From positions 1 through 42,309 of the forward strand of contig JACRAK010000008.1 in the NCBI GenBank assembly GCA_016234725.1: a DNA stretch of 42,309 bases. Direction: 5' to 3'. The stretch is from Candidatus Azambacteria bacterium. GTDB lineage: Bacteria > Patescibacteriota > Minisyncoccia > GWC2-36-17 > WO2-46-25. The position numbers were made by a program, and so were the translations under genes. Under the pieces are notes generated by a model. That model ran no database searches and was not told the DNA's origin. It saw only the letters and a program-made list of their open reading frames with translations. Shown here one piece after another: positions 1 through 42,309 of the stretch. The stretch's first letter is position 1; each line of letters begins with the position of its first letter.

Positions 1-313
1 AAGCAATTTTGCTTTGGTCTATGAGATAGATGATCTGCCCGCCATCCACCGAGTTTCTGGCAAGACGATCCGGGTGCCATGAAATTATCCCGACGGGTTC
101 TCGGCTTTCGTGGATTTTCTCAACCATCTCGTTGAAAATTTCTCGCCCGGGCTTCTTTGCGCTTTTCGACTCAATAAATTTTTCTGTGATTTCAAGATTT
201 TCTCGTTTGGCAAATTCCGCCAACTCCGCTAGTTGCGCTTCAATACTCATCACTTGTCGTTCCTCATCTTCAGTTGATTTTCTCGCGTAGAGAAAGTATT
301 TAGGGTTGTTCAT
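1..313 (-). CDS. Serine recombinase / resolvase N-terminal domain (partial, runs off window start)
   Basis: Reverse-strand translation from ATG at 313: MNNPKYFLYARKSTEDEERQVMSIEAQLAELAEFAKRENLEITEKFIESKSAKKPGREIFNEMVEKIHESREPVGIISWHPDRLARNSVDGGQIIYLIDQSKIA. YARKS...QVMSIEAQ...DRLARN is the typical resolvase N-terminal pattern. Absent from the ORF track because it is truncated. Confidence 0.9.
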   Translation of the reverse strand, partial: MNNPKYFLYARKSTEDEERQVMSIEAQLAELAEFAKRENLEITEKFIESKSAKKPGREIFNEMVEKIHESREPVGIISWHPDRLARNSVDGGQIIYLIDQSKIA

Positions 314-513
314 ATTATTGGTTAGTTAAAAAATTGGAAAAAATGTGTTTGTTGTGCGCTTCGCGCACCCGAACCGCCTCCTCCTCAACCGGAAAGTCCG
401 AATGGATTTTTCCGAACCGTGGCGATTTGCCGCGTCCCGCCTTGCGGGACGCGGAGATGCCGAGGGGCGAAGCCCCGAGGCAACCTCTTCCGAAAATTTG
501 ACTTGTCTTGAAT

Positions 514-667
514 GGTCGCGTATCCTGAATTTAGCGCGAACCCATTTTGAGCGAAATTGCTGACGCAATTTCGCGGCAATTCCCAAAACCCGCTCGGGTG
601 CGGCGGAAGGAGGGGGTTGGGGGGGAGGAATTCCGCCGCACCCTCGCTTCGGAAAAATTCGCGCCGA
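514..667. repeat. Left copy of ~154-bp inverted repeat flanking the two-gene unit
   Basis: ggtcgcgtatcctgaatttagcgcgaaccc...ttcggaaaaattcgcgccga is the reverse complement of 2518-2670, with one G-run length difference and one substitution seen by eye. Contains nested palindromes (GCGAAATTGC/GCAATTTCGC; GGGTGCGGCGGAA/TTCCGCCGCACCC). Confidence 0.95.
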
Positions 668-754
668 TAATCAAATAGGAAGACCTGAAATTGTCCTTAA
701 AATAAGGGCTTTTTTGTTGGTTTTTGGGTATTGGTTTAATCATAGCGTTTGGAC

Positions 755-783
755 TTGACAGGAACAATGTAATATGCTATACT
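755..783 (+). promoter_or_regulatory. Consensus sigma70-type promoter
   Basis: TTGACA (755-760), 17-nt spacer, TATACT (778-783), upstream of the two-gene unit. Confidence 0.85.
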
Positions 784-875
784 TAACACATAATTTGAGA
801 TGGTAGATTTCCTCTCAAATTAGCGAAAATAGCTCTTTGATAAGCGAGAGAAATACAAGGGAAAAGTCCTCTTTT

Positions 876-976
876 CCTCGGGAGTAGCGAAGTGGGTATC
901 TTAAATTGAGGTATCTAGCTCGCTACTCATGTCGAGGAGCCCTTGGTGCGGGGAACGCATCAATTTCACGCTCACG
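876..976 (+). ncRNA. Structured leader RNA motif, copy 1 (unassigned)
   Basis: P1 CCUCG(876-880)/CGAGG(933-937); P2 GAGUAGCGA(882-890)/UCGCUACUC(920-928); P3 hairpin ~893-917; P4 UUGGUGCG(943-950)/CGCAUCAA(956-963), loop GGGAA. 922-976 is identical (55/55) to 1917-1971. Confidence 0.8.
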
Positions 977-1028
977 AGGTGGCTAACGCCAAATTCAAAC
1001 CTCAAGAGCAAGAAAGTGGAGGAAAGCC

Positions 1029-1715
1029 ATGAAACACATCATGATGTCCAACGCGTGGGAGTTCGGAACGGATCCGTTCGCGGCCTACCGGGCCAACCTG
1101 GTCTACGGCCGAAACAAGCGCGACAGGGAGTTCCTGCCGGTCAAGGACGTGACCCCGATGACGCAGTACACGGTCACCGCCGACTACGGCAAGATCCTGT
1201 ACATCGGTACAGACAAGTCCGCGGCCGAGGCGGCGAAGGCGAAGTACGACGCGGAGCAGAAGGCGAAGGCCGAAAGCTCCTCGTACTGGACGCCGACCGC
1301 CGACCTGAAAGCCGGCCTGCCGACGCTTCCCGAGGGCAAGTTCCGCGTCATCAAGACGAAAGAGAAGGGCACCATCCTCGTGGTGCCCGGGAGCGACGAC
1401 ACGAATCGTTGCTTCCTGTTCGTCGGGTGCGCGGGCGGTTTCCGTGGCGGTGTCGGTGTCATCAGCGACGGCACCACCGGCACGATCCTCAAGGAGTGCT
1501 CCGCAGGCAACAACTGCGAGTCCTCCACCGAGGTCGTCGTGCTCCTCGAGCAGGGCCAGTCGGTCGCGTTCCACACGTCGGGCCGCCGCACCAACGAGGT
1601 GTACCAGTACACCTGGAACGGTGCGGAGGTGGAGAAGAAGCACTTCTCCAAGTCCGAGTGGGACAACCGGAACGCGGTTGCCGCACCGCCCATCGAGGAC
1701 GCCGAAGTCCTGTAG
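1029..1715 (+). CDS. Hypothetical protein (228 aa), GC-rich codon usage unlike neighbours
   Basis: Intact ORF with GGAGG-like SD (gtggaggaaagccATG), directly downstream of structured leader copy 1. Confidence 0.85.
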   Translation: MKHIMMSNAWEFGTDPFAAYRANLVYGRNKRDREFLPVKDVTPMTQYTVTADYGKILYIGTDKSAAEAAKAKYDAEQKAKAESSSYWTPTADLKAGLPTLPEGKFRVIKTKEKGTILVVPGSDDTNRCFLFVGCAGGFRGGVGVISDGTTGTILKECSAGNNCESSTEVVVLLEQGQSVAFHTSGRRTNEVYQYTWNGAEVEKKHFSKSEWDNRNAVAAPPIEDAEVL

Positions 1716-1743
1716 AGTTCTCTCGCAAGCACAACAGAGTTTC

Positions 1744-1768
1744 GGGAAGTTCTCTATAAAAACTTCCC
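1744..1768 (+). other. Stem-loop just upstream of the hammerhead
   Basis: GGGAAGTT(1744-1751)/AACTTCCC(1761-1768). Confidence 0.8.
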
Positions 1769-1769
1769 A

Positions 1770-1820
1770 CTGTTCCTCGGATGTGTATCCGAGCTGATGA
1801 GTCCGAAAGGACGAAAACAG
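1770..1820 (+). ncRNA. Hammerhead ribozyme (type III topology)
   Basis: CUGUU-C|CUCGGAU-GUGU-AUCCGAG-CUGAUGA-GUCC-GAAA-GGAC-GAAAACAG. Stem I 1776-1782/1787-1793; CUGAUGA 1794-1800; stem II 1801-1804/1809-1812; GAAA 1813-1816; stem III 1770-1774/1816-1820; predicted cleavage after C1775 (UUC triplet). Confidence 0.93.
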
Positions 1821-1862
1821 ATAGCACTTTGAGAAAACATAAACGAGAATATCTTCCTATCA

Positions 1863-1971
1863 CTTCGTGGGTAGCATAGTGGATGTCTTTGGAAAAATAA
1901 AAAAGATTTTCAGTATGCTACTCATGTCGAGGAGCCCTTGGTGCGGGGAACGCATCAATTTCACGCTCACG
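1863..1971 (+). ncRNA. Structured leader RNA motif, copy 2 (unassigned)
   Basis: P1 CUUCG(1863-1867)/CGAGG(1928-1932); P2 GGGUAGCAUA(1869-1878)/UAUGCUACUC(1914-1923); conserved block 1917-1971 identical to copy 1, including the P4 hairpin. Confidence 0.8.
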
Positions 1972-2006
1972 GCCACAGGCCACGAGCACGAAAACAGGAG
2001 GATGAC

Positions 2007-2375
2007 ATGAAAGTTTTCTGGACGTCTCGGCACGACCTCTCTCCGGCGCAGGTGTCGGCAATCCGCGCGCTTCACGGCGAGGACGCGGAAGTGGTAAAGG
2101 ACCCCGTGGTGTTCTCAAACACCGACGGGCTCGCGGATTACATCCGCAGCCACTCCGACAGTTTCGTCTACGCAGTCGCCGGTGCGCCGCACTACATCAC
2201 GGCGGCACTCGCGGGTCTCCGCTTCGGTGTGTTCGAGAACCACCCGCAGAAGCGACAGGACGGATCGTTCGGTCTCGCCGCTGTCTACCACGTGGACGGC
2301 TCGCTCAAGAAGGTTTGGGTCAATCCCGACCCGACGAGCGACAAAGGCGAGGCGCTGATCCCCGTCGCTCGCTAG
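2007..2375 (+). CDS. Hypothetical protein (122 aa)
   Basis: ATG at 2007 with AGGAGG SD at 1996-2001; MKVFWTSRHDLSPAQVSAIRALHGEDAEVV... Confidence 0.85.
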   Translation: MKVFWTSRHDLSPAQVSAIRALHGEDAEVVKDPVVFSNTDGLADYIRSHSDSFVYAVAGAPHYITAALAGLRFGVFENHPQKRQDGSFGLAAVYHVDGSLKKVWVNPDPTSDKGEALIPVAR

Positions 2376-2396
2376 TTCTCGTTCGTTCGCAACATC

Positions 2397-2440
2397 GAGC
2401 CCCTTATGACAAAACATCGTCATTCGGGGCTCTTCTTTTT
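2397..2440 (+). terminator. Rho-independent terminator
   Basis: GAGCCCC...GGGGCTC followed by TTCTTTTT. Confidence 0.85.
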
Positions 2441-2463
2441 ACATAATTTCAAAGAACAAATGA

Positions 2464-2514
2464 TTGCGAAAACAAATTTTTTCAGCTATCCTTTAATTGT
2501 ATTTGTTTTCGCAA
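2464..2514. repeat. 14-bp perfect inverted repeat
   Basis: TTGCGAAAACAAAT (2464-2477) / ATTTGTTTTCGCAA (2501-2514). Confidence 0.85.
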
Positions 2515-2517
2515 CCG

Positions 2518-2670
2518 TCGGCGCGAATTTTTCCGAAGTGAGGGTGCGGCGGAATTCCTCCCCCCAACCCCCTCCTTCCGCCGCACCCGAGCGGGTTTTG
2601 GGAATTGCCGCGAAATTGCGTCAGCAATTTCGCTCAAAATGGGTTCGCGCTAAATTCAGGATACGCGACC
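2518..2670. repeat. Right copy of ~154-bp inverted repeat
   Basis: Reverse complement of 514-667. Confidence 0.95.
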
Positions 2671-2734
2671 AAAAGATTGAAAAAGATGTGACCCGGGTTT
2701 TCCGCCAGCTGGCGGATCCCAGTGGCCCGACCAT

Positions 2735-3232
2735 ATGAAATCTCAAAAACAAAAAATCACCCCCCTTCTATACGACACCTATTGTGCAATGGTGAAAAAC
2801 AGCATGGGAGCGCGGACATTCCGCAATGTATATGCGTGCGTGGATGGAAAGAAAAAGGACATCACAAAAAACAGCAGGCGCTCATGCGCTTTTTTTGTTT
2901 CCTCCATACTTCTCTCATCCACTTCCGTGCTCCATGCAGTAAAACTCATCTGTGAAATACATATTACAGTCGGAAGCACCGTGAAAGACCTTGCGCTTTC
3001 AGGATGGAAACACGTCCGCACTTTAAAAAGAGGAAGTATCCTTGTGTGGGAGAAAGACAGGGACGGATATCCGCATATCGGTTTTTATGTCGGCAACAAC
3101 AAAGCGATATCGTACAGCTCGAATAAAAAAACGCCTGTCATGCACCACTTCACCTACGGCGTAAAAAACGGCAAACCCGTACGAAAAATAGAAGCGATTT
3201 ACTGGCATAAAAAATTGAGCAGCAAAAAATGA
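2735..3232 (+). CDS. Small protein, possibly NlpC/P60-CHAP-like peptidase
   Basis: ORF ends overlapping the LD-transpeptidase start; GSILVWEKDRDGYPHIGFYVGNNKAISYSS resembles the His-containing segment of NlpC/P60-like folds. Fold assignment tentative. Confidence 0.6.
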   Translation: MKSQKQKITPLLYDTYCAMVKNSMGARTFRNVYACVDGKKKDITKNSRRSCAFFVSSILLSSTSVLHAVKLICEIHITVGSTVKDLALSGWKHVRTLKRGSILVWEKDRDGYPHIGFYVGNNKAISYSSNKKTPVMHHFTYGVKNGKPVRKIEAIYWHKKLSSKK

Positions 3233-3750
3233 GAAATAAGGCAAAAGACACAAACAACATGCTCGTATCTGCAGATGGCCGCCTATTATGGAAAGATAGA
3301 GAGTATCGATGCGCTCTCGGTAAAAACGGAGTTACCGCTCATAAAAAAGAAGGCGACGGCGCCACTCCTGTCGGCTGTTTTCCTGTCCGCAAGATCCTTT
3401 ATCGCTCGGATCGCATGGAAAAACCAACTACTGATATTCTTCTTGAACCGATTGCTCCGACCGACGGCTGGTGCGATGATTCAAATGATGATAATTACAA
3501 CCGCTTAGTCATGCTCCCCTATCACGCAAGCCACGAACGCTTGTGGCGGGAAGACAATCTCTACGACCTCATAGTGGTATTAGGATACAACGATGAGCCG
3601 CCCATCCCAGGCAAAGGAAGCGCCATTTTTATGCATGTGGCGCGCCCAAACTATACGCCGACCGCGGGATGCATCGCTCTTGCTCTTTCTGATCTCCTGG
3701 AAATCATTAAAACAATTAATCAGAGCACACGCGTTTGCATGTATGAATAA
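3229..3750 (+). CDS. L,D-transpeptidase catalytic domain (YkuD-like) protein
   Basis: HVARPNYTPTAGCIAL (H...GC) active-site pattern. Confidence 0.85.
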   Translation: MRNKAKDTNNMLVSADGRLLWKDREYRCALGKNGVTAHKKEGDGATPVGCFPVRKILYRSDRMEKPTTDILLEPIAPTDGWCDDSNDDNYNRLVMLPYHASHERLWREDNLYDLIVVLGYNDEPPIPGKGSAIFMHVARPNYTPTAGCIALALSDLLEIIKTINQSTRVCMYE

Positions 3751-3760
3751 AAACAAAACT

Positions 3761-3781
3761 CCCGACGCATGTCGGGGTTTT
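3761..3781. terminator. Bidirectional intrinsic terminator
   Basis: CCCGACGCATGTCGGG with T-rich runs on both strands; lies between LD-transpeptidase (+) and 6S-like RNA (-). Confidence 0.7.
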
Positions 3782-3794
3782 CGTCGCTCTGCAA

Positions 3795-3931
3795 TGGGCG
3801 GCTCGGACTTAAGCTAGTGTCCACGTGGGTGCCCGCAGGTGTGCATTCCGGACGAACCAGCAATGCATACCAATGTAAGGCTCCCGAGAACAATTATTTG
3901 ACCTTAAGTCGTTGCCTGCCCCTGTAGAGCT
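3795..3931 (-). ncRNA. ssrS: Probable 6S RNA
   Basis: Minus-strand promoter TTGCAT-17-TATAAT (TATAAT at 3943-3938) precedes a long imperfect hairpin: GGGGCAGGC..GACUUAAG / CUUAAGUC..GCCGCCC closing stem, large central bubble, GGG-GCC-GGU/ACC-GGC-CCC distal stem, apical UUCG-type hairpin. No ORF. Confidence 0.65.
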
Positions 3932-3977
3932 ATTATCATTATACTCCCTTCACAGGCGGAATGCAACCCGGCAAGCC

Positions 3978-4484
3978 CTATTCATGAAGGGTCAATTTCG
4001 TATAGCTAGGCGTGTGTTTTACGAGTTCTTCGGGCTTGAACCAGATACCCACCTCTACAACCGCTTCTTCCGGTGTCGCGGACGCATGAATGAGATTGAA
4101 CACACCCATCTTTCTTTCATCGGCGAAACGATATGAGATATGCGCATAGTCGCCGCGGATCGTTCCCGGGGCCGCTGACTTCGGCTCGGTCGCGCCGATC
4201 ATCTTGCGCACCACTTCAACCACATCGATGCCCTCAAGCACCATTGCCACGATCGGGCCTGACGTAAGCATCTCGATCATCATCGTGCGCACATGTTCCC
4301 CTCGGCGCTTTGCGAGATCCTCAGTATAGTGCAATGCGGCCGTGTCTTTTTCAGACACAAGCAATTTCATCCCAACCATTTTCATACCCACCCGTTCAAA
4401 TCGCGTGATGATCTCGCCAACGATACCGCGATCAAGCGCATCGGGTTTTAAAATGACGAGTGTCCGTTCGTTTATTTTTGACAT
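3978..4484 (-). CDS. ndk: Nucleoside-diphosphate kinase
   Basis: ERTLVILKPDALDRG ... NLIHASATPEEA active-site His motif. Confidence 0.96.
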   Translation of the reverse strand: MSKINERTLVILKPDALDRGIVGEIITRFERVGMKMVGMKLLVSEKDTAALHYTEDLAKRRGEHVRTMMIEMLTSGPIVAMVLEGIDVVEVVRKMIGATEPKSAAPGTIRGDYAHISYRFADERKMGVFNLIHASATPEEAVVEVGIWFKPEELVKHTPSYTKLTLHE

Positions 4485-4618
4485 AGTATGTTTTATTATG
4501 CTCGAAAAATATCATATTTTCAATGAAAATACAAGTTACGCCCTCTGCGTCAAACGTGATCACAAACTCACGCATACGCGTGAGTTTGTGATCTATACCG
4601 ATATGCTCATTACCGCTA

Positions 4619-5470
4619 TCAATGCTCGGTCGCAACACTAATACGTTCGCCATTCGTATACACAGCTATCCTCCCCTGCGTGTCTGTGCGATACAAAGGC
4701 ACGCCTGTAAGCCGCGCAAGCGTATCCTGGTGCGGATGGCCGTATTTGTTTTTTGCGCCGACCGACACGACCGCGAATTCGGGTGTTGTCTTTTCCAAAA
4801 ACAACTGCGATGTAGATGTTTTTGACCCGTGATGGCTTACTTTGAGCACATCGATATCGATATCTTCTCCGGAACGCACCAATGCGGCTTCTTCCTGCAT
4901 GCCCGCATCGCCCATAAAAAGAAAGGATTTTTCTCCAAACCGCAGGCGCGCCGCCACGGACGTATCGTTCACATCGGCAGGCGCATCCTGCCCCGCTACC
5001 GTACTCGCAGGAAACAACACATCCATTTCCACGCCGTCATCGAACCGGATCTTCTCGCCTGCACGCGCGATTATCACGCGCGCGCCTTCTTCCTCAACCG
5101 CTTTTTTAAACTCCTCGTATGTGCGCGTATGGTAATTCACGCCGGTCATGAGCACGTTCGCCACGTCATACCGCCCTAACACCTCGATAAGGCCGAACAT
5201 GTGATCTTCTTGCGGGTGCGTGAGCACGATAAGGTCGATGCTTTTATCCCAAAACGGCATCACGCTCGAGAGCTCGGAAAGCACGCGCGTGTCCGGCCCG
5301 CCGTCGATCAGCACCTGATGCCCCTGCGGTGTTTCAATGAAGATCGCATCGCCCTGCCAGACATCAAGCGCATACACCGAAAGAAAATCGCGCGGCGCGC
5401 CCGCAACCGCAAAAGCCCACACGGATATCGCGGTAAAAACAAGAAAGAAAAAATAATATCGTTTGCTCAT
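4619..5470 (-). CDS. ComEC-type metallo-beta-lactamase-fold hydrolase (separate from permease)
   Basis: LDVWQGDAIFIETPQGHQVLIDGGPD ... LTHPQEDHMFGL ... VSHHGSKTST. Confidence 0.9.
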   Translation of the reverse strand: MSKRYYFFFLVFTAISVWAFAVAGAPRDFLSVYALDVWQGDAIFIETPQGHQVLIDGGPDTRVLSELSSVMPFWDKSIDLIVLTHPQEDHMFGLIEVLGRYDVANVLMTGVNYHTRTYEEFKKAVEEEGARVIIARAGEKIRFDDGVEMDVLFPASTVAGQDAPADVNDTSVAARLRFGEKSFLFMGDAGMQEEAALVRSGEDIDIDVLKVSHHGSKTSTSQLFLEKTTPEFAVVSVGAKNKYGHPHQDTLARLTGVPLYRTDTQGRIAVYTNGERISVATEH

Positions 5471-5482
5471 GGAATTATGTCG

Positions 5483-5596
5483 CTAGCCATTCCGTCAATT
5501 CTTTATTTAATCCGCTCACGCCCTTTCATCGGAATACTCATTAATGAAGGGCTGCTCTTCCGTTAAGATAAAAGAAAGAATTGACGGAATGGCTAG
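5483..5596. repeat. Palindromic intergenic element, family P, copy A
   Basis: Outer arms CTAGCCATTCCGTC/GACGGAATGGCTAG; core AATTCTTTATTTAATCCGCTCACGCCC...TTAATGAAGGGCTGCTCTTCCGTTAAGATAAAAGAAAGAATT shared with 26670-26779 and (inverted) 23369-23562. Confidence 0.9.
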
Positions 5597-5634
5597 TGAT
5601 GGCCGGAAAGAGAATTAATTTCATAATTCAATTA

Positions 5635-6987
5635 TCATAGCGAAATAAGCGCGTACGGGAGCGATGCGAAATAGTCAATAACATGGAGCTGATACGCGGT
5701 GATGACCCACAACGGATATGCGAATATTTTTGCCGCAAATGGTGCAATAAACCCTGCCGTGCCAGCCAGAAACCCAAACAGCATCGCAAACGGCATAAGC
5801 GGAAGCACAAGCACATTCACCACCGGCGCTACGAGCGAAACCTGGCCGAACTGATATATGAGGAGCGGCAACACTGCGGCTTGCGCGGACATCGTGGTGG
5901 TGAATGATTCTTTCCATTTCAAAAACTCCGGCACATTCGTCATTTTCCCTTGCAGATACGGCGCGACATACGCGAGCCCAAGCACTGCAAGGAACGAAAG
6001 CTGAAACCCGACATCAAATGCCAGTATGCGCGGGTTGAACACGATCATCGTAAACGCCGCAAACACGATCACCAAAAGCGGCGTACTTTGCCGTCCGAAA
6101 TGGCGCGCCAAAAGCAGCGCGATGCCCATGATCGCTGCGCGCACCACCGATGGCGATGCGCCCGTCATAAGCACAAAAAGCGCAATGCCCGCTATAGAAA
6201 GCGCGGTGATCGCCGCCGATGACGTAAAAAAGAACGAAAGTGCGAACGCGACAAATACCGCGATAATAGTGATGTTATATCCGGAAAGTGCGGTAAGATG
6301 CGACACGCCCGCTGCGACAAACGCATCGGTGAGTTCTTTGGGCATATCGGCGGTATCCCCGAGCAATATGCCGTTCACAAACGATGCGTGCGGGGACGGC
6401 ATCGCGAGATCGATGTTTTCTTTGAACCGTTTTTTGAACGCGAACAATCCTCGCTGTATGCCGCTCCCCTCGTGTACGATCGCCACATCCGCATATTGCA
6501 TCACGAAATAAATATCGTCTTTCGCAAGATGCCCCGCGTAATCAAACCCGCCGAAATTTTCCGGCCGCGCGAGCGCGCCCGTCACGCGTATCGTATCGCC
6601 GTACGCCGTTTCAGGGTATCGCGGCGCAACGACCATTATTCTTTCTTTGGGCGCGCTGTGCGGCGCCACCACCAACCGTTGCGTCGTACCGCGAAATTCA
6701 GGGTCGCGCACTACATCCCCTTCTATATTTATGTTTGTCCCCACCTGCCTTTCAAGTATAAACTGCCTTGGCTCAAATGAGCCCAGCCACAACATACCAA
6801 CAAGCGACACGCCCGCCATCGCCGCATACACCACCACTTTTATATCGCGCGAAAACGCGAGCATCACGCACACGAGCGCGCCGATACCGATCAATGCATA
6901 TATTTCCTCGACGACAAAAAGAGAACGGAGCGCAACGCCTCCGACAAAACACACCATCGCCGCAAGAAATATCCGCGACTTAGACAT
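5635..6987 (-). CDS. comEC: ComEC/Rec2 competence permease
   Basis: Multi-TM protein with VSHLTALSGYNITIIAVFV and SPSVVRAAIMG motifs; MSKSRIF start at 6987. Confidence 0.92.
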   Translation of the reverse strand: MSKSRIFLAAMVCFVGGVALRSLFVVEEIYALIGIGALVCVMLAFSRDIKVVVYAAMAGVSLVGMLWLGSFEPRQFILERQVGTNINIEGDVVRDPEFRGTTQRLVVAPHSAPKERIMVVAPRYPETAYGDTIRVTGALARPENFGGFDYAGHLAKDDIYFVMQYADVAIVHEGSGIQRGLFAFKKRFKENIDLAMPSPHASFVNGILLGDTADMPKELTDAFVAAGVSHLTALSGYNITIIAVFVAFALSFFFTSSAAITALSIAGIALFVLMTGASPSVVRAAIMGIALLLARHFGRQSTPLLVIVFAAFTMIVFNPRILAFDVGFQLSFLAVLGLAYVAPYLQGKMTNVPEFLKWKESFTTTMSAQAAVLPLLIYQFGQVSLVAPVVNVLVLPLMPFAMLFGFLAGTAGFIAPFAAKIFAYPLWVITAYQLHVIDYFASLPYALISL

Positions 6988-7017
6988 ATCATTTATAATA
7001 CCTGACAGCGCGCATCG

Positions 7018-7045
7018 TTGACAAACTAATATTTTATGATATACT
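7018..7045 (+). promoter_or_regulatory. sigma70-like promoter
   Basis: TTGACA (7018-7023), 16-nt spacer, TATACT (7040-7045). Confidence 0.7.
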
Positions 7046-7105
7046 AGAAACCCTAACAAAACCTTAAAAATTGAATACAACTAAACCTTTTAAAAGGAGG
7101 ATGAA

Positions 7106-7399
7106 ATGGCGAGGAAGAAAAGCTGGCGCGATTACACGGTAATGCAACTCATCAGAAAAACAGCGCTTAAGAAATGGACAAAAAAGAGGGGGGAGGAAAA
7201 CACCTGGAAATTAACTCTTCCGCGCACAAGAAATTGGGGTAAGAATTACATAACCTTGAAAGATGCAAATCCTTTCATTGAGCTGTCTTTTGCCATAGAA
7301 GGTGCGAGCTGCTGGGAGAAAATCTCTGAAGAAAAACCTAATTTCGCAGAGCTGCGGACCATAGTGAATAAAATCATCGAATACCGCGCAAAGACGTAA
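7106..7399 (+). CDS. Hypothetical protein (97 aa)
   Basis: SD aaggagg upstream of ATG, upstream promoter and downstream hairpin with T-run. Confidence 0.8.
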   Translation: MARKKSWRDYTVMQLIRKTALKKWTKKRGEENTWKLTLPRTRNWGKNYITLKDANPFIELSFAIEGASCWEKISEEKPNFAELRTIVNKIIEYRAKT

Positions 7400-7420
7400 C
7401 CTTGCCTGCGAATAAAAAAG

Positions 7421-7447
7421 TGGGACTGCATAAGCAGCCCGCTTTTT
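7421..7447 (+). terminator. Intrinsic terminator
   Basis: GTGGGACTGC-ATAA-GCAGCCCGC then TTTTTT (one bulged A). Confidence 0.7.
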
Positions 7448-7530
7448 TCATTTCCCGCCTTCTCCCCTGTTTTTATGTTCTATGGGTTCCTATTTCTACA
7501 TTCTATTTTCTAGATTCTAGTTTCTGTGCG

Positions 7531-8568
7531 TCAATCCCACTCAAGCGTTCCCCCGGTCTTGTACTCGGTGACGCGCGTTTCAAAGAAATTCTTTTCTTTA
7601 TTGAGATCAACCGCTTCAGACATCCACGGGAACGGATTGGGGCTGCCGTATTGCACGGACAACCCGACGCGCTGGAGCCGCCGGTCGGCGATGTATTCGA
7701 TATATGTTTTAAAACTCTCGGAATTAATGCCCAAGATGCCTTTGGGGAAACAATCGGCCGCAAACGCGTATTCAAGCTCCACCGCTTTACGCACCAAACC
7801 AATGATCCTTTTTTGAAACTCATCCGTCCATAATTCCGGCTGTTCTTCTTTGATGGTGTTGATCATCTCGATGCCGAAATTGAGATGCTGGGACTCGTCG
7901 CGCATGATGTATTGGATCTGCTGTGCAGAGCCGACAAGCTTGTTTTGGCGCTGGAAACTAAACATGACCGCAAACGCGCTATAAAAGAAAACGCCTTCCA
8001 TGATGAGCGAGAACACCGCAATATTTTCAAGGAATTTCTGGTCGTTCTCAAATGTCCCCGTCTTAAACGACGGATCAAAAATCCCTTCGTTAAACGACAA
8101 GATAAAGGCATCTTTGTCGTAAATGCTTTGGCGTTCGCGGTACATATTAAATATCTCATAGCTGTCCAGGCCCAATGATTCCACGATGTATTGGTATGCG
8201 TGCGTATGGATCGCTTCTTCGTACGCCTGTCGCAAACAATACATCCTGCATTCGGGCGATGTGATATGCCGATACGCCGCAAGCACGATATTATTTGCCG
8301 CAATGGAATCGGCGGTAGAGAAAAACCCGAGCACCGTTTTAAACGCTAAGCGTTCATCATCAGACAACACCGATGATGATTTCCACTGCTCGATATCCTG
8401 CTGCATGCTGATCTCGGTCGGGAGCCAGTGATTCGCGTTGCCCGTGTTATACGCATCCCACGCGAATGTGTGCTTCATGGGGTAGAGCTGTATCACATCG
8501 GCATCGGCGCCGTTGATGATGCGCCGCTTATTAATATCTACTTTTTGCGTTGTTTTTGAAATAGGCAT
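7531..8568 (-). CDS. nrdB: Class I ribonucleotide reductase beta subunit
   Basis: STADSIAANN, EEAIHTHAY (metal ligands plus radical Tyr position) and RDESQHLNFG. Confidence 0.95.
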   Translation of the reverse strand: MPISKTTQKVDINKRRIINGADADVIQLYPMKHTFAWDAYNTGNANHWLPTEISMQQDIEQWKSSSVLSDDERLAFKTVLGFFSTADSIAANNIVLAAYRHITSPECRMYCLRQAYEEAIHTHAYQYIVESLGLDSYEIFNMYRERQSIYDKDAFILSFNEGIFDPSFKTGTFENDQKFLENIAVFSLIMEGVFFYSAFAVMFSFQRQNKLVGSAQQIQYIMRDESQHLNFGIEMINTIKEEQPELWTDEFQKRIIGLVRKAVELEYAFAADCFPKGILGINSESFKTYIEYIADRRLQRVGLSVQYGSPNPFPWMSEAVDLNKEKNFFETRVTEYKTGGTLEWD

Positions 8569-8683
8569 AATAAGGGCAGAATCTAGAAATTAGAATCTAG
8601 AAGCTGAAATAAAATCATATAATGTACATATTTTCATTGCTTTCAAAATTCTAGGTTCTAGATTCTAGCTTCTGAATTCTGTC

Positions 8684-11455
8684 CTACTGACACGCTTCGC
8701 ACGTCGGGTCTTTTATCGCGCACAATTTCGGTGCGGTCACCGCCACTGCGGGTTGTTGGACCGGCTCGGCAGCGGTGCGTTTGTGCGTCGCGCCGAACTC
8801 CGCGGTATTGACGGTCGATTTCTCCACCTGCGATACCGCAAGCGTGCGCAGGTAATACGTGGTCTTGAGTCCCATCGCCCATGCGTACATATAGATATTC
8901 GATATGTCGCGTCCCGAAGATCCTTTAAAAAAGATGTTGAGCGACTGGCTTTGGTCGATCCATTTTCCCCGCTGGGCGGCCGCGCGGATAAGCCACAGCG
9001 GGTCTATTTCAAACGCTTCTTTATACTTCTCTCTGATATGCTCCGGGATCTCATGTATGCGCGCGATACCGCCGTCATGATATTTTATCTTGCCCAAAAG
9101 TTCGTGATCCCATAACCCGAGCGACTTCAATTCTGCTACGAGATATTCGTTCACCACGATAAATTCGCCGCCTTGGTTTGATTTCACGTAGAGATTTTTA
9201 TACACCGGCTCGATGGACGGGATCGCTCCGGTGATATTGGCGATCGTCGCGGTTGGCGCTACCGCCAGGCAATTTGAGTTGCGCATGCCATGCTTTTTCA
9301 CCGCCGCGCGCACCGGCGCCCAATCGAGTTTCCCGCCTTTTTGGATATCGATGCGCACTCCCCGCTCCTGCTCAAGCAGCGCAACGGTGTCTTGTGGAAA
9401 AAGGCCGCGATCCCACTTTGACCCCGTGAACGTTTCGTACGCGCCGCGCTCGCGGGCAAGCTCTGCAGACGCCACAATGGCGTGATACGCGACCAACTCC
9501 ATGCTTTCGTCGGCCGCCACTACGCACGCTTCGGAATCAAATCGGATGTCCATCTGATACAGCGCGTCCTGAAACCCCATGATACCGAGTCCCACGGGGC
9601 GATGTTTGAAATTCGCGTTTTTCGCTTCCGGAGTCGGGTAAAAATTGACATCGATCACATTATCGAGCATGCGCATCGCGGTGCGCACGGTGCGCTCGAT
9701 CATCGCGCTGTCCATTTTTTTGTCTTTCACGTGGAGCGCAAGATTCACCGAGCCGAGATTGCATACCGCTGTTTCATCTTTTGACGTATTCAGCGTGATC
9801 TCCGTGCAGAGATTGGACCCGTGCACCACGCCCGCGTGATCCTGCGGCGAACGGACATTGCACGGGTCTTTGAACGTGATCCACGGATGCCCCGTTTCAA
9901 AAAGCATTATGATCATTTTTTTCCACAGGTCGCGCGCTTTCATCGTTTTTGTCAGCCGTATCTTCCCTTCTCGCGCAAGCGCCTCATACGCAGTATAGCG
10001 CTCCTCGAATTTTGTGCCGTAGATATGATGCAGGTCGGGTGTTTCGTCGGGAGAGAACAGCGTCCACTCCCCGTCTGCTTCCACGCGCTTCATGAAAAGA
10101 TCGGGGACCCAATTGGCCGTATCCATATCGTGCGTTCTGCGGCGCTCATCACCCGTGTTTTTGCGCAGCTCGAGAAAGTCCTCGATGTCATAGTGCCACG
10201 TTTCAAGCGTCGCGCATGTCGCCCCCCTGCGCTTGCCGCTGCGATTGATCGCAAGCGTCACATCGTTTGCGATCTTGAGGAACGGAATGATCCCCTGGCT
10301 CTCCACGCCGGTCTTTTTGATAAGCGCGCCCGTGCCGCGCAAATTTGTCCAATCGGTGCCGATGCCGCCCGACCATTTTGAAAGCTGGGCGTTGTCCGCA
10401 AAACATTTAAAAATATGCGCGAGATCGTCTTCAACCGTGTTCACATAGCACGAACTCATCTGCGAATGCGGCGTGCCCGAATGAAACAGGGTCGGCGTGG
10501 ACGGCACGAAATGCAGGGTCGACATGACCTCGTAAAATTCTATCGCCTTTTTCTCTTTTTCTTTTTCGTTCTGCGCGATGCCCATCGCCACGCGCATCCA
10601 AAACGCCTGCGGCGTTTCAAAGATACGCCCGGTTTTCGCATCGCGCGCAAAATACCGGTCGGCAAGCGTTTGCATGCCCAAATAATTGAACAAAAGGTCC
10701 CGCTCCGGCTGCAGCTCTTTTGCAAGCAAAGCACAATCAAACTCCGCGAGCTTGGGTGAAAGCACGCCAGCCGCGATCGCATCCTGTATGTTTTGTACAA
10801 ACGCCGTGCGATACGCTTTTGCGATATCGCTCAGATCGGCATCGGCGCCTATCACGTCTTTATACAGGCCATGCAGAACAAGCCGCGCCGCGATGAACGA
10901 ATATGCGGGGTCCTGCTCGATGAACGAACGCACGGTCATGACCATCACCTTACGGATATCTTTGGTAGTGATCGCATCGTACAGACCGCCTCTGCACTGG
11001 AGCGCGAGCGCATCGATATTGACCGCGTCTTCGTGCCCTTGCGCAGCTGATGCAAGCGCCGCGCGCATCTTTTTCTCGTCGAATTTTTCTTTCGCACCGG
11101 ATCGTTTGACGACAAAAAGATCTCTCGCCTCAATCTTCTCAAGGAGCTTGTTCTTTTTCTCAAATCGCTCGCGCTCGCGCTCTTTTCTATATAAAATATA
11201 TGCTTTCGCCGCATCGAACCACCCGCGCGCCATGAGCTCCTTCTCCACGATATCCTGTATCTGCTCTACCTGCGGCACGCCGCTCTCCCCTACGAGCGTT
11301 TCCGCGTTGCATACCACCGCTGCGGTCGCGCTCGCAAGCTCTTCTTTAGTATAAAGCGTATGCGTTGCGGCAAGCGCCTTGCCCATTGCATTGCTTATTT
11401 TATCCGCATTGAATGCAACAATATCACCGCTTCTTTTTTTGATCTGTCTGAGCAT
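8684..11455 (-). CDS. nrdA: Class I ribonucleotide reductase alpha subunit with ATP-cone
   Basis: N-terminal ATP-cone, SSCYVNTVEDDL, NLCTEITLNTS, C-terminal CEACQ. Confidence 0.96.
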   Translation of the reverse strand: MLRQIKKRSGDIVAFNADKISNAMGKALAATHTLYTKEELASATAAVVCNAETLVGESGVPQVEQIQDIVEKELMARGWFDAAKAYILYRKERERERFEKKNKLLEKIEARDLFVVKRSGAKEKFDEKKMRAALASAAQGHEDAVNIDALALQCRGGLYDAITTKDIRKVMVMTVRSFIEQDPAYSFIAARLVLHGLYKDVIGADADLSDIAKAYRTAFVQNIQDAIAAGVLSPKLAEFDCALLAKELQPERDLLFNYLGMQTLADRYFARDAKTGRIFETPQAFWMRVAMGIAQNEKEKEKKAIEFYEVMSTLHFVPSTPTLFHSGTPHSQMSSCYVNTVEDDLAHIFKCFADNAQLSKWSGGIGTDWTNLRGTGALIKKTGVESQGIIPFLKIANDVTLAINRSGKRRGATCATLETWHYDIEDFLELRKNTGDERRRTHDMDTANWVPDLFMKRVEADGEWTLFSPDETPDLHHIYGTKFEERYTAYEALAREGKIRLTKTMKARDLWKKMIIMLFETGHPWITFKDPCNVRSPQDHAGVVHGSNLCTEITLNTSKDETAVCNLGSVNLALHVKDKKMDSAMIERTVRTAMRMLDNVIDVNFYPTPEAKNANFKHRPVGLGIMGFQDALYQMDIRFDSEACVVAADESMELVAYHAIVASAELARERGAYETFTGSKWDRGLFPQDTVALLEQERGVRIDIQKGGKLDWAPVRAAVKKHGMRNSNCLAVAPTATIANITGAIPSIEPVYKNLYVKSNQGGEFIVVNEYLVAELKSLGLWDHELLGKIKYHDGGIARIHEIPEHIREKYKEAFEIDPLWLIRAAAQRGKWIDQSQSLNIFFKGSSGRDISNIYMYAWAMGLKTTYYLRTLAVSQVEKSTVNTAEFGATHKRTAAEPVQQPAVAVTAPKLCAIKDPTCEACQ

Positions 11456-11551
11456 GCCTCTAAATGATAATAATACGTAATACTGATAATAATATCATGC
11501 GCGCATACCCATAGGCAACTGTGGATACCATCGCGCATGCGCACCAGAAAC

Positions 11552-11578
11552 AAAAAACCCGCGCGCAGTGCGTACGGG
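11552..11578 (-). terminator. Probable intrinsic terminator after ftsZ
   Basis: Minus strand CCCGTACGCACTGCGCGCGGG followed by TTTTTTG. Confidence 0.6.
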
Positions 11579-11605
11579 CTCCGTGATACATGCAAAAACA
11601 ACGGC

Positions 11606-12811
11606 TTACATCTTTTTCCGCCTGATAAATGCGGGGATATCCCACCCGTCATCGGGGATCTTGGTGACCTCGGGGGCAAACGTCGCCTTTGCCTTTTGTT
11701 CGGGCTTCTTTTCTGTGGCCGGCATACCGGTTGTCACCGGCACCTGCCGCACCTGCGCCTCTTTTTCTTCCGGTTTTTTGAATGCGGTTTCTGCGGGAGT
11801 GATGGAGATCGTCCGCGGCTGTTCTTTTCTTTGTGCTTGGCCCCCATGTCCCCTGCCGTCGCCAAACCCCGCCGCGATCACGGTGATCTTAAGCTCTCCT
11901 TTCTTAAGCCGTGGGTCGTTCACCGCGCCAAAAATGATCCGCGCATCGGAATCAACCGCATCGGTCACCACTTTTGCGGCCTGATGGATCTCCATCATGC
12001 CAAGGTCGCTTCCTCCTGAAATATTGAACAGCACCCCGCGCGCGCCTTCAATGGAAAGCTCGAGTAACGGCGAATTGATCGCGGCTTTTGCGGCTTTTGT
12101 CGCCCGTTCCTCGCCCGACGCGATGCCGATACCCATGAGCGCCGAGCCGGCATTCTGCATGATCGCTTTCACGTCGTTGAAATCAACATTGATGATACCG
12201 GGCAGCGTGATAAGATCGGAAATGCCCTGTACCGCTTGTTTGAGGATGTTGTCCACCATCTCGAACGAACTGAAAAACGAAGTGTCCTCGCCGATAATGG
12301 CAAATATCCTGTCATTGGGGATCACGACGAGCGCGTCGACGTTCTCCTTCAGGTTCAGCAGCCCTTCTTCCGCAAGCTTTGTGCGCTGCGCCCCTTCAAA
12401 CGTAAATGGTTTTGTGGTCACCGCGATGGTAAGCGCGCCGAGGCTGCGCGCGATATCCGCCACCACCGGCGATGCGCCGGTGCCCGTACCGCCGCCAAGC
12501 CCGCACGTGACAAACACGAGATCCGCGCCTTTCAGCACCTCCTGTATCTCTTCGCGAGATTCTTCCGCCGCCTGCCTGCCGAGATCAGGGTCCATGCCCG
12601 CACCGAGGCCGCGGGTGATGTTTTTGCCGATATGGATCTTTGTCTGCGCCTGCGCGTAATGCAGATCTTGCGCATCGGTGTTGATCGCGATGAATTCCAC
12701 GCCTCGGATCTTGTCGTTCACCATGCGCGTAATGGCGTTGTTGCCGCCACCACCGACGCCCACCACTTTTATTTTCGCAAATGTTTCCAAATCCGGTTTA
12801 AGACGAGCCAT
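11606..12811 (-). CDS. ftsZ: Cell division protein FtsZ
   Basis: GGGTGTGASPVVA tubulin signature; C-terminal DDGWDIPAFIRRKKM conserved tail. Confidence 0.98.
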   Translation of the reverse strand: MARLKPDLETFAKIKVVGVGGGGNNAITRMVNDKIRGVEFIAINTDAQDLHYAQAQTKIHIGKNITRGLGAGMDPDLGRQAAEESREEIQEVLKGADLVFVTCGLGGGTGTGASPVVADIARSLGALTIAVTTKPFTFEGAQRTKLAEEGLLNLKENVDALVVIPNDRIFAIIGEDTSFFSSFEMVDNILKQAVQGISDLITLPGIINVDFNDVKAIMQNAGSALMGIGIASGEERATKAAKAAINSPLLELSIEGARGVLFNISGGSDLGMMEIHQAAKVVTDAVDSDARIIFGAVNDPRLKKGELKITVIAAGFGDGRGHGGQAQRKEQPRTISITPAETAFKKPEEKEAQVRQVPVTTGMPATEKKPEQKAKATFAPEVTKIPDDGWDIPAFIRRKKM

Positions 12812-12925
12812 AGATAAACATGAAACGTAAAGCGTGAAACATGAAACTTACAATATAAGATTCGCGCTTCACGATCTGCGTTTTACGCTCTTATAGTACT
12901 ATATCTTCCCTGCACAACACAAGCG

Positions 12926-14173
12926 CTACGGCAAAAACATTTTCAGCCACTTCTTCATCCATTCTCCGGACCGCCCCGCAGGGCCCGATGAAGGAAATAT
13001 CCGCGAACCCGTGCTTTTCTCCTCCGCATCAAACCCCAAAAGACACAATCCGACCGCGGTGGCGTATTGCGGAGACGCAAGCTGATCCACTACCCCGTCA
13101 ACATGTTCTGGAACACCCACGTGCGCGGGCAGTTTCAGTCGATTTTTCGCGAATTCCACCACGCCGCCCATCTGCGCGCCGCCTCCCACGATCACCACGC
13201 CCCCGGGGAACAGCGCCTGCCTGGCTATCTTTTTCAGCTCTTTTTCCACGAGATCGAATAATTCGTCCATCCGCGCTTCGATGATCTCCGCGACCTCTTT
13301 CCGCGAGATATTATCTATTTTTTCTCCCCCGTCCTCCATCATCACGTTGATCATTTCTTTTCGATTGATCGCATCGGGCCTGCACACGCCATAGCGCACC
13401 TTGATCATCTCCGCCACATCGATATCCACCTGAAGCCCGATCGCGATGTCGTTGGTGATATGCGCCGCGCCCACCGGCAGTACCGCCGCGTGGATCATGC
13501 TCCCCTCTTCGAACGCCGCGATGCCGGACGTCGTGCCGCCGATATCCAATAACAATACGCCGAGCTCTTTCTGGCGCTTGGAAAGCACCGCCTGCGCCGC
13601 GGCAACGGGCGCCGCGACGAATCCGTCGATATCAACGTTCACCGCTTCAATGCACTTTGCGAGATTGCGGATCACCGGCGCGGAACATTCGACGATGACC
13701 GTATTCGTTTCGAGCCGCTTCCCGCGCATCCCCACCGGATCCTGAATGCCCGCCTCCCCGTCAACGACATATTCTTTCGGAAGCACATGGAGGATCTCCT
13801 TGTTGGGCGGTATCGAAATGGACTGCGCCTGCGCCACCACCCGCGCGACATCATCCTCCGATATCTCTTCGTCCGCGCGAGATACCGAAACGATCCCTTT
13901 TGAATAGCGCGAAGAAACGTGCGCGCCCGATACGCTCGCATACACCGAACGCACGGCATGCCCCGCGGCATGTTCCGCTATTTTGATCGATTCTTTCACC
14001 GCGGCGGCCGCTTCTTCGTTGTCGACGATGGCTCCCTTCCGCACGCCCACCGAAGGAACCTCTCCGACGCCAACAAGCGAAAGCTGATCGCTTCCTCTTT
14101 TTTTATGGGCGATAACGGTCCTGATCGCGCTTGATCCGATATCGAGGCCGCAAATGATGGTGTCTCGTGCCAT
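12926..14173 (-). CDS. ftsA: Cell division protein FtsA
   Basis: CGLDIGSSAIRTVIA, LLDIGGTTSGIAAFEEG, GGVVIVGGGAQMGG. Confidence 0.96.
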   Translation of the reverse strand: MARDTIICGLDIGSSAIRTVIAHKKRGSDQLSLVGVGEVPSVGVRKGAIVDNEEAAAAVKESIKIAEHAAGHAVRSVYASVSGAHVSSRYSKGIVSVSRADEEISEDDVARVVAQAQSISIPPNKEILHVLPKEYVVDGEAGIQDPVGMRGKRLETNTVIVECSAPVIRNLAKCIEAVNVDIDGFVAAPVAAAQAVLSKRQKELGVLLLDIGGTTSGIAAFEEGSMIHAAVLPVGAAHITNDIAIGLQVDIDVAEMIKVRYGVCRPDAINRKEMINVMMEDGGEKIDNISRKEVAEIIEARMDELFDLVEKELKKIARQALFPGGVVIVGGGAQMGGVVEFAKNRLKLPAHVGVPEHVDGVVDQLASPQYATAVGLCLLGFDAEEKSTGSRIFPSSGPAGRSGEWMKKWLKMFLP

Positions 14174-14248
14174 ACTTCCTATATCATGAAACTTAAAACT
14201 TGAAGCATGAATCTTATGTTTTACGTTCCAAGTTCCGAGTTTTACGTT

Positions 14249-14710
14249 TCAGGTTTTACGTTTCAAGAGTTTAACGACTTTCTTTTGGATCTCATCTGTC
14301 TTCCGCGCTTCCTTCGCTGACCGTTCATGATCGATACCGGAAAGATGGATGGCGCCATGCGCCGCAAGCGTAACGATATGTTCTTTCCCCCGCACACCAA
14401 GCTCTCGTGCCTGTGCGTATGCGTACGGGAGACAGATCACGATCTCCCCAAGATGCTCCGCTTCGCGAGGGATATCCGTGCGCCCGCCTTCCGCGAACCG
14501 AAACGATAATACATCGGTGACCTTATCTTCCCCCTTCCACTCTCTTTCAAGCGCGCGTATTGCACGCTCTCCTACCATGACCACGCTCACTTCACCTTTC
14601 CCGCGCACGCCTGCATGCTCAAGCGCGAGCCGTACCGCCTCTTTCACTGCGCGTTCGTGCGCTCGCTTTGTGGTCATATTGCGCACAGCGACGTCAGCGT
14701 ATGCTTTCAT
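14249..14710 (-). CDS. ybeY: Endoribonuclease YbeY
   Basis: DVLSFRF...HGAIHLSGIDHE metal-binding motif. Confidence 0.93.
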   Translation of the reverse strand: MKAYADVAVRNMTTKRAHERAVKEAVRLALEHAGVRGKGEVSVVMVGERAIRALEREWKGEDKVTDVLSFRFAEGGRTDIPREAEHLGEIVICLPYAYAQARELGVRGKEHIVTLAAHGAIHLSGIDHERSAKEARKTDEIQKKVVKLLKRKT

Positions 14711-14711
14711 T

Positions 14712-15167
14712 TTATCCCAAAAGCTTTTTCTTGACAATTTGCGCGACAAGCGCCATATCCGCGCGCCCTTTGAGCTCCCGAGATAATAGCCCGAGCACCT
14801 TCCCCATGTCCTTCTCGCTTGATGCGCCCGCCTTAAGAACCGCATCCGCAACGAGCGGCGACAGCTCTTCTTCCGTAAGCTGAGCGGGCAAATACACCAT
14901 GAGCGAAGCAAGCTCCTGTTCTTCTTTGTCGGCAAGCTCGTGACGCTCTGCCGCGCGAAACTGTGTTACGGAATCTCTCCGCTTCTTCACCTCGGAACCG
15001 ATAACATCCATCACCTCGTCATCGGTTGGAGGCGTATCTTTTGTGCCCTTTTCTATCGCTTTGTTTTGGATCGCGGATTTGAGCATCGCGAGCGTGCCGC
15101 GCTTCACCGCGTCGCCCGATTTAAATGCGTCTTTGAAATCCGCAAGGATCTTTTCGTACAACGTCAT
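14712..15167 (-). CDS. yqeY: GatB/YqeY domain protein
   Basis: LYEKILADFKDAFKSGDAVKRGTLAMLKSAI...MVYLPAQLTEEEL. Confidence 0.93.
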   Translation of the reverse strand: MTLYEKILADFKDAFKSGDAVKRGTLAMLKSAIQNKAIEKGTKDTPPTDDEVMDVIGSEVKKRRDSVTQFRAAERHELADKEEQELASLMVYLPAQLTEEELSPLVADAVLKAGASSEKDMGKVLGLLSRELKGRADMALVAQIVKKKLLG

Positions 15168-15253
15168 AGTAGTGCGTAAAACTTGGAACTTGAAGCATGA
15201 ATCTTATGTTTTACGTTTCAGGTTTCAAGATTCAAGTTTTATGTTTCAAGATG

Positions 15254-15472
15254 TTAGTCTTCCAATTTGCCGAGCTTATACAGCCGCTCGCGCTCGCGCA
15301 TGACGTTCGATCGTCGTACTGCCGCAAGTTGCTTCTCCCGTCGCGTCTTCACATCCTGACGAAACCGAAGACGCCGCGATTTTTTCAATACGCCGCTCAA
15401 CTGCACTTTCTTCGTAAAGCGCCGCAAGAACGCACCGATCGATTCTCCTTCTTTTCTTTTTGCTTCTATCAT
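15254..15472 (-). CDS. rpsU: 30S ribosomal protein S21
   Basis: SIGAFLRRFTKKVQLSGVLKKSRRLRF. Confidence 0.92.
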   Translation of the reverse strand: MIEAKRKEGESIGAFLRRFTKKVQLSGVLKKSRRLRFRQDVKTRREKQLAAVRRSNVMRERERLYKLGKLED

Positions 15473-15825
15473 ACAGGGGCCACCTCCTTTTTTCCTTCGG
15501 GGCTATCCGGCCACGCGAGCAGGTGCATGTGCACATGATCGATAAGCTGACCGCCCTTTCTCCCGACATTGAACGCGATCTTATAGCCGTCCTTCACGCC
15601 CACCGCTTCGGCTACCACAGGCACCGCGAACATCAGCGCGGCGATGACCGGCACATCCTCTTTCGTAAACTCATTCACCGACGCCACGTGTTTTTTGGGA
15701 ACGATAAGCACATGCACCGGCGCTTTCGGACGAATATCATGAAACGCAACCAGCGCATCATTTTCAAGAATGATGTCGGACGGGATCTTCTTATTCACGA
15801 TGTCGCAAAAGATACAAGAACTCAT
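15469..15825 (-). CDS. HIT family hydrolase
   Basis: CIFCDIVNKKIPSD ... HVHMHLLAWP (HxHxH); ATG at 15825; overlaps rpsU start by 4 nt. Confidence 0.94.
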   Translation of the reverse strand: MSSCIFCDIVNKKIPSDIILENDALVAFHDIRPKAPVHVLIVPKKHVASVNEFTKEDVPVIAALMFAVPVVAEAVGVKDGYKIAFNVGRKGGQLIDHVHMHLLAWPDSPEGKKEVAPV

Positions 15826-15951
15826 TTTAATACTATTTCCTAGCCGCGTTCTTGAGCGATTTTCTTTCACTCGCGAGGCGCGACGAGGAAATGCTAATTA
15901 TATTACCATGACGAGGAGCAACAAAGCGATGAATGAAAATCGCCAGAACCC

Positions 15952-16060
15952 TTCGGGATACGGCCATGCTGTGCCGGATACCGCGTCGCTCCTCCTTGAA
16001 GTATGGCATATACTCCTTCGTCGTCGCTCCTTATCCCGGCGCAGCATGGACACGTATCGC
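15952..16060. repeat. Imperfect palindromic intergenic element
   Basis: GGATACGGCCATGCTGTGCCGGATA ... TATCCCGGCGCAGCATGGACACGTATC inverted arms between hisS and HIT gene. Confidence 0.6.
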
Positions 16061-16090
16061 GGCTGAAAAGAGTATTGAAATGGGTTCTTA

Positions 16091-17401
16091 TCATTTTTTC
16101 AATCGTTCCTTGATCACTTTCACCACTTTTTCCATCTCAACCGATTCTTGCGCGCCGGTTTCCATTTCGCGCAATAAGATAACGCCGTCGATCGCCTCTT
16201 TCTGGCCCAAGATCAGGCTCATCTTTACGCCCAGGCGGTCTGCCGAGCGAAGCTGCGCCTTAATGCTATCCTTTCCGAACGCTTCGGCGACCACGATGCC
16301 CGCTTTCCGCAATTCTTCAAACAGCCGCAGACTTTTTTTCTTGCTCAGCACGCCAAGCTGCACCAAAAACACCTCGGGTTTATACAACGGTGGCGCTTTA
16401 ATGCCTTGTTTTTTCATCACGCCGATGAGCCGCTCCATGCCAAGCCCGGCGCCCACACCAGGGGTTTCTCTGCCGCCAAGCGTTTTTGCGAGATAATCGT
16501 ATCTTCCGCCGCCGCCCAGCGCGAGCTTCGCGCGCTGATGCGTTTTCTCATTCCCTCCTTCGATGTGTTCGTCTTCCAAAAACACTTCAAATACCGTCTT
16601 CGTATAGTAATCAAACCCGCGCACGAGGTGCGGGTTGAGCACATACGGCACGCCTGTTTCGTCGAGATATTCAAGTACATTCTTGAAATGGTCGTGGCAC
16701 TCCTGGCAGAGATGGTCGATGAGGTTCGGCGCGTTCACGCGCATCTGTTCGCATTTCTCTTCTTTGCAGTCCAGCAGCCGCAACGGATTCTTTTTGATCC
16801 GCCGCTTGCAATCCTTGCACAATTTCGCCGTGCGCGAACGATAATACCGCAACAGTTGTGCGCGATACGTCGGGCGGCATTTCGCGCACCCGATGCTATT
16901 GATCTCGATGCTCAAGCTTTTCAGCCCGAGTTCTTCACCGACCACCAAATACATATGAATGAGCTGCGCATCATACACCGGATCCTGGTCGCCGATGATC
17001 TCGAACCCCGCCTGGTGATGCTGGCGGTATCTCCCTGCTTGCGGCTGTTCGTAGCGGAACATCGGCGCGATGTAATACAATTTCACCGGCTGCGGCAATT
17101 GCGCCATACCGTGCTCCAAAAACGCGCGCATCACGCCCGCGGTGCCTTCCGGCCGAAGCGCGAGCATATCGCCGCCTTTTGATTTGAACACGTACATTTG
17201 CTTTTCCACCACGTCAGCGGTCTCGCCTCCAGCCAGCGCGTAGATGTCCGCATCTTCGATGATAGGCGTATCGATGCGCTCAAACCCGTAGCCGAGCGCC
17301 ACGCGCGCGACCACCTTGCGCACCTTTTCCCAATATTTCTGGTCCTCGGGAAGGATATCGAACGTCCCTTTCGGCGATTGAAATTGTTTTTTTGTTTTCA
17401 T
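16091..17401 (-). CDS. hisS: Histidyl-tRNA synthetase
   Basis: PKGTFDILPEDQKYW ... LALRPEGTAGVMRAFLEHGM ... GGGGRYDYL. Confidence 0.96.
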   Translation of the reverse strand: MKTKKQFQSPKGTFDILPEDQKYWEKVRKVVARVALGYGFERIDTPIIEDADIYALAGGETADVVEKQMYVFKSKGGDMLALRPEGTAGVMRAFLEHGMAQLPQPVKLYYIAPMFRYEQPQAGRYRQHHQAGFEIIGDQDPVYDAQLIHMYLVVGEELGLKSLSIEINSIGCAKCRPTYRAQLLRYYRSRTAKLCKDCKRRIKKNPLRLLDCKEEKCEQMRVNAPNLIDHLCQECHDHFKNVLEYLDETGVPYVLNPHLVRGFDYYTKTVFEVFLEDEHIEGGNEKTHQRAKLALGGGGRYDYLAKTLGGRETPGVGAGLGMERLIGVMKKQGIKAPPLYKPEVFLVQLGVLSKKKSLRLFEELRKAGIVVAEAFGKDSIKAQLRSADRLGVKMSLILGQKEAIDGVILLREMETGAQESVEMEKVVKVIKERLKK

Positions 17402-17510
17402 AAACACAGAATCTAGAAACGAGAAACTAGTATCTAGAATAGAGAAAGCAGAGTTTTTGGTTTCTTCTGTTTTCTAACTTCCAGATTCTAATTTCTAGTT
17501 TCTGTCTTTA

Positions 17511-18047
17511 CTAAAATGCTTCCATCTTCTGGAACGGGAACGCGCGCACCAATACTTTGCCGACGATGAACTCGCGCTTCAGCGCGCCCCACCGCCGCGA
17601 ATCGGACGACGCATCCCTATTGTCCCCCATCACGAAATATTCGTCGCTTCCGAGTGTTGCCGTCATGTTGCCATACTCTTCTTTCACGGGCAGATATTCT
17701 TCAGAGAGCGCGAACCCCTCCGGGTTCTCCTTATTCTTCACCGTGATGCCTTTGTCATCAAGTACGAGGATCTCCCCCGGCAGACCCACGATGCGCTTGA
17801 TATAGAATTGCTTTGTGTTGTACGGATAATGGAACACGATCACATCGCCGCGCTTGGGCGAGCCGGTAAGATAGCTTATTTCATCGATGATAAGATAGTC
17901 GCCATTCTGGAACGTCGGTTCCATGGAGGCGCCCAAAACAAAGAACGGCTGAACGACGAAATACCTGATCGGGACGATGATCAGAAGCGAGACGAGCACG
18001 AGCTTGAACGTCTCAAATAAAAAAGCGCCAAGTGCCTTAAGCGTCAT
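17511..18047 (-). CDS. lepB: Signal peptidase I
   Basis: GASMEPTF (Ser), YIKRIVGLPGE (Lys), MGDNRDASSDSR. Confidence 0.96.
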   Translation of the reverse strand: MTLKALGAFLFETFKLVLVSLLIIVPIRYFVVQPFFVLGASMEPTFQNGDYLIIDEISYLTGSPKRGDVIVFHYPYNTKQFYIKRIVGLPGEILVLDDKGITVKNKENPEGFALSEEYLPVKEEYGNMTATLGSDEYFVMGDNRDASSDSRRWGALKREFIVGKVLVRAFPFQKMEAF

Positions 18048-18132
18048 AGCGCGATGATATCACAAAAAACCGCTTTATGCAACACCGTTTCGGCGTGTTT
18101 CTAACCCCATTTCTTTCTGCTATGATGAGCAT

Positions 18133-19179
18133 ATGAAAGTTATTTCTCTTATCCTTAAGCTTGCCGCGGTCGGTGCGCTTGCCGCGGCAGTATTTTTCAT
18201 ACGCCCCGCGGCGATCTCGGGCGACCGCGCGTCGTCGCACGAGCCCCCGCTATCACTTACCAAGATCGCATTCAATTTTCTTGCCGATACCGAGGCGCCG
18301 CTGAAAGGCCAGGAGCGCGACCGCATCAATGTTCTCGTGCTTGGCATGACGGGCGTTCCCCATCCTGCGCCGTTTCTTACCGACACCATTATCATCGCGA
18401 GCATAAAACCGAGCCCCGTTAGAAGCAGTATTGCTTCTAACGGGGCAAGCACGAGCAAACTCGCTCTGCTTTCCATCCCCCGTGATTTACTTGTGAAAAT
18501 CCCCGGAAGCGGCGCGCGCACAAAGATCAATGCGCTTTTTGCAATGAACGGCAAAGACCCCGCGCTGCTTGCGCAAACCATCGAAACGATCACCGGCCAG
18601 CCCATCGACTATTATCTGGTGCTTGATGTCAGCGGCACACAGCAGATCGTCGATTCTCTCGGGGGCTTGAACGTGCTCGTGCCTGATGATGTCAACGACC
18701 TTGCATTCCCCACCGATACCGGCGGCACGGAAACATTTGCCATAGAAAAGGGATGGCGCTATTTTGACGGCGCGACCGTACAGAAATATCTCCGCACGCG
18801 GCATTCGAAAGGCGGCGATTTCGCGCGCATGCGCCAACAGCAGGCGGTCATCGAAGCGCTCCGTAAAAAAGTGTTCGGACTCAACATGCTCTACGACTTC
18901 CCCACCGTGCTCTCGCTTTATCGCACGCTCACCGCGCACATCCAAACCGATATCGGCGAAAAAGAAGTAAAGCGGTTCTATGATATTGCCCAAAATATCA
19001 GCTATGATAATGTGATACATACGGTCGTCGACGGCGATCCGAAAGACGCAAGTGCACTCCTTAAGAGCAAAACAATAGAGCTTGGCGGAATGCCCGCGTT
19101 CGTGCTCGTGCCAAAGACCGGCGACTTTGATTACTACAGCATCACGGAAACCGCAACCAATATTTTTAACAAACCGTGA
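18133..19179 (+). CDS. LytR-CpsA-Psr (LCP) family protein
   Basis: LLSIPRDLLVKIPGSGARTKINALFAMNGKD... KYLRTRHSKGGDFARMRQQQAVIEAL. Confidence 0.93.
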   Translation: MKVISLILKLAAVGALAAAVFFIRPAAISGDRASSHEPPLSLTKIAFNFLADTEAPLKGQERDRINVLVLGMTGVPHPAPFLTDTIIIASIKPSPVRSSIASNGASTSKLALLSIPRDLLVKIPGSGARTKINALFAMNGKDPALLAQTIETITGQPIDYYLVLDVSGTQQIVDSLGGLNVLVPDDVNDLAFPTDTGGTETFAIEKGWRYFDGATVQKYLRTRHSKGGDFARMRQQQAVIEALRKKVFGLNMLYDFPTVLSLYRTLTAHIQTDIGEKEVKRFYDIAQNISYDNVIHTVVDGDPKDASALLKSKTIELGGMPAFVLVPKTGDFDYYSITETATNIFNKP

Positions 19180-19246
19180 GGCAAAAAACACGAAGCATTC
19201 ACATTGAGTGAAAGTTTCATGTTTCAAGTTTCATATTTCAAGTTTC

Positions 19247-19813
19247 ATGTACCTCATCATTGGACTAGGCAACCCGGGCGAAGAATACGAGAACACAAAA
19301 CATAATGCGGGAAGGATGGCGGTGGCCCAACTTGCCAAAAAACACGACCTTTTGCCGTTCACGTTCGATAAAAGATCAAACGCGCTGGTCGCTACGGGTA
19401 AAATAGAAAAAGAAAAGGTGACGCTCGCACTCCCCGAGACATTCATGAACAAATCGGGGCTTGCCGTCGCGGCGCTTGCGCGGTATTTCAAGGTAAAGCC
19501 GAAACTTATTTTCGTCGTGCATGACGACATCGACCTCACTGTGGGAAGGATGAAAATATCATTTGCCAAAAGCTCCGCGGGGCACAAAGGCGTGGAGCAT
19601 ATTATGAAGAACCTCAAGACAAACGAATTTTACCGTCTCCGCATCGGCATCGGCGGTGCGCGCAAAACAAAGCAAGCGATGGATGTCGTGCTGAAAGATT
19701 TCACGCCGAAAGAAACGCTGGAGCTGAAAAAAGTGCTCAAAAAAGCGGTGGAAGCGCTTACCTGCGCCATCACCGAAAGCCCGCAAAAAGCAATGACGCT
19801 GTATAACGCGTAA
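19247..19813 (+). CDS. pth: Peptidyl-tRNA hydrolase
   Basis: MYLIIGLGNPGEEYENTKHNAG; FVVHDDIDL; SAGHKGVEHI. Confidence 0.96.
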   Translation: MYLIIGLGNPGEEYENTKHNAGRMAVAQLAKKHDLLPFTFDKRSNALVATGKIEKEKVTLALPETFMNKSGLAVAALARYFKVKPKLIFVVHDDIDLTVGRMKISFAKSSAGHKGVEHIMKNLKTNEFYRLRIGIGGARKTKQAMDVVLKDFTPKETLELKKVLKKAVEALTCAITESPQKAMTLYNA

Positions 19814-19847
19814 AACCTGAAGCTTGAAACATGAAGCATGGAACAAA

Positions 19848-19876
19848 AAGCCCAAGGATTAAATCCTTGGGCTTTC
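19848..19876. terminator. Intrinsic terminator
   Basis: AAAGCCCAAGGATT...AAATCCTTGGGCTTTCT. Confidence 0.75.
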
Positions 19877-19896
19877 TATAACATACGATCACATGA

Positions 19897-20175
19897 CTAT
19901 CTTTTGGCTCCTACCTTCTTTTCAAGCGCTTCAACTCGCCTCTGAAGCTCCACCAATTCAAAGCGATATGCCACATTATCAAGCCGTAATTTGATCTCTT
20001 CTTGCCCTTTTTCTAAAACACCCAATCTTCGTTCTACGCCGTCAAAACGATCGTCCACGCCATCAAAGCGTTTATCCACTCCGCTAAAACGCTCATGCAC
20101 CTCCTGAAATCCTCTCTGCACCATTCCCGCTATATCATCGAGCGTTGTTCCTTTTGGTTTTTTGTTTATTGCCAT
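19897..20175 (-). CDS. Small coiled-coil protein
   Basis: Repetitive heptads ERFSGVDKRFDGVDDRFDGVERRLGVLEKG. Confidence 0.8.
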   Translation of the reverse strand: MAINKKPKGTTLDDIAGMVQRGFQEVHERFSGVDKRFDGVDDRFDGVERRLGVLEKGQEEIKLRLDNVAYRFELVELQRRVEALEKKVGAKR

Positions 20176-20259
20176 ATGATTATTTTCACGTATACCTCTC
20201 CCTCATAGTATATTCCCTCCATTGAAAAAATCAACACAACAGGAGTACCATACAAAAGC

Positions 20260-22230
20260 ATGCGCAAGCACAACAAAATACTGATTGCCGCGTTCATCCC
20301 CATCTTTGCCGAAAGGGATGTTTTGTGGTTTGAGGAGAACGACGAAAAGATACAACGGCTTATCGCTACCGACCCGTTCTGGGCGCGGCGCGCGACGATA
20401 CTGGAAAAAGGCATACGTAGAAGCATGTCGGAATTTCTGCGCACGCTTGATGATCTTGAATATGAAAAGACCCAGCGCGTCGCGGGCGAGGGAGAATTTT
20501 CCGTTATCGGCGGCGCAGTGACGGTGTTCCCGCTCAACCTCGACCGCCCTGTGCGCATTGAATTCCTCGGGAATAGTATTGAGACGATAACCCCCCTTGA
20601 AAAAATAGACGCGACCGGCGAGCGAAAGGCGCATCTGTTGAAAAAAGAAATGCTCAAGCGTGAGATCTCCCACCTCCATAATTTAAAGGAGGGAGATTAT
20701 CTCGTGCATATCGACCACGGCATCGGCATCTTTCGCGGCATTACAGAACGTGTCAGCGACAACGAAGAGAGAAAATACTATATGCTTGAGTACGCCCCTC
20801 CGCACGGGCGCCCCGAACACGACACGCTCTATGTACCCGAAGAGCAGGTAAAAAAGCTTTCCTTATATATCGGCCTCGAACAGCCGACCATCCACCGCCT
20901 TTCGGGCACCACGTGGGAACATGCGAAACGCAAGGTCACCGAAGACGCGCAAATACTCGGTAAAGAACTGCTTGAGCTGTATGCAAAGCGAACGCAGGCG
21001 ACCCGCGTGCCGTATCAAACATACGGAAGTGATCAGCGCGAATTCGACAGCGTCTTTGAACATCTCGAAACCATCGACCAGCAAAAAGCGATCGAAGAAG
21101 TGTTTGCCGATATGGAGCGCGGAGAGCCGATGGACCGCCTCATTTGCGGCGATGTGGGGTTCGGGAAAACAGAGGTTGCCTTACGCGCCGCGTTCAAAGC
21201 GGTGCATTCGGGAAAGCAGGTCGCGCTCCTGTGCCCCACGACCGTGCTTGCCGACCAGCACTTTGAAACATTTGCCAAACGGTTTGAAAAGTTCCCTATT
21301 ACCATCGCGATGCTCTCGCGATTTGAAAGTAAAAGCGCCCAGCGCGAAACGCTCGCGAAACTCGCACAAGGCACGGTCGATATCGTCATCGGCACGCATC
21401 GCGTTCTTTCACCCGATGTACAATTTAAAAACATCGGGCTTGTCATCATTGATGAAGAACAGCGTTTCGGCGTGCGCCAAAAAGAAACGTTCAAGAAGCT
21501 GCGCGAAAGCATCGATGTGTTGAGCTTGTCCGCAACCCCTATTCCGCGCACGCTCTACCTCGCGCTTTCGGGCCTGCGCGGCATCAGCGTTATCAACACT
21601 CCCCCGCCCGCGCGCCAGCCAATAGAAACATTCGTATTACCCTACGACAAAGCGATGGTAAAAAAAGCCATTGATGAAGAACTCGCGCGCAAAGGACAGG
21701 TCTATTTTTTGCACAACAGAATAGAAACGCTTGAAGCAGTGAAGCGCTCGCTTGAAGAGCTGGTGCCGGGCGCGCGCTACGGCATCGTGCACGGAAGGAC
21801 CGGCGAGCTCGCCCTGCGTAAAGCGATGCATGATTTTAAAGACGGAAAATTTGATGTGCTGGTCGCCACCACTATCATTGAGAACGGGCTTGATCTGAAA
21901 AACGCGAACACGCTTATCGTGGAAGACGCGGGACGACTCGGCCTTTCGCAGGCATATCAAATACGCGGGCGTATCGGCAGGTCAGACAAAAAAGCGTATG
22001 CGTATTTCTTTTATTCCGCGCAGAAACTCGGCGAAACCGCGCGTAAGCGACTTGAAGTGCTTGAAGAAGCGCGCGAGCTCGGCTCGGGCTATTTCATCGC
22101 CCAGCGCGATCTTGAGATACGCGGCGCGGGCAACATTCTCGGTAAAAAACAATCGGGCGCCGTGAACACCGTCGGTCTTAATCTCTATTGCCACATTCTG
22201 AATGAAGCGATCGAGCAGCTGCAAGATTAA
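20260..22230 (+). CDS. mfd: Short Mfd-like transcription-repair coupling helicase
   Basis: CarD/RID-like DYLVHIDHGIGIFRG; RICGDVGFGKTEVALRAAF; DEEQRFGVRQKE; DLEIRGAGNILGKKQSG; only 656 aa. Confidence 0.9.
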   Translation: MRKHNKILIAAFIPIFAERDVLWFEENDEKIQRLIATDPFWARRATILEKGIRRSMSEFLRTLDDLEYEKTQRVAGEGEFSVIGGAVTVFPLNLDRPVRIEFLGNSIETITPLEKIDATGERKAHLLKKEMLKREISHLHNLKEGDYLVHIDHGIGIFRGITERVSDNEERKYYMLEYAPPHGRPEHDTLYVPEEQVKKLSLYIGLEQPTIHRLSGTTWEHAKRKVTEDAQILGKELLELYAKRTQATRVPYQTYGSDQREFDSVFEHLETIDQQKAIEEVFADMERGEPMDRLICGDVGFGKTEVALRAAFKAVHSGKQVALLCPTTVLADQHFETFAKRFEKFPITIAMLSRFESKSAQRETLAKLAQGTVDIVIGTHRVLSPDVQFKNIGLVIIDEEQRFGVRQKETFKKLRESIDVLSLSATPIPRTLYLALSGLRGISVINTPPPARQPIETFVLPYDKAMVKKAIDEELARKGQVYFLHNRIETLEAVKRSLEELVPGARYGIVHGRTGELALRKAMHDFKDGKFDVLVATTIIENGLDLKNANTLIVEDAGRLGLSQAYQIRGRIGRSDKKAYAYFFYSAQKLGETARKRLEVLEEARELGSGYFIAQRDLEIRGAGNILGKKQSGAVNTVGLNLYCHILNEAIEQLQD

Positions 22231-22382
22231 TAATATCTTTGAATTCGCGGATAACAAATTAAATAAAATACTGGGAGAAAATAATAGAGAATAGCGCTCA
22301 CTTAACACGCAATATCAGTAAATACCAAGAAAATTTTTATCTATTTCTTTTCTTTAATTATCTTTTTAAAATTACAATAAAA

Positions 22383-22414
22383 AAGACGTTAGTGCAATCT
22401 GCACTAACGTCTTG
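22383..22414 (-). terminator. Intrinsic terminator for the minus-strand small gene
   Basis: AAGACGTTAGTGCA-GAT-TGCACTAACGTCTT followed by TTTT on the minus strand. Confidence 0.8.
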
Positions 22415-22422
22415 ATACAGCG

Positions 22423-22623
22423 TTACTTCGTAGGGGAATAAACCCTCCTCCATTCGTTTTCCCCGTCAACCATCTTATCATCAACCTCCTTAATGTCCCA
22501 TGGAACACCAAACCATGCCAGATATAGCTTGCTATCTTTTTCATAGATAAGGCAAGCCGCCAAACCGAACCCTTTTCCAAACGATACTTCCCATACCTCT
22601 CCTGGTTTAGGTGTTTTTGCCAC
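22423..22623 (-). CDS. Hypothetical small protein (66 aa)
   Basis: SD aaaggaggtg upstream and terminator downstream. Confidence 0.75.
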   Translation of the reverse strand: MAKTPKPGEVWEVSFGKGFGLAACLIYEKDSKLYLAWFGVPWDIKEVDDKMVDGENEWRRVYSPTK

Positions 22624-22842
22624 AATATCACCTCCTTTAAAAGAGCTTTTTAAATAAGAAAATAATCTTCAAATCCACCCCTATCTCATTTTTAATGTAC
22701 TAAATATCTATGATCGTATATAAATGTTACTTGAGTTTATACCTTTTAACATAAAAATCAAGGGGTAACTTTGGGTATCGCGAAAATGTTAGGTGGTGCT
22801 GTTACGCGAATCATTTGCGAATAAAACACATAATATTGTATT

Positions 22843-23088
22843 TTATCCGAACTTTGCATATGTATTATCATTGCGCCGTTCGATAGCGAGGATCGATATA
22901 GCGCCGTTATTATCCCGATAAATGATCCGTATACTCCCCTTGCGGATACGAAAGATGTCTTTTCTTGCCTTGAGCTTTTTCACTTCAACGCCTCGCACAT
23001 CTTTCCGCAAAATCTTTTCCAATATCTCCTTCACCCATACTCTCTCTTTCGCGGAAAGTTTTGCAAGTTCCTTTTCAATCTTATCCAT
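22843..23088 (-). CDS. RelE/ParE-family toxin-like protein
   Basis: KLKARKDIFRIRKGSIRIIYRDNNGAISILAIERRNDNTY. Confidence 0.85.
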   Translation of the reverse strand: MDKIEKELAKLSAKERVWVKEILEKILRKDVRGVEVKKLKARKDIFRIRKGSIRIIYRDNNGAISILAIERRNDNTYAKFG

Positions 23089-23090
23089 GA

Positions 23091-23312
23091 TTACAGGCGT
23101 GATAAGAGATCATTAATAGCAACGCCGCCTTTTTTGATACGGGTAAAATCGATCACCGACTCCCACTGCCCATTATCCTCTTCCGGTGAAGATATCTTAA
23201 ATACGGGCTGAGACCGGCGCACCACAACAAAGGACCTCCCTTTGCGTACTTGGGAAATATATTCCTCGATATTTTCCCGCAATTCCTTGAGCCCCACGAT
23301 AGATGTTTTCAT
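23091..23312 (-). CDS. Phd/YefM-like antitoxin
   Basis: VGLKELRENIEEYISQVRKGRSFVVVRRSQPVFKI; immediately upstream of the toxin. Confidence 0.85.
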   Translation of the reverse strand: MKTSIVGLKELRENIEEYISQVRKGRSFVVVRRSQPVFKISSPEEDNGQWESVIDFTRIKKGGVAINDLLSRL

Positions 23313-23317
23313 ATATA

Positions 23318-23339
23318 AAGGTTATCTTAAGATAACCTT
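23318..23339. promoter_or_regulatory. 22-bp perfect palindrome, probable TA autoregulatory operator
   Basis: AAGGTTATCTTAAGATAACCTT, 6 nt upstream of antitoxin ATG. Confidence 0.8.
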
Positions 23340-23368
23340 GTAGTCAATGCCCGCCTGTAAATGAATTT

Positions 23369-23562
23369 CCCGCCACCTCTCGCAATTCTTTCTTGATTCT
23401 TAACGGAAGTGCAGCCTTTCATTAATTATATAGATAGATGGGCGTGAACGGATGTTCCCGTTTTGTCTGATTCCGACGATAGTCGGAAAAAGCTACAAAA
23501 CGCAATCCCGTCTTCCTTATATAAGAAATGACGGGAAAGAAAGAATTGCGAGAGGTGACGGG
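23369..23562. repeat. Palindromic intergenic element, family P, copy C (inverted orientation, extra hairpins)
   Basis: Arms CCCGCCACCTCTCGC/GCGAGAGGTGACGGG; contains cttaacggaagtgcagcctttcatt, reverse complement of the family core, plus nested CCGAC-GATA-GTCGG and CCCGTC/GACGGG hairpins. Confidence 0.85.
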
Positions 23563-23616
23563 TGATCTTATGATGCATAATTTGTACACTCAATGCATGT
23601 TTGCTACTATTATATA

Positions 23617-24480
23617 ATGGACATCACAGAGATTTCTATTGCAAGCGCGAAATATCCAGAAGGCCTGCGGCATATCGCGGTGCCTCCGGAGAAGTTATAC
23701 ATTCGGGGGGAACTGCGCGAAAGCGATGCGAACGCGGTCGCCATCGTCGGCTCGCGCAGGTGCACGCACTACGGCAAACAGGTCTCCTACGATCTTGCCA
23801 ACGCACTCGCTCGCCGCGGCATCACCGTAGTGTCGGGTATGGCGCTTGGCATCGACGCGGAAGCGCACAAAGGAGCGCTCGATGCGGGCGGCAGAACCAT
23901 CGCGGTACTTGGCACGGGGGTTGACGACGCTTCGATATACCCGCATACTCACAAACCATTGGCGGAACGGATCGTACAGGCGGGCGCGATGCTCTCGGAA
24001 TTCGAGCCGGGCACGCCCGCCTATCCGGGCAATTTCCCCCAACGCAACCGCATCATTTCAGGGCTTTCCTATGGTACGGTGATCGTGGAGGCGGATGAGA
24101 AAAGCGGGTCGCTTATCACCGCACGCTTCGCGCTGGAACAAGGCAAAGAGGTGTTTGCGGTGCCGGGACAGATCTACTCGCGCACGACGCGCGGCGTGCA
24201 CCGCCTTATTCAGGAAGGCGCGAAGCTCATCACCTCAATCGAGGACATTCTTGAGGAGCTGCCACAACTTGCGGCATCCGCGGTTACACAGCAAGATACG
24301 ACGCTCACCGAGGACGAACTGCGCATCATTGAGCTTATCGCGCGCGAGCCCGCACACGTCGATCAGCTCATCGAACAACTCGCGCTCCCCTCGCACACAA
24401 CCATCGGCATGCTTGCCATGCTCGAATTAAAAGATAAAATACAGCTTATCGGAAACAACACGTATGCCATCAAAGAGTAA
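23617..24480 (+). CDS. dprA: DNA processing protein DprA
   Basis: VGSRRCTHYGKQVSYDLANALARRGITVVSGMALGIDAEAHKGAL. Confidence 0.95.
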   Translation: MDITEISIASAKYPEGLRHIAVPPEKLYIRGELRESDANAVAIVGSRRCTHYGKQVSYDLANALARRGITVVSGMALGIDAEAHKGALDAGGRTIAVLGTGVDDASIYPHTHKPLAERIVQAGAMLSEFEPGTPAYPGNFPQRNRIISGLSYGTVIVEADEKSGSLITARFALEQGKEVFAVPGQIYSRTTRGVHRLIQEGAKLITSIEDILEELPQLAASAVTQQDTTLTEDELRIIELIAREPAHVDQLIEQLALPSHTTIGMLAMLELKDKIQLIGNNTYAIKE

Positions 24481-26653
24481 AAATAAAAAAGACATCAAGC
24501 TCGTCATTGTCGAGTCGCCGACCAAAGCGAAGACAATAACGAAATTCTTGGACAGCACGTACTTCGTGACGTCTTCGTTCGGCCATATCCGCGACCTGCC
24601 GAAATCAAAGATCGGCGTGGATGTCGAACACGACTTCGAGCCGCATTACATCATCCCGCGCCTCGCCAAGCCGCGCGTCAAAGCGCTGAAAGAGCAGGCA
24701 AAGAAAGCGTCAGAGATCATCCTCGCGACTGACGAGGACCGCGAAGGCGAAGCGATCGCGTGGCACATCGCCCAGATCCTGGATCCCGAAGCTCAAACCG
24801 TGAAACTGAAAGCGCGCACCGTGAAACCTAAAACGCAAGTTCCAGGGTTCAAGATTCAAGATTCAGGGGCGCCGATTCAAGATGCGGGATTAAAGATCCC
24901 TGTTTCAAATATGAAGCGCATCACCTTTCATGAGATCACCAAGCCCGCGATCGAAGAAGCGCTCACGCGGCCGCGCGTGCTTGATATGAACCTCGTGAAC
25001 GCACAGCAAGCGCGGCGCGTCCTCGACCGGTTGGTGGGCTACGAACTCTCTCCGTTCTTATGGAAAAAACTCGTGCGCGGCCTTTCTGCCGGTAGAGTGC
25101 AATCGGCGGCGCTCCGTATCATCGTAGAACGCGAAGAAGAAATTAAAAAGTTCATCCCGCAACCATACTGGACGGTCGAAGCGCAGCTAAAAACAAAAGC
25201 GAAGCAGGAAGAATTCCCCGCATCCCTTATTTCCATCGACGGAAAAAAGATGGAAAAATTCGATATCAAGAACGCCGATGAAGCGGACGCGCTGGTGCGC
25301 GCGCTAAAAGACGCCGCATGGCACGTTTCCCATATCACAAAAAAAGAATTCAAAAAAACGCCTCCTCCTCCATTCACGACGAGCACCCTCCAGCAGGAAG
25401 CGGGGAAAAAGATACGCTTCTCCGCGAAGCAAACCATGATGGCGGCACAACAGCTCTATGAAGGCGTGGAGCTGCCCAGTGAAGGGAGCGTCGGCCTTAT
25501 CACCTATATGCGCACCGATTCGGTGCATTGTTCCGAAAACGCGATCACGGAAGCAAGAAACGTTATCACGCAGACATTTGGCAAGAATTTTGCGCTTGCG
25601 GAGGCACGAAAATTCAAAACGAGATCGAAAGGCGCGCAGGAAGCGCACGAAGCGATACGCCCGACCGACCCGAAACGCCACCCCGACAGCATGAAGGACC
25701 AGCTTTCCGCAATGCAGTGGAAACTCTACAATCTCATCTGGCGGCGATTTATCGCCTCGCAAATGGAACAGGCGGTCTTTGACACCACCGCTATCGACAT
25801 CGCGGCAACGGAAACCGCAAACAAAAAAACATATGTGTTCCGCGCGAACGGCGTCACCAAAAAATTCGCCGGTTTTCTTGAGGCGTATCCGATGAAATTC
25901 GAAGACACCATCCTCCCCGATATGGCGGAGCGCGACGCGCTTGATGCAGCCGCGGTCCATGCGGAAGCGCATGCCACCCAGCCGCCGCCGCGGTATTCGG
26001 AAGCATCGCTCGTGAAAGCGCTTGAAGAGCACGGCATCGGCAGGCCGTCGACCTATGCTCCCACTATCAGCACCATCCAGGCGCGCGGCTATGTCGAAAA
26101 GAACAAAGACCGCCGCCTCGCCCCGACAGAAATGGGGGTGAAGGTGAATGCCATGCTCGTGGAGCATTTCCCGCAGATCGTGGATATCGCGTTCACCGCG
26201 AAGATGGAAGAAGACCTCGACAGCGTTGCGGAAGGGAAAGCGGTATGGCAAAAAACGATCAGGGAATTTTACGAGCCGTTCCATAAGAACCTCGAGCTCA
26301 AATATGAGGAAGTGAAAAAAGAAGTGACGGACGAAAAAACGGACGAGGTGTGCGAAAAATGCGGCAGCCCGATGATCATAAAAATGGGACGGTTCGGCAA
26401 ATTCCTCGCATGCTCTAAATTCCCCGAATGCAAGAACACCAAAACGATCAAAAAGACGATCGGCATGCGCTGTCCGCTCTGCAACGAAGGGGATGTCGTT
26501 GAAAAAAGAACAAAGAAAAAAAGGACGTTCTGGGGGTGCTCGCGTTACCCCGCCTGCACATACGCCTCATGGGAAAACCCGCTTAACAAGAAAAAAGAAG
26601 AGCCCGCGCCCGCAGAACCCGAGGAAGAGGAGTCCTCCGCGACCGAAGAATAG
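24464..26653 (+). CDS. topA: DNA topoisomerase I
   Basis: LVIVESPTKAKTI, EGEAIAWHIAQ, LITYMRTDS, C-terminal Cys4 zinc motifs. Confidence 0.97.
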   Translation: MPSKSKNKKDIKLVIVESPTKAKTITKFLDSTYFVTSSFGHIRDLPKSKIGVDVEHDFEPHYIIPRLAKPRVKALKEQAKKASEIILATDEDREGEAIAWHIAQILDPEAQTVKLKARTVKPKTQVPGFKIQDSGAPIQDAGLKIPVSNMKRITFHEITKPAIEEALTRPRVLDMNLVNAQQARRVLDRLVGYELSPFLWKKLVRGLSAGRVQSAALRIIVEREEEIKKFIPQPYWTVEAQLKTKAKQEEFPASLISIDGKKMEKFDIKNADEADALVRALKDAAWHVSHITKKEFKKTPPPPFTTSTLQQEAGKKIRFSAKQTMMAAQQLYEGVELPSEGSVGLITYMRTDSVHCSENAITEARNVITQTFGKNFALAEARKFKTRSKGAQEAHEAIRPTDPKRHPDSMKDQLSAMQWKLYNLIWRRFIASQMEQAVFDTTAIDIAATETANKKTYVFRANGVTKKFAGFLEAYPMKFEDTILPDMAERDALDAAAVHAEAHATQPPPRYSEASLVKALEEHGIGRPSTYAPTISTIQARGYVEKNKDRRLAPTEMGVKVNAMLVEHFPQIVDIAFTAKMEEDLDSVAEGKAVWQKTIREFYEPFHKNLELKYEEVKKEVTDEKTDEVCEKCGSPMIIKMGRFGKFLACSKFPECKNTKTIKKTIGMRCPLCNEGDVVEKRTKKKRTFWGCSRYPACTYASWENPLNKKKEEPAPAEPEEEESSATEE

Positions 26654-26669
26654 ATCTACCGCTTACCAT

Positions 26670-26779
26670 CAGCTATTACCGTGAATTCTTTCTTTAATCC
26701 ACTCGCGCCCTTTTATAAGAATACTAATGAAGGGCTGCGCTTCCGTTAAGATAAAAGAAAGAATTCACGGTAATAGCTG
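26670..26779. repeat. Palindromic intergenic element, family P, copy B
   Basis: Arms CAGCTATTACCGTG/CACGGTAATAGCTG; core GAATTCTTTCTTTAATCCACTCGCGCCC...AATGAAGGGCTGCGCTTCCGTTAAGATAAAAGAAAGAATTC. Confidence 0.9.
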
Positions 26780-26825
26780 AAAGCGAGGTCTGTGTATAAA
26801 AATTTGTTTCGTAATTCGAGGGTAT

Positions 26826-28271
26826 ATGGAAGCGCGCGATATAACGGAAAAACTGAAGAATCGAAGCACTGAAGAGATCGGCCTCATCGAAAAAGCGTTT
26901 CGCTTTGCGCAAGAAAAACACGAAAATGAGGTTCGCTATTCCGGCGAGCCGTATTTCACACACCCGTACGCCGTCGCCAAAACCCTTGCCGGCATGCATC
27001 TGGACACCAATACTATTATCGCCGGACTACTGCACGATGTATGCGAATCTGCTTCAGAAGAGGAAAAAGAGGCGCGCAAAAAAGAGATCGAAAAGAAATT
27101 CGGAAAAGATGTCGCGTTCCTCGTAGAAGGCGTCACGAAACTTGGGAAGCTCCGCGCGCACGGCGAAGAGCGGTATCTGGAGAATATGCGCAAAATGTTC
27201 CTCTCTATCGCGCAGGATGTCCGCGTCGTCCTCATCCGCCTGGCCGACCGCCTCCACAACATGCAAACGCTCGCCGCAGTCCCCCAGCACAAACAAAAGC
27301 GCATTGCCGACGAAACGCTTGAGATCTATGCGCCGCTTGCCGGCCGCCTCGGTATGGGAAAGCTGAGAGGCGAGCTCGAGGACCTTGCGTTCCCCTTTTC
27401 CTACCCGAAGGAATACGATGCGCTCATCGATAAAATAAAGGAACGGCGCGAGCATAAAGAGGTATACCTCGCAAAAGTAAAATACAAACTGGGAGAAGAA
27501 TTAAAAAAAGCGAGGGTTGCCGTGACGTCCATAGACGCCCGCGTAAAACATGTTTTCAGCTTATACCGAAAACTGCAAAAACATAATAACAATCTGGATG
27601 ACATCTATGACATCGTGGCGCTCCGCATCATCGTAAAAAATATCGAGGATTGTTATGCGGTGCTTGGCATCGTCCACAAGCTCTGGCGGCCGCTGCCGGG
27701 AAAGATAAAAGATTATATCGCCCTCCCGAAACCGAACGGCTACCAAAGTATTCATACTACGGTGTTTTGCGTCGACGGCGAGATCACCGAATTCCAGATA
27801 CGCACGGAAAAAATGCATGATGAAGCGGAGCACGGCATCGCGGCGCACTGGATCTATACGCACCAGGGAAAACCGAAGGCAGGCGGCGTGGTGAGTAAAA
27901 GCTTAAAATGGGTCGCGCAAATTCGGGAATGGCAAAAAGAGGCGGAGGGCACGAAAGAATTTTTGGAAAACCTGAAGATCGACGTGTTTAAAAACCGCAT
28001 CTTCGTCTTCACGCCCACCGGTGATGTCATCGACTTGCCCGATGGCGCAACGCCCGTTGACTTTGCCTACCTCGTGCACTCGGAGATCGGCAATCATTGC
28101 GCAGGCGCGAAAGTAAACAACAAGATGACATCGCTCGACCATCCGCTCAAAAACGGCGACAAATGCGAGATCATCGTCCAAAAAAGCAAAAAACCGTCCC
28201 AATCATGGCTTGCGTTCGTCAAAACGAACTACGCAAAAAGCAAGATCAAGGCGGCACTTGAGAAGAAATAG
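26826..28271 (+). CDS. rel: RelA/SpoT-family (p)ppGpp synthetase/hydrolase with HD, synthetase and TGS domains, no ACT
   Basis: THPYAVA, LLHDVCES, RLADRLHNMQTL, KIKDYIALPKPNGYQSIHTT, EFQIRTEKMHDEAEHGIAAHW, TGS DLPDGATPVDFAYLVHSEIG. Confidence 0.93.
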   Translation: MEARDITEKLKNRSTEEIGLIEKAFRFAQEKHENEVRYSGEPYFTHPYAVAKTLAGMHLDTNTIIAGLLHDVCESASEEEKEARKKEIEKKFGKDVAFLVEGVTKLGKLRAHGEERYLENMRKMFLSIAQDVRVVLIRLADRLHNMQTLAAVPQHKQKRIADETLEIYAPLAGRLGMGKLRGELEDLAFPFSYPKEYDALIDKIKERREHKEVYLAKVKYKLGEELKKARVAVTSIDARVKHVFSLYRKLQKHNNNLDDIYDIVALRIIVKNIEDCYAVLGIVHKLWRPLPGKIKDYIALPKPNGYQSIHTTVFCVDGEITEFQIRTEKMHDEAEHGIAAHWIYTHQGKPKAGGVVSKSLKWVAQIREWQKEAEGTKEFLENLKIDVFKNRIFVFTPTGDVIDLPDGATPVDFAYLVHSEIGNHCAGAKVNNKMTSLDHPLKNGDKCEIIVQKSKKPSQSWLAFVKTNYAKSKIKAALEKK

Positions 28272-28287
28272 GAGCAGCTTTGCATGC

Positions 28288-29103
28288 TCACTCGCGTGAT
28301 GCCTGCTCAAAATAGTGGAAGTCTATATCGAAACCAAGGTTTTCTTTGAAATATTCTTTCACCTCCTCATCGGATTTCAAATTAAGCCTGTTCTCACCAA
28401 GAAATAGATCAAAATAATTCTGTTTGAATTCATCTAATTTTTGATCGAAGCTCCCCTCTTCCTCAAGCGGCTTTATAAATACGTAGCCGTTCTTGGAAAA
28501 TATTTTCGTTCCCCCTTTAACGGATTCTTCATATTTTAAAAAGCCCTTTATGTCGCCGGCGCTGGGCATCAACCCCGCAACAAAACAATCTGGCAACTCC
28601 TCCTTATTTTCTAACGTGGATCGGGTTGGATGATAGTGTCCAAAATATTCCCCATCGAAAATAATGCTGCCGTTCCTTAATGTATCGCCTATACCGATAG
28701 AAATAAGATCATCGCTGTGCCTCGTGATTGAGATTTCAAATGCAGGATCACCATGAGAGAAATTTTCCATGATTGCCTGTAATTCATCCGGCAAAAACAC
28801 CTCTTTTGTAAAGAAAAGATTAACTTTCTCTCCACTATAATTGCTATACTGAGGCAAAACCCTCTCTATTTCTTCAATATTCGCAACGACAATCGGTTTC
28901 TCTACAGAATTCTCCGGCATATGGGCGAGCCATGCATCAAATCCATTTCGCTCCTCTTCAGAAGGCTCATATGTGTATATTTTTTCAATCACCGCGATCT
29001 TCTCTTCAGTAACATCCTCTCCCCCCTCCTCTTTGGTCTTTATCTCGTTCCTCATTCTCTGTATCTCCTCATCCCTTGCCTGCTTTTTTTCGAAATTTGG
29101 CAT
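28288..29103 (-). CDS. Hypothetical protein; possible JAB/MPN-like domain
   Basis: Contains FGHYHPT ... PSAGD, resembling a JAMM HxH...SxxD signature with a longer spacer. Tentative. Confidence 0.7.
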   Translation of the reverse strand: MPNFEKKQARDEEIQRMRNEIKTKEEGGEDVTEEKIAVIEKIYTYEPSEEERNGFDAWLAHMPENSVEKPIVVANIEEIERVLPQYSNYSGEKVNLFFTKEVFLPDELQAIMENFSHGDPAFEISITRHSDDLISIGIGDTLRNGSIIFDGEYFGHYHPTRSTLENKEELPDCFVAGLMPSAGDIKGFLKYEESVKGGTKIFSKNGYVFIKPLEEEGSFDQKLDEFKQNYFDLFLGENRLNLKSDEEVKEYFKENLGFDIDFHYFEQASRE

Positions 29104-29111
29104 TTCAGAAA

Positions 29112-30011
29112 TTATTTTTCAGTTATCTTTTTTACAATATTGCGCAAGTCCTCGTTCGAGAAATATTTTATGACGATCTTCCCGCCGTCGCTCACGTGCT
29201 TTCCCGGCTCGATCGTCACTTTCGTGCCAAGATGCGCCTCGAGCTTCACCACCATGTCTTTGGTAAGCGCATCAAGCGTCAGCGCCGACTTGCTCGGCGT
29301 GCTTTTGTATTTACGCGCCGCGACTTCCGCGTGACGGGCGGAAAGTTTTAATTCCTTTATCTCTTTCCACAGCTTCAGCCGCAATTCATCGGTCGGGAGC
29401 GCAAGGATCGCGCGCGCGTGATTTTCCGAAAGCACTTCGTTCTTGATATCTTCCTGGATCGGCTGGGGAAGCGTGAGCAACCGCATCGTATTCCCCACCG
29501 ACTGCCTGCTTTTGCCGATCTTTTTGCCGATGTCTTCTTGTTCCATGCCGTACTCATCCACAAGCCGCCGATATGCCTGCGCAAGCTCGATCGGGTTCAG
29601 GTTTTCGCGCTGAATGTTCTCAAGCACCGCAAGCCGCAAATTCTCCTGATCGGTCGGGATGTCTCGAATAAGCGCGGGGACCTCTTTCATCCCTGCTATT
29701 TTTGACGCGCGCCATCGTCGCTCGCCTGTCAGGATCTGGAAGCGTGGCGCGCTTTCGCTGTTTTGTACGCGCGACACGATGATCGGCTGCAACACGCCAT
29801 TCTCTTTTATCGATGTGGCAAGATCCTGCAACGCCTCGTCATTGAAGCTTTTGCGCGGCTGCAGAGGATTTGGCTGTATTTGGCTTACCGGAAGATAAAA
29901 CACCGTGTCCCGATGTTCCGAGGTCGCCGCAGGGATCATTTTTTCTCCTGCCGCGCCCGCTGCCGGTTGTTTTGGTTGAATAAGTGAAGAAAGCCCTCTC
30001 CCTAATGCCAT
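29112..30011 (-). CDS. parB: Chromosome partitioning protein ParB
   Basis: LRGLSSLI-type N-terminus, QIQPNPLQPRKSFNDEALQDLA, TGERRWRASKIAGM. Confidence 0.96.
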   Translation of the reverse strand: MALGRGLSSLIQPKQPAAGAAGEKMIPAATSEHRDTVFYLPVSQIQPNPLQPRKSFNDEALQDLATSIKENGVLQPIIVSRVQNSESAPRFQILTGERRWRASKIAGMKEVPALIRDIPTDQENLRLAVLENIQRENLNPIELAQAYRRLVDEYGMEQEDIGKKIGKSRQSVGNTMRLLTLPQPIQEDIKNEVLSENHARAILALPTDELRLKLWKEIKELKLSARHAEVAARKYKSTPSKSALTLDALTKDMVVKLEAHLGTKVTIEPGKHVSDGGKIVIKYFSNEDLRNIVKKITEK

Positions 30012-30078
30012 AGTATAAAGTTAAAAGTTTATAAAGTCCTTAAAGCCTATAAAGCAGGGAAGAATATTACTTTCGACT

Positions 30079-30849
30079 TTACAGACCTTTTACTTGTTCT
30101 ATTATTTCTTTTGCGAAATTTTTATATGCAAGCCCGCCTTGCGACCACCATTTATACTCCATGATCGTCTTGCCGTAACTGGGTGCTTCTGCCAAAGATA
30201 CGGAACGCGGGATCACTGACTCAAATACATGCGCGGGGAAATTCTTCCGCACCTCGTTCGCCACCTCCTGGGAAAGTTTGTTTCGTTTGTCGTACATCGT
30301 GAGCACCGCGCCCATGACCGATATCGTGGGGCTGATGTGCTCGCGCACCAGCTCGATCGTGCGCAACAGCTGTGAAAGCCCCTCAAGCGCGTAATACTCG
30401 CATTGCACCGGGATGATCACTTGCTGTGCCGCGACCAGCCCGTTGATCGTCAAAATACCAACAGACGGCGGACAATCAATAAGTACGAAATCGTAGTCCG
30501 ATGCGACCAATTGCACCACCTCAAAAAGCTTGAACTCGCGGGAAGACGCGCTGATGAGCTCCACCGCCGCGCCCGCAAGATCGATCGACGAAGGCAGAAT
30601 ATCAAGGTTCTCGATTTTCGTGTGAAGGATCGCTTCTTTCGGGTTAAGCCCCTCCGTGATGCAGTGGTACAAGCTCATTGTAGCATGCCCGTGCGGGAAA
30701 CCAAGTCCCGATGTGGCGTTTGCCTGCGGGTCGAGGTCTATCATGAGCACCTTCTGCCCGAGCGACGCAAGATACGCTCCCGTATTCACGGCGGTAGTGG
30801 TCTTTCCAACCCCTCCTTTTTGATTGCAAAACGCGATGGTGAGCGCCAT
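30079..30849 (-). CDS. parA: Chromosome partitioning ATPase ParA/Soj
   Basis: NQKGGVGKTTTAVNTGAYLA, DLDPQANATSGLG. Confidence 0.97.
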   Translation of the reverse strand: MALTIAFCNQKGGVGKTTTAVNTGAYLASLGQKVLMIDLDPQANATSGLGFPHGHATMSLYHCITEGLNPKEAILHTKIENLDILPSSIDLAGAAVELISASSREFKLFEVVQLVASDYDFVLIDCPPSVGILTINGLVAAQQVIIPVQCEYYALEGLSQLLRTIELVREHISPTISVMGAVLTMYDKRNKLSQEVANEVRKNFPAHVFESVIPRSVSLAEAPSYGKTIMEYKWWSQGGLAYKNFAKEIIEQVKGL

Positions 30850-30891
30850 TGATGATGATATGCTTCTTCACTATACCGTGAACAAGATGCG

Positions 30892-30920
30892 TTGACAACA
30901 CGCGGACAAATCAGTAATCT
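30892..30920 (+). promoter_or_regulatory. Promoter for tRNA-Leu
   Basis: TTGACA, 17-nt spacer, TAATCT. Confidence 0.75.
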
Positions 30921-30959
30921 AGAAGGAAGTTTTGGAGGAATTTTATTGAAAAGAGGTAT

Positions 30960-31043
30960 GCCCGGGTGGTGGAATGGCAGACACGCACGACTCAAAATCG
31001 TGTGCCGCAAGGCATGAGAGTTCGACTCTCTCCCCGGGCACCA
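30960..31043 (+). tRNA. tRNA-Leu (CAA)
   Basis: GCCCGGG/CCCGGGC acceptor, CACGA-CTCAAAA-TCGTG anticodon arm, long variable arm, TTCGA loop, encoded CCA. Confidence 0.95.
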
Positions 31044-31084
31044 ACGACGAACCGCACATTACAAACACAATACAAGGAGGAGAT

Positions 31085-31597
31085 ATGAAGATCGCAAGAA
31101 TTCTTATGGTGGCGGAGGCAAGCAGATCAGCGCCGGACGAACTGTCACTGCGCGTTGTGTTCCTCGATGATCCCCACAAAGATCATTCTCAAGAAGATGA
31201 AGCGTCTTTTCTGATATTGGACAAGAACACCGCTCGGCGCTATGGCATTCCGTATTCGCTTGATGCATTCGGAAAAGAGATCGTCTGCACGCTTACAAGT
31301 TGTCCGTACCCGCTCACCGAGCCGATCGAAAATAATATCCTCGTGCTTAAAGAGATCCGCGAAGAAAGAAGGAGCGGACATCACTGCACCACTTTCAGTA
31401 TTCCTCCTTTCCAAACAGAAACTGAAGAATGTTACACGCTAAAACTTGTAACCCCCGGCAAAGGCGGCTTGCAACACCGTTTGCCTCCGCGCCCTTTCTA
31501 CGAGCTCATTTTTGAGCTCACTAAGAAAGAATGCAGGGAGCACAAAAACCTTCCGCAGGATTCAGTATTCGCAGTCGAATTCCATCTCAAACCGTAA
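31085..31597 (+). CDS. Hypothetical protein (170 aa)
   Basis: Strong SD caaggaggagatATG; terminator downstream. Confidence 0.8.
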   Translation: MKIARILMVAEASRSAPDELSLRVVFLDDPHKDHSQEDEASFLILDKNTARRYGIPYSLDAFGKEIVCTLTSCPYPLTEPIENNILVLKEIREERRSGHHCTTFSIPPFQTETEECYTLKLVTPGKGGLQHRLPPRPFYELIFELTKKECREHKNLPQDSVFAVEFHLKP

Positions 31598-31610
31598 CTC
31601 CACGACATAC

Positions 31611-31645
31611 AAAAAAGGCGACCCATTCCATTGGGCCGCCTTTTT
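31611..31645. terminator. Intrinsic terminator
   Basis: AAAGGCGACCCA...TGGGCCGCCTTTTTATT. Confidence 0.75.
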
Positions 31646-31646
31646 A

Positions 31647-32054
31647 TTATACTACCGCGCTATGCGCTTTCTCCAGCTTTGCAATGCCATAGTGCTCAAG
31701 CCGGGCAAAAAATGTTTCGATGTCGCTTTGGTATCGCCGAAACACCTGATGCGGCAGACCATACAGAAGTTTTTCTTTGATCTCTTTCGCCGCTTCCTTC
31801 CACACGGGAACATCCAGCACGAGCGCGTCCGCCTGCGTGAATTTCTTCATCGCAAACAATAATTCCTTCGTGCGCTCAAGCACATCCTTGTTCGGATCTT
31901 CCCGCACGTACTCTCCGATGAGCGCGCCGATGATGATCTGCTTGGCATCATCGGACATACAGCACACATCTCTCACCGCGGTCGCGAAATGCTCTGCGAG
32001 GCGGCTTTCATCTCCTTGCTGATCAAAAAACTTCTTCTTTGCGTCGGTCTGCAT
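31647..32054 (-). CDS. Hypothetical protein (135 aa)
   Basis: Intact ORF, SD-like ggagagg upstream. Confidence 0.7.
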   Translation of the reverse strand: MQTDAKKKFFDQQGDESRLAEHFATAVRDVCCMSDDAKQIIIGALIGEYVREDPNKDVLERTKELLFAMKKFTQADALVLDVPVWKEAAKEIKEKLLYGLPHQVFRRYQSDIETFFARLEHYGIAKLEKAHSAVV

Positions 32055-32153
32055 ACGCCTCTCCTTTTTTTATGCGTGAAGTATTTTAAATTCAAAAGAA
32101 CTGTTCTCACACCATAGAGAAAAGCCGCTCAAAAGTCAACGGATCTTGTATAC

Positions 32154-32606
32154 TTATCCTCTTACCTCTTCTCCTCCGTTCGCTTCTTCGCTTTTTTCGC
32201 GCTTGATGACGCGCCAATGATAGAGATACAATGGCAACCCGACAAGGATAAACGAAAGCGCCGTCGCCGCCTCTCTCTGCCGCTGTGAAACGACAGGGTC
32301 AAACTGCTCCTGATTTTTCTTCCAATTCGCATACATAACAAGCCATTCCTGCATCGCTATCTTTTCGTCTTCGGTAAGGTTTTCTATCTTCCCCTCCTTC
32401 ACCGCCGTCTCAATGCGCTTCTCCGTAATGGCGGGCATCGGCGGTTGCTTGCTCCACATGCGCTGTTCTTCATCGGCCTTAGTGAACACCCACGCCTTGA
32501 GCCCCATATCTACGAATCGTACTCCCCCGATAACCACAAGCACCAGCCCGACCAGCGAGAACGTGTATAAATAAATTGTCCTGATGAGCGTATTTTTTTT
32601 GAACAT
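32154..32606 (-). CDS. Hypothetical membrane protein
   Basis: Two hydrophobic segments (YLYTFSLVGLVLVVIGGV; ATALSFILVGLPLYLYHW). Confidence 0.75.
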   Translation of the reverse strand: MFKKNTLIRTIYLYTFSLVGLVLVVIGGVRFVDMGLKAWVFTKADEEQRMWSKQPPMPAITEKRIETAVKEGKIENLTEDEKIAMQEWLVMYANWKKNQEQFDPVVSQRQREAATALSFILVGLPLYLYHWRVIKREKSEEANGGEEVRG

Positions 32607-32616
32607 AGTAGTTCCG

Positions 32617-35600
32617 CTAGATGATAATATTAATAAGCCGATCTGGTACGAATATTTTTTTACAGATCTCCTTTCCTTCGATATGTTTTTTTACATTTTC
32701 ACTTGCCGTCGCTTGCTGCATCGCTTCGCTTTCTGAAATGCCTTTTTGCACGCGGACCACATCCCGCACCTTGCCGTTTATCTGTATGACAAGATCAAAC
32801 ATATTCTCCACAACTAATTTCTTATCGAATTTCGGCCATGTCTGCGCGTGCACCGATCCTTTTTTCCCGAGTATTTCCCACATCTCTTCCGCAAGGAACG
32901 GAGCGAACGGCGCAAGCAACAACACAAACATTTGACAATTGATCTTTGACATTTGACTCTGCTTCTCCATTTCATTAAGCAATATCATCAATGCGCTGAT
33001 GGCGGTATTGAAATGGAAGTGCTCGATGTCTTCCGTCGCCTTTTTTATGGTTTTATGCACCGATCGCTCCAACTCACTGTTTTGGGATTTTGCCGGAGTA
33101 GCTTTCTTTATTCCTGCCGTCGCTCGAACTATCTTATGCACCCGCTCCAAAAAACGCACGATGCCAGCAATGCCCTGCGTGTCCCATGGCTTCGCGTCTT
33201 CAAGCGGTCCCATGAACATCTCATACATGCGCAACACATCCGCGCCATGCTGATCGACAATGGTGATCGGATTGATGACATTCCCTTTTGACTTCGACAT
33301 CTTTTGTTTATCCGGACCCAGGATAAGCCCCTGATTGATGAGCTTATGGAACGGTTCTTTTTTGGACACGATGCCGATATCATATAAAACCTTATGCCAG
33401 AACCGTGCGTACAACAAATGGAGTACCGCGTGCTCCGCGCCGCCCACATACACATCCACCGGCGACCAATATTTTTCCTTTTTCGGATCAACAAGCGCCT
33501 TCTTATTCTTCGGATCCATGAACCGCAGATAATACCAGCACGACCCCGCCCACTGAGGCATCGTATTCGTTTCCCGCCGCGCAGGACCGCCGCACCGCGG
33601 ACACTTCGTTTTCACCCATGTGTCTATTTTTGCAAGCGGCGACTCCCCTGTGCCGGACGGCTCATAGCTTTTTACGTTCGGCAATTTCACCGGCAATTGT
33701 TTTTCAGGCACCGCGATCCAGCCGGGATTCAGCAATTCTCCTTTGGAGAATGTGCTACTTTTGACTTTTGACTTTTGACTTTTGACTTCATCGGCGCAGC
33801 ATTCACAAAAAACAAGCGGGAACGGCTCACCCCAATACCGCTGCCGCGCAAAGATCCAATCATGCAATTTGTAATTCACCACTTCTTTTCCTTTCACGAA
33901 CCGCACGATCTCCGTGCGCGCAACAGCCGATGTCATGCCGGTGAACTTGCCTGAGCGGATGAGCACGCCATCATCCGTGAACGCTTTTTTCATGCGCGTC
34001 GCAGCCGCAAGCGCTTCCGGGAACTCATGCGTTCCCATGGCAAGGAACGTGAAATGCCCGCCATGCGGCAGCCATAACGGCTTCACTCCGAGCGCCTCCC
34101 CGAACAAACGCGCACTTTCCTTGATGCGGTCGATATCATCGTCAGCGACAATGATCTCAATATCATCCGCGAGCGTTCTCACGCTTGCATCGATATCGAA
34201 CGCGTAGAGCTCTTCCAGACGCGCCGTTTCTTCTCCCTTGAGCACTTTGCTTGGTGCGATCAAGATCAATTTTTTCACTTTCCTCTTGCGCTCGCCGAGC
34301 CACCGCATCAAAAATGAACATGCGGCGCTATGTCCGACCAGAATGCTCTGCTCCCCGACCGGCAGTTTTTCGAATTCTTTTTTCCATTCTTCATGCCGCG
34401 GCGCCCACGGCGTCGGCATGGACGGCGCGAATGTTTTGACGCCGCGCGCCTCCATTGTTTCTTTCAACCATGGCAGCCAATGACGCTCGTTATCAGGAAG
34501 ATACCCCGCTTCTTGCCGTCTGTCTTTTTGCGGAGAGCCGTGCACAATGATGCAATTTGCATCTGCGGAAACAACAACATCTTCTATCGGCAACCCATGC
34601 GCCTGTGCAAATGCAAAATCGCGCTCGTCATGCGCGGGCACCGCCATCACCGCTCCCGTACCGTATCCGCCAAGCACATAGTCGGCGACATACACGGGAA
34701 TCGCGCGCCCATTCGCGGGATTCACCGCCTTCACGCCCTCAAGCCGCACGCCGGTCTTCCCTTTTGCCTCTGCGGTACGCTCAAGATCGCTTTTATTTTT
34801 CGCCGCGACCACATACGCGCTTACCTCTTTATAATTCTCAATGCCTAAGATGTTTTCCTGCACCAGGGGATGCTCCGGCGCAAGCACCGCATATGTTGCG
34901 CCGTACAACGTATCTGCGCGCGTCGTAAACACCGAAACAGCGCTCGGAAACACCCTCCCCGTCTTCACCGCATCCCGCACGCCTTCAAACATCTCCACAA
35001 ACTCATCGTGCCCGTATTCTTTCGGCATCTCGTCCACGCTCTGCCATTTCAATTCATGCCCGGTATTGGCCGCAGGCTTCGCATTTTTCTTCTTCATGCG
35101 AAACACCAGCAAGGGAATGTTCCCTTTGCCTGCTTTAGGGTGGAAATATCCCAAAAAGCCGAGATATTCGACGTCGCGCGCGCCAAACCCCGCTTCTTCT
35201 TCGATCTCTCGCATCGCCGCTTGCACCATGTCCGTATCTTCGCGCTCTATTTTCCCCCCGGGAAAAAGCCACTTTCCTGCAAACGCGCCGCCCTTCCTCC
35301 GCTCAAGCAATGTTTCCCCTTTCTCATTGATGCACGCAAAAAGAACCTTATCTTGCTTCTCATGATACACGCGGAAATCAAGCTCCGCCCCTTCGGATCT
35401 CCCGATCCAATTGCGCTGCATCGATTTCAATTGCTCCGACCACTCCAACCCATCGAGATCTTTCAAAAGCCTATCGGCATACGTTGTGATCTTGAGCATC
35501 CATTGGCGCAGATTGCGGCGCTCCACCACCGTGCCGCACCGCTCACACACGCCATTCCCCACCACCTCTTCATTGGCAAGCGCCGTTTTGCATGACGGAC

Positions 35601-36075
35601 AAAAATTGATGGGCACTTCCGCTTCATAGGCAAGCCCGCGCTCGAACAGTTTCAAAAATATCCATTGCGTCCATCGGTAGTAATCAGGATCGGTCGTGTT
35701 GATCTCGCGCGCCCAGTCATACCCGAGCCCCACCGCATCCATTTGCTTCTTGAAATTCGCGACGTTCTTTTTTACCACCTTCGCGGGATGCACTTTATTC
35801 TTGATCGCGAAATTTTCCGCGGGCAGGCCGAATGCGTCCCACCCCATCGGATGCAGGACATTGTATCCCTGCATGCGCAAAAAGCGCGCGTAAATATCCG
35901 TCGCCACTTCCCCTTCCGTGTGCCCGACATGCAACCCCTCGCCGGACGGATACGGGAACATGTCCAACACGTATCGTTTTGGTTTTTTTGAGCCGTCCTG
36001 CGCCGCATAGAGCTTTTTGTTTTTCACCCATGCGCGCGCCCATTTCCGCGCCAGTTTTTTATGATCGTAGCTCAT
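32617..36075 (-). CDS. leuS: Leucyl-tRNA synthetase with inserted Nudix and RBBP9/YdeN-like hydrolase domains
   Basis: HVGH, KMSKS, NWIGRSEGAE, FTTRADTLYGATY, GTGAVMAVPAHDERD LeuRS motifs in one 1152-aa ORF; insert 1 GGKIEREDTDMVQAAMREIEEEAGF (Nudix-like), insert 2 ILVGHSAACS...VADDDID...HGGHF (alpha/beta hydrolase triad). Confidence 0.95.
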   Translation of the reverse strand: MSYDHKKLARKWARAWVKNKKLYAAQDGSKKPKRYVLDMFPYPSGEGLHVGHTEGEVATDIYARFLRMQGYNVLHPMGWDAFGLPAENFAIKNKVHPAKVVKKNVANFKKQMDAVGLGYDWAREINTTDPDYYRWTQWIFLKLFERGLAYEAEVPINFCPSCKTALANEEVVGNGVCERCGTVVERRNLRQWMLKITTYADRLLKDLDGLEWSEQLKSMQRNWIGRSEGAELDFRVYHEKQDKVLFACINEKGETLLERRKGGAFAGKWLFPGGKIEREDTDMVQAAMREIEEEAGFGARDVEYLGFLGYFHPKAGKGNIPLLVFRMKKKNAKPAANTGHELKWQSVDEMPKEYGHDEFVEMFEGVRDAVKTGRVFPSAVSVFTTRADTLYGATYAVLAPEHPLVQENILGIENYKEVSAYVVAAKNKSDLERTAEAKGKTGVRLEGVKAVNPANGRAIPVYVADYVLGGYGTGAVMAVPAHDERDFAFAQAHGLPIEDVVVSADANCIIVHGSPQKDRRQEAGYLPDNERHWLPWLKETMEARGVKTFAPSMPTPWAPRHEEWKKEFEKLPVGEQSILVGHSAACSFLMRWLGERKRKVKKLILIAPSKVLKGEETARLEELYAFDIDASVRTLADDIEIIVADDDIDRIKESARLFGEALGVKPLWLPHGGHFTFLAMGTHEFPEALAAATRMKKAFTDDGVLIRSGKFTGMTSAVARTEIVRFVKGKEVVNYKLHDWIFARQRYWGEPFPLVFCECCADEVKSQKSKVKSSTFSKGELLNPGWIAVPEKQLPVKLPNVKSYEPSGTGESPLAKIDTWVKTKCPRCGGPARRETNTMPQWAGSCWYYLRFMDPKNKKALVDPKKEKYWSPVDVYVGGAEHAVLHLLYARFWHKVLYDIGIVSKKEPFHKLINQGLILGPDKQKMSKSKGNVINPITIVDQHGADVLRMYEMFMGPLEDAKPWDTQGIAGIVRFLERVHKIVRATAGIKKATPAKSQNSELERSVHKTIKKATEDIEHFHFNTAISALMILLNEMEKQSQMSKINCQMFVLLLAPFAPFLAEEMWEILGKKGSVHAQTWPKFDKKLVVENMFDLVIQINGKVRDVVRVQKGISESEAMQQATASENVKKHIEGKEICKKIFVPDRLINIII

Positions 36076-36174
36076 GAATGATTAAAATAGCATAACACTT
36101 TACAAAAATTTTTCAAGCAAGCGAACTCATACATCGTCCTTGAACAATGCTTCGGTTTTTATTATAATAGCTTT

Positions 36175-36840
36175 ATGGGAAAACAAAAAATACCAGAGCA
36201 GGAAATTAAAACCATCGTCCGACTCCGCGAAACTGGGCATACACTGCCAGAAATCAGAAAAATCATCCCCAGGGGAAATGGGACTATATTTAAATATATA
36301 AAAAATGTTACTATCCTACCCGCATATAAAGAGACGTGGGAAGCAAAACGCGGCGGAAGCAAGGCTTTATCCATAAAAAACTGGACTGAAGCGCAACAAA
36401 AGGCAAACGTAATTATTCCTCATATCAATGCAAAAGAGAAAATTATTATTGCCGCGTGCTTGTATTGGGGCGAAGGAACAAAGGGTGATTTCAGCTTATC
36501 AAACACTGATCCAATTCTTATAAAAACATTTGTTACATGCTTGAAAGAAATTGGAGTAACGAATAAAGATCTGAGAATAACAATTAGAACATATGAAGAC
36601 CTGGACCGGGAAAAAGTTATTGCCCATTGGGCAAAGATAGTCGGCATTCCTAAAAAGCAAATATTGGGCATAAACGTGTTAAAAGGAAAGAAGCATGGAA
36701 AACTTCAGTATGGCATGTGTAGAGTCAGGGTGACAAAAGGCGCCCGATACCTTAAGCTACTTCAAAGCACAGTGAAAACGATTGCCAAACAAATTTCTTC
36801 CAGCCCTTGTAGTTTAATGGATAGAACACCTCACTCCTAA
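36175..36840 (+). CDS. HTH plus LAGLIDADG/homing-endonuclease-like protein
   Basis: N-terminal HTH-like KTIVRLRETGHTLPEIRKII; AACLYWGEGTKGDFSLSNTDPILIKTFVTCLKEIG segment. C-terminal codons overlap tRNA-Arg. Confidence 0.6.
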   Translation: MGKQKIPEQEIKTIVRLRETGHTLPEIRKIIPRGNGTIFKYIKNVTILPAYKETWEAKRGGSKALSIKNWTEAQQKANVIIPHINAKEKIIIAACLYWGEGTKGDFSLSNTDPILIKTFVTCLKEIGVTNKDLRITIRTYEDLDREKVIAHWAKIVGIPKKQILGINVLKGKKHGKLQYGMCRVRVTKGARYLKLLQSTVKTIAKQISSSPCSLMDRTPHS

Positions 36841-36874
36841 CGAGGCAATGGCGGTTCGATTCCGCCCGAGGGCA
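36803..36874 (+). tRNA. tRNA-Arg (CCT)
   Basis: GCCCTTG/CGAGGGC acceptor, CCTCA-CTCCTAA-CGAGG anticodon arm, GGCGG-TTCGATT-CCGCC T arm. Confidence 0.9.
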
Positions 36875-36884
36875 CAAAAGGTAC

Positions 36885-36957
36885 GGGCCATTAGCTCATT
36901 TGGTAGAGCGCTTCCATGGCATGGAAGAGGCGACCGGTTCGAATCCGGTATGGTCCA
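36885..36957 (+). tRNA. tRNA-Ala (GGC)
   Basis: GGGCCAT/ATGGTCC acceptor with G3-U70, CTTCC-ATGGCAT-GGAAG anticodon arm, CCGG-TTCGAAT-CCGG. Confidence 0.95.
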
Positions 36958-36979
36958 CAATCAAACTTTCTTTTGAAAA

Positions 36980-37426
36980 ATGAAGAATATTTTTTACAAA
37001 GTCATAAGTCCATTCAGAACCACATATTGGTTTGTTTTTCGTCCGAAAACGATGGGCGCAAAATGTCTCATTGAGCATAACGATAAATTTTTGATGATAC
37101 GCAATACCTATGGCCGCAAGCACTGGACATTTCCGGGTGGCGGCGTAAAAAAGAGTGAAGCGCCCGAGAAAGCCGCACAACGGGAAGCCCACGAAGAAGT
37201 CGGCATCGCACTTGAAACACTTATCCCCATCGGCCAATACTTCAACACAAGGCAATATAAAAGAGATACTGTATATTGTTTCCATGGAAAAACTCACAAT
37301 ACCTATTTCAAAATTGATAACGATGAAGTTTTAGAAGCTGCTTGGTTTTCTATTGCGGATATTCCCGCAATGAGGTCGCGTTCAGTTGATGCGGTGTTAG
37401 ATTTGTATGCCAATTCCCTAAAATAA
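36980..37426 (+). CDS. Nudix hydrolase
   Basis: Nudix box GGVKKSEAPEKAAQREAHEEVGI. Confidence 0.93.
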   Translation: MKNIFYKVISPFRTTYWFVFRPKTMGAKCLIEHNDKFLMIRNTYGRKHWTFPGGGVKKSEAPEKAAQREAHEEVGIALETLIPIGQYFNTRQYKRDTVYCFHGKTHNTYFKIDNDEVLEAAWFSIADIPAMRSRSVDAVLDLYANSLK

Positions 37427-37436
37427 AATAATTCCT

Positions 37437-39077
37437 ATGCAAAAAAGAGCATTTATAATTCACGGCTGGGGCGGTTATCCCGAAGAAGGATGGTTCCCAT
37501 GGTTAAAGCAAGAACTCGGAAAAGAAGGCTTTGCAGTGAACGCTCCTGCCATGCCAGAACCAGGAGAGCCGGTTATTGAAAAATGGGTTTCGCATCTTTC
37601 TCGTGTTGTTGGAGAGCCCGATGAAAACACATACTTCATCGGGCACGGCATCGGGTGCCAGGCCATCCTCCGTTATATGGAAAGTTTGCCGGCTGATGCA
37701 AAAGTCGGCGGTGCGATTTTTGTTGCGGGGTTTTTCACGCTCACCAATGTAGATACCGATGAAGAAAAAGAAATAGCAAAGCCGTGGCTTAAAACACCGA
37801 TCGATTTCGAAAAGGTGAAACAGCATACGAAAAAGTTTTTTGCCGTATTTTCCGACGATGATGAAGTTGTGCCCATAGATAACAAAGAATTATTTGAACA
37901 AAGATTAGGCGCAATAACAGCGATCGAGCACGGTAAAGGACATTTCGGCGGAAGCGATGGAATCACGGACCTGCCTGGCGTATACGAAGTACTTTTAAAA
38001 ATGGCCAATGGGAAGCATCGGCGGGCACGCGTACTCAATCCCATAAAACACATATTCTACACAACTTCAGAAAAAGCATGGGATGGCATGCTTGCAGCGA
38101 TATCGGGCGCGAAAAAATCGATTTACATCGAGATGTATATTTTCGTCGATAACACCCCTGAGCACGGTTTTTTTGAAATGCTTGCGCAGAAAGCGCGTGA
38201 AGGCGTACGCGTGCGCGTCATTATCGATTCTTTGGGAAGCAACGGGCTCAACCATCATGCTATTGAAAACGCACGGCGTGCCGGCGTTGAATTACTTCTG
38301 TTCAGTTATTGGCTTCAACACACGCATAAAAAAATATTGGTCGTTGATGAAAAAATTGCATTTGTGGGCGGTGTGAACATCCATAAACTTTTTAAGAAGT
38401 GGAACGATCTGCAGATCCGCGTGAAGGGACCCATCGTTAAAAGCATCATCCGTTCATTTGCGCGCACCTATCAGATGTGCGGAGGCAAAGATCCGCTCAT
38501 GCTTTCATGGAACAGCAAAAAAACCATACTGAACAAAGCAAAGCTTTGGATCCTCGAACACTGGCAGCCGGAAAGCAGGCGGCTGATCAAGAAATATTAC
38601 CAGGAAGCCATCCGCAATGCGCACACAAGCATCACTATCGTGACACCATATTTCGCGCCCCAGCGGTGGCTTGTCGGCGCGCTGCACCAGGCGCTACTGC
38701 GCGGCGTCTCCGTGGACATCCTGCTTCCGGAACGCACCGATCTGTGGCATATTAACCATGTGAATTATTTTTTCATGTATCGCCTGCGCGTATTAGGCGC
38801 CATCATCCACCTCTCTCCTGGAATGAATCATGCAAAAGCGATGCTGATCGATGACGCTGAAGGCATGGTCGGCTCGCAAAATATCGACCCGCTTTCATTC
38901 CAGTACAATATTGAAGCGGGCATCTTTTTCAGGGAAAAGAACATGGTAAAAAGCCTCGTAGAGATCATCAAGGGATGGAAAAGAGGATCATTTATTTTCG
39001 ACCCTTCAACGAAAAAGCCCGGGTGGTTTGATTACGCTCTTTCCCCCATTCTTCGCATTTTTCAACGGTTCATATAA
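37437..39077 (+). CDS. RBBP9/YdeN-like domain fused to phospholipase D / cardiolipin synthase-like protein
   Basis: N-terminus RAFIIHGWGGYPEEGWFPWLKQEL...FIGHGIGCQA...; two HxKx4D motifs HKKILVVD and HAKAMLID. Confidence 0.92.
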   Translation: MQKRAFIIHGWGGYPEEGWFPWLKQELGKEGFAVNAPAMPEPGEPVIEKWVSHLSRVVGEPDENTYFIGHGIGCQAILRYMESLPADAKVGGAIFVAGFFTLTNVDTDEEKEIAKPWLKTPIDFEKVKQHTKKFFAVFSDDDEVVPIDNKELFEQRLGAITAIEHGKGHFGGSDGITDLPGVYEVLLKMANGKHRRARVLNPIKHIFYTTSEKAWDGMLAAISGAKKSIYIEMYIFVDNTPEHGFFEMLAQKAREGVRVRVIIDSLGSNGLNHHAIENARRAGVELLLFSYWLQHTHKKILVVDEKIAFVGGVNIHKLFKKWNDLQIRVKGPIVKSIIRSFARTYQMCGGKDPLMLSWNSKKTILNKAKLWILEHWQPESRRLIKKYYQEAIRNAHTSITIVTPYFAPQRWLVGALHQALLRGVSVDILLPERTDLWHINHVNYFFMYRLRVLGAIIHLSPGMNHAKAMLIDDAEGMVGSQNIDPLSFQYNIEAGIFFREKNMVKSLVEIIKGWKRGSFIFDPSTKKPGWFDYALSPILRIFQRFI

Positions 39078-39099
39078 AGAACACGGGGACTATCGCTCT

Positions 39100-40512
39100 T
39101 TAGATAGTTTCCACCAAGATCATATTGGTAGCCACGCCTTTTTTACCGGATGGAACGCCGCAAGCGATAACCACTCTATCCCCTTTTGAGGCGACCTTTT
39201 CAGCGAGACAGCGTTGTCGCACGATCGCAACCGCTTCGTTTACTGTTTTGTATTTTTTTACGCGCGCAGGAAAACAACCGAACGAGAGATGAATTTGATT
39301 GCATGTTTTTTCGTTCGAGGAAAGAGCAAGGATCACAGGTTCCGGCTTATAGCGCGATATCATTCGCGCGGTAAATCCTGATCCGGTGAGCGCCACGATG
39401 ACCTTCGCTCCCACGTCATACGCCGCCTTCACCACGGAACCCGTTATGGAATCGGTGATGTCGGACGCCCCGTTATTGCCTGAACGCATTACCGTTCTTT
39501 CCGGATAATTTTTTTCGATCTCGCGGGCTATTTTGCTCATCATTCGTACCGCTTCCACGGGATGATCCCCGAGCGCGGTTTCCTCTGAAAGCATAATGGC
39601 ATCGGTGCCATCTAAAATAGCATTGGCAACATCGGAGACCTCGGCCCTCGTGGGAATGGGGTTTTTGATCATTGATTCGAGCATTTGTGTCGCCGTGATA
39701 ACCGGTTTTCCGAGATTATTGCATTTTTCGATGATCATTTTTTGGATCAAAGGCACCTGCTCCGCGGGCACCTCGATCGCCAGGTCCCCTCGCGCCACCA
39801 TAACTCCGTCTGCTTTATTGATTATCTCATCAATATTTCGAATGGCTTGCGGGGTTTCTATTTTTGCAATGATCTTCGCTCCCGATCCTCTCTTTTTTAA
39901 GATATCTTTGAGCCTATCGATGTCCTCCGGCCTTCTCACGAATGAAAGCGCGATAAAATCCACGTCGTATTTCAGCCCGAATTCAAGATCGTGTACGTCT
40001 TTCTTTGTCAGAGACCCCATCGAAAGCGCGGAATCGGGAAGATTCACTCCTCTCCGCCCTTTTATATTCCCCCCCACGATAACTCTACATACCACATCAT
40101 TCCCCTTGATCTTTACAACCTCGAGCTTCCTTTTGCCGTCGTATAAATATATGATATGCCCCTTTTCTACTTCCTTGGGCAAATTTTTATACTGTATCGA
40201 GACCCTCTTTTCGTCTCCCTCTATTGTATCGGTTGTCAGGGTAAACAGTTTCCCCGGGATCAGATCGATCGAATCCTCTTTGAAATCCCCGATCCGTATC
40301 TTCGGGCCGCCGAGATCCTGCAAGATCGCGGCCTGGATGCCCGTCTTTTTCATTGCCGCGCGCAGATTGGTCACTTTTTTTGCGTGTTCCGCGAGATCCC
40401 CATGCGAAAAATTCACGCGCATCACATTCATTCCCGCTCTCAAAAGCTCTTCGAGTTTTTCTTTTGATTCCGTTGCCGGCCCGATGGTCGCCACTATTTT
40501 TGTTTTCTTCAT
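39100..40512 (-). CDS. pyk: Pyruvate kinase
   Basis: KIVATIGPATESKEKLEELLRAGMNVMRVNFSHG; MVARGDLAIEVP; TATQMLESMI. Confidence 0.96.
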   Translation of the reverse strand: MKKTKIVATIGPATESKEKLEELLRAGMNVMRVNFSHGDLAEHAKKVTNLRAAMKKTGIQAAILQDLGGPKIRIGDFKEDSIDLIPGKLFTLTTDTIEGDEKRVSIQYKNLPKEVEKGHIIYLYDGKRKLEVVKIKGNDVVCRVIVGGNIKGRRGVNLPDSALSMGSLTKKDVHDLEFGLKYDVDFIALSFVRRPEDIDRLKDILKKRGSGAKIIAKIETPQAIRNIDEIINKADGVMVARGDLAIEVPAEQVPLIQKMIIEKCNNLGKPVITATQMLESMIKNPIPTRAEVSDVANAILDGTDAIMLSEETALGDHPVEAVRMMSKIAREIEKNYPERTVMRSGNNGASDITDSITGSVVKAAYDVGAKVIVALTGSGFTARMISRYKPEPVILALSSNEKTCNQIHLSFGCFPARVKKYKTVNEAVAIVRQRCLAEKVASKGDRVVIACGVPSGKKGVATNMILVETI

Positions 40513-40583
40513 AAAAGAAAAGTATAGCATAAAACATGAAAAAAGAAAGTGCTATATATGTGTGTACGCATCGCCATCAATCA

Positions 40584-40612
40584 TTGACTTTTCACATATT
40601 TCATAGTATACC
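40584..40612 (+). promoter_or_regulatory. Putative promoter for the SLOG/OPRT cluster
   Basis: TTGACT, 17-nt spacer, TATACC. Confidence 0.5.
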
Positions 40613-40684
40613 GTTCTCATTGCTTTTTGGTCTTTGACAATCATATAAACTACCAACCGCAACAGAAACCCTAAGGAGGTCTCT

Positions 40685-41269
40685 ATGTTCACTGTCGGAG
40701 TATTCGGATCAGCATCAGGCACAGGAGCGAATGAACCAGGCAACAAAAAAGCTGCGCATAGTCTCGGGTATGAGATTGCAAGAAACGGCATGACGATAAT
40801 CACAGGTGCATGTAACGGATTACCGCATGAGGCTGTAAAGGGCGCACGCGAACAGAAATACACCGCGCTGACCATCGGCATCTCGCCCGCAATGAACAGG
40901 GAAGAACACGTTGAAAAATACCAGGCTCCTACCGATCCCTTCTCTGCGTTGATCTATACCGGCATGGAACGGAAGGGAAGAAACCTTATATCGGTGCGCA
41001 GTTGCGATGCGGCGATATTTATCGGCGGAAGGATGGGTACGCTCAACGAATTCACCATCGCCTACGATGAGGCGCCCGATGGCTTTATCATCGGCATCCT
41101 CGCTGACAGCGGCGGCCTCTCAAGCGAATTCGCAAAGCTCGTGGAGAAAAGCGGAAAAGGAAGCCGTGCAAGCATCATAACGCTGGCTGATCCCATCAAG
41201 CTGGTGAGCCGCATATTCGATGAACTGCTTCTTTCGCGCGGAAGCAAGAGCAAAACAGCAAGGCGATAA
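40685..41269 (+). CDS. SLOG/LOG-like Rossmann nucleotide-binding protein
   Basis: TIITGACNGLPHEAVKGA and IFIGGRMGTLNEFTIAYDE (GG.GTL.E signature). Confidence 0.85.
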   Translation: MFTVGVFGSASGTGANEPGNKKAAHSLGYEIARNGMTIITGACNGLPHEAVKGAREQKYTALTIGISPAMNREEHVEKYQAPTDPFSALIYTGMERKGRNLISVRSCDAAIFIGGRMGTLNEFTIAYDEAPDGFIIGILADSGGLSSEFAKLVEKSGKGSRASIITLADPIKLVSRIFDELLLSRGSKSKTARR

Positions 41270-41323
41270 CAAACGCATTTATTCTCTGCAACCAAACACC
41301 AAAAAGAAAAAGGAGATAATAGC

Positions 41324-41413
41324 ATGAAGAATGGCCGAAACTTTCGCAAACTAGCGGAAGCGGCTCGCCGCGAGACGGAGAAGCTCAACAATCTCATCAA
41401 CCAATACCGATAG
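41324..41413 (+). CDS. 29-aa small ORF
   Basis: MKNGRNFRKLAEAARRETEKLNNLINQYR with aaaaaggagataatagcATG; between two co-oriented genes; below ORF-track length cutoff. Confidence 0.6.
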   Translation: MKNGRNFRKLAEAARRETEKLNNLINQYR

Positions 41414-41429
41414 GAAAGGAGAATGGGTC

Positions 41430-42089
41430 ATGGAACCTGAAAAGATAGAGGAGCTTGACGTATTAATGATCTTCAAAAAGTTCGGCGCGGTGATCACCGA
41501 TGGTCATTTCCAGTACACATCAGGGAAACACGGGACGGCGTATGTAAACAAAGACGCGATCTACCCTCACACACGGGAGGTTTCGTTTCTCTGCCGCATG
41601 CTCGCCGAAAAGTTCGCGGGCCTCGACATCAATGTCATGGTCGGCCCGGAGAAGAGCGGCATTATCCTTTCACAATGGATCGCCCATCACCTCACCGAAA
41701 TATTGGGGCGCGAGGTGTTGAGCGTCTACGCCGAAAAGAAGGGAAATGGCTTCGCTATAATGCGCGGCTATGACAAGATCGTCGCGGGCAGAAACGTTCT
41801 CATTGCTGAGGACGTACTCAACACCTATGGCACAGTAGGCAGGGTCGTGGAAGCGGTGCGCTCATCACACGGCTACGTTCTCGGCATCGGGGCGCTCTGC
41901 GACAGAAGCAATCCCGAAGCAAGGGTGTACATCCCTTCTCTGCCGCGCATAGTCGCACTCATGGCCATATCACTTATGGCGCTAAGCAAAGAGGAATGTT
42001 TGCGCGCGGGGCCGTGCTCCAAGGGCATCCCCATCAACACAGACCTCGGGAAAGGCAAAGAGCTTCTCGTTGAGAAGGTCCGAGCATAA
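41430..42089 (+). CDS. Orotate phosphoribosyltransferase-like protein
   Basis: GAVITDGHFQYTSGKHGTAYVNKDAIYPH... VLIAEDVLNTYGTVGRVVEAV (PRPP-binding loop). Confidence 0.88.
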   Translation: MEPEKIEELDVLMIFKKFGAVITDGHFQYTSGKHGTAYVNKDAIYPHTREVSFLCRMLAEKFAGLDINVMVGPEKSGIILSQWIAHHLTEILGREVLSVYAEKKGNGFAIMRGYDKIVAGRNVLIAEDVLNTYGTVGRVVEAVRSSHGYVLGIGALCDRSNPEARVYIPSLPRIVALMAISLMALSKEECLRAGPCSKGIPINTDLGKGKELLVEKVRA

Positions 42090-42108
42090 AAACAACACGC
42101 AACACACA

Positions 42109-42141
42109 GGCGCTTATCGTAAACGATAAGCGCCTTTTTCT
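42109..42141 (+). terminator. Intrinsic terminator
   Basis: AGGCGCTTATCG-TAAA-CGATAAGCGCCTTTTTCTTTT. Confidence 0.85.
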
Positions 42142-42168
42142 TTTGATTTCACCCTATAGGGACTATTA

Positions 42169-42309
42169 CCAAACACCATTTCTATTACAAATTCCATATT
42201 TCGGCTGCGACTTTGCAAAAATTTCTCGATGTATACGGCGTATACATCTTCATAATTTTTACTTCGTCTCGCTCGAAATCTGAAATTTTCATTACGAAAG
42301 CGTGTTTGG
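42169..42309. repeat. Long imperfect palindrome (MITE-like) at window end
   Basis: Starts CCAAACAC, ends GTGTTTGG; central GATGTATACGGCGTATACATC; arms similar in inverted orientation (CCATATTTCGGC... vs ...CGAAATCTGAA). Confidence 0.8.

Follow-up and report, generated by a model that had tools for sequence, protein, structure and literature searches.

The window is one entire contig of 42,309 bases from a 923-kb genome (G000). At its left end, on the minus strand, lies the N-terminal part of a serine recombinase (positions 2-313; open frame; Pfam PF00239 Resolvase, E 2e-16), truncated by the end of the contig. Beyond it two genes are enclosed by near-identical inverted repeats, the left arm at 513-667 (plus strand) and the right arm at 2518-2671 (minus strand), whose outer 112 nt are identical and whose inner 55 nt are 95% complementary. 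The genes and their RNA elements lie on the plus strand. A TTGACA-17-TATACT promoter at 755-783, matching the consensus at 11 of 12 positions, is the sole plus-strand promoter-like site returned by a promoter scan within 600-2760. Downstream are placed a folded hairpin where the transcript is predicted to begin (791-821), a boxA-like site GCTCTTTGATA (copy 1, 832-842), a structured leader (884-1015) and gene 1 (1029-1715, 228 aa). Gene 1 is separated from gene 2 (2007-2375, 122 aa) by a hairpin with the arms GGGAAGTT and AACTTCCC (1744-1768), a predicted type III hammerhead ribozyme immediately 3' of it (1770-1820), a second boxA-like site GCACTTTGAGA (copy 2, 1824-1834) and a second structured leader (1871-1993). 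An intrinsic terminator, read by eye, follows gene 2 at 2397-2440; it escapes the computed scan, whose loop limit was too tight. A boundary element (2440-2517), which contains a 14-bp inverted repeat, fills the space up to the right arm. The feature list of an earlier, sequence-only reading is thereby recovered in full: the inverted repeats, the single promoter, the duplicated leader, the stem-loop ahead of the hammerhead, the hammerhead between the genes, the terminator and the recombinase outside the left repeat.

The GC-richer codons claimed for both genes were also borne out, with a GC3 of 0.91 for gene 1 and 0.80 for gene 2 vs a mean of 0.59 and a maximum of 0.70 among the 34 other ORFs of the window, a set that includes an off-frame ORF overlapping gene 1 (929-1759). 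Both genes are orphans. Neither has a Pfam, NCBIfam or PADLOC family above the cut-off, and thus no transposase was identified inside the inverted repeats and no known anti-phage defence protein by PADLOC. Both are absent from the eight other genomes of the order. The relatives of gene 1 are found in G326 (identity figure of 73%), where a second, longer copy adjoins the first, and in G209 (61%). The relatives of gene 2 stand at 65-77%, and the three close ones are at L014, L015 and L016 (the last in G156); L015 belongs to Candidatus Wildermuthbacteria, a name classed under Patescibacteria, and is of the same class as the window. The structure model of gene 2 is an alpha/beta protein (pLDDT 76.8) for which no Foldseek match below 0.001 and no PDB sequence match were obtained; the best VIA match (Z 4.9) shares only the common alpha/beta layout and is not convincing. 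The model of gene 1 (pLDDT 49) is unusable. A hammerhead is present at only one of the three close gene 2 relatives (L016) and at neither of the two gene 1 relatives. Since most close relatives of the genes are without a hammerhead, the ribozyme and the genes travel separately.

The sequence-only reading took the repeats as the borders of a discrete transferable unit, possibly linked to the recombinase. The repeats are, by their distribution, dispersed intergenic hairpins. Five of the order's eight other genomes have matches to the inner half of the repeat, mostly singly; wherever these were read they are intergenic hairpins in which the stem varies and the G-rich loop is conserved. REP/BIME palindromes are likewise dispersed intergenic hairpins that occur in part as inverted pairs. 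The repeats of the window differ from them in the conserved loop and in the variable stem. The repeat is also missing from all 12 Y1-transposase loci that were read, and neither of the two Y1 genes of G000 has a copy nearby; in these loci no link was seen to a Y1 transposase as mover of the repeats. No target-site duplication abuts the repeats, and a discrete transferable unit with these borders is not supported.

Mobility itself is supported in part. The sequence to the left of about 3800 is missing from the matching site in G008, a sister species of the same genus, and in G006. Right of 3800 the stretches read in these two genomes contain other genes and no recombinase, cassette or neighbours of it. 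Because G008 and G006 show other genes at the matching site, the region is, by this comparison, an island relative to both. In G008 a different gene pair with a GC3 of 0.83 and 0.73 (neighbours 0.42-0.44) directly precedes the same boundary element and repeat, and two inverted copies of the repeat in G005 flank other genes at a spacing of about 2.3 kb. A cassette that its 154-bp inverted repeats and the neighbouring serine recombinase move in one piece would account for the insertion at the nucleoside-diphosphate-kinase-like site, for the outlying GC3 of both genes, for the G008 gene pair of high GC3 that abuts this boundary and for the inverted pair in G005. The dispersal of the repeat, mostly as single copies, the lack of a target-site duplication, the 0 of 12 Y1-transposase loci and the position of the truncated recombinase outside the repeats speak against it, and such a mobile cassette is considered rather doubtful.

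An element at 3805-3950 of the window, just 3' of the nucleoside-diphosphate-kinase-like gene, is conserved at the DNA level in G008 and G006 and has no convincing Rfam family (best E 0.16). The inverted G-rich repeat pair of G005 (L113, 1380-3810) contains an HTH-like gene, as judged by eye. The boundary element at 2440-2517 carries a boxA-like GTTCTTTGAAATT on the minus strand, with a similar one in G008 (L114, near 1400).

The two leaders are folded more stably than expected (z -3.6 for leader 1 and -5.3 for leader 2) and consist of three paired regions each: P1 884-926, P2 943-963 and P3 964-1015 in leader 1, and P1 1871-1921, P2 1938-1958 and P3 1959-1993 in leader 2. The 55-nt block is an exact repeat (922-976 and 1917-1971), and outside it the leaders differ by compensatory pairs, two in P1 and three in the tip of P3. 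The gene 1 leader of G326 keeps the ladder of P3 (rungs of 4 bp, loops of 2x2); its P2 differs in sequence and has lost one end pair, and the z of this leader is only -1.45. At the leader position G156, G209 and G312 carry a hairpin about 20 bp long, its z between -5.3 and -6.1; in G156 and G312 it is repeated ahead of neighbouring genes. The idea that RNA elements are repeated gene by gene is correct and a general one: relatives of both genes lie in loci whose consecutive genes have repeated structured leaders, with different sequences. The 55-nt block itself, sought elsewhere as DNA, gave no second occurrence among 383 genomes of the class and is confined to the window. No Rfam family matches the leaders. 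The leader patterns are absent from viral contigs; three stretches there matched the P3 pattern, and the two that were read lie inside phage genes and were discarded as chance.

A leader kept in two identical 55-nt blocks, with its fold retained in both copies and in the gene 1 leader of G326, could be the target of a ligand or of an encoded protein that binds both copies and sets the two genes jointly. However, the predicted folds leave the Shine-Dalgarno sequence fully or almost fully open, the long hairpins that the relatives have in this position are of quite another kind and the leaders are without an Rfam match. Regulation of this kind is thus regarded as unlikely, and a leader that acts as a stabiliser or a translation element is preferred.

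The hammerhead provides the stronger story of the locus. The match to Rfam RF00008 (type III) at 1770-1820 has an E of 0.0029 and 28.6 bits, below the Rfam gathering score of 48.5 bits, and in only one of 379 genomes of the phylum does a score exceed that value. The assignment is made by anatomy. Under a hand-coded description of the ribozyme, stems I, II and III have 7, 4 and 4 bp, the CUGAUGA and GAAA core is complete and a UC cleavage site places the predicted cut between 1775 and 1776. The element has the CUGANGA and GAAA core of type III, with stems I and II closed, stem III open and UH at the cut, and self-cleavage is predicted.

Hammerheads are recurrent in the phylum. RF00008 gives 44 matches in 31 of the 379 genomes and none in 14 control genomes, and our own finder recovered 41 distinct hammerheads in 152 loci vs none in the same loci reversed without complementing. 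Seven of the 44 RF00008 rows failed the stem filter or were not found again and are excluded from the anatomy counts, which cover 43 hammerheads: 42 found and that of G156, whose stem II holds an extra hairpin. In folds, 36 of the 43 have a hairpin ending at most 6 nt from stem III; others have no upstream hairpin. Flush upstream, 18 of the 43 have a perfect stem of 7 bp or more, compared with 5.3% of shuffles and, for six shifted positions, 0-6 of the 43. Within 300 nt upstream, 41 have the end of an ORF of 40 aa or more; ORFs of 100 aa or more occur within 200 nt upstream of 30 (opposite-strand control, 16 of 43), and a terminator-like hairpin with a T run follows 11. The order ORF, hairpin, hammerhead and then either boxA and the next gene or a terminator recurs across the phylum, and the window would therefore be one case of a wider way to divide operons and form 3' ends. 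Among the chromosomal genes next to some of the loci are those for HSP70/DnaJ and adenylosuccinate synthetase. In G547 and G505 (L096, L101) several hammerheads lie on one strand within a few kb, and the stretch of G505 also contains HSP70 and DnaJ genes. Two distant genomes have VWA/MoxR-type genes ahead of a hammerhead, recognised by eye at L035 and, for VWA, by Pfam at L065. A search of one library returned no literature on hammerheads or ribozymes in the candidate phyla radiation or Patescibacteria, which does not prove that there is none.

BoxA is an antitermination site for NusB/S10. Compared with the gamma-proteobacterial consensus GYTCTTTAANA, as given in PMC5725501, copy 1 of the window has one mismatch and copy 2 has two. 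A scan of the 383 class genomes for a hammerhead core followed by CTTTGA gave nine matches and the reversed pattern gave six, so the raw count means little and it is the hammerhead anatomy that carries the argument. A complementary stem II, a closed stem I and a stem III mark seven of the nine as true type III hammerheads, that of G156 with the extra hairpin in its stem II; they come from seven genomes of seven families and an ORF is next in each. The matches in G005 and G180 have no hammerhead and were dropped. When hammerheads were located regardless of boxA, and one in G093 was added to the tally by hand, C[TC]TT[GA]A followed four of five within the class, one of them weak, and two of 32 outside it, near the shuffle rate of 3.75%. 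The hammerhead of G339 is without a boxA. Five viral, phage-type contigs also combine a hammerhead with CTTTGA; these hammerheads are of type I, their UUUGA is stem I and they are not boxA cases.

The 16S leader of G000 has a boxA-like CCCTTTGACAA 55 nt before the start of the 16S model, and with G312 and G339 this makes three of the eight scanned 16S leaders that hold such a motif (shuffles, 1-8% for each). Within 40 kb of G312, one strand has GTTCTTTGA five times and the other never (shuffle mean 0.28); two of the boxA-like places listed there fall within ORFs of at least 100 aa. The gene 2 relative of G156 has a hairpin, a hammerhead, GTTCTTTGA and a leader, and the leader is repeated ahead of the next gene. 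The CTTTGA after class hammerheads looks like a boxA, a putative NusB/S10 site. Elements of other kinds also precede such sites. At L016, a hairpin and CTGACGAG..GAAG, hammerhead-like with a non-canonical core, are repeated at 97% (2094-2185 and 4210-4300), with a boxA-like site next in both copies. In G209 (L022, about 545-610, 1265-1340 and 3450-3515) another AT-rich structured element is repeated before boxA-like sites of successive genes and might be a processing element.

The lambda nut site consists of boxA and the boxB hairpin. The window resembles it in having boxA and then a hairpin, and differs in that its hairpin is much longer and lies tens of nucleotides from boxA. The likeness to the rRNA and suhB boxA (PMC5725501) is in a GYTCTTTAANA-like motif after a promoter or a processed 5' end; the candidate sites here differ by having mostly G at position 8 and by standing before small accessory genes and after a ribozyme. 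That paper also relates that a boxA in the 5' UTR can repress, as at suhB in E. coli, and the sites of the window could repress rather than antiterminate. The long leaders and the GC-rich codons suggest strong expression instead and, while they are not decisive, repression is held to be very unlikely; antitermination is the favoured role.

Hammerheads beside prophage genes were proposed to cut phage polycistronic RNA (Perreault et al. 2011, PMC3088659), and a phage or prophage remnant of such transcript processing would show the same logic of ribozymes between genes, in a mobile setting. The window hammerhead is similar to type III hammerheads and to the clustered ones of prophages in core, stems, cleavage site and placement between genes. 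It differs by its chromosomal accessory genes of Patescibacteria, by the flush upstream hairpin and by the boxA and leader downstream; the main text of that paper uses none of the terms boxA, stem-loop and antitermin. Moreover, neither gene belongs to a convincing phage family or has relatives in viral contigs, gene 2 has none in phage and plasmid records, and the chromosomal neighbours of some hammerhead loci also argue against a phage origin. The cassette DNA gives only short matches to phages and plasmids, mostly on an alanine/lysine-rich stretch of gene 1. A phage remnant is consequently quite unlikely.

The reading preferred here, judged probable if only by a little, is that of an accessory two-gene operon split by a ribozyme, in which the hammerhead would divide one dicistronic RNA and each of the two resulting mRNAs would have a boxA and a leader. 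A single RNA would start from the promoter at 755-783 and the hammerhead would cut it at 1775/1776, just 3' of the hairpin. The gene 1 mRNA would then carry seven nucleotides past the hairpin and end in a 2',3'-cyclic phosphate, whereas the gene 2 mRNA would begin with a 5'-OH and the stem I hairpin of the ribozyme. Given these hairpin-capped ends and the cyclic phosphate and 5'-OH of hammerhead chemistry, both mRNA ends should resist exonucleases. The boxA-like site of each cistron may load or reload NusB/S10 antitermination factors ahead of the folded leader and its open Shine-Dalgarno sequence. The inverted repeats would take no part in this RNA mechanism.

Extended to the phylum, the proposal is more tentative, being possible at somewhat less than even chance: in Patescibacteria hammerheads may serve generally to form the 3' ends of mRNAs and to divide operons, with a gene and a protective hairpin ahead of the ribozyme and, behind it, either a terminator or a fresh boxA and leader that would restart the transcript of the next gene, now antiterminated and with a hairpin shielding its 5' end. 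What is new is the hairpin-ribozyme order across the phylum and its coupling to boxA in one class. To our knowledge, bacterial hammerheads outside phages have long been without a clear job. The order of ORF, hairpin, ribozyme and boxA or terminator points to a concrete one, that of RNA-made mRNA ends in a large uncultured phylum of cells with very small genomes, and the boxA coupling, if true, would extend antitermination of the rRNA type to accessory genes.

Follow-up and report, generated by a model that had tools for sequence, protein, structure and literature searches.

Organization of the locus

Near the start of the window, by which we mean the whole 42,309-nucleotide stretch of contig JACRAK010000008.1 analyzed here, two neighboring genes lie in a compact cassette enclosed by inverted repeats. 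A promoter is followed by a boxA-like motif, a three-hairpin leader, the first gene, a hairpin and a type III hammerhead ribozyme, after which a second half-unit brings another boxA-like motif, another leader, the second gene and a terminator. The features are:

513-667, no strand: left arm of the inverted repeat, 155 bp, enclosing the cassette
755-783, plus strand: sigma-70-like promoter, TTGACA-17-TATACT (11/12)
832-842, plus strand: boxA-like motif GCTCTTTGATA, from the sequence (consensus GYTCTTTAANA from PMC5725501)
876-937, plus strand: hairpin A (P1, P2, P3) of leader copy 1, from fold, copy comparison and covariation
943-963, plus strand: hairpin P4 of leader copy 1 with GGGAA loop, from copy comparison
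970-1009, plus strand: stem P5 of leader copy 1, GCUC...GAGC, from folding
1029-1715, plus strand: ORF1, orphan of 228 aa, GC3 0.91, ribosome-binding site at 1018-1023
1744-1768, plus strand: hairpin just 5' of the hammerhead, from sequence and fold, predicted to protect the 3' end of the ORF1 mRNA
1770-1820, plus strand: type III hammerhead ribozyme, predicted cut after 1775 (RF00008 at 1774-1816, descriptor match)
1824-1834, plus strand: boxA-like motif GCACTTTGAGA, from sequence and motif scan
1863-1932, plus strand: hairpin A (P1, P2, P3) of leader copy 2, from fold, copy comparison and covariation
1938-1958, plus strand: hairpin P4 of leader copy 2, from copy comparison
1965-1987, plus strand: stem P5 of leader copy 2, from folding
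2007-2375, plus strand: ORF2, 122 aa, ribosome-binding site at 1996-2002
2397-2440, plus strand: terminator-like hairpin GAGCCCC...GGGGCTC followed by a T run, from the sequence
2518-2671, no strand: right arm of the inverted repeat

The terminator scan misses the hairpin at 2397-2440, whose loop is too long for it. The two arms of the inverted repeat (155 bp) are near-perfect and are the only full copies in the genome; no transposase lies between them and no target-site duplication was seen by eye. Two other contigs carry partial copies (77-79%) close to their ends. A gene for a YkuD-type L,D-transpeptidase (3229-3750, Pfam E 1.5e-14) adjoins the cassette and, on the minus strand at 32102, another gene start of the window carries a promoter-like TTGACT...TATGGT, AGTTCTTTTGA and a ribosome-binding site, without a long hairpin. 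The layout given in a preliminary description of this locus was incomplete, in that P5, the hammerhead, the boxA-like motifs and the flanking inverted repeats had been overlooked.

Two copies of a structured leader

The leader copies (876-1009 and 1863-1987, one for each gene) share a 55-nt block, at 922-976 and 1917-1971, that is 100% identical, as had been reported. No third occurrence of this block exists in the 0.92-Mb genome, and BLAST against 194 related genomes returned matches in the window only. P1 pairs CCUCG (876-880) with CGAGG (933-937) in copy 1 and CUUCG (1863-1867) with CGAGG (1928-1932) in copy 2, while P2 is formed by GAGUAGCGA/UCGCUACUC and by GGGUAGCAUA/UAUGCUACUC, respectively. 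Four of the P1/P2 pairs present in copy 1 differ between the copies, and all four are still paired in copy 2, two through compensatory changes (G-C to A-U and A-U to U-A) and two as wobbles. The earlier observation that the upstream strands differ and yet pair is thus right about the pairing but not about change being restricted to the upstream strand: in both compensatory pairs the 3' strand is altered too, just beyond the 55-nt block. P3 forms a hairpin of 11 bp in copy 1, and its counterpart in copy 2 is weaker, in agreement with the preliminary description. P4 (UUGGUGCG-GGGAA-CGCAUCAA, 943-963 and 1938-1958) has the eight base pairs and the loop ascribed to it, one pair being G-U; being identical in both copies, it has no covariation support. 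Folding adds a further stem, P5 (GCUC...GAGC, 970-1009 and 1965-1987). Compared with dinucleotide shuffles, copy 1 folds with a z score of -6.1 and copy 2 with one of -5.7, and in either case none of 200 shuffles was as good.

Covariation between the two copies of the window is, on its own, weak evidence, which homologues strengthen. The 55-nt identity would also fit recent duplication or gene conversion, and the leader could be nothing but a functionless duplicate of a gene-start segment, its pairing left over from the ancestral copy; given the compensatory changes between the copies, and the conservation with covariation at the same position in four other genomes described below, we consider this scarcely credible.

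A leader family in related genomes

An Rfam covariance-model search of the leader gave no match at the gathering score, with only chance models appearing up to E 5. A model built from both window copies (R1) was run on 372 genomes of the same class, Paceibacteria within Patescibacteria, and yielded one candidate well above all others, L075 in genome G079. Located some 100 nt 5' of a 231-aa ORF and in sense orientation, it keeps P1, P2 and P3 with compensatory changes and likewise has no Rfam match; it is the one homologue in which retention of P1 was demonstrated. The resulting three-sequence model (R2), run on 183 genomes, added three matches (L099, L100 and L101), all of them in sense-strand 5' UTRs and preceded both by a sigma-70-like promoter and by a boxA-like motif, which reads AGTTCCTTACAA in two loci and AGTTCTTTGTAA in L101. 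Altogether, iterated models placed the main hairpin in four further same-class genomes, and every confident match is a sense-strand 5' UTR, a position that is free of the bias of the model search.

In a six-row alignment 91.5% of the cells are paired, versus 79.8% in shuffles. In P2 and P3, two-sided changes affect nine of 20 pairs, and the covariation score was reached by 0 of 500 shuffles. These counts are biased because the rows were found with models of the same structure. P5-type hairpins before the ribosome-binding site also recur, as GCUC..GAGC in the window, GCCCUCC..GGAGGGC in L099 and GCUCUC..GAGAGC in L100. Three R1 matches (L076-L078, 19.6-21.3 bits) were judged too weak to count, and L077 lies at the end of an apparent coding sequence. 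A match to model R3 (L094, 24.1 bits) was dropped since it falls inside an apparent ABC-transporter gene, which sets the noise level of R3 at about 24 bits; L018 (23.7 bits, R3), whose position fits a leader, scores at that level and is not counted in the family.

The absence of an Rfam match together with homologues showing covariation argues that this is a genuine, undescribed family of structured leaders. The proposal of a new structured RNA class is in this way supported, P2 and P3 being kept in four more genomes, and the Rfam search agrees with the initial failure to recognize a known riboswitch class. Among the stems for which support had been sought with covariance models, P2 (along with P3) obtained it, P1 did so in L075, and P4 showed no covariation. 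Exact and degenerate leader patterns had no match in viral contigs, nor did leader copy 1 in a blastn search against phages; the phage, plasmid and viral collections gave no match.

Genes behind the leader

ORF1 and ORF2 have GC3 values of 0.91 and 0.80 in a window of 50% GC, which could reflect either a foreign origin or the codon bias of highly expressed genes. Searches against Pfam, PHROG and NCBIfam assigned neither protein to a family, and fold comparison gave no convincing match, the structure model of ORF1 being poor (mean pLDDT 45); no phage relatives of the cassette proteins were found. Relatives of ORF2 with 63-77% identity exist in three other genomes, and those in L012, L013 and L014 are without the leader sequence of the window. 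In L012 (3910-4025) the ORF2 relative has a strong promoter and no hairpin A, and only its P5-like part, ACGCTCGTGGCCACGAGCCACG, resembles leader copy 2. A remote ORF2 match (L010, 28% identity) was discarded as it has no such leader.

The leader family also heads an apparent membrane protein of 200 aa (L101) and the 231-aa orphan of L075. In L103 and L104 it precedes related proteins that carry a variable region at the C-terminal end and are followed by a template repeat (3309-3429 and 3846-3966 in L103; 2609-2729 and 3086-3206 in L104). Leaving the repeat ends aside, all differences in the body of the L104 repeat fall at template adenines, which is the signature of a diversity-generating retroelement, and in L103 a reverse-transcriptase-like ORF follows. 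At both loci the repeats differ in an adenine-specific way, and the leader family heads the diversified protein gene.

These data bear on autogenous control, in which the ORF1 or ORF2 protein would bind both leader copies and repress its own operon. Both genes of one operon do carry the same leader, but the family heads unrelated proteins in other genomes and the ORF2 relatives of L012, L013 and L014 lack it, making such control very unlikely.

Since the genes behind the leader are unrelated, with no common pathway visible, a ligand-specific riboswitch is disfavored, and the riboswitch-like function suggested in the preliminary description is not supported: no ligand logic can be discerned. 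A rival idea is a translational switch in which the ribosome-binding site is held in a closed junction by pairing with the pyrimidine stretch 5' of hairpin A, to be opened by a ligand, an ion, temperature or a protein. The conserved, defined hairpin does contain an internal-loop region, and the predicted probability that the ribosome-binding site is unpaired is low (0.18 in copy 1, 0.00 in copy 2, 0.09 in L101 and 0.21 in L099); a site masked in this manner could be subject to such switching. Pairing between the 5' stretch and the ribosome-binding site exceeds that of shuffles in copy 2 (p 0.022) and L101 (p 0.010), but it is no better than in shuffles in copy 1 (p 0.18), L099 and L100. As the unrelated downstream genes offer no pathway, a metabolite sensor is disfavored, although a global signal is not, and no Rfam riboswitch matched. 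On balance we regard a translational switch as unlikely.

The hammerhead between the two units

The RF00008 (Hammerhead_3) match at 1774-1816 (cmscan, E 0.0016) scores 28.6 bits, below the Rfam gathering threshold of 48.5 bits, which is a curation cut-off and not a biochemical feature. The sequence has the CUGANGA and GAAA core, UH before the cut, and stems I, II and III of 7, 4 and 4 bp. At 1770-1820 it shares with Hammerhead_3 the core, the three stems and the rule for the cleavage site, and it differs from that family in its sub-gathering score and in a short stem I loop with the recurrent sequence AUGUGUAU. This loop sequence and variants of it recur in L015, L017-L019, L022, L040 and the window, all of them same-class hammerheads and sub-gathering; searching at the gathering threshold seems to undercount this group. 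Among 389 Patescibacteria genomes only two sequences exceed 48.5 bits, and 32 genomes have RF00008 matches at E <=0.001.

The 55 nt just 5' of the cut fold into hairpins more strongly than controls (mean z of -2.8 versus -0.7; 42 hammerheads at fetched loci). Two contigs, L070 (G560:C32) and L071 (G516:C16), have three to four hammerheads each, most behind a strong hairpin. The exact hammerhead string had no match in viral contigs. A literature search, with most subscription journals outside its reach, found nothing joining 'hammerhead ribozyme' with 'Patescibacteria' or 'Candidate Phyla Radiation'. Hammerhead cleavage leaves the upstream RNA with a 2',3'-cyclic phosphate and the downstream RNA with a 5'-OH, and both hairpin-protected cyclic-phosphate ends and structured 5'-OH ends resist decay enzymes.

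boxA-like motifs and a recurring layout

The motifs before the two leaders, GCTCTTTGATA and GCACTTTGAGA, can be set against the boxA consensus GYTCTTTAANA, and they are short. Variants are GCACTTTGA in copy 2 and GTTCCTTAC in L099 and L100; none was recognized in L075. Downstream of same-class hammerheads, a boxA-like 9-mer (at least 7/9) occurs within 25 nt in eight of 15 cases, against a mean of 1.2 and a maximum of 5 in 500 shuffles, so that about half of these hammerheads are without the motif; behind hammerheads from genomes of other classes it appears in two of 28, which is chance level. The genome encodes NusB (PF01029, E 4.6e-31), and in its rRNA leader the promoter is closely followed by TTGCCCTTTGACAA.

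Segments behind boxA-like motifs fold with a mean z of -4.1, compared with -1.2 for ordinary 5' UTRs, in a set that was partly picked by eye and in which four of 22 fold no better than shuffles. Their hairpins are mostly of unrelated sequence, differing at nearly every locus, and common sequence homology was rejected because R1 misses them. Near the ORF2 relatives, L014 has two leaders 96% alike over 120 nt and L013 has a long hairpin behind each of five boxA-like motifs. The layout that recurs in related genomes is 3' hairpin, cutter, boxA, 5' hairpin and ribosome-binding site, with the leader of the window as one sequence family that occupies the position of the 5' hairpin.

In L013 the hammerhead slot is held by a hairpin with an internal-loop motif, roughly GAGTCC // GG(A/C)TTCA, mostly directly before boxA (in the roughly 45-50 nt that precede 1000, 1841, 2405, 3183 and 6543, and also at about 3864-3915). 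This element, which has no Rfam match, is a candidate processing site or candidate ribozyme.

boxA binds NusB/S10 in rRNA and elsewhere, and in suhB it represses (PMC5725501, PMC10250234). The window resembles boxA antitermination leaders (rRNA operons, lambdoid nut sites and the suhB 5' UTR) in having a boxA-like motif of the GYTCTTT type shortly after the promoter and then structured RNA; in contrast, its motifs stand on orphan protein genes, are repeated within the operon after a ribozyme, and their binding of Nus factors is a prediction. The boxA-then-hairpin order matches that of lambdoid nut sites (PMC10250234), and the cassette lies within 155-bp inverted repeats, both of which would suit a nut-like system in which a dedicated protein that a mobile element may encode binds boxA and hairpin A (as boxB) and makes the polymerase terminator-resistant. 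However, no N-like gene was identified, the phage, plasmid and viral collections are without a match, and hairpins that differ at nearly every locus are ill-suited to one sequence-specific protein, so we hold this to be distinctly improbable.

A natural expression and processing module?

The explanation that we favor, with a probability of about 0.55, is a portable 5'-UTR module of Patescibacteria for expression and processing, present here as two hammerhead-separated units in one transcript. It builds on what was computed: the hammerhead consensus fold, the fold and covariation of the leader, the enrichment of boxA-like motifs and upstream hairpins at related hammerheads, and the position of the leader before unrelated genes. 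Leader relatives in front of quite different genes point to a portable module for making and keeping mRNAs and not to a sensor of one molecule. The predicted role of the boxA-like motif is to recruit NusB/S10 to the nascent transcript and keep the polymerase processive; the stacked hairpins would give the mRNA a structured 5' end ahead of the ribosome-binding site. In the cell, we infer, the type III hammerhead between the two units cuts after 1775; the ORF1 mRNA would then end behind its hairpin with a 2',3'-cyclic phosphate and the ORF2 mRNA would carry a 5'-OH followed by the ribozyme and the leader hairpins, the outcome being two messages that may each be stabilized and protected on their own. 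The predicted pairing of the ribosome-binding site in both window copies speaks against the module, as it would be odd for a pure expression enhancer.

The nearest functional analogue of the proposed module may be RiboJ, an engineered hammerhead plus hairpin that, when placed before the ribosome-binding site, sets the 5' end of the mRNA by self-cleavage and raises mRNA and protein (PMC6206723, after Lou et al. 2012). The order hammerhead, hairpin and ribosome-binding site is found in the window at 1770-2002 and also in L014/L026 and L019. Unlike RiboJ, the window unit is natural, its ribozyme also ends the upstream cistron behind a hairpin of its own, a boxA-like motif stands between ribozyme and leader, and the leader has three hairpins. 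For hammerheads that flank prophage genes, Perreault et al. 2011 (PMC3088659) suggested that they divide long transcripts into mRNAs of single genes, and those loci share with the window the presence of hammerheads around single genes. The portions of that article available to us make no mention of boxA, paired end-hairpins or a repeated leader, all of which the window unit has; its setting also differs, being Patescibacteria and proteins for which no phage relative was found.

A more tentative reading takes the recurring elements as punctuation between Patescibacteria cistrons, where 3'-end hairpin, hammerhead or other cutter, boxA and a hairpin leader that is in part a defined RNA family together would yield separately protected monocistronic mRNAs. 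Its novelty would lie in ribozyme-based formation of bacterial mRNA ends, so far undescribed, with a cutter that in L013 is possibly not a hammerhead.

If these proposals hold, Patescibacteria would have evolved ribozyme-insulated mRNA units, of which RiboJ is an independent counterpart from synthetic biology, and the leader would represent a structured RNA family absent from Rfam. mRNA end formation would then be a reason for the recurrence of hammerheads between bacterial genes. The module would also supply natural 5'-UTR parts and offer a testable route by which orphan and retroelement-diversified proteins may be expressed in bacteria that can hardly be cultured.

Follow-up and report, generated by a model that had tools for sequence, protein, structure and literature searches.

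A predicted type III hammerhead ribozyme between a probable pseudoknot and a boxA-like element may divide a two-gene transcript in a Patescibacteria genome

Introduction

Hammerhead ribozymes located between protein-coding genes have been described in prophages. Clustered prophage hammerheads have been proposed to cut transcripts into gene-length mRNAs, and for some of those that lie in tandem between genes, cleavage was seen in vitro and, after cloning, in E. coli (Perreault et al. 2011, PMC3088659). In Clostridium cellulolyticum, selective RNA processing and stabilization is a second relevant case, in which intergenic processing sets the expression of operon genes (PMC4423207). A third is the rRNA operon, where boxA follows the promoter and recurs after an internal processing site cut by RNase III. 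E. coli rRNA operons likewise repeat boxA in the spacer (Berg 1989, cited in PMC10250234).

The locus described here lies in a 42,309-nt stretch of DNA (the window), which is an entire contig of a 923-kb genome of the phylum Patescibacteria/CPR. Like the prophage system, it has a hammerhead between genes. Unlike it, the hammerhead appears to be part of a recurrent composite module, found mostly in Patescibacteria; the sections of PMC3088659 considered mention no adjoining hairpin, pseudoknot, boxA or duplicated leader, and the term terminator does not occur in them. A search covering part of the literature returned no report of a hammerhead with an adjoining hairpin, pseudoknot or boxA. Gene-length splitting by hammerheads has already been proposed, and what appears to be new is the conserved cap and boxA neighbours. 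In contrast to the C. cellulolyticum system, the RNA would process itself in cis, and the product would acquire a complete second set of 5′ leader elements. Compared to the rRNA operon, the boxA arrangement is similar, NusB is present and the genome's own 16S boxA is matched; however, the operon is protein-coding, cutting is predicted to be done by a ribozyme and not by RNase III, and a role in antitermination is suggested by analogy.

Results and Discussion

Operon organization

The region 755–2440 appears to constitute a two-gene operon, with a single promoter and a single terminator around both genes, and is enclosed by the arms of an inverted repeat:

513–667, + strand: left arm of the flanking inverted repeat, ~155 nt, of which 112 nt are perfect (sequence comparison)
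755–783, + strand: promoter TTGACA-17-TATACT with TG before the −10 element (consensus scan, 11/12 matches, sigma-70-like)
1029–1715, + strand: gene 1, a 228-aa orphan protein, GC3 0.91
2007–2375, + strand: gene 2, 122 aa, GC3 0.80
2397–2440, + strand: intrinsic terminator of the operon, −21.8 kcal/mol, z −7.9, with a U-rich tail
2518–2671, − strand: right arm of the flanking inverted repeat (sequence comparison)

The site at 755–783 is the sole promoter-like site identified by a sigma-70-like consensus scan on the + strand of 600–2800. Within the interval between gene 1 and gene 2, a 291-nt untranslated spacer, the + strand consensus scan detected neither a sigma-70-like promoter nor a terminator-like site.

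Both genes are GC-rich (64% for gene 1 and 63% for gene 2), and their GC3 values compare with ~0.5 for the two genes downstream of the operon. Neither could be assigned to a convincing family in Pfam, PHROGs or PADLOC. No relatives of either gene were found in viral contigs, and a search of phage and plasmid records gave no match. Among 54 related genomes, gene 2 was represented by the window's own copy only; distant relatives of gene 2 are located after a hammerhead in loci L122 and L090. Structure models have a pLDDT of 45 for gene 1 and 61 for gene 2, the latter with weak matches only.

Hammerhead ribozyme

The spacer contains a ribozyme:

1770–1820, + strand: type III hammerhead, predicted cut between C1775 and C1776 (Rfam score, covariation, covariance model)

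Judged by its sequence, this element is a complete type III hammerhead with the core and all stems intact. Stem III is formed by CUGUU (1770–1774) and AACAG (1816–1820), and H17 is C1775. Stem I (CUCGGAU-GUGU-AUCCGAG, 1776–1793) is followed by the core CUGAUGA (1794–1800), stem II (GUCC-GAAA-GGAC, 1801–1812) and GAA (1813–1815). The features of the type are all present, namely a core of the form CUGANGA...GAAA, an NUH triplet, closed stems I and II, and an open stem III. The core, three stems, open stem III and UUC cleavage triplet are shared with the type III members of Rfam RF00008; unlike these, the group to which the window copy belongs has a fixed GUCC-RAAA-GGAC stem II and typically a GUGU loop I.

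The match to RF00008 (28.6 bits, E 0.0019) falls short of the gathering score of 48.5, at which no hammerhead is reported in the window. Since this threshold misses nearly all clear relatives, the failure reflects the model instead of a defining biochemical feature, and standard Rfam thresholds hide nearly all of these hammerheads. In loci L036, L103, L034, L104, L114, L068 and L126, the covariance model finds more than 20 hammerheads and the Rfam gathering thresholds one. With that model, built from 83 sequences including the window copy, the window hammerhead scores 73.8 bits and the runner-up in the window 15.1. In the same 83-sequence set, 98.2% of cells are paired, compared to 68% when shuffled, with a covariation score of 0.80 versus 0.19. 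Both-sided changes occur in 10 of 16 pairs, and stems I and III covary strongly, the stem II sequence having been fixed by the search pattern. MFE folds omit stem III, which has only 5 bp, and contain a competing CUG/CAG pairing instead. A circular-RNA or retrozyme reading was rejected, as there is one hammerhead and no second copy in cis.

Structured element upstream of the predicted cleavage site

The ribozyme is preceded by another structured element:

1736–1768, + strand: probable H-type pseudoknot abutting the ribozyme, with S1 at 1736–1739/1752–1755, S2 at 1744–1751/1761–1768 and an A-rich L3 at 1756–1760

Stem S2 is the hairpin GGGAAGUU/AACUUCCC (1744–1751/1761–1768), and AGAG (1736–1739) can pair with CUCU (1752–1755) to form S1; the 1744–1768 hairpin is, thus, probably half of the pseudoknot. 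The positions given in the sequence-only reading for this hairpin and the predicted cut after C1775 agree with the sequence, whereas its description of the hairpin as a terminator-like 3′ stem-loop does not hold. A terminator at 1744–1768 is ruled out, as the tail, ACUGUUCC, contains no U-tract, and this absence points to a 3′-end cap.

Structured RNA 5′ of the cut recurs in independent genomes far above chance. A strong hairpin (score of at least 16) abuts stem III in 56 of 134 hammerheads of the first set, compared to 3.0% of shuffles. A second set of 61 hammerheads with other stem II sequences, obtained with the covariance model and partly from other genomes, played no part in choosing the criteria and, thus, guards against circularity; here, a hairpin abuts the ribozyme in 44/61, compared to 3.1% of shuffles. 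The H-type geometry is observed in 13 of 28 suitable cases (1.4 expected; 0/1000 shuffles), with a criterion that was picked after seeing the data and with AGAG/CUCU in several of the 13 positives; several cases use other sequences, such as CGCC/GGCG and AGGGU/ACCCU. Only this constrained geometry is enriched, as an unconstrained test of loop-flank pairing across hammerheads gave no enrichment. A near copy of the pseudoknot in a Kaiserbacteria genome (L034) has an altered stem 2 and an unchanged CTCTATAAA loop.

An H-type pseudoknot with an A-rich L3 right beside stem III could also be a ligand sensor that tunes the hammerhead, as in a natural aptazyme. The AGAG...CUCUAUAAAA layout is reminiscent of the preQ1-I riboswitch pseudoknot. 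However, the window has no Rfam riboswitch match, and relatives differ widely in their stem and loop sequences, with no conserved binding pocket apparent. We consider a sensor function very improbable.

boxA elements and parallel leaders

The regions upstream of the two genes contain a parallel series of elements:

792–821, + strand: 5′ hairpin AATTTGAG/CTCAAATT, close to where the primary transcript is predicted to begin (from the sequence)
832–843, + strand: boxA 1, GCTCTTTGATAA, after the promoter (pattern GC.CTTTGA.AA)
882–928, + strand: leader-1 hairpin GAGTAGCGA...TCGCTACTC (region z −6.7)
922–976, + strand: 55-nt leader block, copy 1, identical to 1917–1971
1824–1835, + strand: boxA-like element 2, GCACTTTGAGAA, after the ribozyme (pattern GC.CTTTGA.AA)
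1867–1923, + strand: leader-2 hairpin GGGTAGCAT...ATGCTACTC, with stem bases unlike those of leader 1 (region z −6.1)
1917–1971, + strand: 55-nt leader block, copy 2, 100% identical to copy 1

The 16S leader of this genome bears GCCCTTTGACAA, which shares the boxA pattern with both window copies, and the window elements match the consensus provided by the genome's own rrn boxA. On both strands of the 42-kb window, GC.CTTTGA.AA occurs only at 832 and 1824, for a pattern that was derived from the three compared sequences themselves and has a chance expectation of ~0.1 match per window. In boxA 2, the TCTTT core is altered at a single base. NusB is encoded in this genome (E 4.6e-31). Across genomes, 20 of the 62 hammerheads that bear a hairpin have a boxA-like motif in the 45 nt following the ribozyme, where 0.8 would be expected, and the second set has such a motif just after the ribozyme in 14/60 (0.8 expected). 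Of 87 genes located before a hammerhead, 14 have the motif in their leader, against an expectation of 1.9. The regular expression behind these statistics does not cover boxA 2.

The elements follow the same order in both leaders, i.e. 5′ hairpin, boxA, GUAGC hairpin, 55-nt block and Shine-Dalgarno sequence, with boxA ~10 nt after the 5′ hairpin in each. The predicted 5′ UTRs are also of similar length (~239 nt for leader 1 from the predicted start, and ~231 nt for leader 2 from the predicted cut). The 55-nt block was found in this genome only in the two leaders. The repetition of the leader 1 order in leader 2 suggests a design for a processed second mRNA.

Leader 2 might instead have been copied from leader 1 as a by-product of duplication or cassette transfer, with the hammerhead a neutral or decaying passenger. 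The full identity of the 55-nt blocks is in keeping with such an origin, as are the inverted repeat, perfect over 112 nt, that encloses the cassette and the sporadic distribution of the hammerhead (see below). However, the GUAGC stems have diverged on both strands and yet remain paired (GCGA/UCGC versus GCAU/AUGC), the ribozyme core and every stem are intact, and selection on the module is indicated by the covariation and by the structured neighbours that recur in many genomes. We judge this origin improbable.

In both leaders, the 55-nt block can be read as MSRSPWCGERINFTLT (1929–2007 in leader 2), which may be due to chance; in leader 2, the terminal TGA of this frame overlaps the ATG of gene 2. 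A leader ORF is not favored, as it would have no Shine-Dalgarno sequence and would overlap gene 1 out of frame over a long stretch.

Related hammerheads

Scans identified about 200 related hammerheads, mostly in Patescibacteria, plus phages. The same subtype, defined by a 7-bp stem I with a GUGU-like loop and a GUCC-RAAA-GGAC stem II, was found by pattern scans in 14 viral contigs and at least 116 bacterial genome stretches, overwhelmingly of Patescibacteria. Of 286 genomes sampled from the phylum, 27 have a match at E ≤1e-4, and one of these has six. As this genome has one hammerhead and eight others of the same order have none, it was probably acquired horizontally. The acquisition appears to be sporadic, and the window hammerhead might be decaying.

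The cap-hammerhead-boxA layout recurs in many Patescibacteria genomes, and some phages have a form that lacks boxA. In phages, the hairpin and ribozyme take up almost the whole intergenic gap; for most copies, the distance from the stop codon to the ribozyme is 22–37 nt, and the next start lies ~20 nt after the ribozyme where the downstream gene is cleanly called. By rough gene calls, the ribozyme is preceded by a codirectional gene in 106/127 cases and followed by one in 90/127. The downstream neighbour can be an operon partner, a gene with its own promoter or a convergent gene. Since the ribozyme usually follows a codirectional gene and the next neighbour varies, what these loci have in common is 3′-end formation. 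Hairpin-less hammerheads, many of them from Saccharibacteria, show an enrichment of promoters just downstream (17 versus 6.9 expected), and the hairpin-bearing ones do not (9 versus 7.2 expected).

These data bear on the explanation that the hammerhead only serves to make 3′ ends, for gene 1 as for GC-rich orphan genes generally, and that gene 2 either has its own, unrecognised promoter or is barely expressed. The codirectionality counts and the promoters after hairpin-less hammerheads would both be expected under it, as would orphan, GC-rich genes upstream and the frequent housekeeping genes downstream; furthermore, a gene 2 promoter of another sigma type would escape a sigma-70-like consensus. 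However, no promoter-like site is present between the ribozyme and gene 2 in the window, and the gene 2 leader repeats the order of the gene 1 leader. For this locus, we regard 3′-end formation alone as unlikely. The common role of the related hammerheads is probably to form the 3′ end of the upstream gene, and bicistronic splitting would be the form that it takes here.

Several features of these loci are recorded separately. Hammerhead-tailed genes (L024–L139) are mostly GC-rich orphans (median GC excess over the locus of +7.3 points, positive in 90%), and the genes downstream of hammerheads, often housekeeping genes, are only +1.5 points over the locus. The few Pfam matches of upstream genes include Tad4 (2 members), STIV_B116-like and Csx3. 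In Parcubacteria (L036:2476–6527), about ten hammerheads form a tandem array on one strand within 4 kb; most have an abutting hairpin, and one is followed by boxA. Saccharibacteria-type hammerheads without a hairpin (L064, L101, L111, L134, L105 and L138) share a CTGCTTGTCAT stretch just upstream, and GCACTTTGACAAGCAGACAA is present in some leaders of such loci. In L034, L047 and L082, ACGGAATCRGATCRGG follows the hammerhead and is itself followed by a structured-looking RNA, possibly non-coding.

Proposed mechanism

We favor, with moderate confidence, a model in which a single transcript is divided by the hammerhead into two mRNAs that have structured ends, with reloading at boxA. The elements, their order and their recurrence are observed, and from them we infer cleavage, protection and reloading. 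A single transcript would extend from the promoter (755–783) to the terminator (2397–2440) and be cut co-transcriptionally by the hammerhead after C1775. The upstream product would be the gene 1 mRNA, ending with the pseudoknot, a 7-nt tail and a 2′,3′-cyclic phosphate, and its structured 3′ end should impede 3′–5′ exonucleases. According to the discussion in PMC10250234, a terminal 2′,3′-phosphate inhibits RNase PH and perhaps PNPase, and leaves RNase II and RNase R largely unaffected; a structured 3′ end would matter because of these last two enzymes. The downstream product would be the gene 2 mRNA, with its 5′-OH directly in the stem I hairpin, followed by boxA, the leader hairpin, the 55-nt block and the Shine-Dalgarno sequence. 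One promoter would, thus, yield a separate mRNA per gene with equivalent 5′ elements. The second boxA is probably present because the cut strips boxA 1 from the nascent RNA, and NusB/S10 could be reloaded at boxA 2 such that the polymerase crosses the 291-nt untranslated spacer.

The sequence-only reading had proposed bicistronic splitting with structured ends and no obvious separate promoter for gene 2. This proposal fits the single promoter and terminator, the consensus scan of the intergenic interval, the parallel leaders and the recurrent structure 5′ of the cut, and needs to be extended by the two boxA elements that it had missed, one downstream of the promoter and one downstream of the ribozyme. 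Its suggestion that the hammerhead substitutes for both termination and initiation is supported for 3′-end formation; the replacement of initiation would be a special case at this locus.

More tentatively, the cap (pseudoknot or hairpin), hammerhead and boxA could form a horizontally spread module of Patescibacteria, present without boxA in phages. Each cut would free a capped mRNA and boxA would re-arm the polymerase, such that one promoter could give a series of mRNAs, an RNA-only counterpart of rRNA-operon processing. If true, this would give minimal genomes a protein-free route from one promoter to separate mRNAs. A cap 5′ of the cut and a boxA 3′ of it make the role of bacterial hammerheads, a question since 2011, specific enough to test: whether the 3′ product is stabilised by the cap, and whether antitermination is regained through boxA once the RNA has been cut.

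Flanking repeats and other observations

The repeat that flanks the two-gene unit also occurs as inverted pairs in genomes of the same class (L170, L171 and L173), around unrelated cargo of 1.4–2.4 kb. By reading, L170 contains an adenylosuccinate-lyase-like gene and L173 an aldolase-like gene together with an HTH gene, and the cargo of L171 consists of orphans. No transposase was seen inside these three repeat pairs, and the flanking repeat is possibly a transposase-less cassette system. At the contig edge of the window (1–310, minus strand), the N-terminal part of a protein resembles a serine recombinase by eye. In another locus (L142, G000:C5:103880–105429), an ORF that by eye is like an intron homing endonuclease follows a sequence near the 16S 3′ end.

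Follow-up and report, generated by a model that had tools for sequence, protein, structure and literature searches.

A type III hammerhead ribozyme with an abutting hairpin and a boxA-like leader between two genes of a Patescibacteria chromosome

In the chromosome of an uncultured, ultra-small bacterium of the Patescibacteria (CPR), a canonical type III hammerhead ribozyme separates two small genes, at positions 1770-1820 on the + strand of the window, by which we mean the whole stretch of 42,309 nucleotides analyzed here. The site is a genuine additional member of a ribozyme class that is already known, as is the idea that such ribozymes process phage transcripts (Perreault et al. 2011). The hammerhead probably cuts a transcript shared by the two genes, ORF1 and ORF2, into two separate messages, and we consider it likely that it serves as an intercistronic processing module whose co-transcriptional cut leaves both messages with protected ends. 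The features to which we refer are as follows.

513..667, + strand: left arm of an inverted repeat of about 155 nt that brackets the operon
755..783, + strand: probable operon promoter, extended -10 sigma-70-type, TTGACA-17-TATACT (11/12 consensus positions; consensus match only)
826..1028, + strand: leader 1, with boxA-like box, hairpin 882-928, 55-nt exact repeat 922-976 and SD
832..843, + strand: boxA-like box GCTCTTTGATAA, first element of leader 1
1029..1715, + strand: ORF1, 228 aa, without known domain; two further genomes of the class have relatives
1744..1768, + strand: 8-bp hairpin GGGAAGUU/AACUUCCC with a loop of 9 nt; ends 1 nt short of the ribozyme
1770..1820, + strand: type III hammerhead ribozyme (sequence, RF00008, covariance model R1, shuffles)
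1821..2006, + strand: leader 2, with boxA-like box, hairpin 1866-1926, 55-nt exact repeat 1917-1971 and SD
1824..1835, + strand: boxA-like box GCACTTTGAGAA (GCACUUUGAGAA), first element of leader 2
2007..2375, + strand: ORF2, 122 aa; relatives 65-77% identical in three other MAGs
2397..2440, + strand: intrinsic terminator by consensus match, a 7+5 bp hairpin with UUCUUUUU after it (z -7.8)
2518..2671, - strand: right arm of the inverted repeat, about 155 nt

Structure and class of the ribozyme

Every element of the hammerhead named in a first-pass annotation of this DNA is found in the sequence where it had been placed. Stem III is formed by CUGUU (1770-1774) and AACAG (1816-1820), stem I by CUCGGAU-GUGU-AUCCGAG (1776-1793) and stem II by GUCC-GAAA-GGAC (1801-1812); these stems of 5, 7, and 4 bp, respectively, are Watson-Crick paired throughout. 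The core sequence CUGAUGA (C3U4G5A6N7G8A9) occupies 1794-1800, and GAA (G12A13A14) follows directly after stem II at 1813-1815. The NUH17 triplet is UUC (1773-1775), with C1775 as H17, and the topology, in which stem III is open and stems I and II are closed by loops, is that of type III; both had been proposed in the first pass. Its predicted cleavage position, between C1775 and C1776 with the 5'-OH at 1776, is likewise what the sequence leads us to expect. Hammerhead cleavage yields a 2',3'-cyclic phosphate and a 5'-OH. In a plain fold stems I and II form (z -3.0), and stem III is formed only in part when folding is unconstrained. The spacer is intergenic, as had also been noted, since ORF1 ends at 1715 and ORF2 starts at 2007.

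Comparison with covariance models, which the first-pass annotation had put forward as a check, bore out the assignment in one respect and fell short in another: matches exist, but none for 1770-1820 reaches the Rfam gathering threshold. The best Rfam family, RF00008 (Hammerhead_3), scores 28.6 bits (E 3.4e-4 in a 381-nt search) against a gathering score of 48.5 bits, which is a curation cut-off and is not meant as a biochemical feature. Our own covariance model R1, trained on 54 viral hammerheads of uniform length with the window excluded, gives the window copy 61.7 bits (E 2.7e-17). Because these matches exist, the lack of any covariance-model hit, which had been named as a ground for giving up the assignment, does not arise. 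A complete type III descriptor (stems I/II/III of at least 5/4/4 bp) matches the window only at the 1770-1820 site and had 0 matches in 60 dinucleotide-shuffled windows (5.1 Mb, both strands), and the window has a single site for the 23-nt core when as many as three mismatches are allowed, with none expected by chance; for the exact core, 0.00 matches are expected in shuffles. Thus, although the missed gathering score would fit a chance hammerhead-like sequence that does not cleave, the empty shuffles, the E value of an independent model, and an architecture common to 75 viral loci (among the matches listed) and 35 Patescibacteria loci make this reading exceedingly improbable.

The window copy belongs to a phage-type subgroup because it shares the RUGWGURY end of stem I and the NAAA loop. 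We defined this phage-like type III subgroup by a stem I of 5 bp plus a RUGWGURY loop end and a stem II of 4 bp plus NAAA; the window copy has AUGUGUAU and GAAA. The pattern CTGATGAGTCCNNNNGGACGAAA is abundant in IMG/VR, from which at least 75 distinct complete type III hammerheads were extracted; the 54 that were aligned come from 75 such sequences among the matches listed. In this alignment 99.8% of stem cells are paired, with 224 double changes, figures that lean upward because paired stems were a criterion for entering the set. When the module was run by plain blastn against records of phages and plasmids, no match came up, as expected for a short structured RNA.

The operon, its leaders, and the upstream hairpin

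The ribozyme lies on a chromosomal contig that has housekeeping-like reading frames past its first 4 kb (by eye) and three tRNAs. ORF1 and ORF2 are predicted to form a two-gene operon served by a promoter and a terminator of its own. No known domains were found in either, and ORF2 has a confidently predicted alpha/beta fold (pLDDT 86). We rejected ORF2 as a ring nuclease or other defense protein (no match in PADLOC, and no fold match in PDB or BFVD at E <= 0.001), as well as a direct phage origin of the ORFs, which have no relatives in the IMG/VR patterns, PHROGs, or INPHARED. A tie between the ribozyme and either gene family was also rejected: no hammerhead lies near the ORF2 homologues in G321 and L136 or near the ORF1 homologues in G340 and G215, which makes the ribozyme dispensable to these genes. 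Both families are rare and most of their homologues have no ribozyme beside them; thus, the module moves independently of its genes. On the minus strand at about 2450-2517, a hairpin followed by GTTCTTTGA, reading left, faces the operon terminator and is conserved in G001:C66.

Leaders 1 and 2 are paralogous, since both open with ATAGCNCTTTGA and their repeats (922-976 and 1917-1971) are identical; their long hairpins differ in sequence. An exact-match scan for the leader in other genomes gave no match. The box of leader 2 stands 3 nt downstream of the ribozyme. Both leader boxes agree with the boxA consensus, and each matches 10/12 positions of GCCCTTTGACAA (GCCCUUUGACAA), the box in the organism's own rrn leader, 65 nt before the 16S gene. 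A 10/12 match alone is weak because two of the four + strand window sites that reach it lie outside the leaders, and the argument is therefore one of position. Similar boxes occur in several rrn leaders of the surveyed genomes, notably G000 and G039 (AGTTCTTTGAAAATC in the latter). The rrn boxB-boxA-boxC antitermination leaders, to which NusB/NusE bind (PMC5725501), are alike in that a boxA-like GYNCUUUGANAA lies close to the beginning of a structured leader, whereas the window boxes precede small protein-coding genes, the box of leader 2 is directly 3' of a ribozyme, and Nus binding here is putative. Elsewhere in the window, a boxA-like GGTCTTTGACAA at 40629-40640 lies upstream of the ORF at 40685-41269. 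The 16S rRNA gene at L205 (G000:C5) has a large insertion with an apparent LAGLIDADG-type ORF inside.

On the other side of the ribozyme, the hairpin at 1744-1768 is ruled out as an intrinsic terminator because no U-tract follows it and stem III begins 1-2 nt later. Instead, we propose that it caps the 3' end of the ORF1 message. This bears on a different reading, in which an active ribozyme destabilizes or silences one cistron, possibly modulated by a ligand or protein through the leader hairpins, the cut causing either the 3' end of ORF1 or the ORF2 message, with its 5'-OH, to be degraded or poorly translated. The highly structured leaders (z -5.4 and -6.0) are in keeping with such a switch, and hammerheads have earlier been proposed as regulators (PMC3088659). 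However, the upstream hairpin and the downstream stem I that flank the cut look protective, leader 2 retains a complete SD, and the ribozyme has the usual conserved loops, RUGWGURY and NAAA, into which an aptamer would not fit; we therefore regard regulation of this kind as unlikely.

Recurrence in phages and Patescibacteria

The abutting hairpin is a recurrent feature. Counting hairpins of at least 6 bp that end no more than 2 nt from the ribozyme, we found them at 48/64 (75%) non-redundant viral hammerheads among the matches listed and at 21/42 (50%) Patescibacteria hammerheads, compared with 12-14% at control positions and 9-10% in shuffles. Their stem sequences vary widely and their position is kept. 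The hairpin-ribozyme half of the module is thus common to phages and Patescibacteria, and phages as well as other Patescibacteria have the module between short ORFs that are unrelated. The boxA-like box has a narrower distribution. A GTTCTTTGA-like box (at least 8/9) within 40 nt downstream of the hammerhead occurs at 10/35 Patescibacteria loci, versus about 0.3% in controls, and at 0/75 viral loci among the matches listed; because it is missing from all 75 of these viral cases, boxA is at most a lineage-specific companion. The window's own box matches 7/9 of the GTTCTTTGA pattern and therefore falls outside the 10/35, its support being the match to the organism's own rrn leader.

In a census with R1 at a cut-off of E <= 0.01, at which most matches were far below 1e-7 and a handful were weak, 31/392 genomes of the class and 47/389 genomes of a phylum sample were matched. 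About 8-12% of sampled Patescibacteria genomes therefore carry such hammerheads. Several contigs have two to six copies, spaced ~0.6-1.6 kb apart within clusters, and the clustered hammerheads sit between short co-directional ORFs. One Patescibacteria contig (L193, G516:C16) holds six type III hammerheads between short ORFs of the same strand; five of the six fall within a stretch of about 3.2 kb. The closest parallel to the window is G161, from a different family of the class, where an ORF2 homologue (65% identical) is preceded by a hairpin, a hammerhead whose stem II contains a short inserted hairpin, a boxA-like box, and a leader, in that order.

Two further observations concern structured spacers. 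In G161, two near-identical spacers (L132:2094-2185 and 4210-4300) have a hairpin and CTCAACTGAGCTGACGAGAGAAATTTCGAAGGCTCTGAGAGG at the expected hammerhead position; these elements are hammerhead-like but degenerate, and might be a variant ribozyme or, together with the hairpin, a switch. In G321, a repeated structured leader with compensatory changes (L133 11314-11364 and 13969-14019; on the reverse strand, TCCGAGTCCC...GGGATTCAGAGG) precedes small cassette genes and had no Rfam match among the pieces searched.

It might also be asked whether the hammerhead is a passive relic of a phage or mobile element, carried along with the ORF1-ORF2 cassette and possibly cleaving, without a selected function here. 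The identical loop signature is abundant in IMG/VR (at least 75 loci), both ORFs are patchily distributed, and the operon is bracketed by inverted repeats and missing from the two genomes of the same genus. Yet the core is intact, as are all the stems, which are fully paired; the match of the boxA and leader is to the host rrn type and not to viral loci; and about 8-12% of Patescibacteria genomes show this layout again, so that we think a relic improbable. The inverted repeats themselves (513-667 / 2518-2671) are near-perfect, and an 80-nt core of them is also found in the sister genome G001 (C66, C30). As transposon ends, they show no clear target-site duplication by eye; in G001-G003 the operon flanks are too diverged or fragmented for an empty-site comparison.

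Transcript processing and its wider context

Since the cut is flanked by a hairpin upstream and a complete leader downstream, the simplest reading is that the hammerhead produces two end-protected mRNAs. RNA polymerase would start at about 790, read through ORF1 into the hairpin and the ribozyme, continue through leader 2 and ORF2, and stop at the terminator near 2440. Once position 1820 had been transcribed, the ribozyme would fold and cut after C1775, as its intact consensus suggests. The 3' end of the ORF1 message would then consist of a strong hairpin with a 7-nt tail that carries a 2',3'-cyclic phosphate, and the ORF2 message would begin with a 5'-OH and the stem I hairpin. Both the usual exonucleases and RNase E-type decay that depends on a 5'-monophosphate should act poorly on these two ends. 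Each message would retain its own boxA-type leader, where Nus factors may load at boxA. Because the boxA-like box lies 3' of the cut, it should remain with the elongating polymerase as the upstream message is released.

Engineered insulators of the RiboJ type combine a hammerhead with a hairpin in 5' UTRs, the hairpin being downstream of the ribozyme. The window arrangement is similar in that a hammerhead paired with a hairpin separates transcript segments, but in this natural case the hairpin precedes the ribozyme and directly adjoins stem III. A closer relationship is with the type III hammerheads of bacteria and prophages, which share the core, the topology, and the loop-bearing stems I and II (RF00008; PMC3088659). 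According to Perreault et al. 2011 (PMC3088659), tandem bacterial and prophage hammerheads cleave in vitro, one set also in E. coli, and for clustered prophage hammerheads the authors proposed the processing of long transcripts into gene-length mRNAs; thus, location between short ORFs, tandem arrays, and a proposed transcript-cutting role are common ground as well. In contrast to those examples, the window copy is on a Patescibacteria chromosome and scores below the Rfam gathering threshold, and its abutting upstream hairpin and downstream boxA-like leader were not found described in the available sections of that paper.

Our findings show that hammerheads are common in this phylum, in which we found none described in open-access full text; nor did we find there any description of their frequency or of the hairpin-ribozyme-boxA arrangement. 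The Rfam threshold would overlook the copy at 1770-1820. The broader proposal, for which we see the case as evenly balanced, is that a hairpin, a type III hammerhead, and a boxA-type leader form a recurrent Patescibacteria module that would cut long, antiterminated transcripts of small cargo-gene cassettes co-transcriptionally into end-protected single-gene mRNAs. This arrangement, in which most phage hammerheads abut a 3'-end hairpin and many of those in Patescibacteria are accompanied by a boxA-like box, is testable, and is the part worth pursuing.
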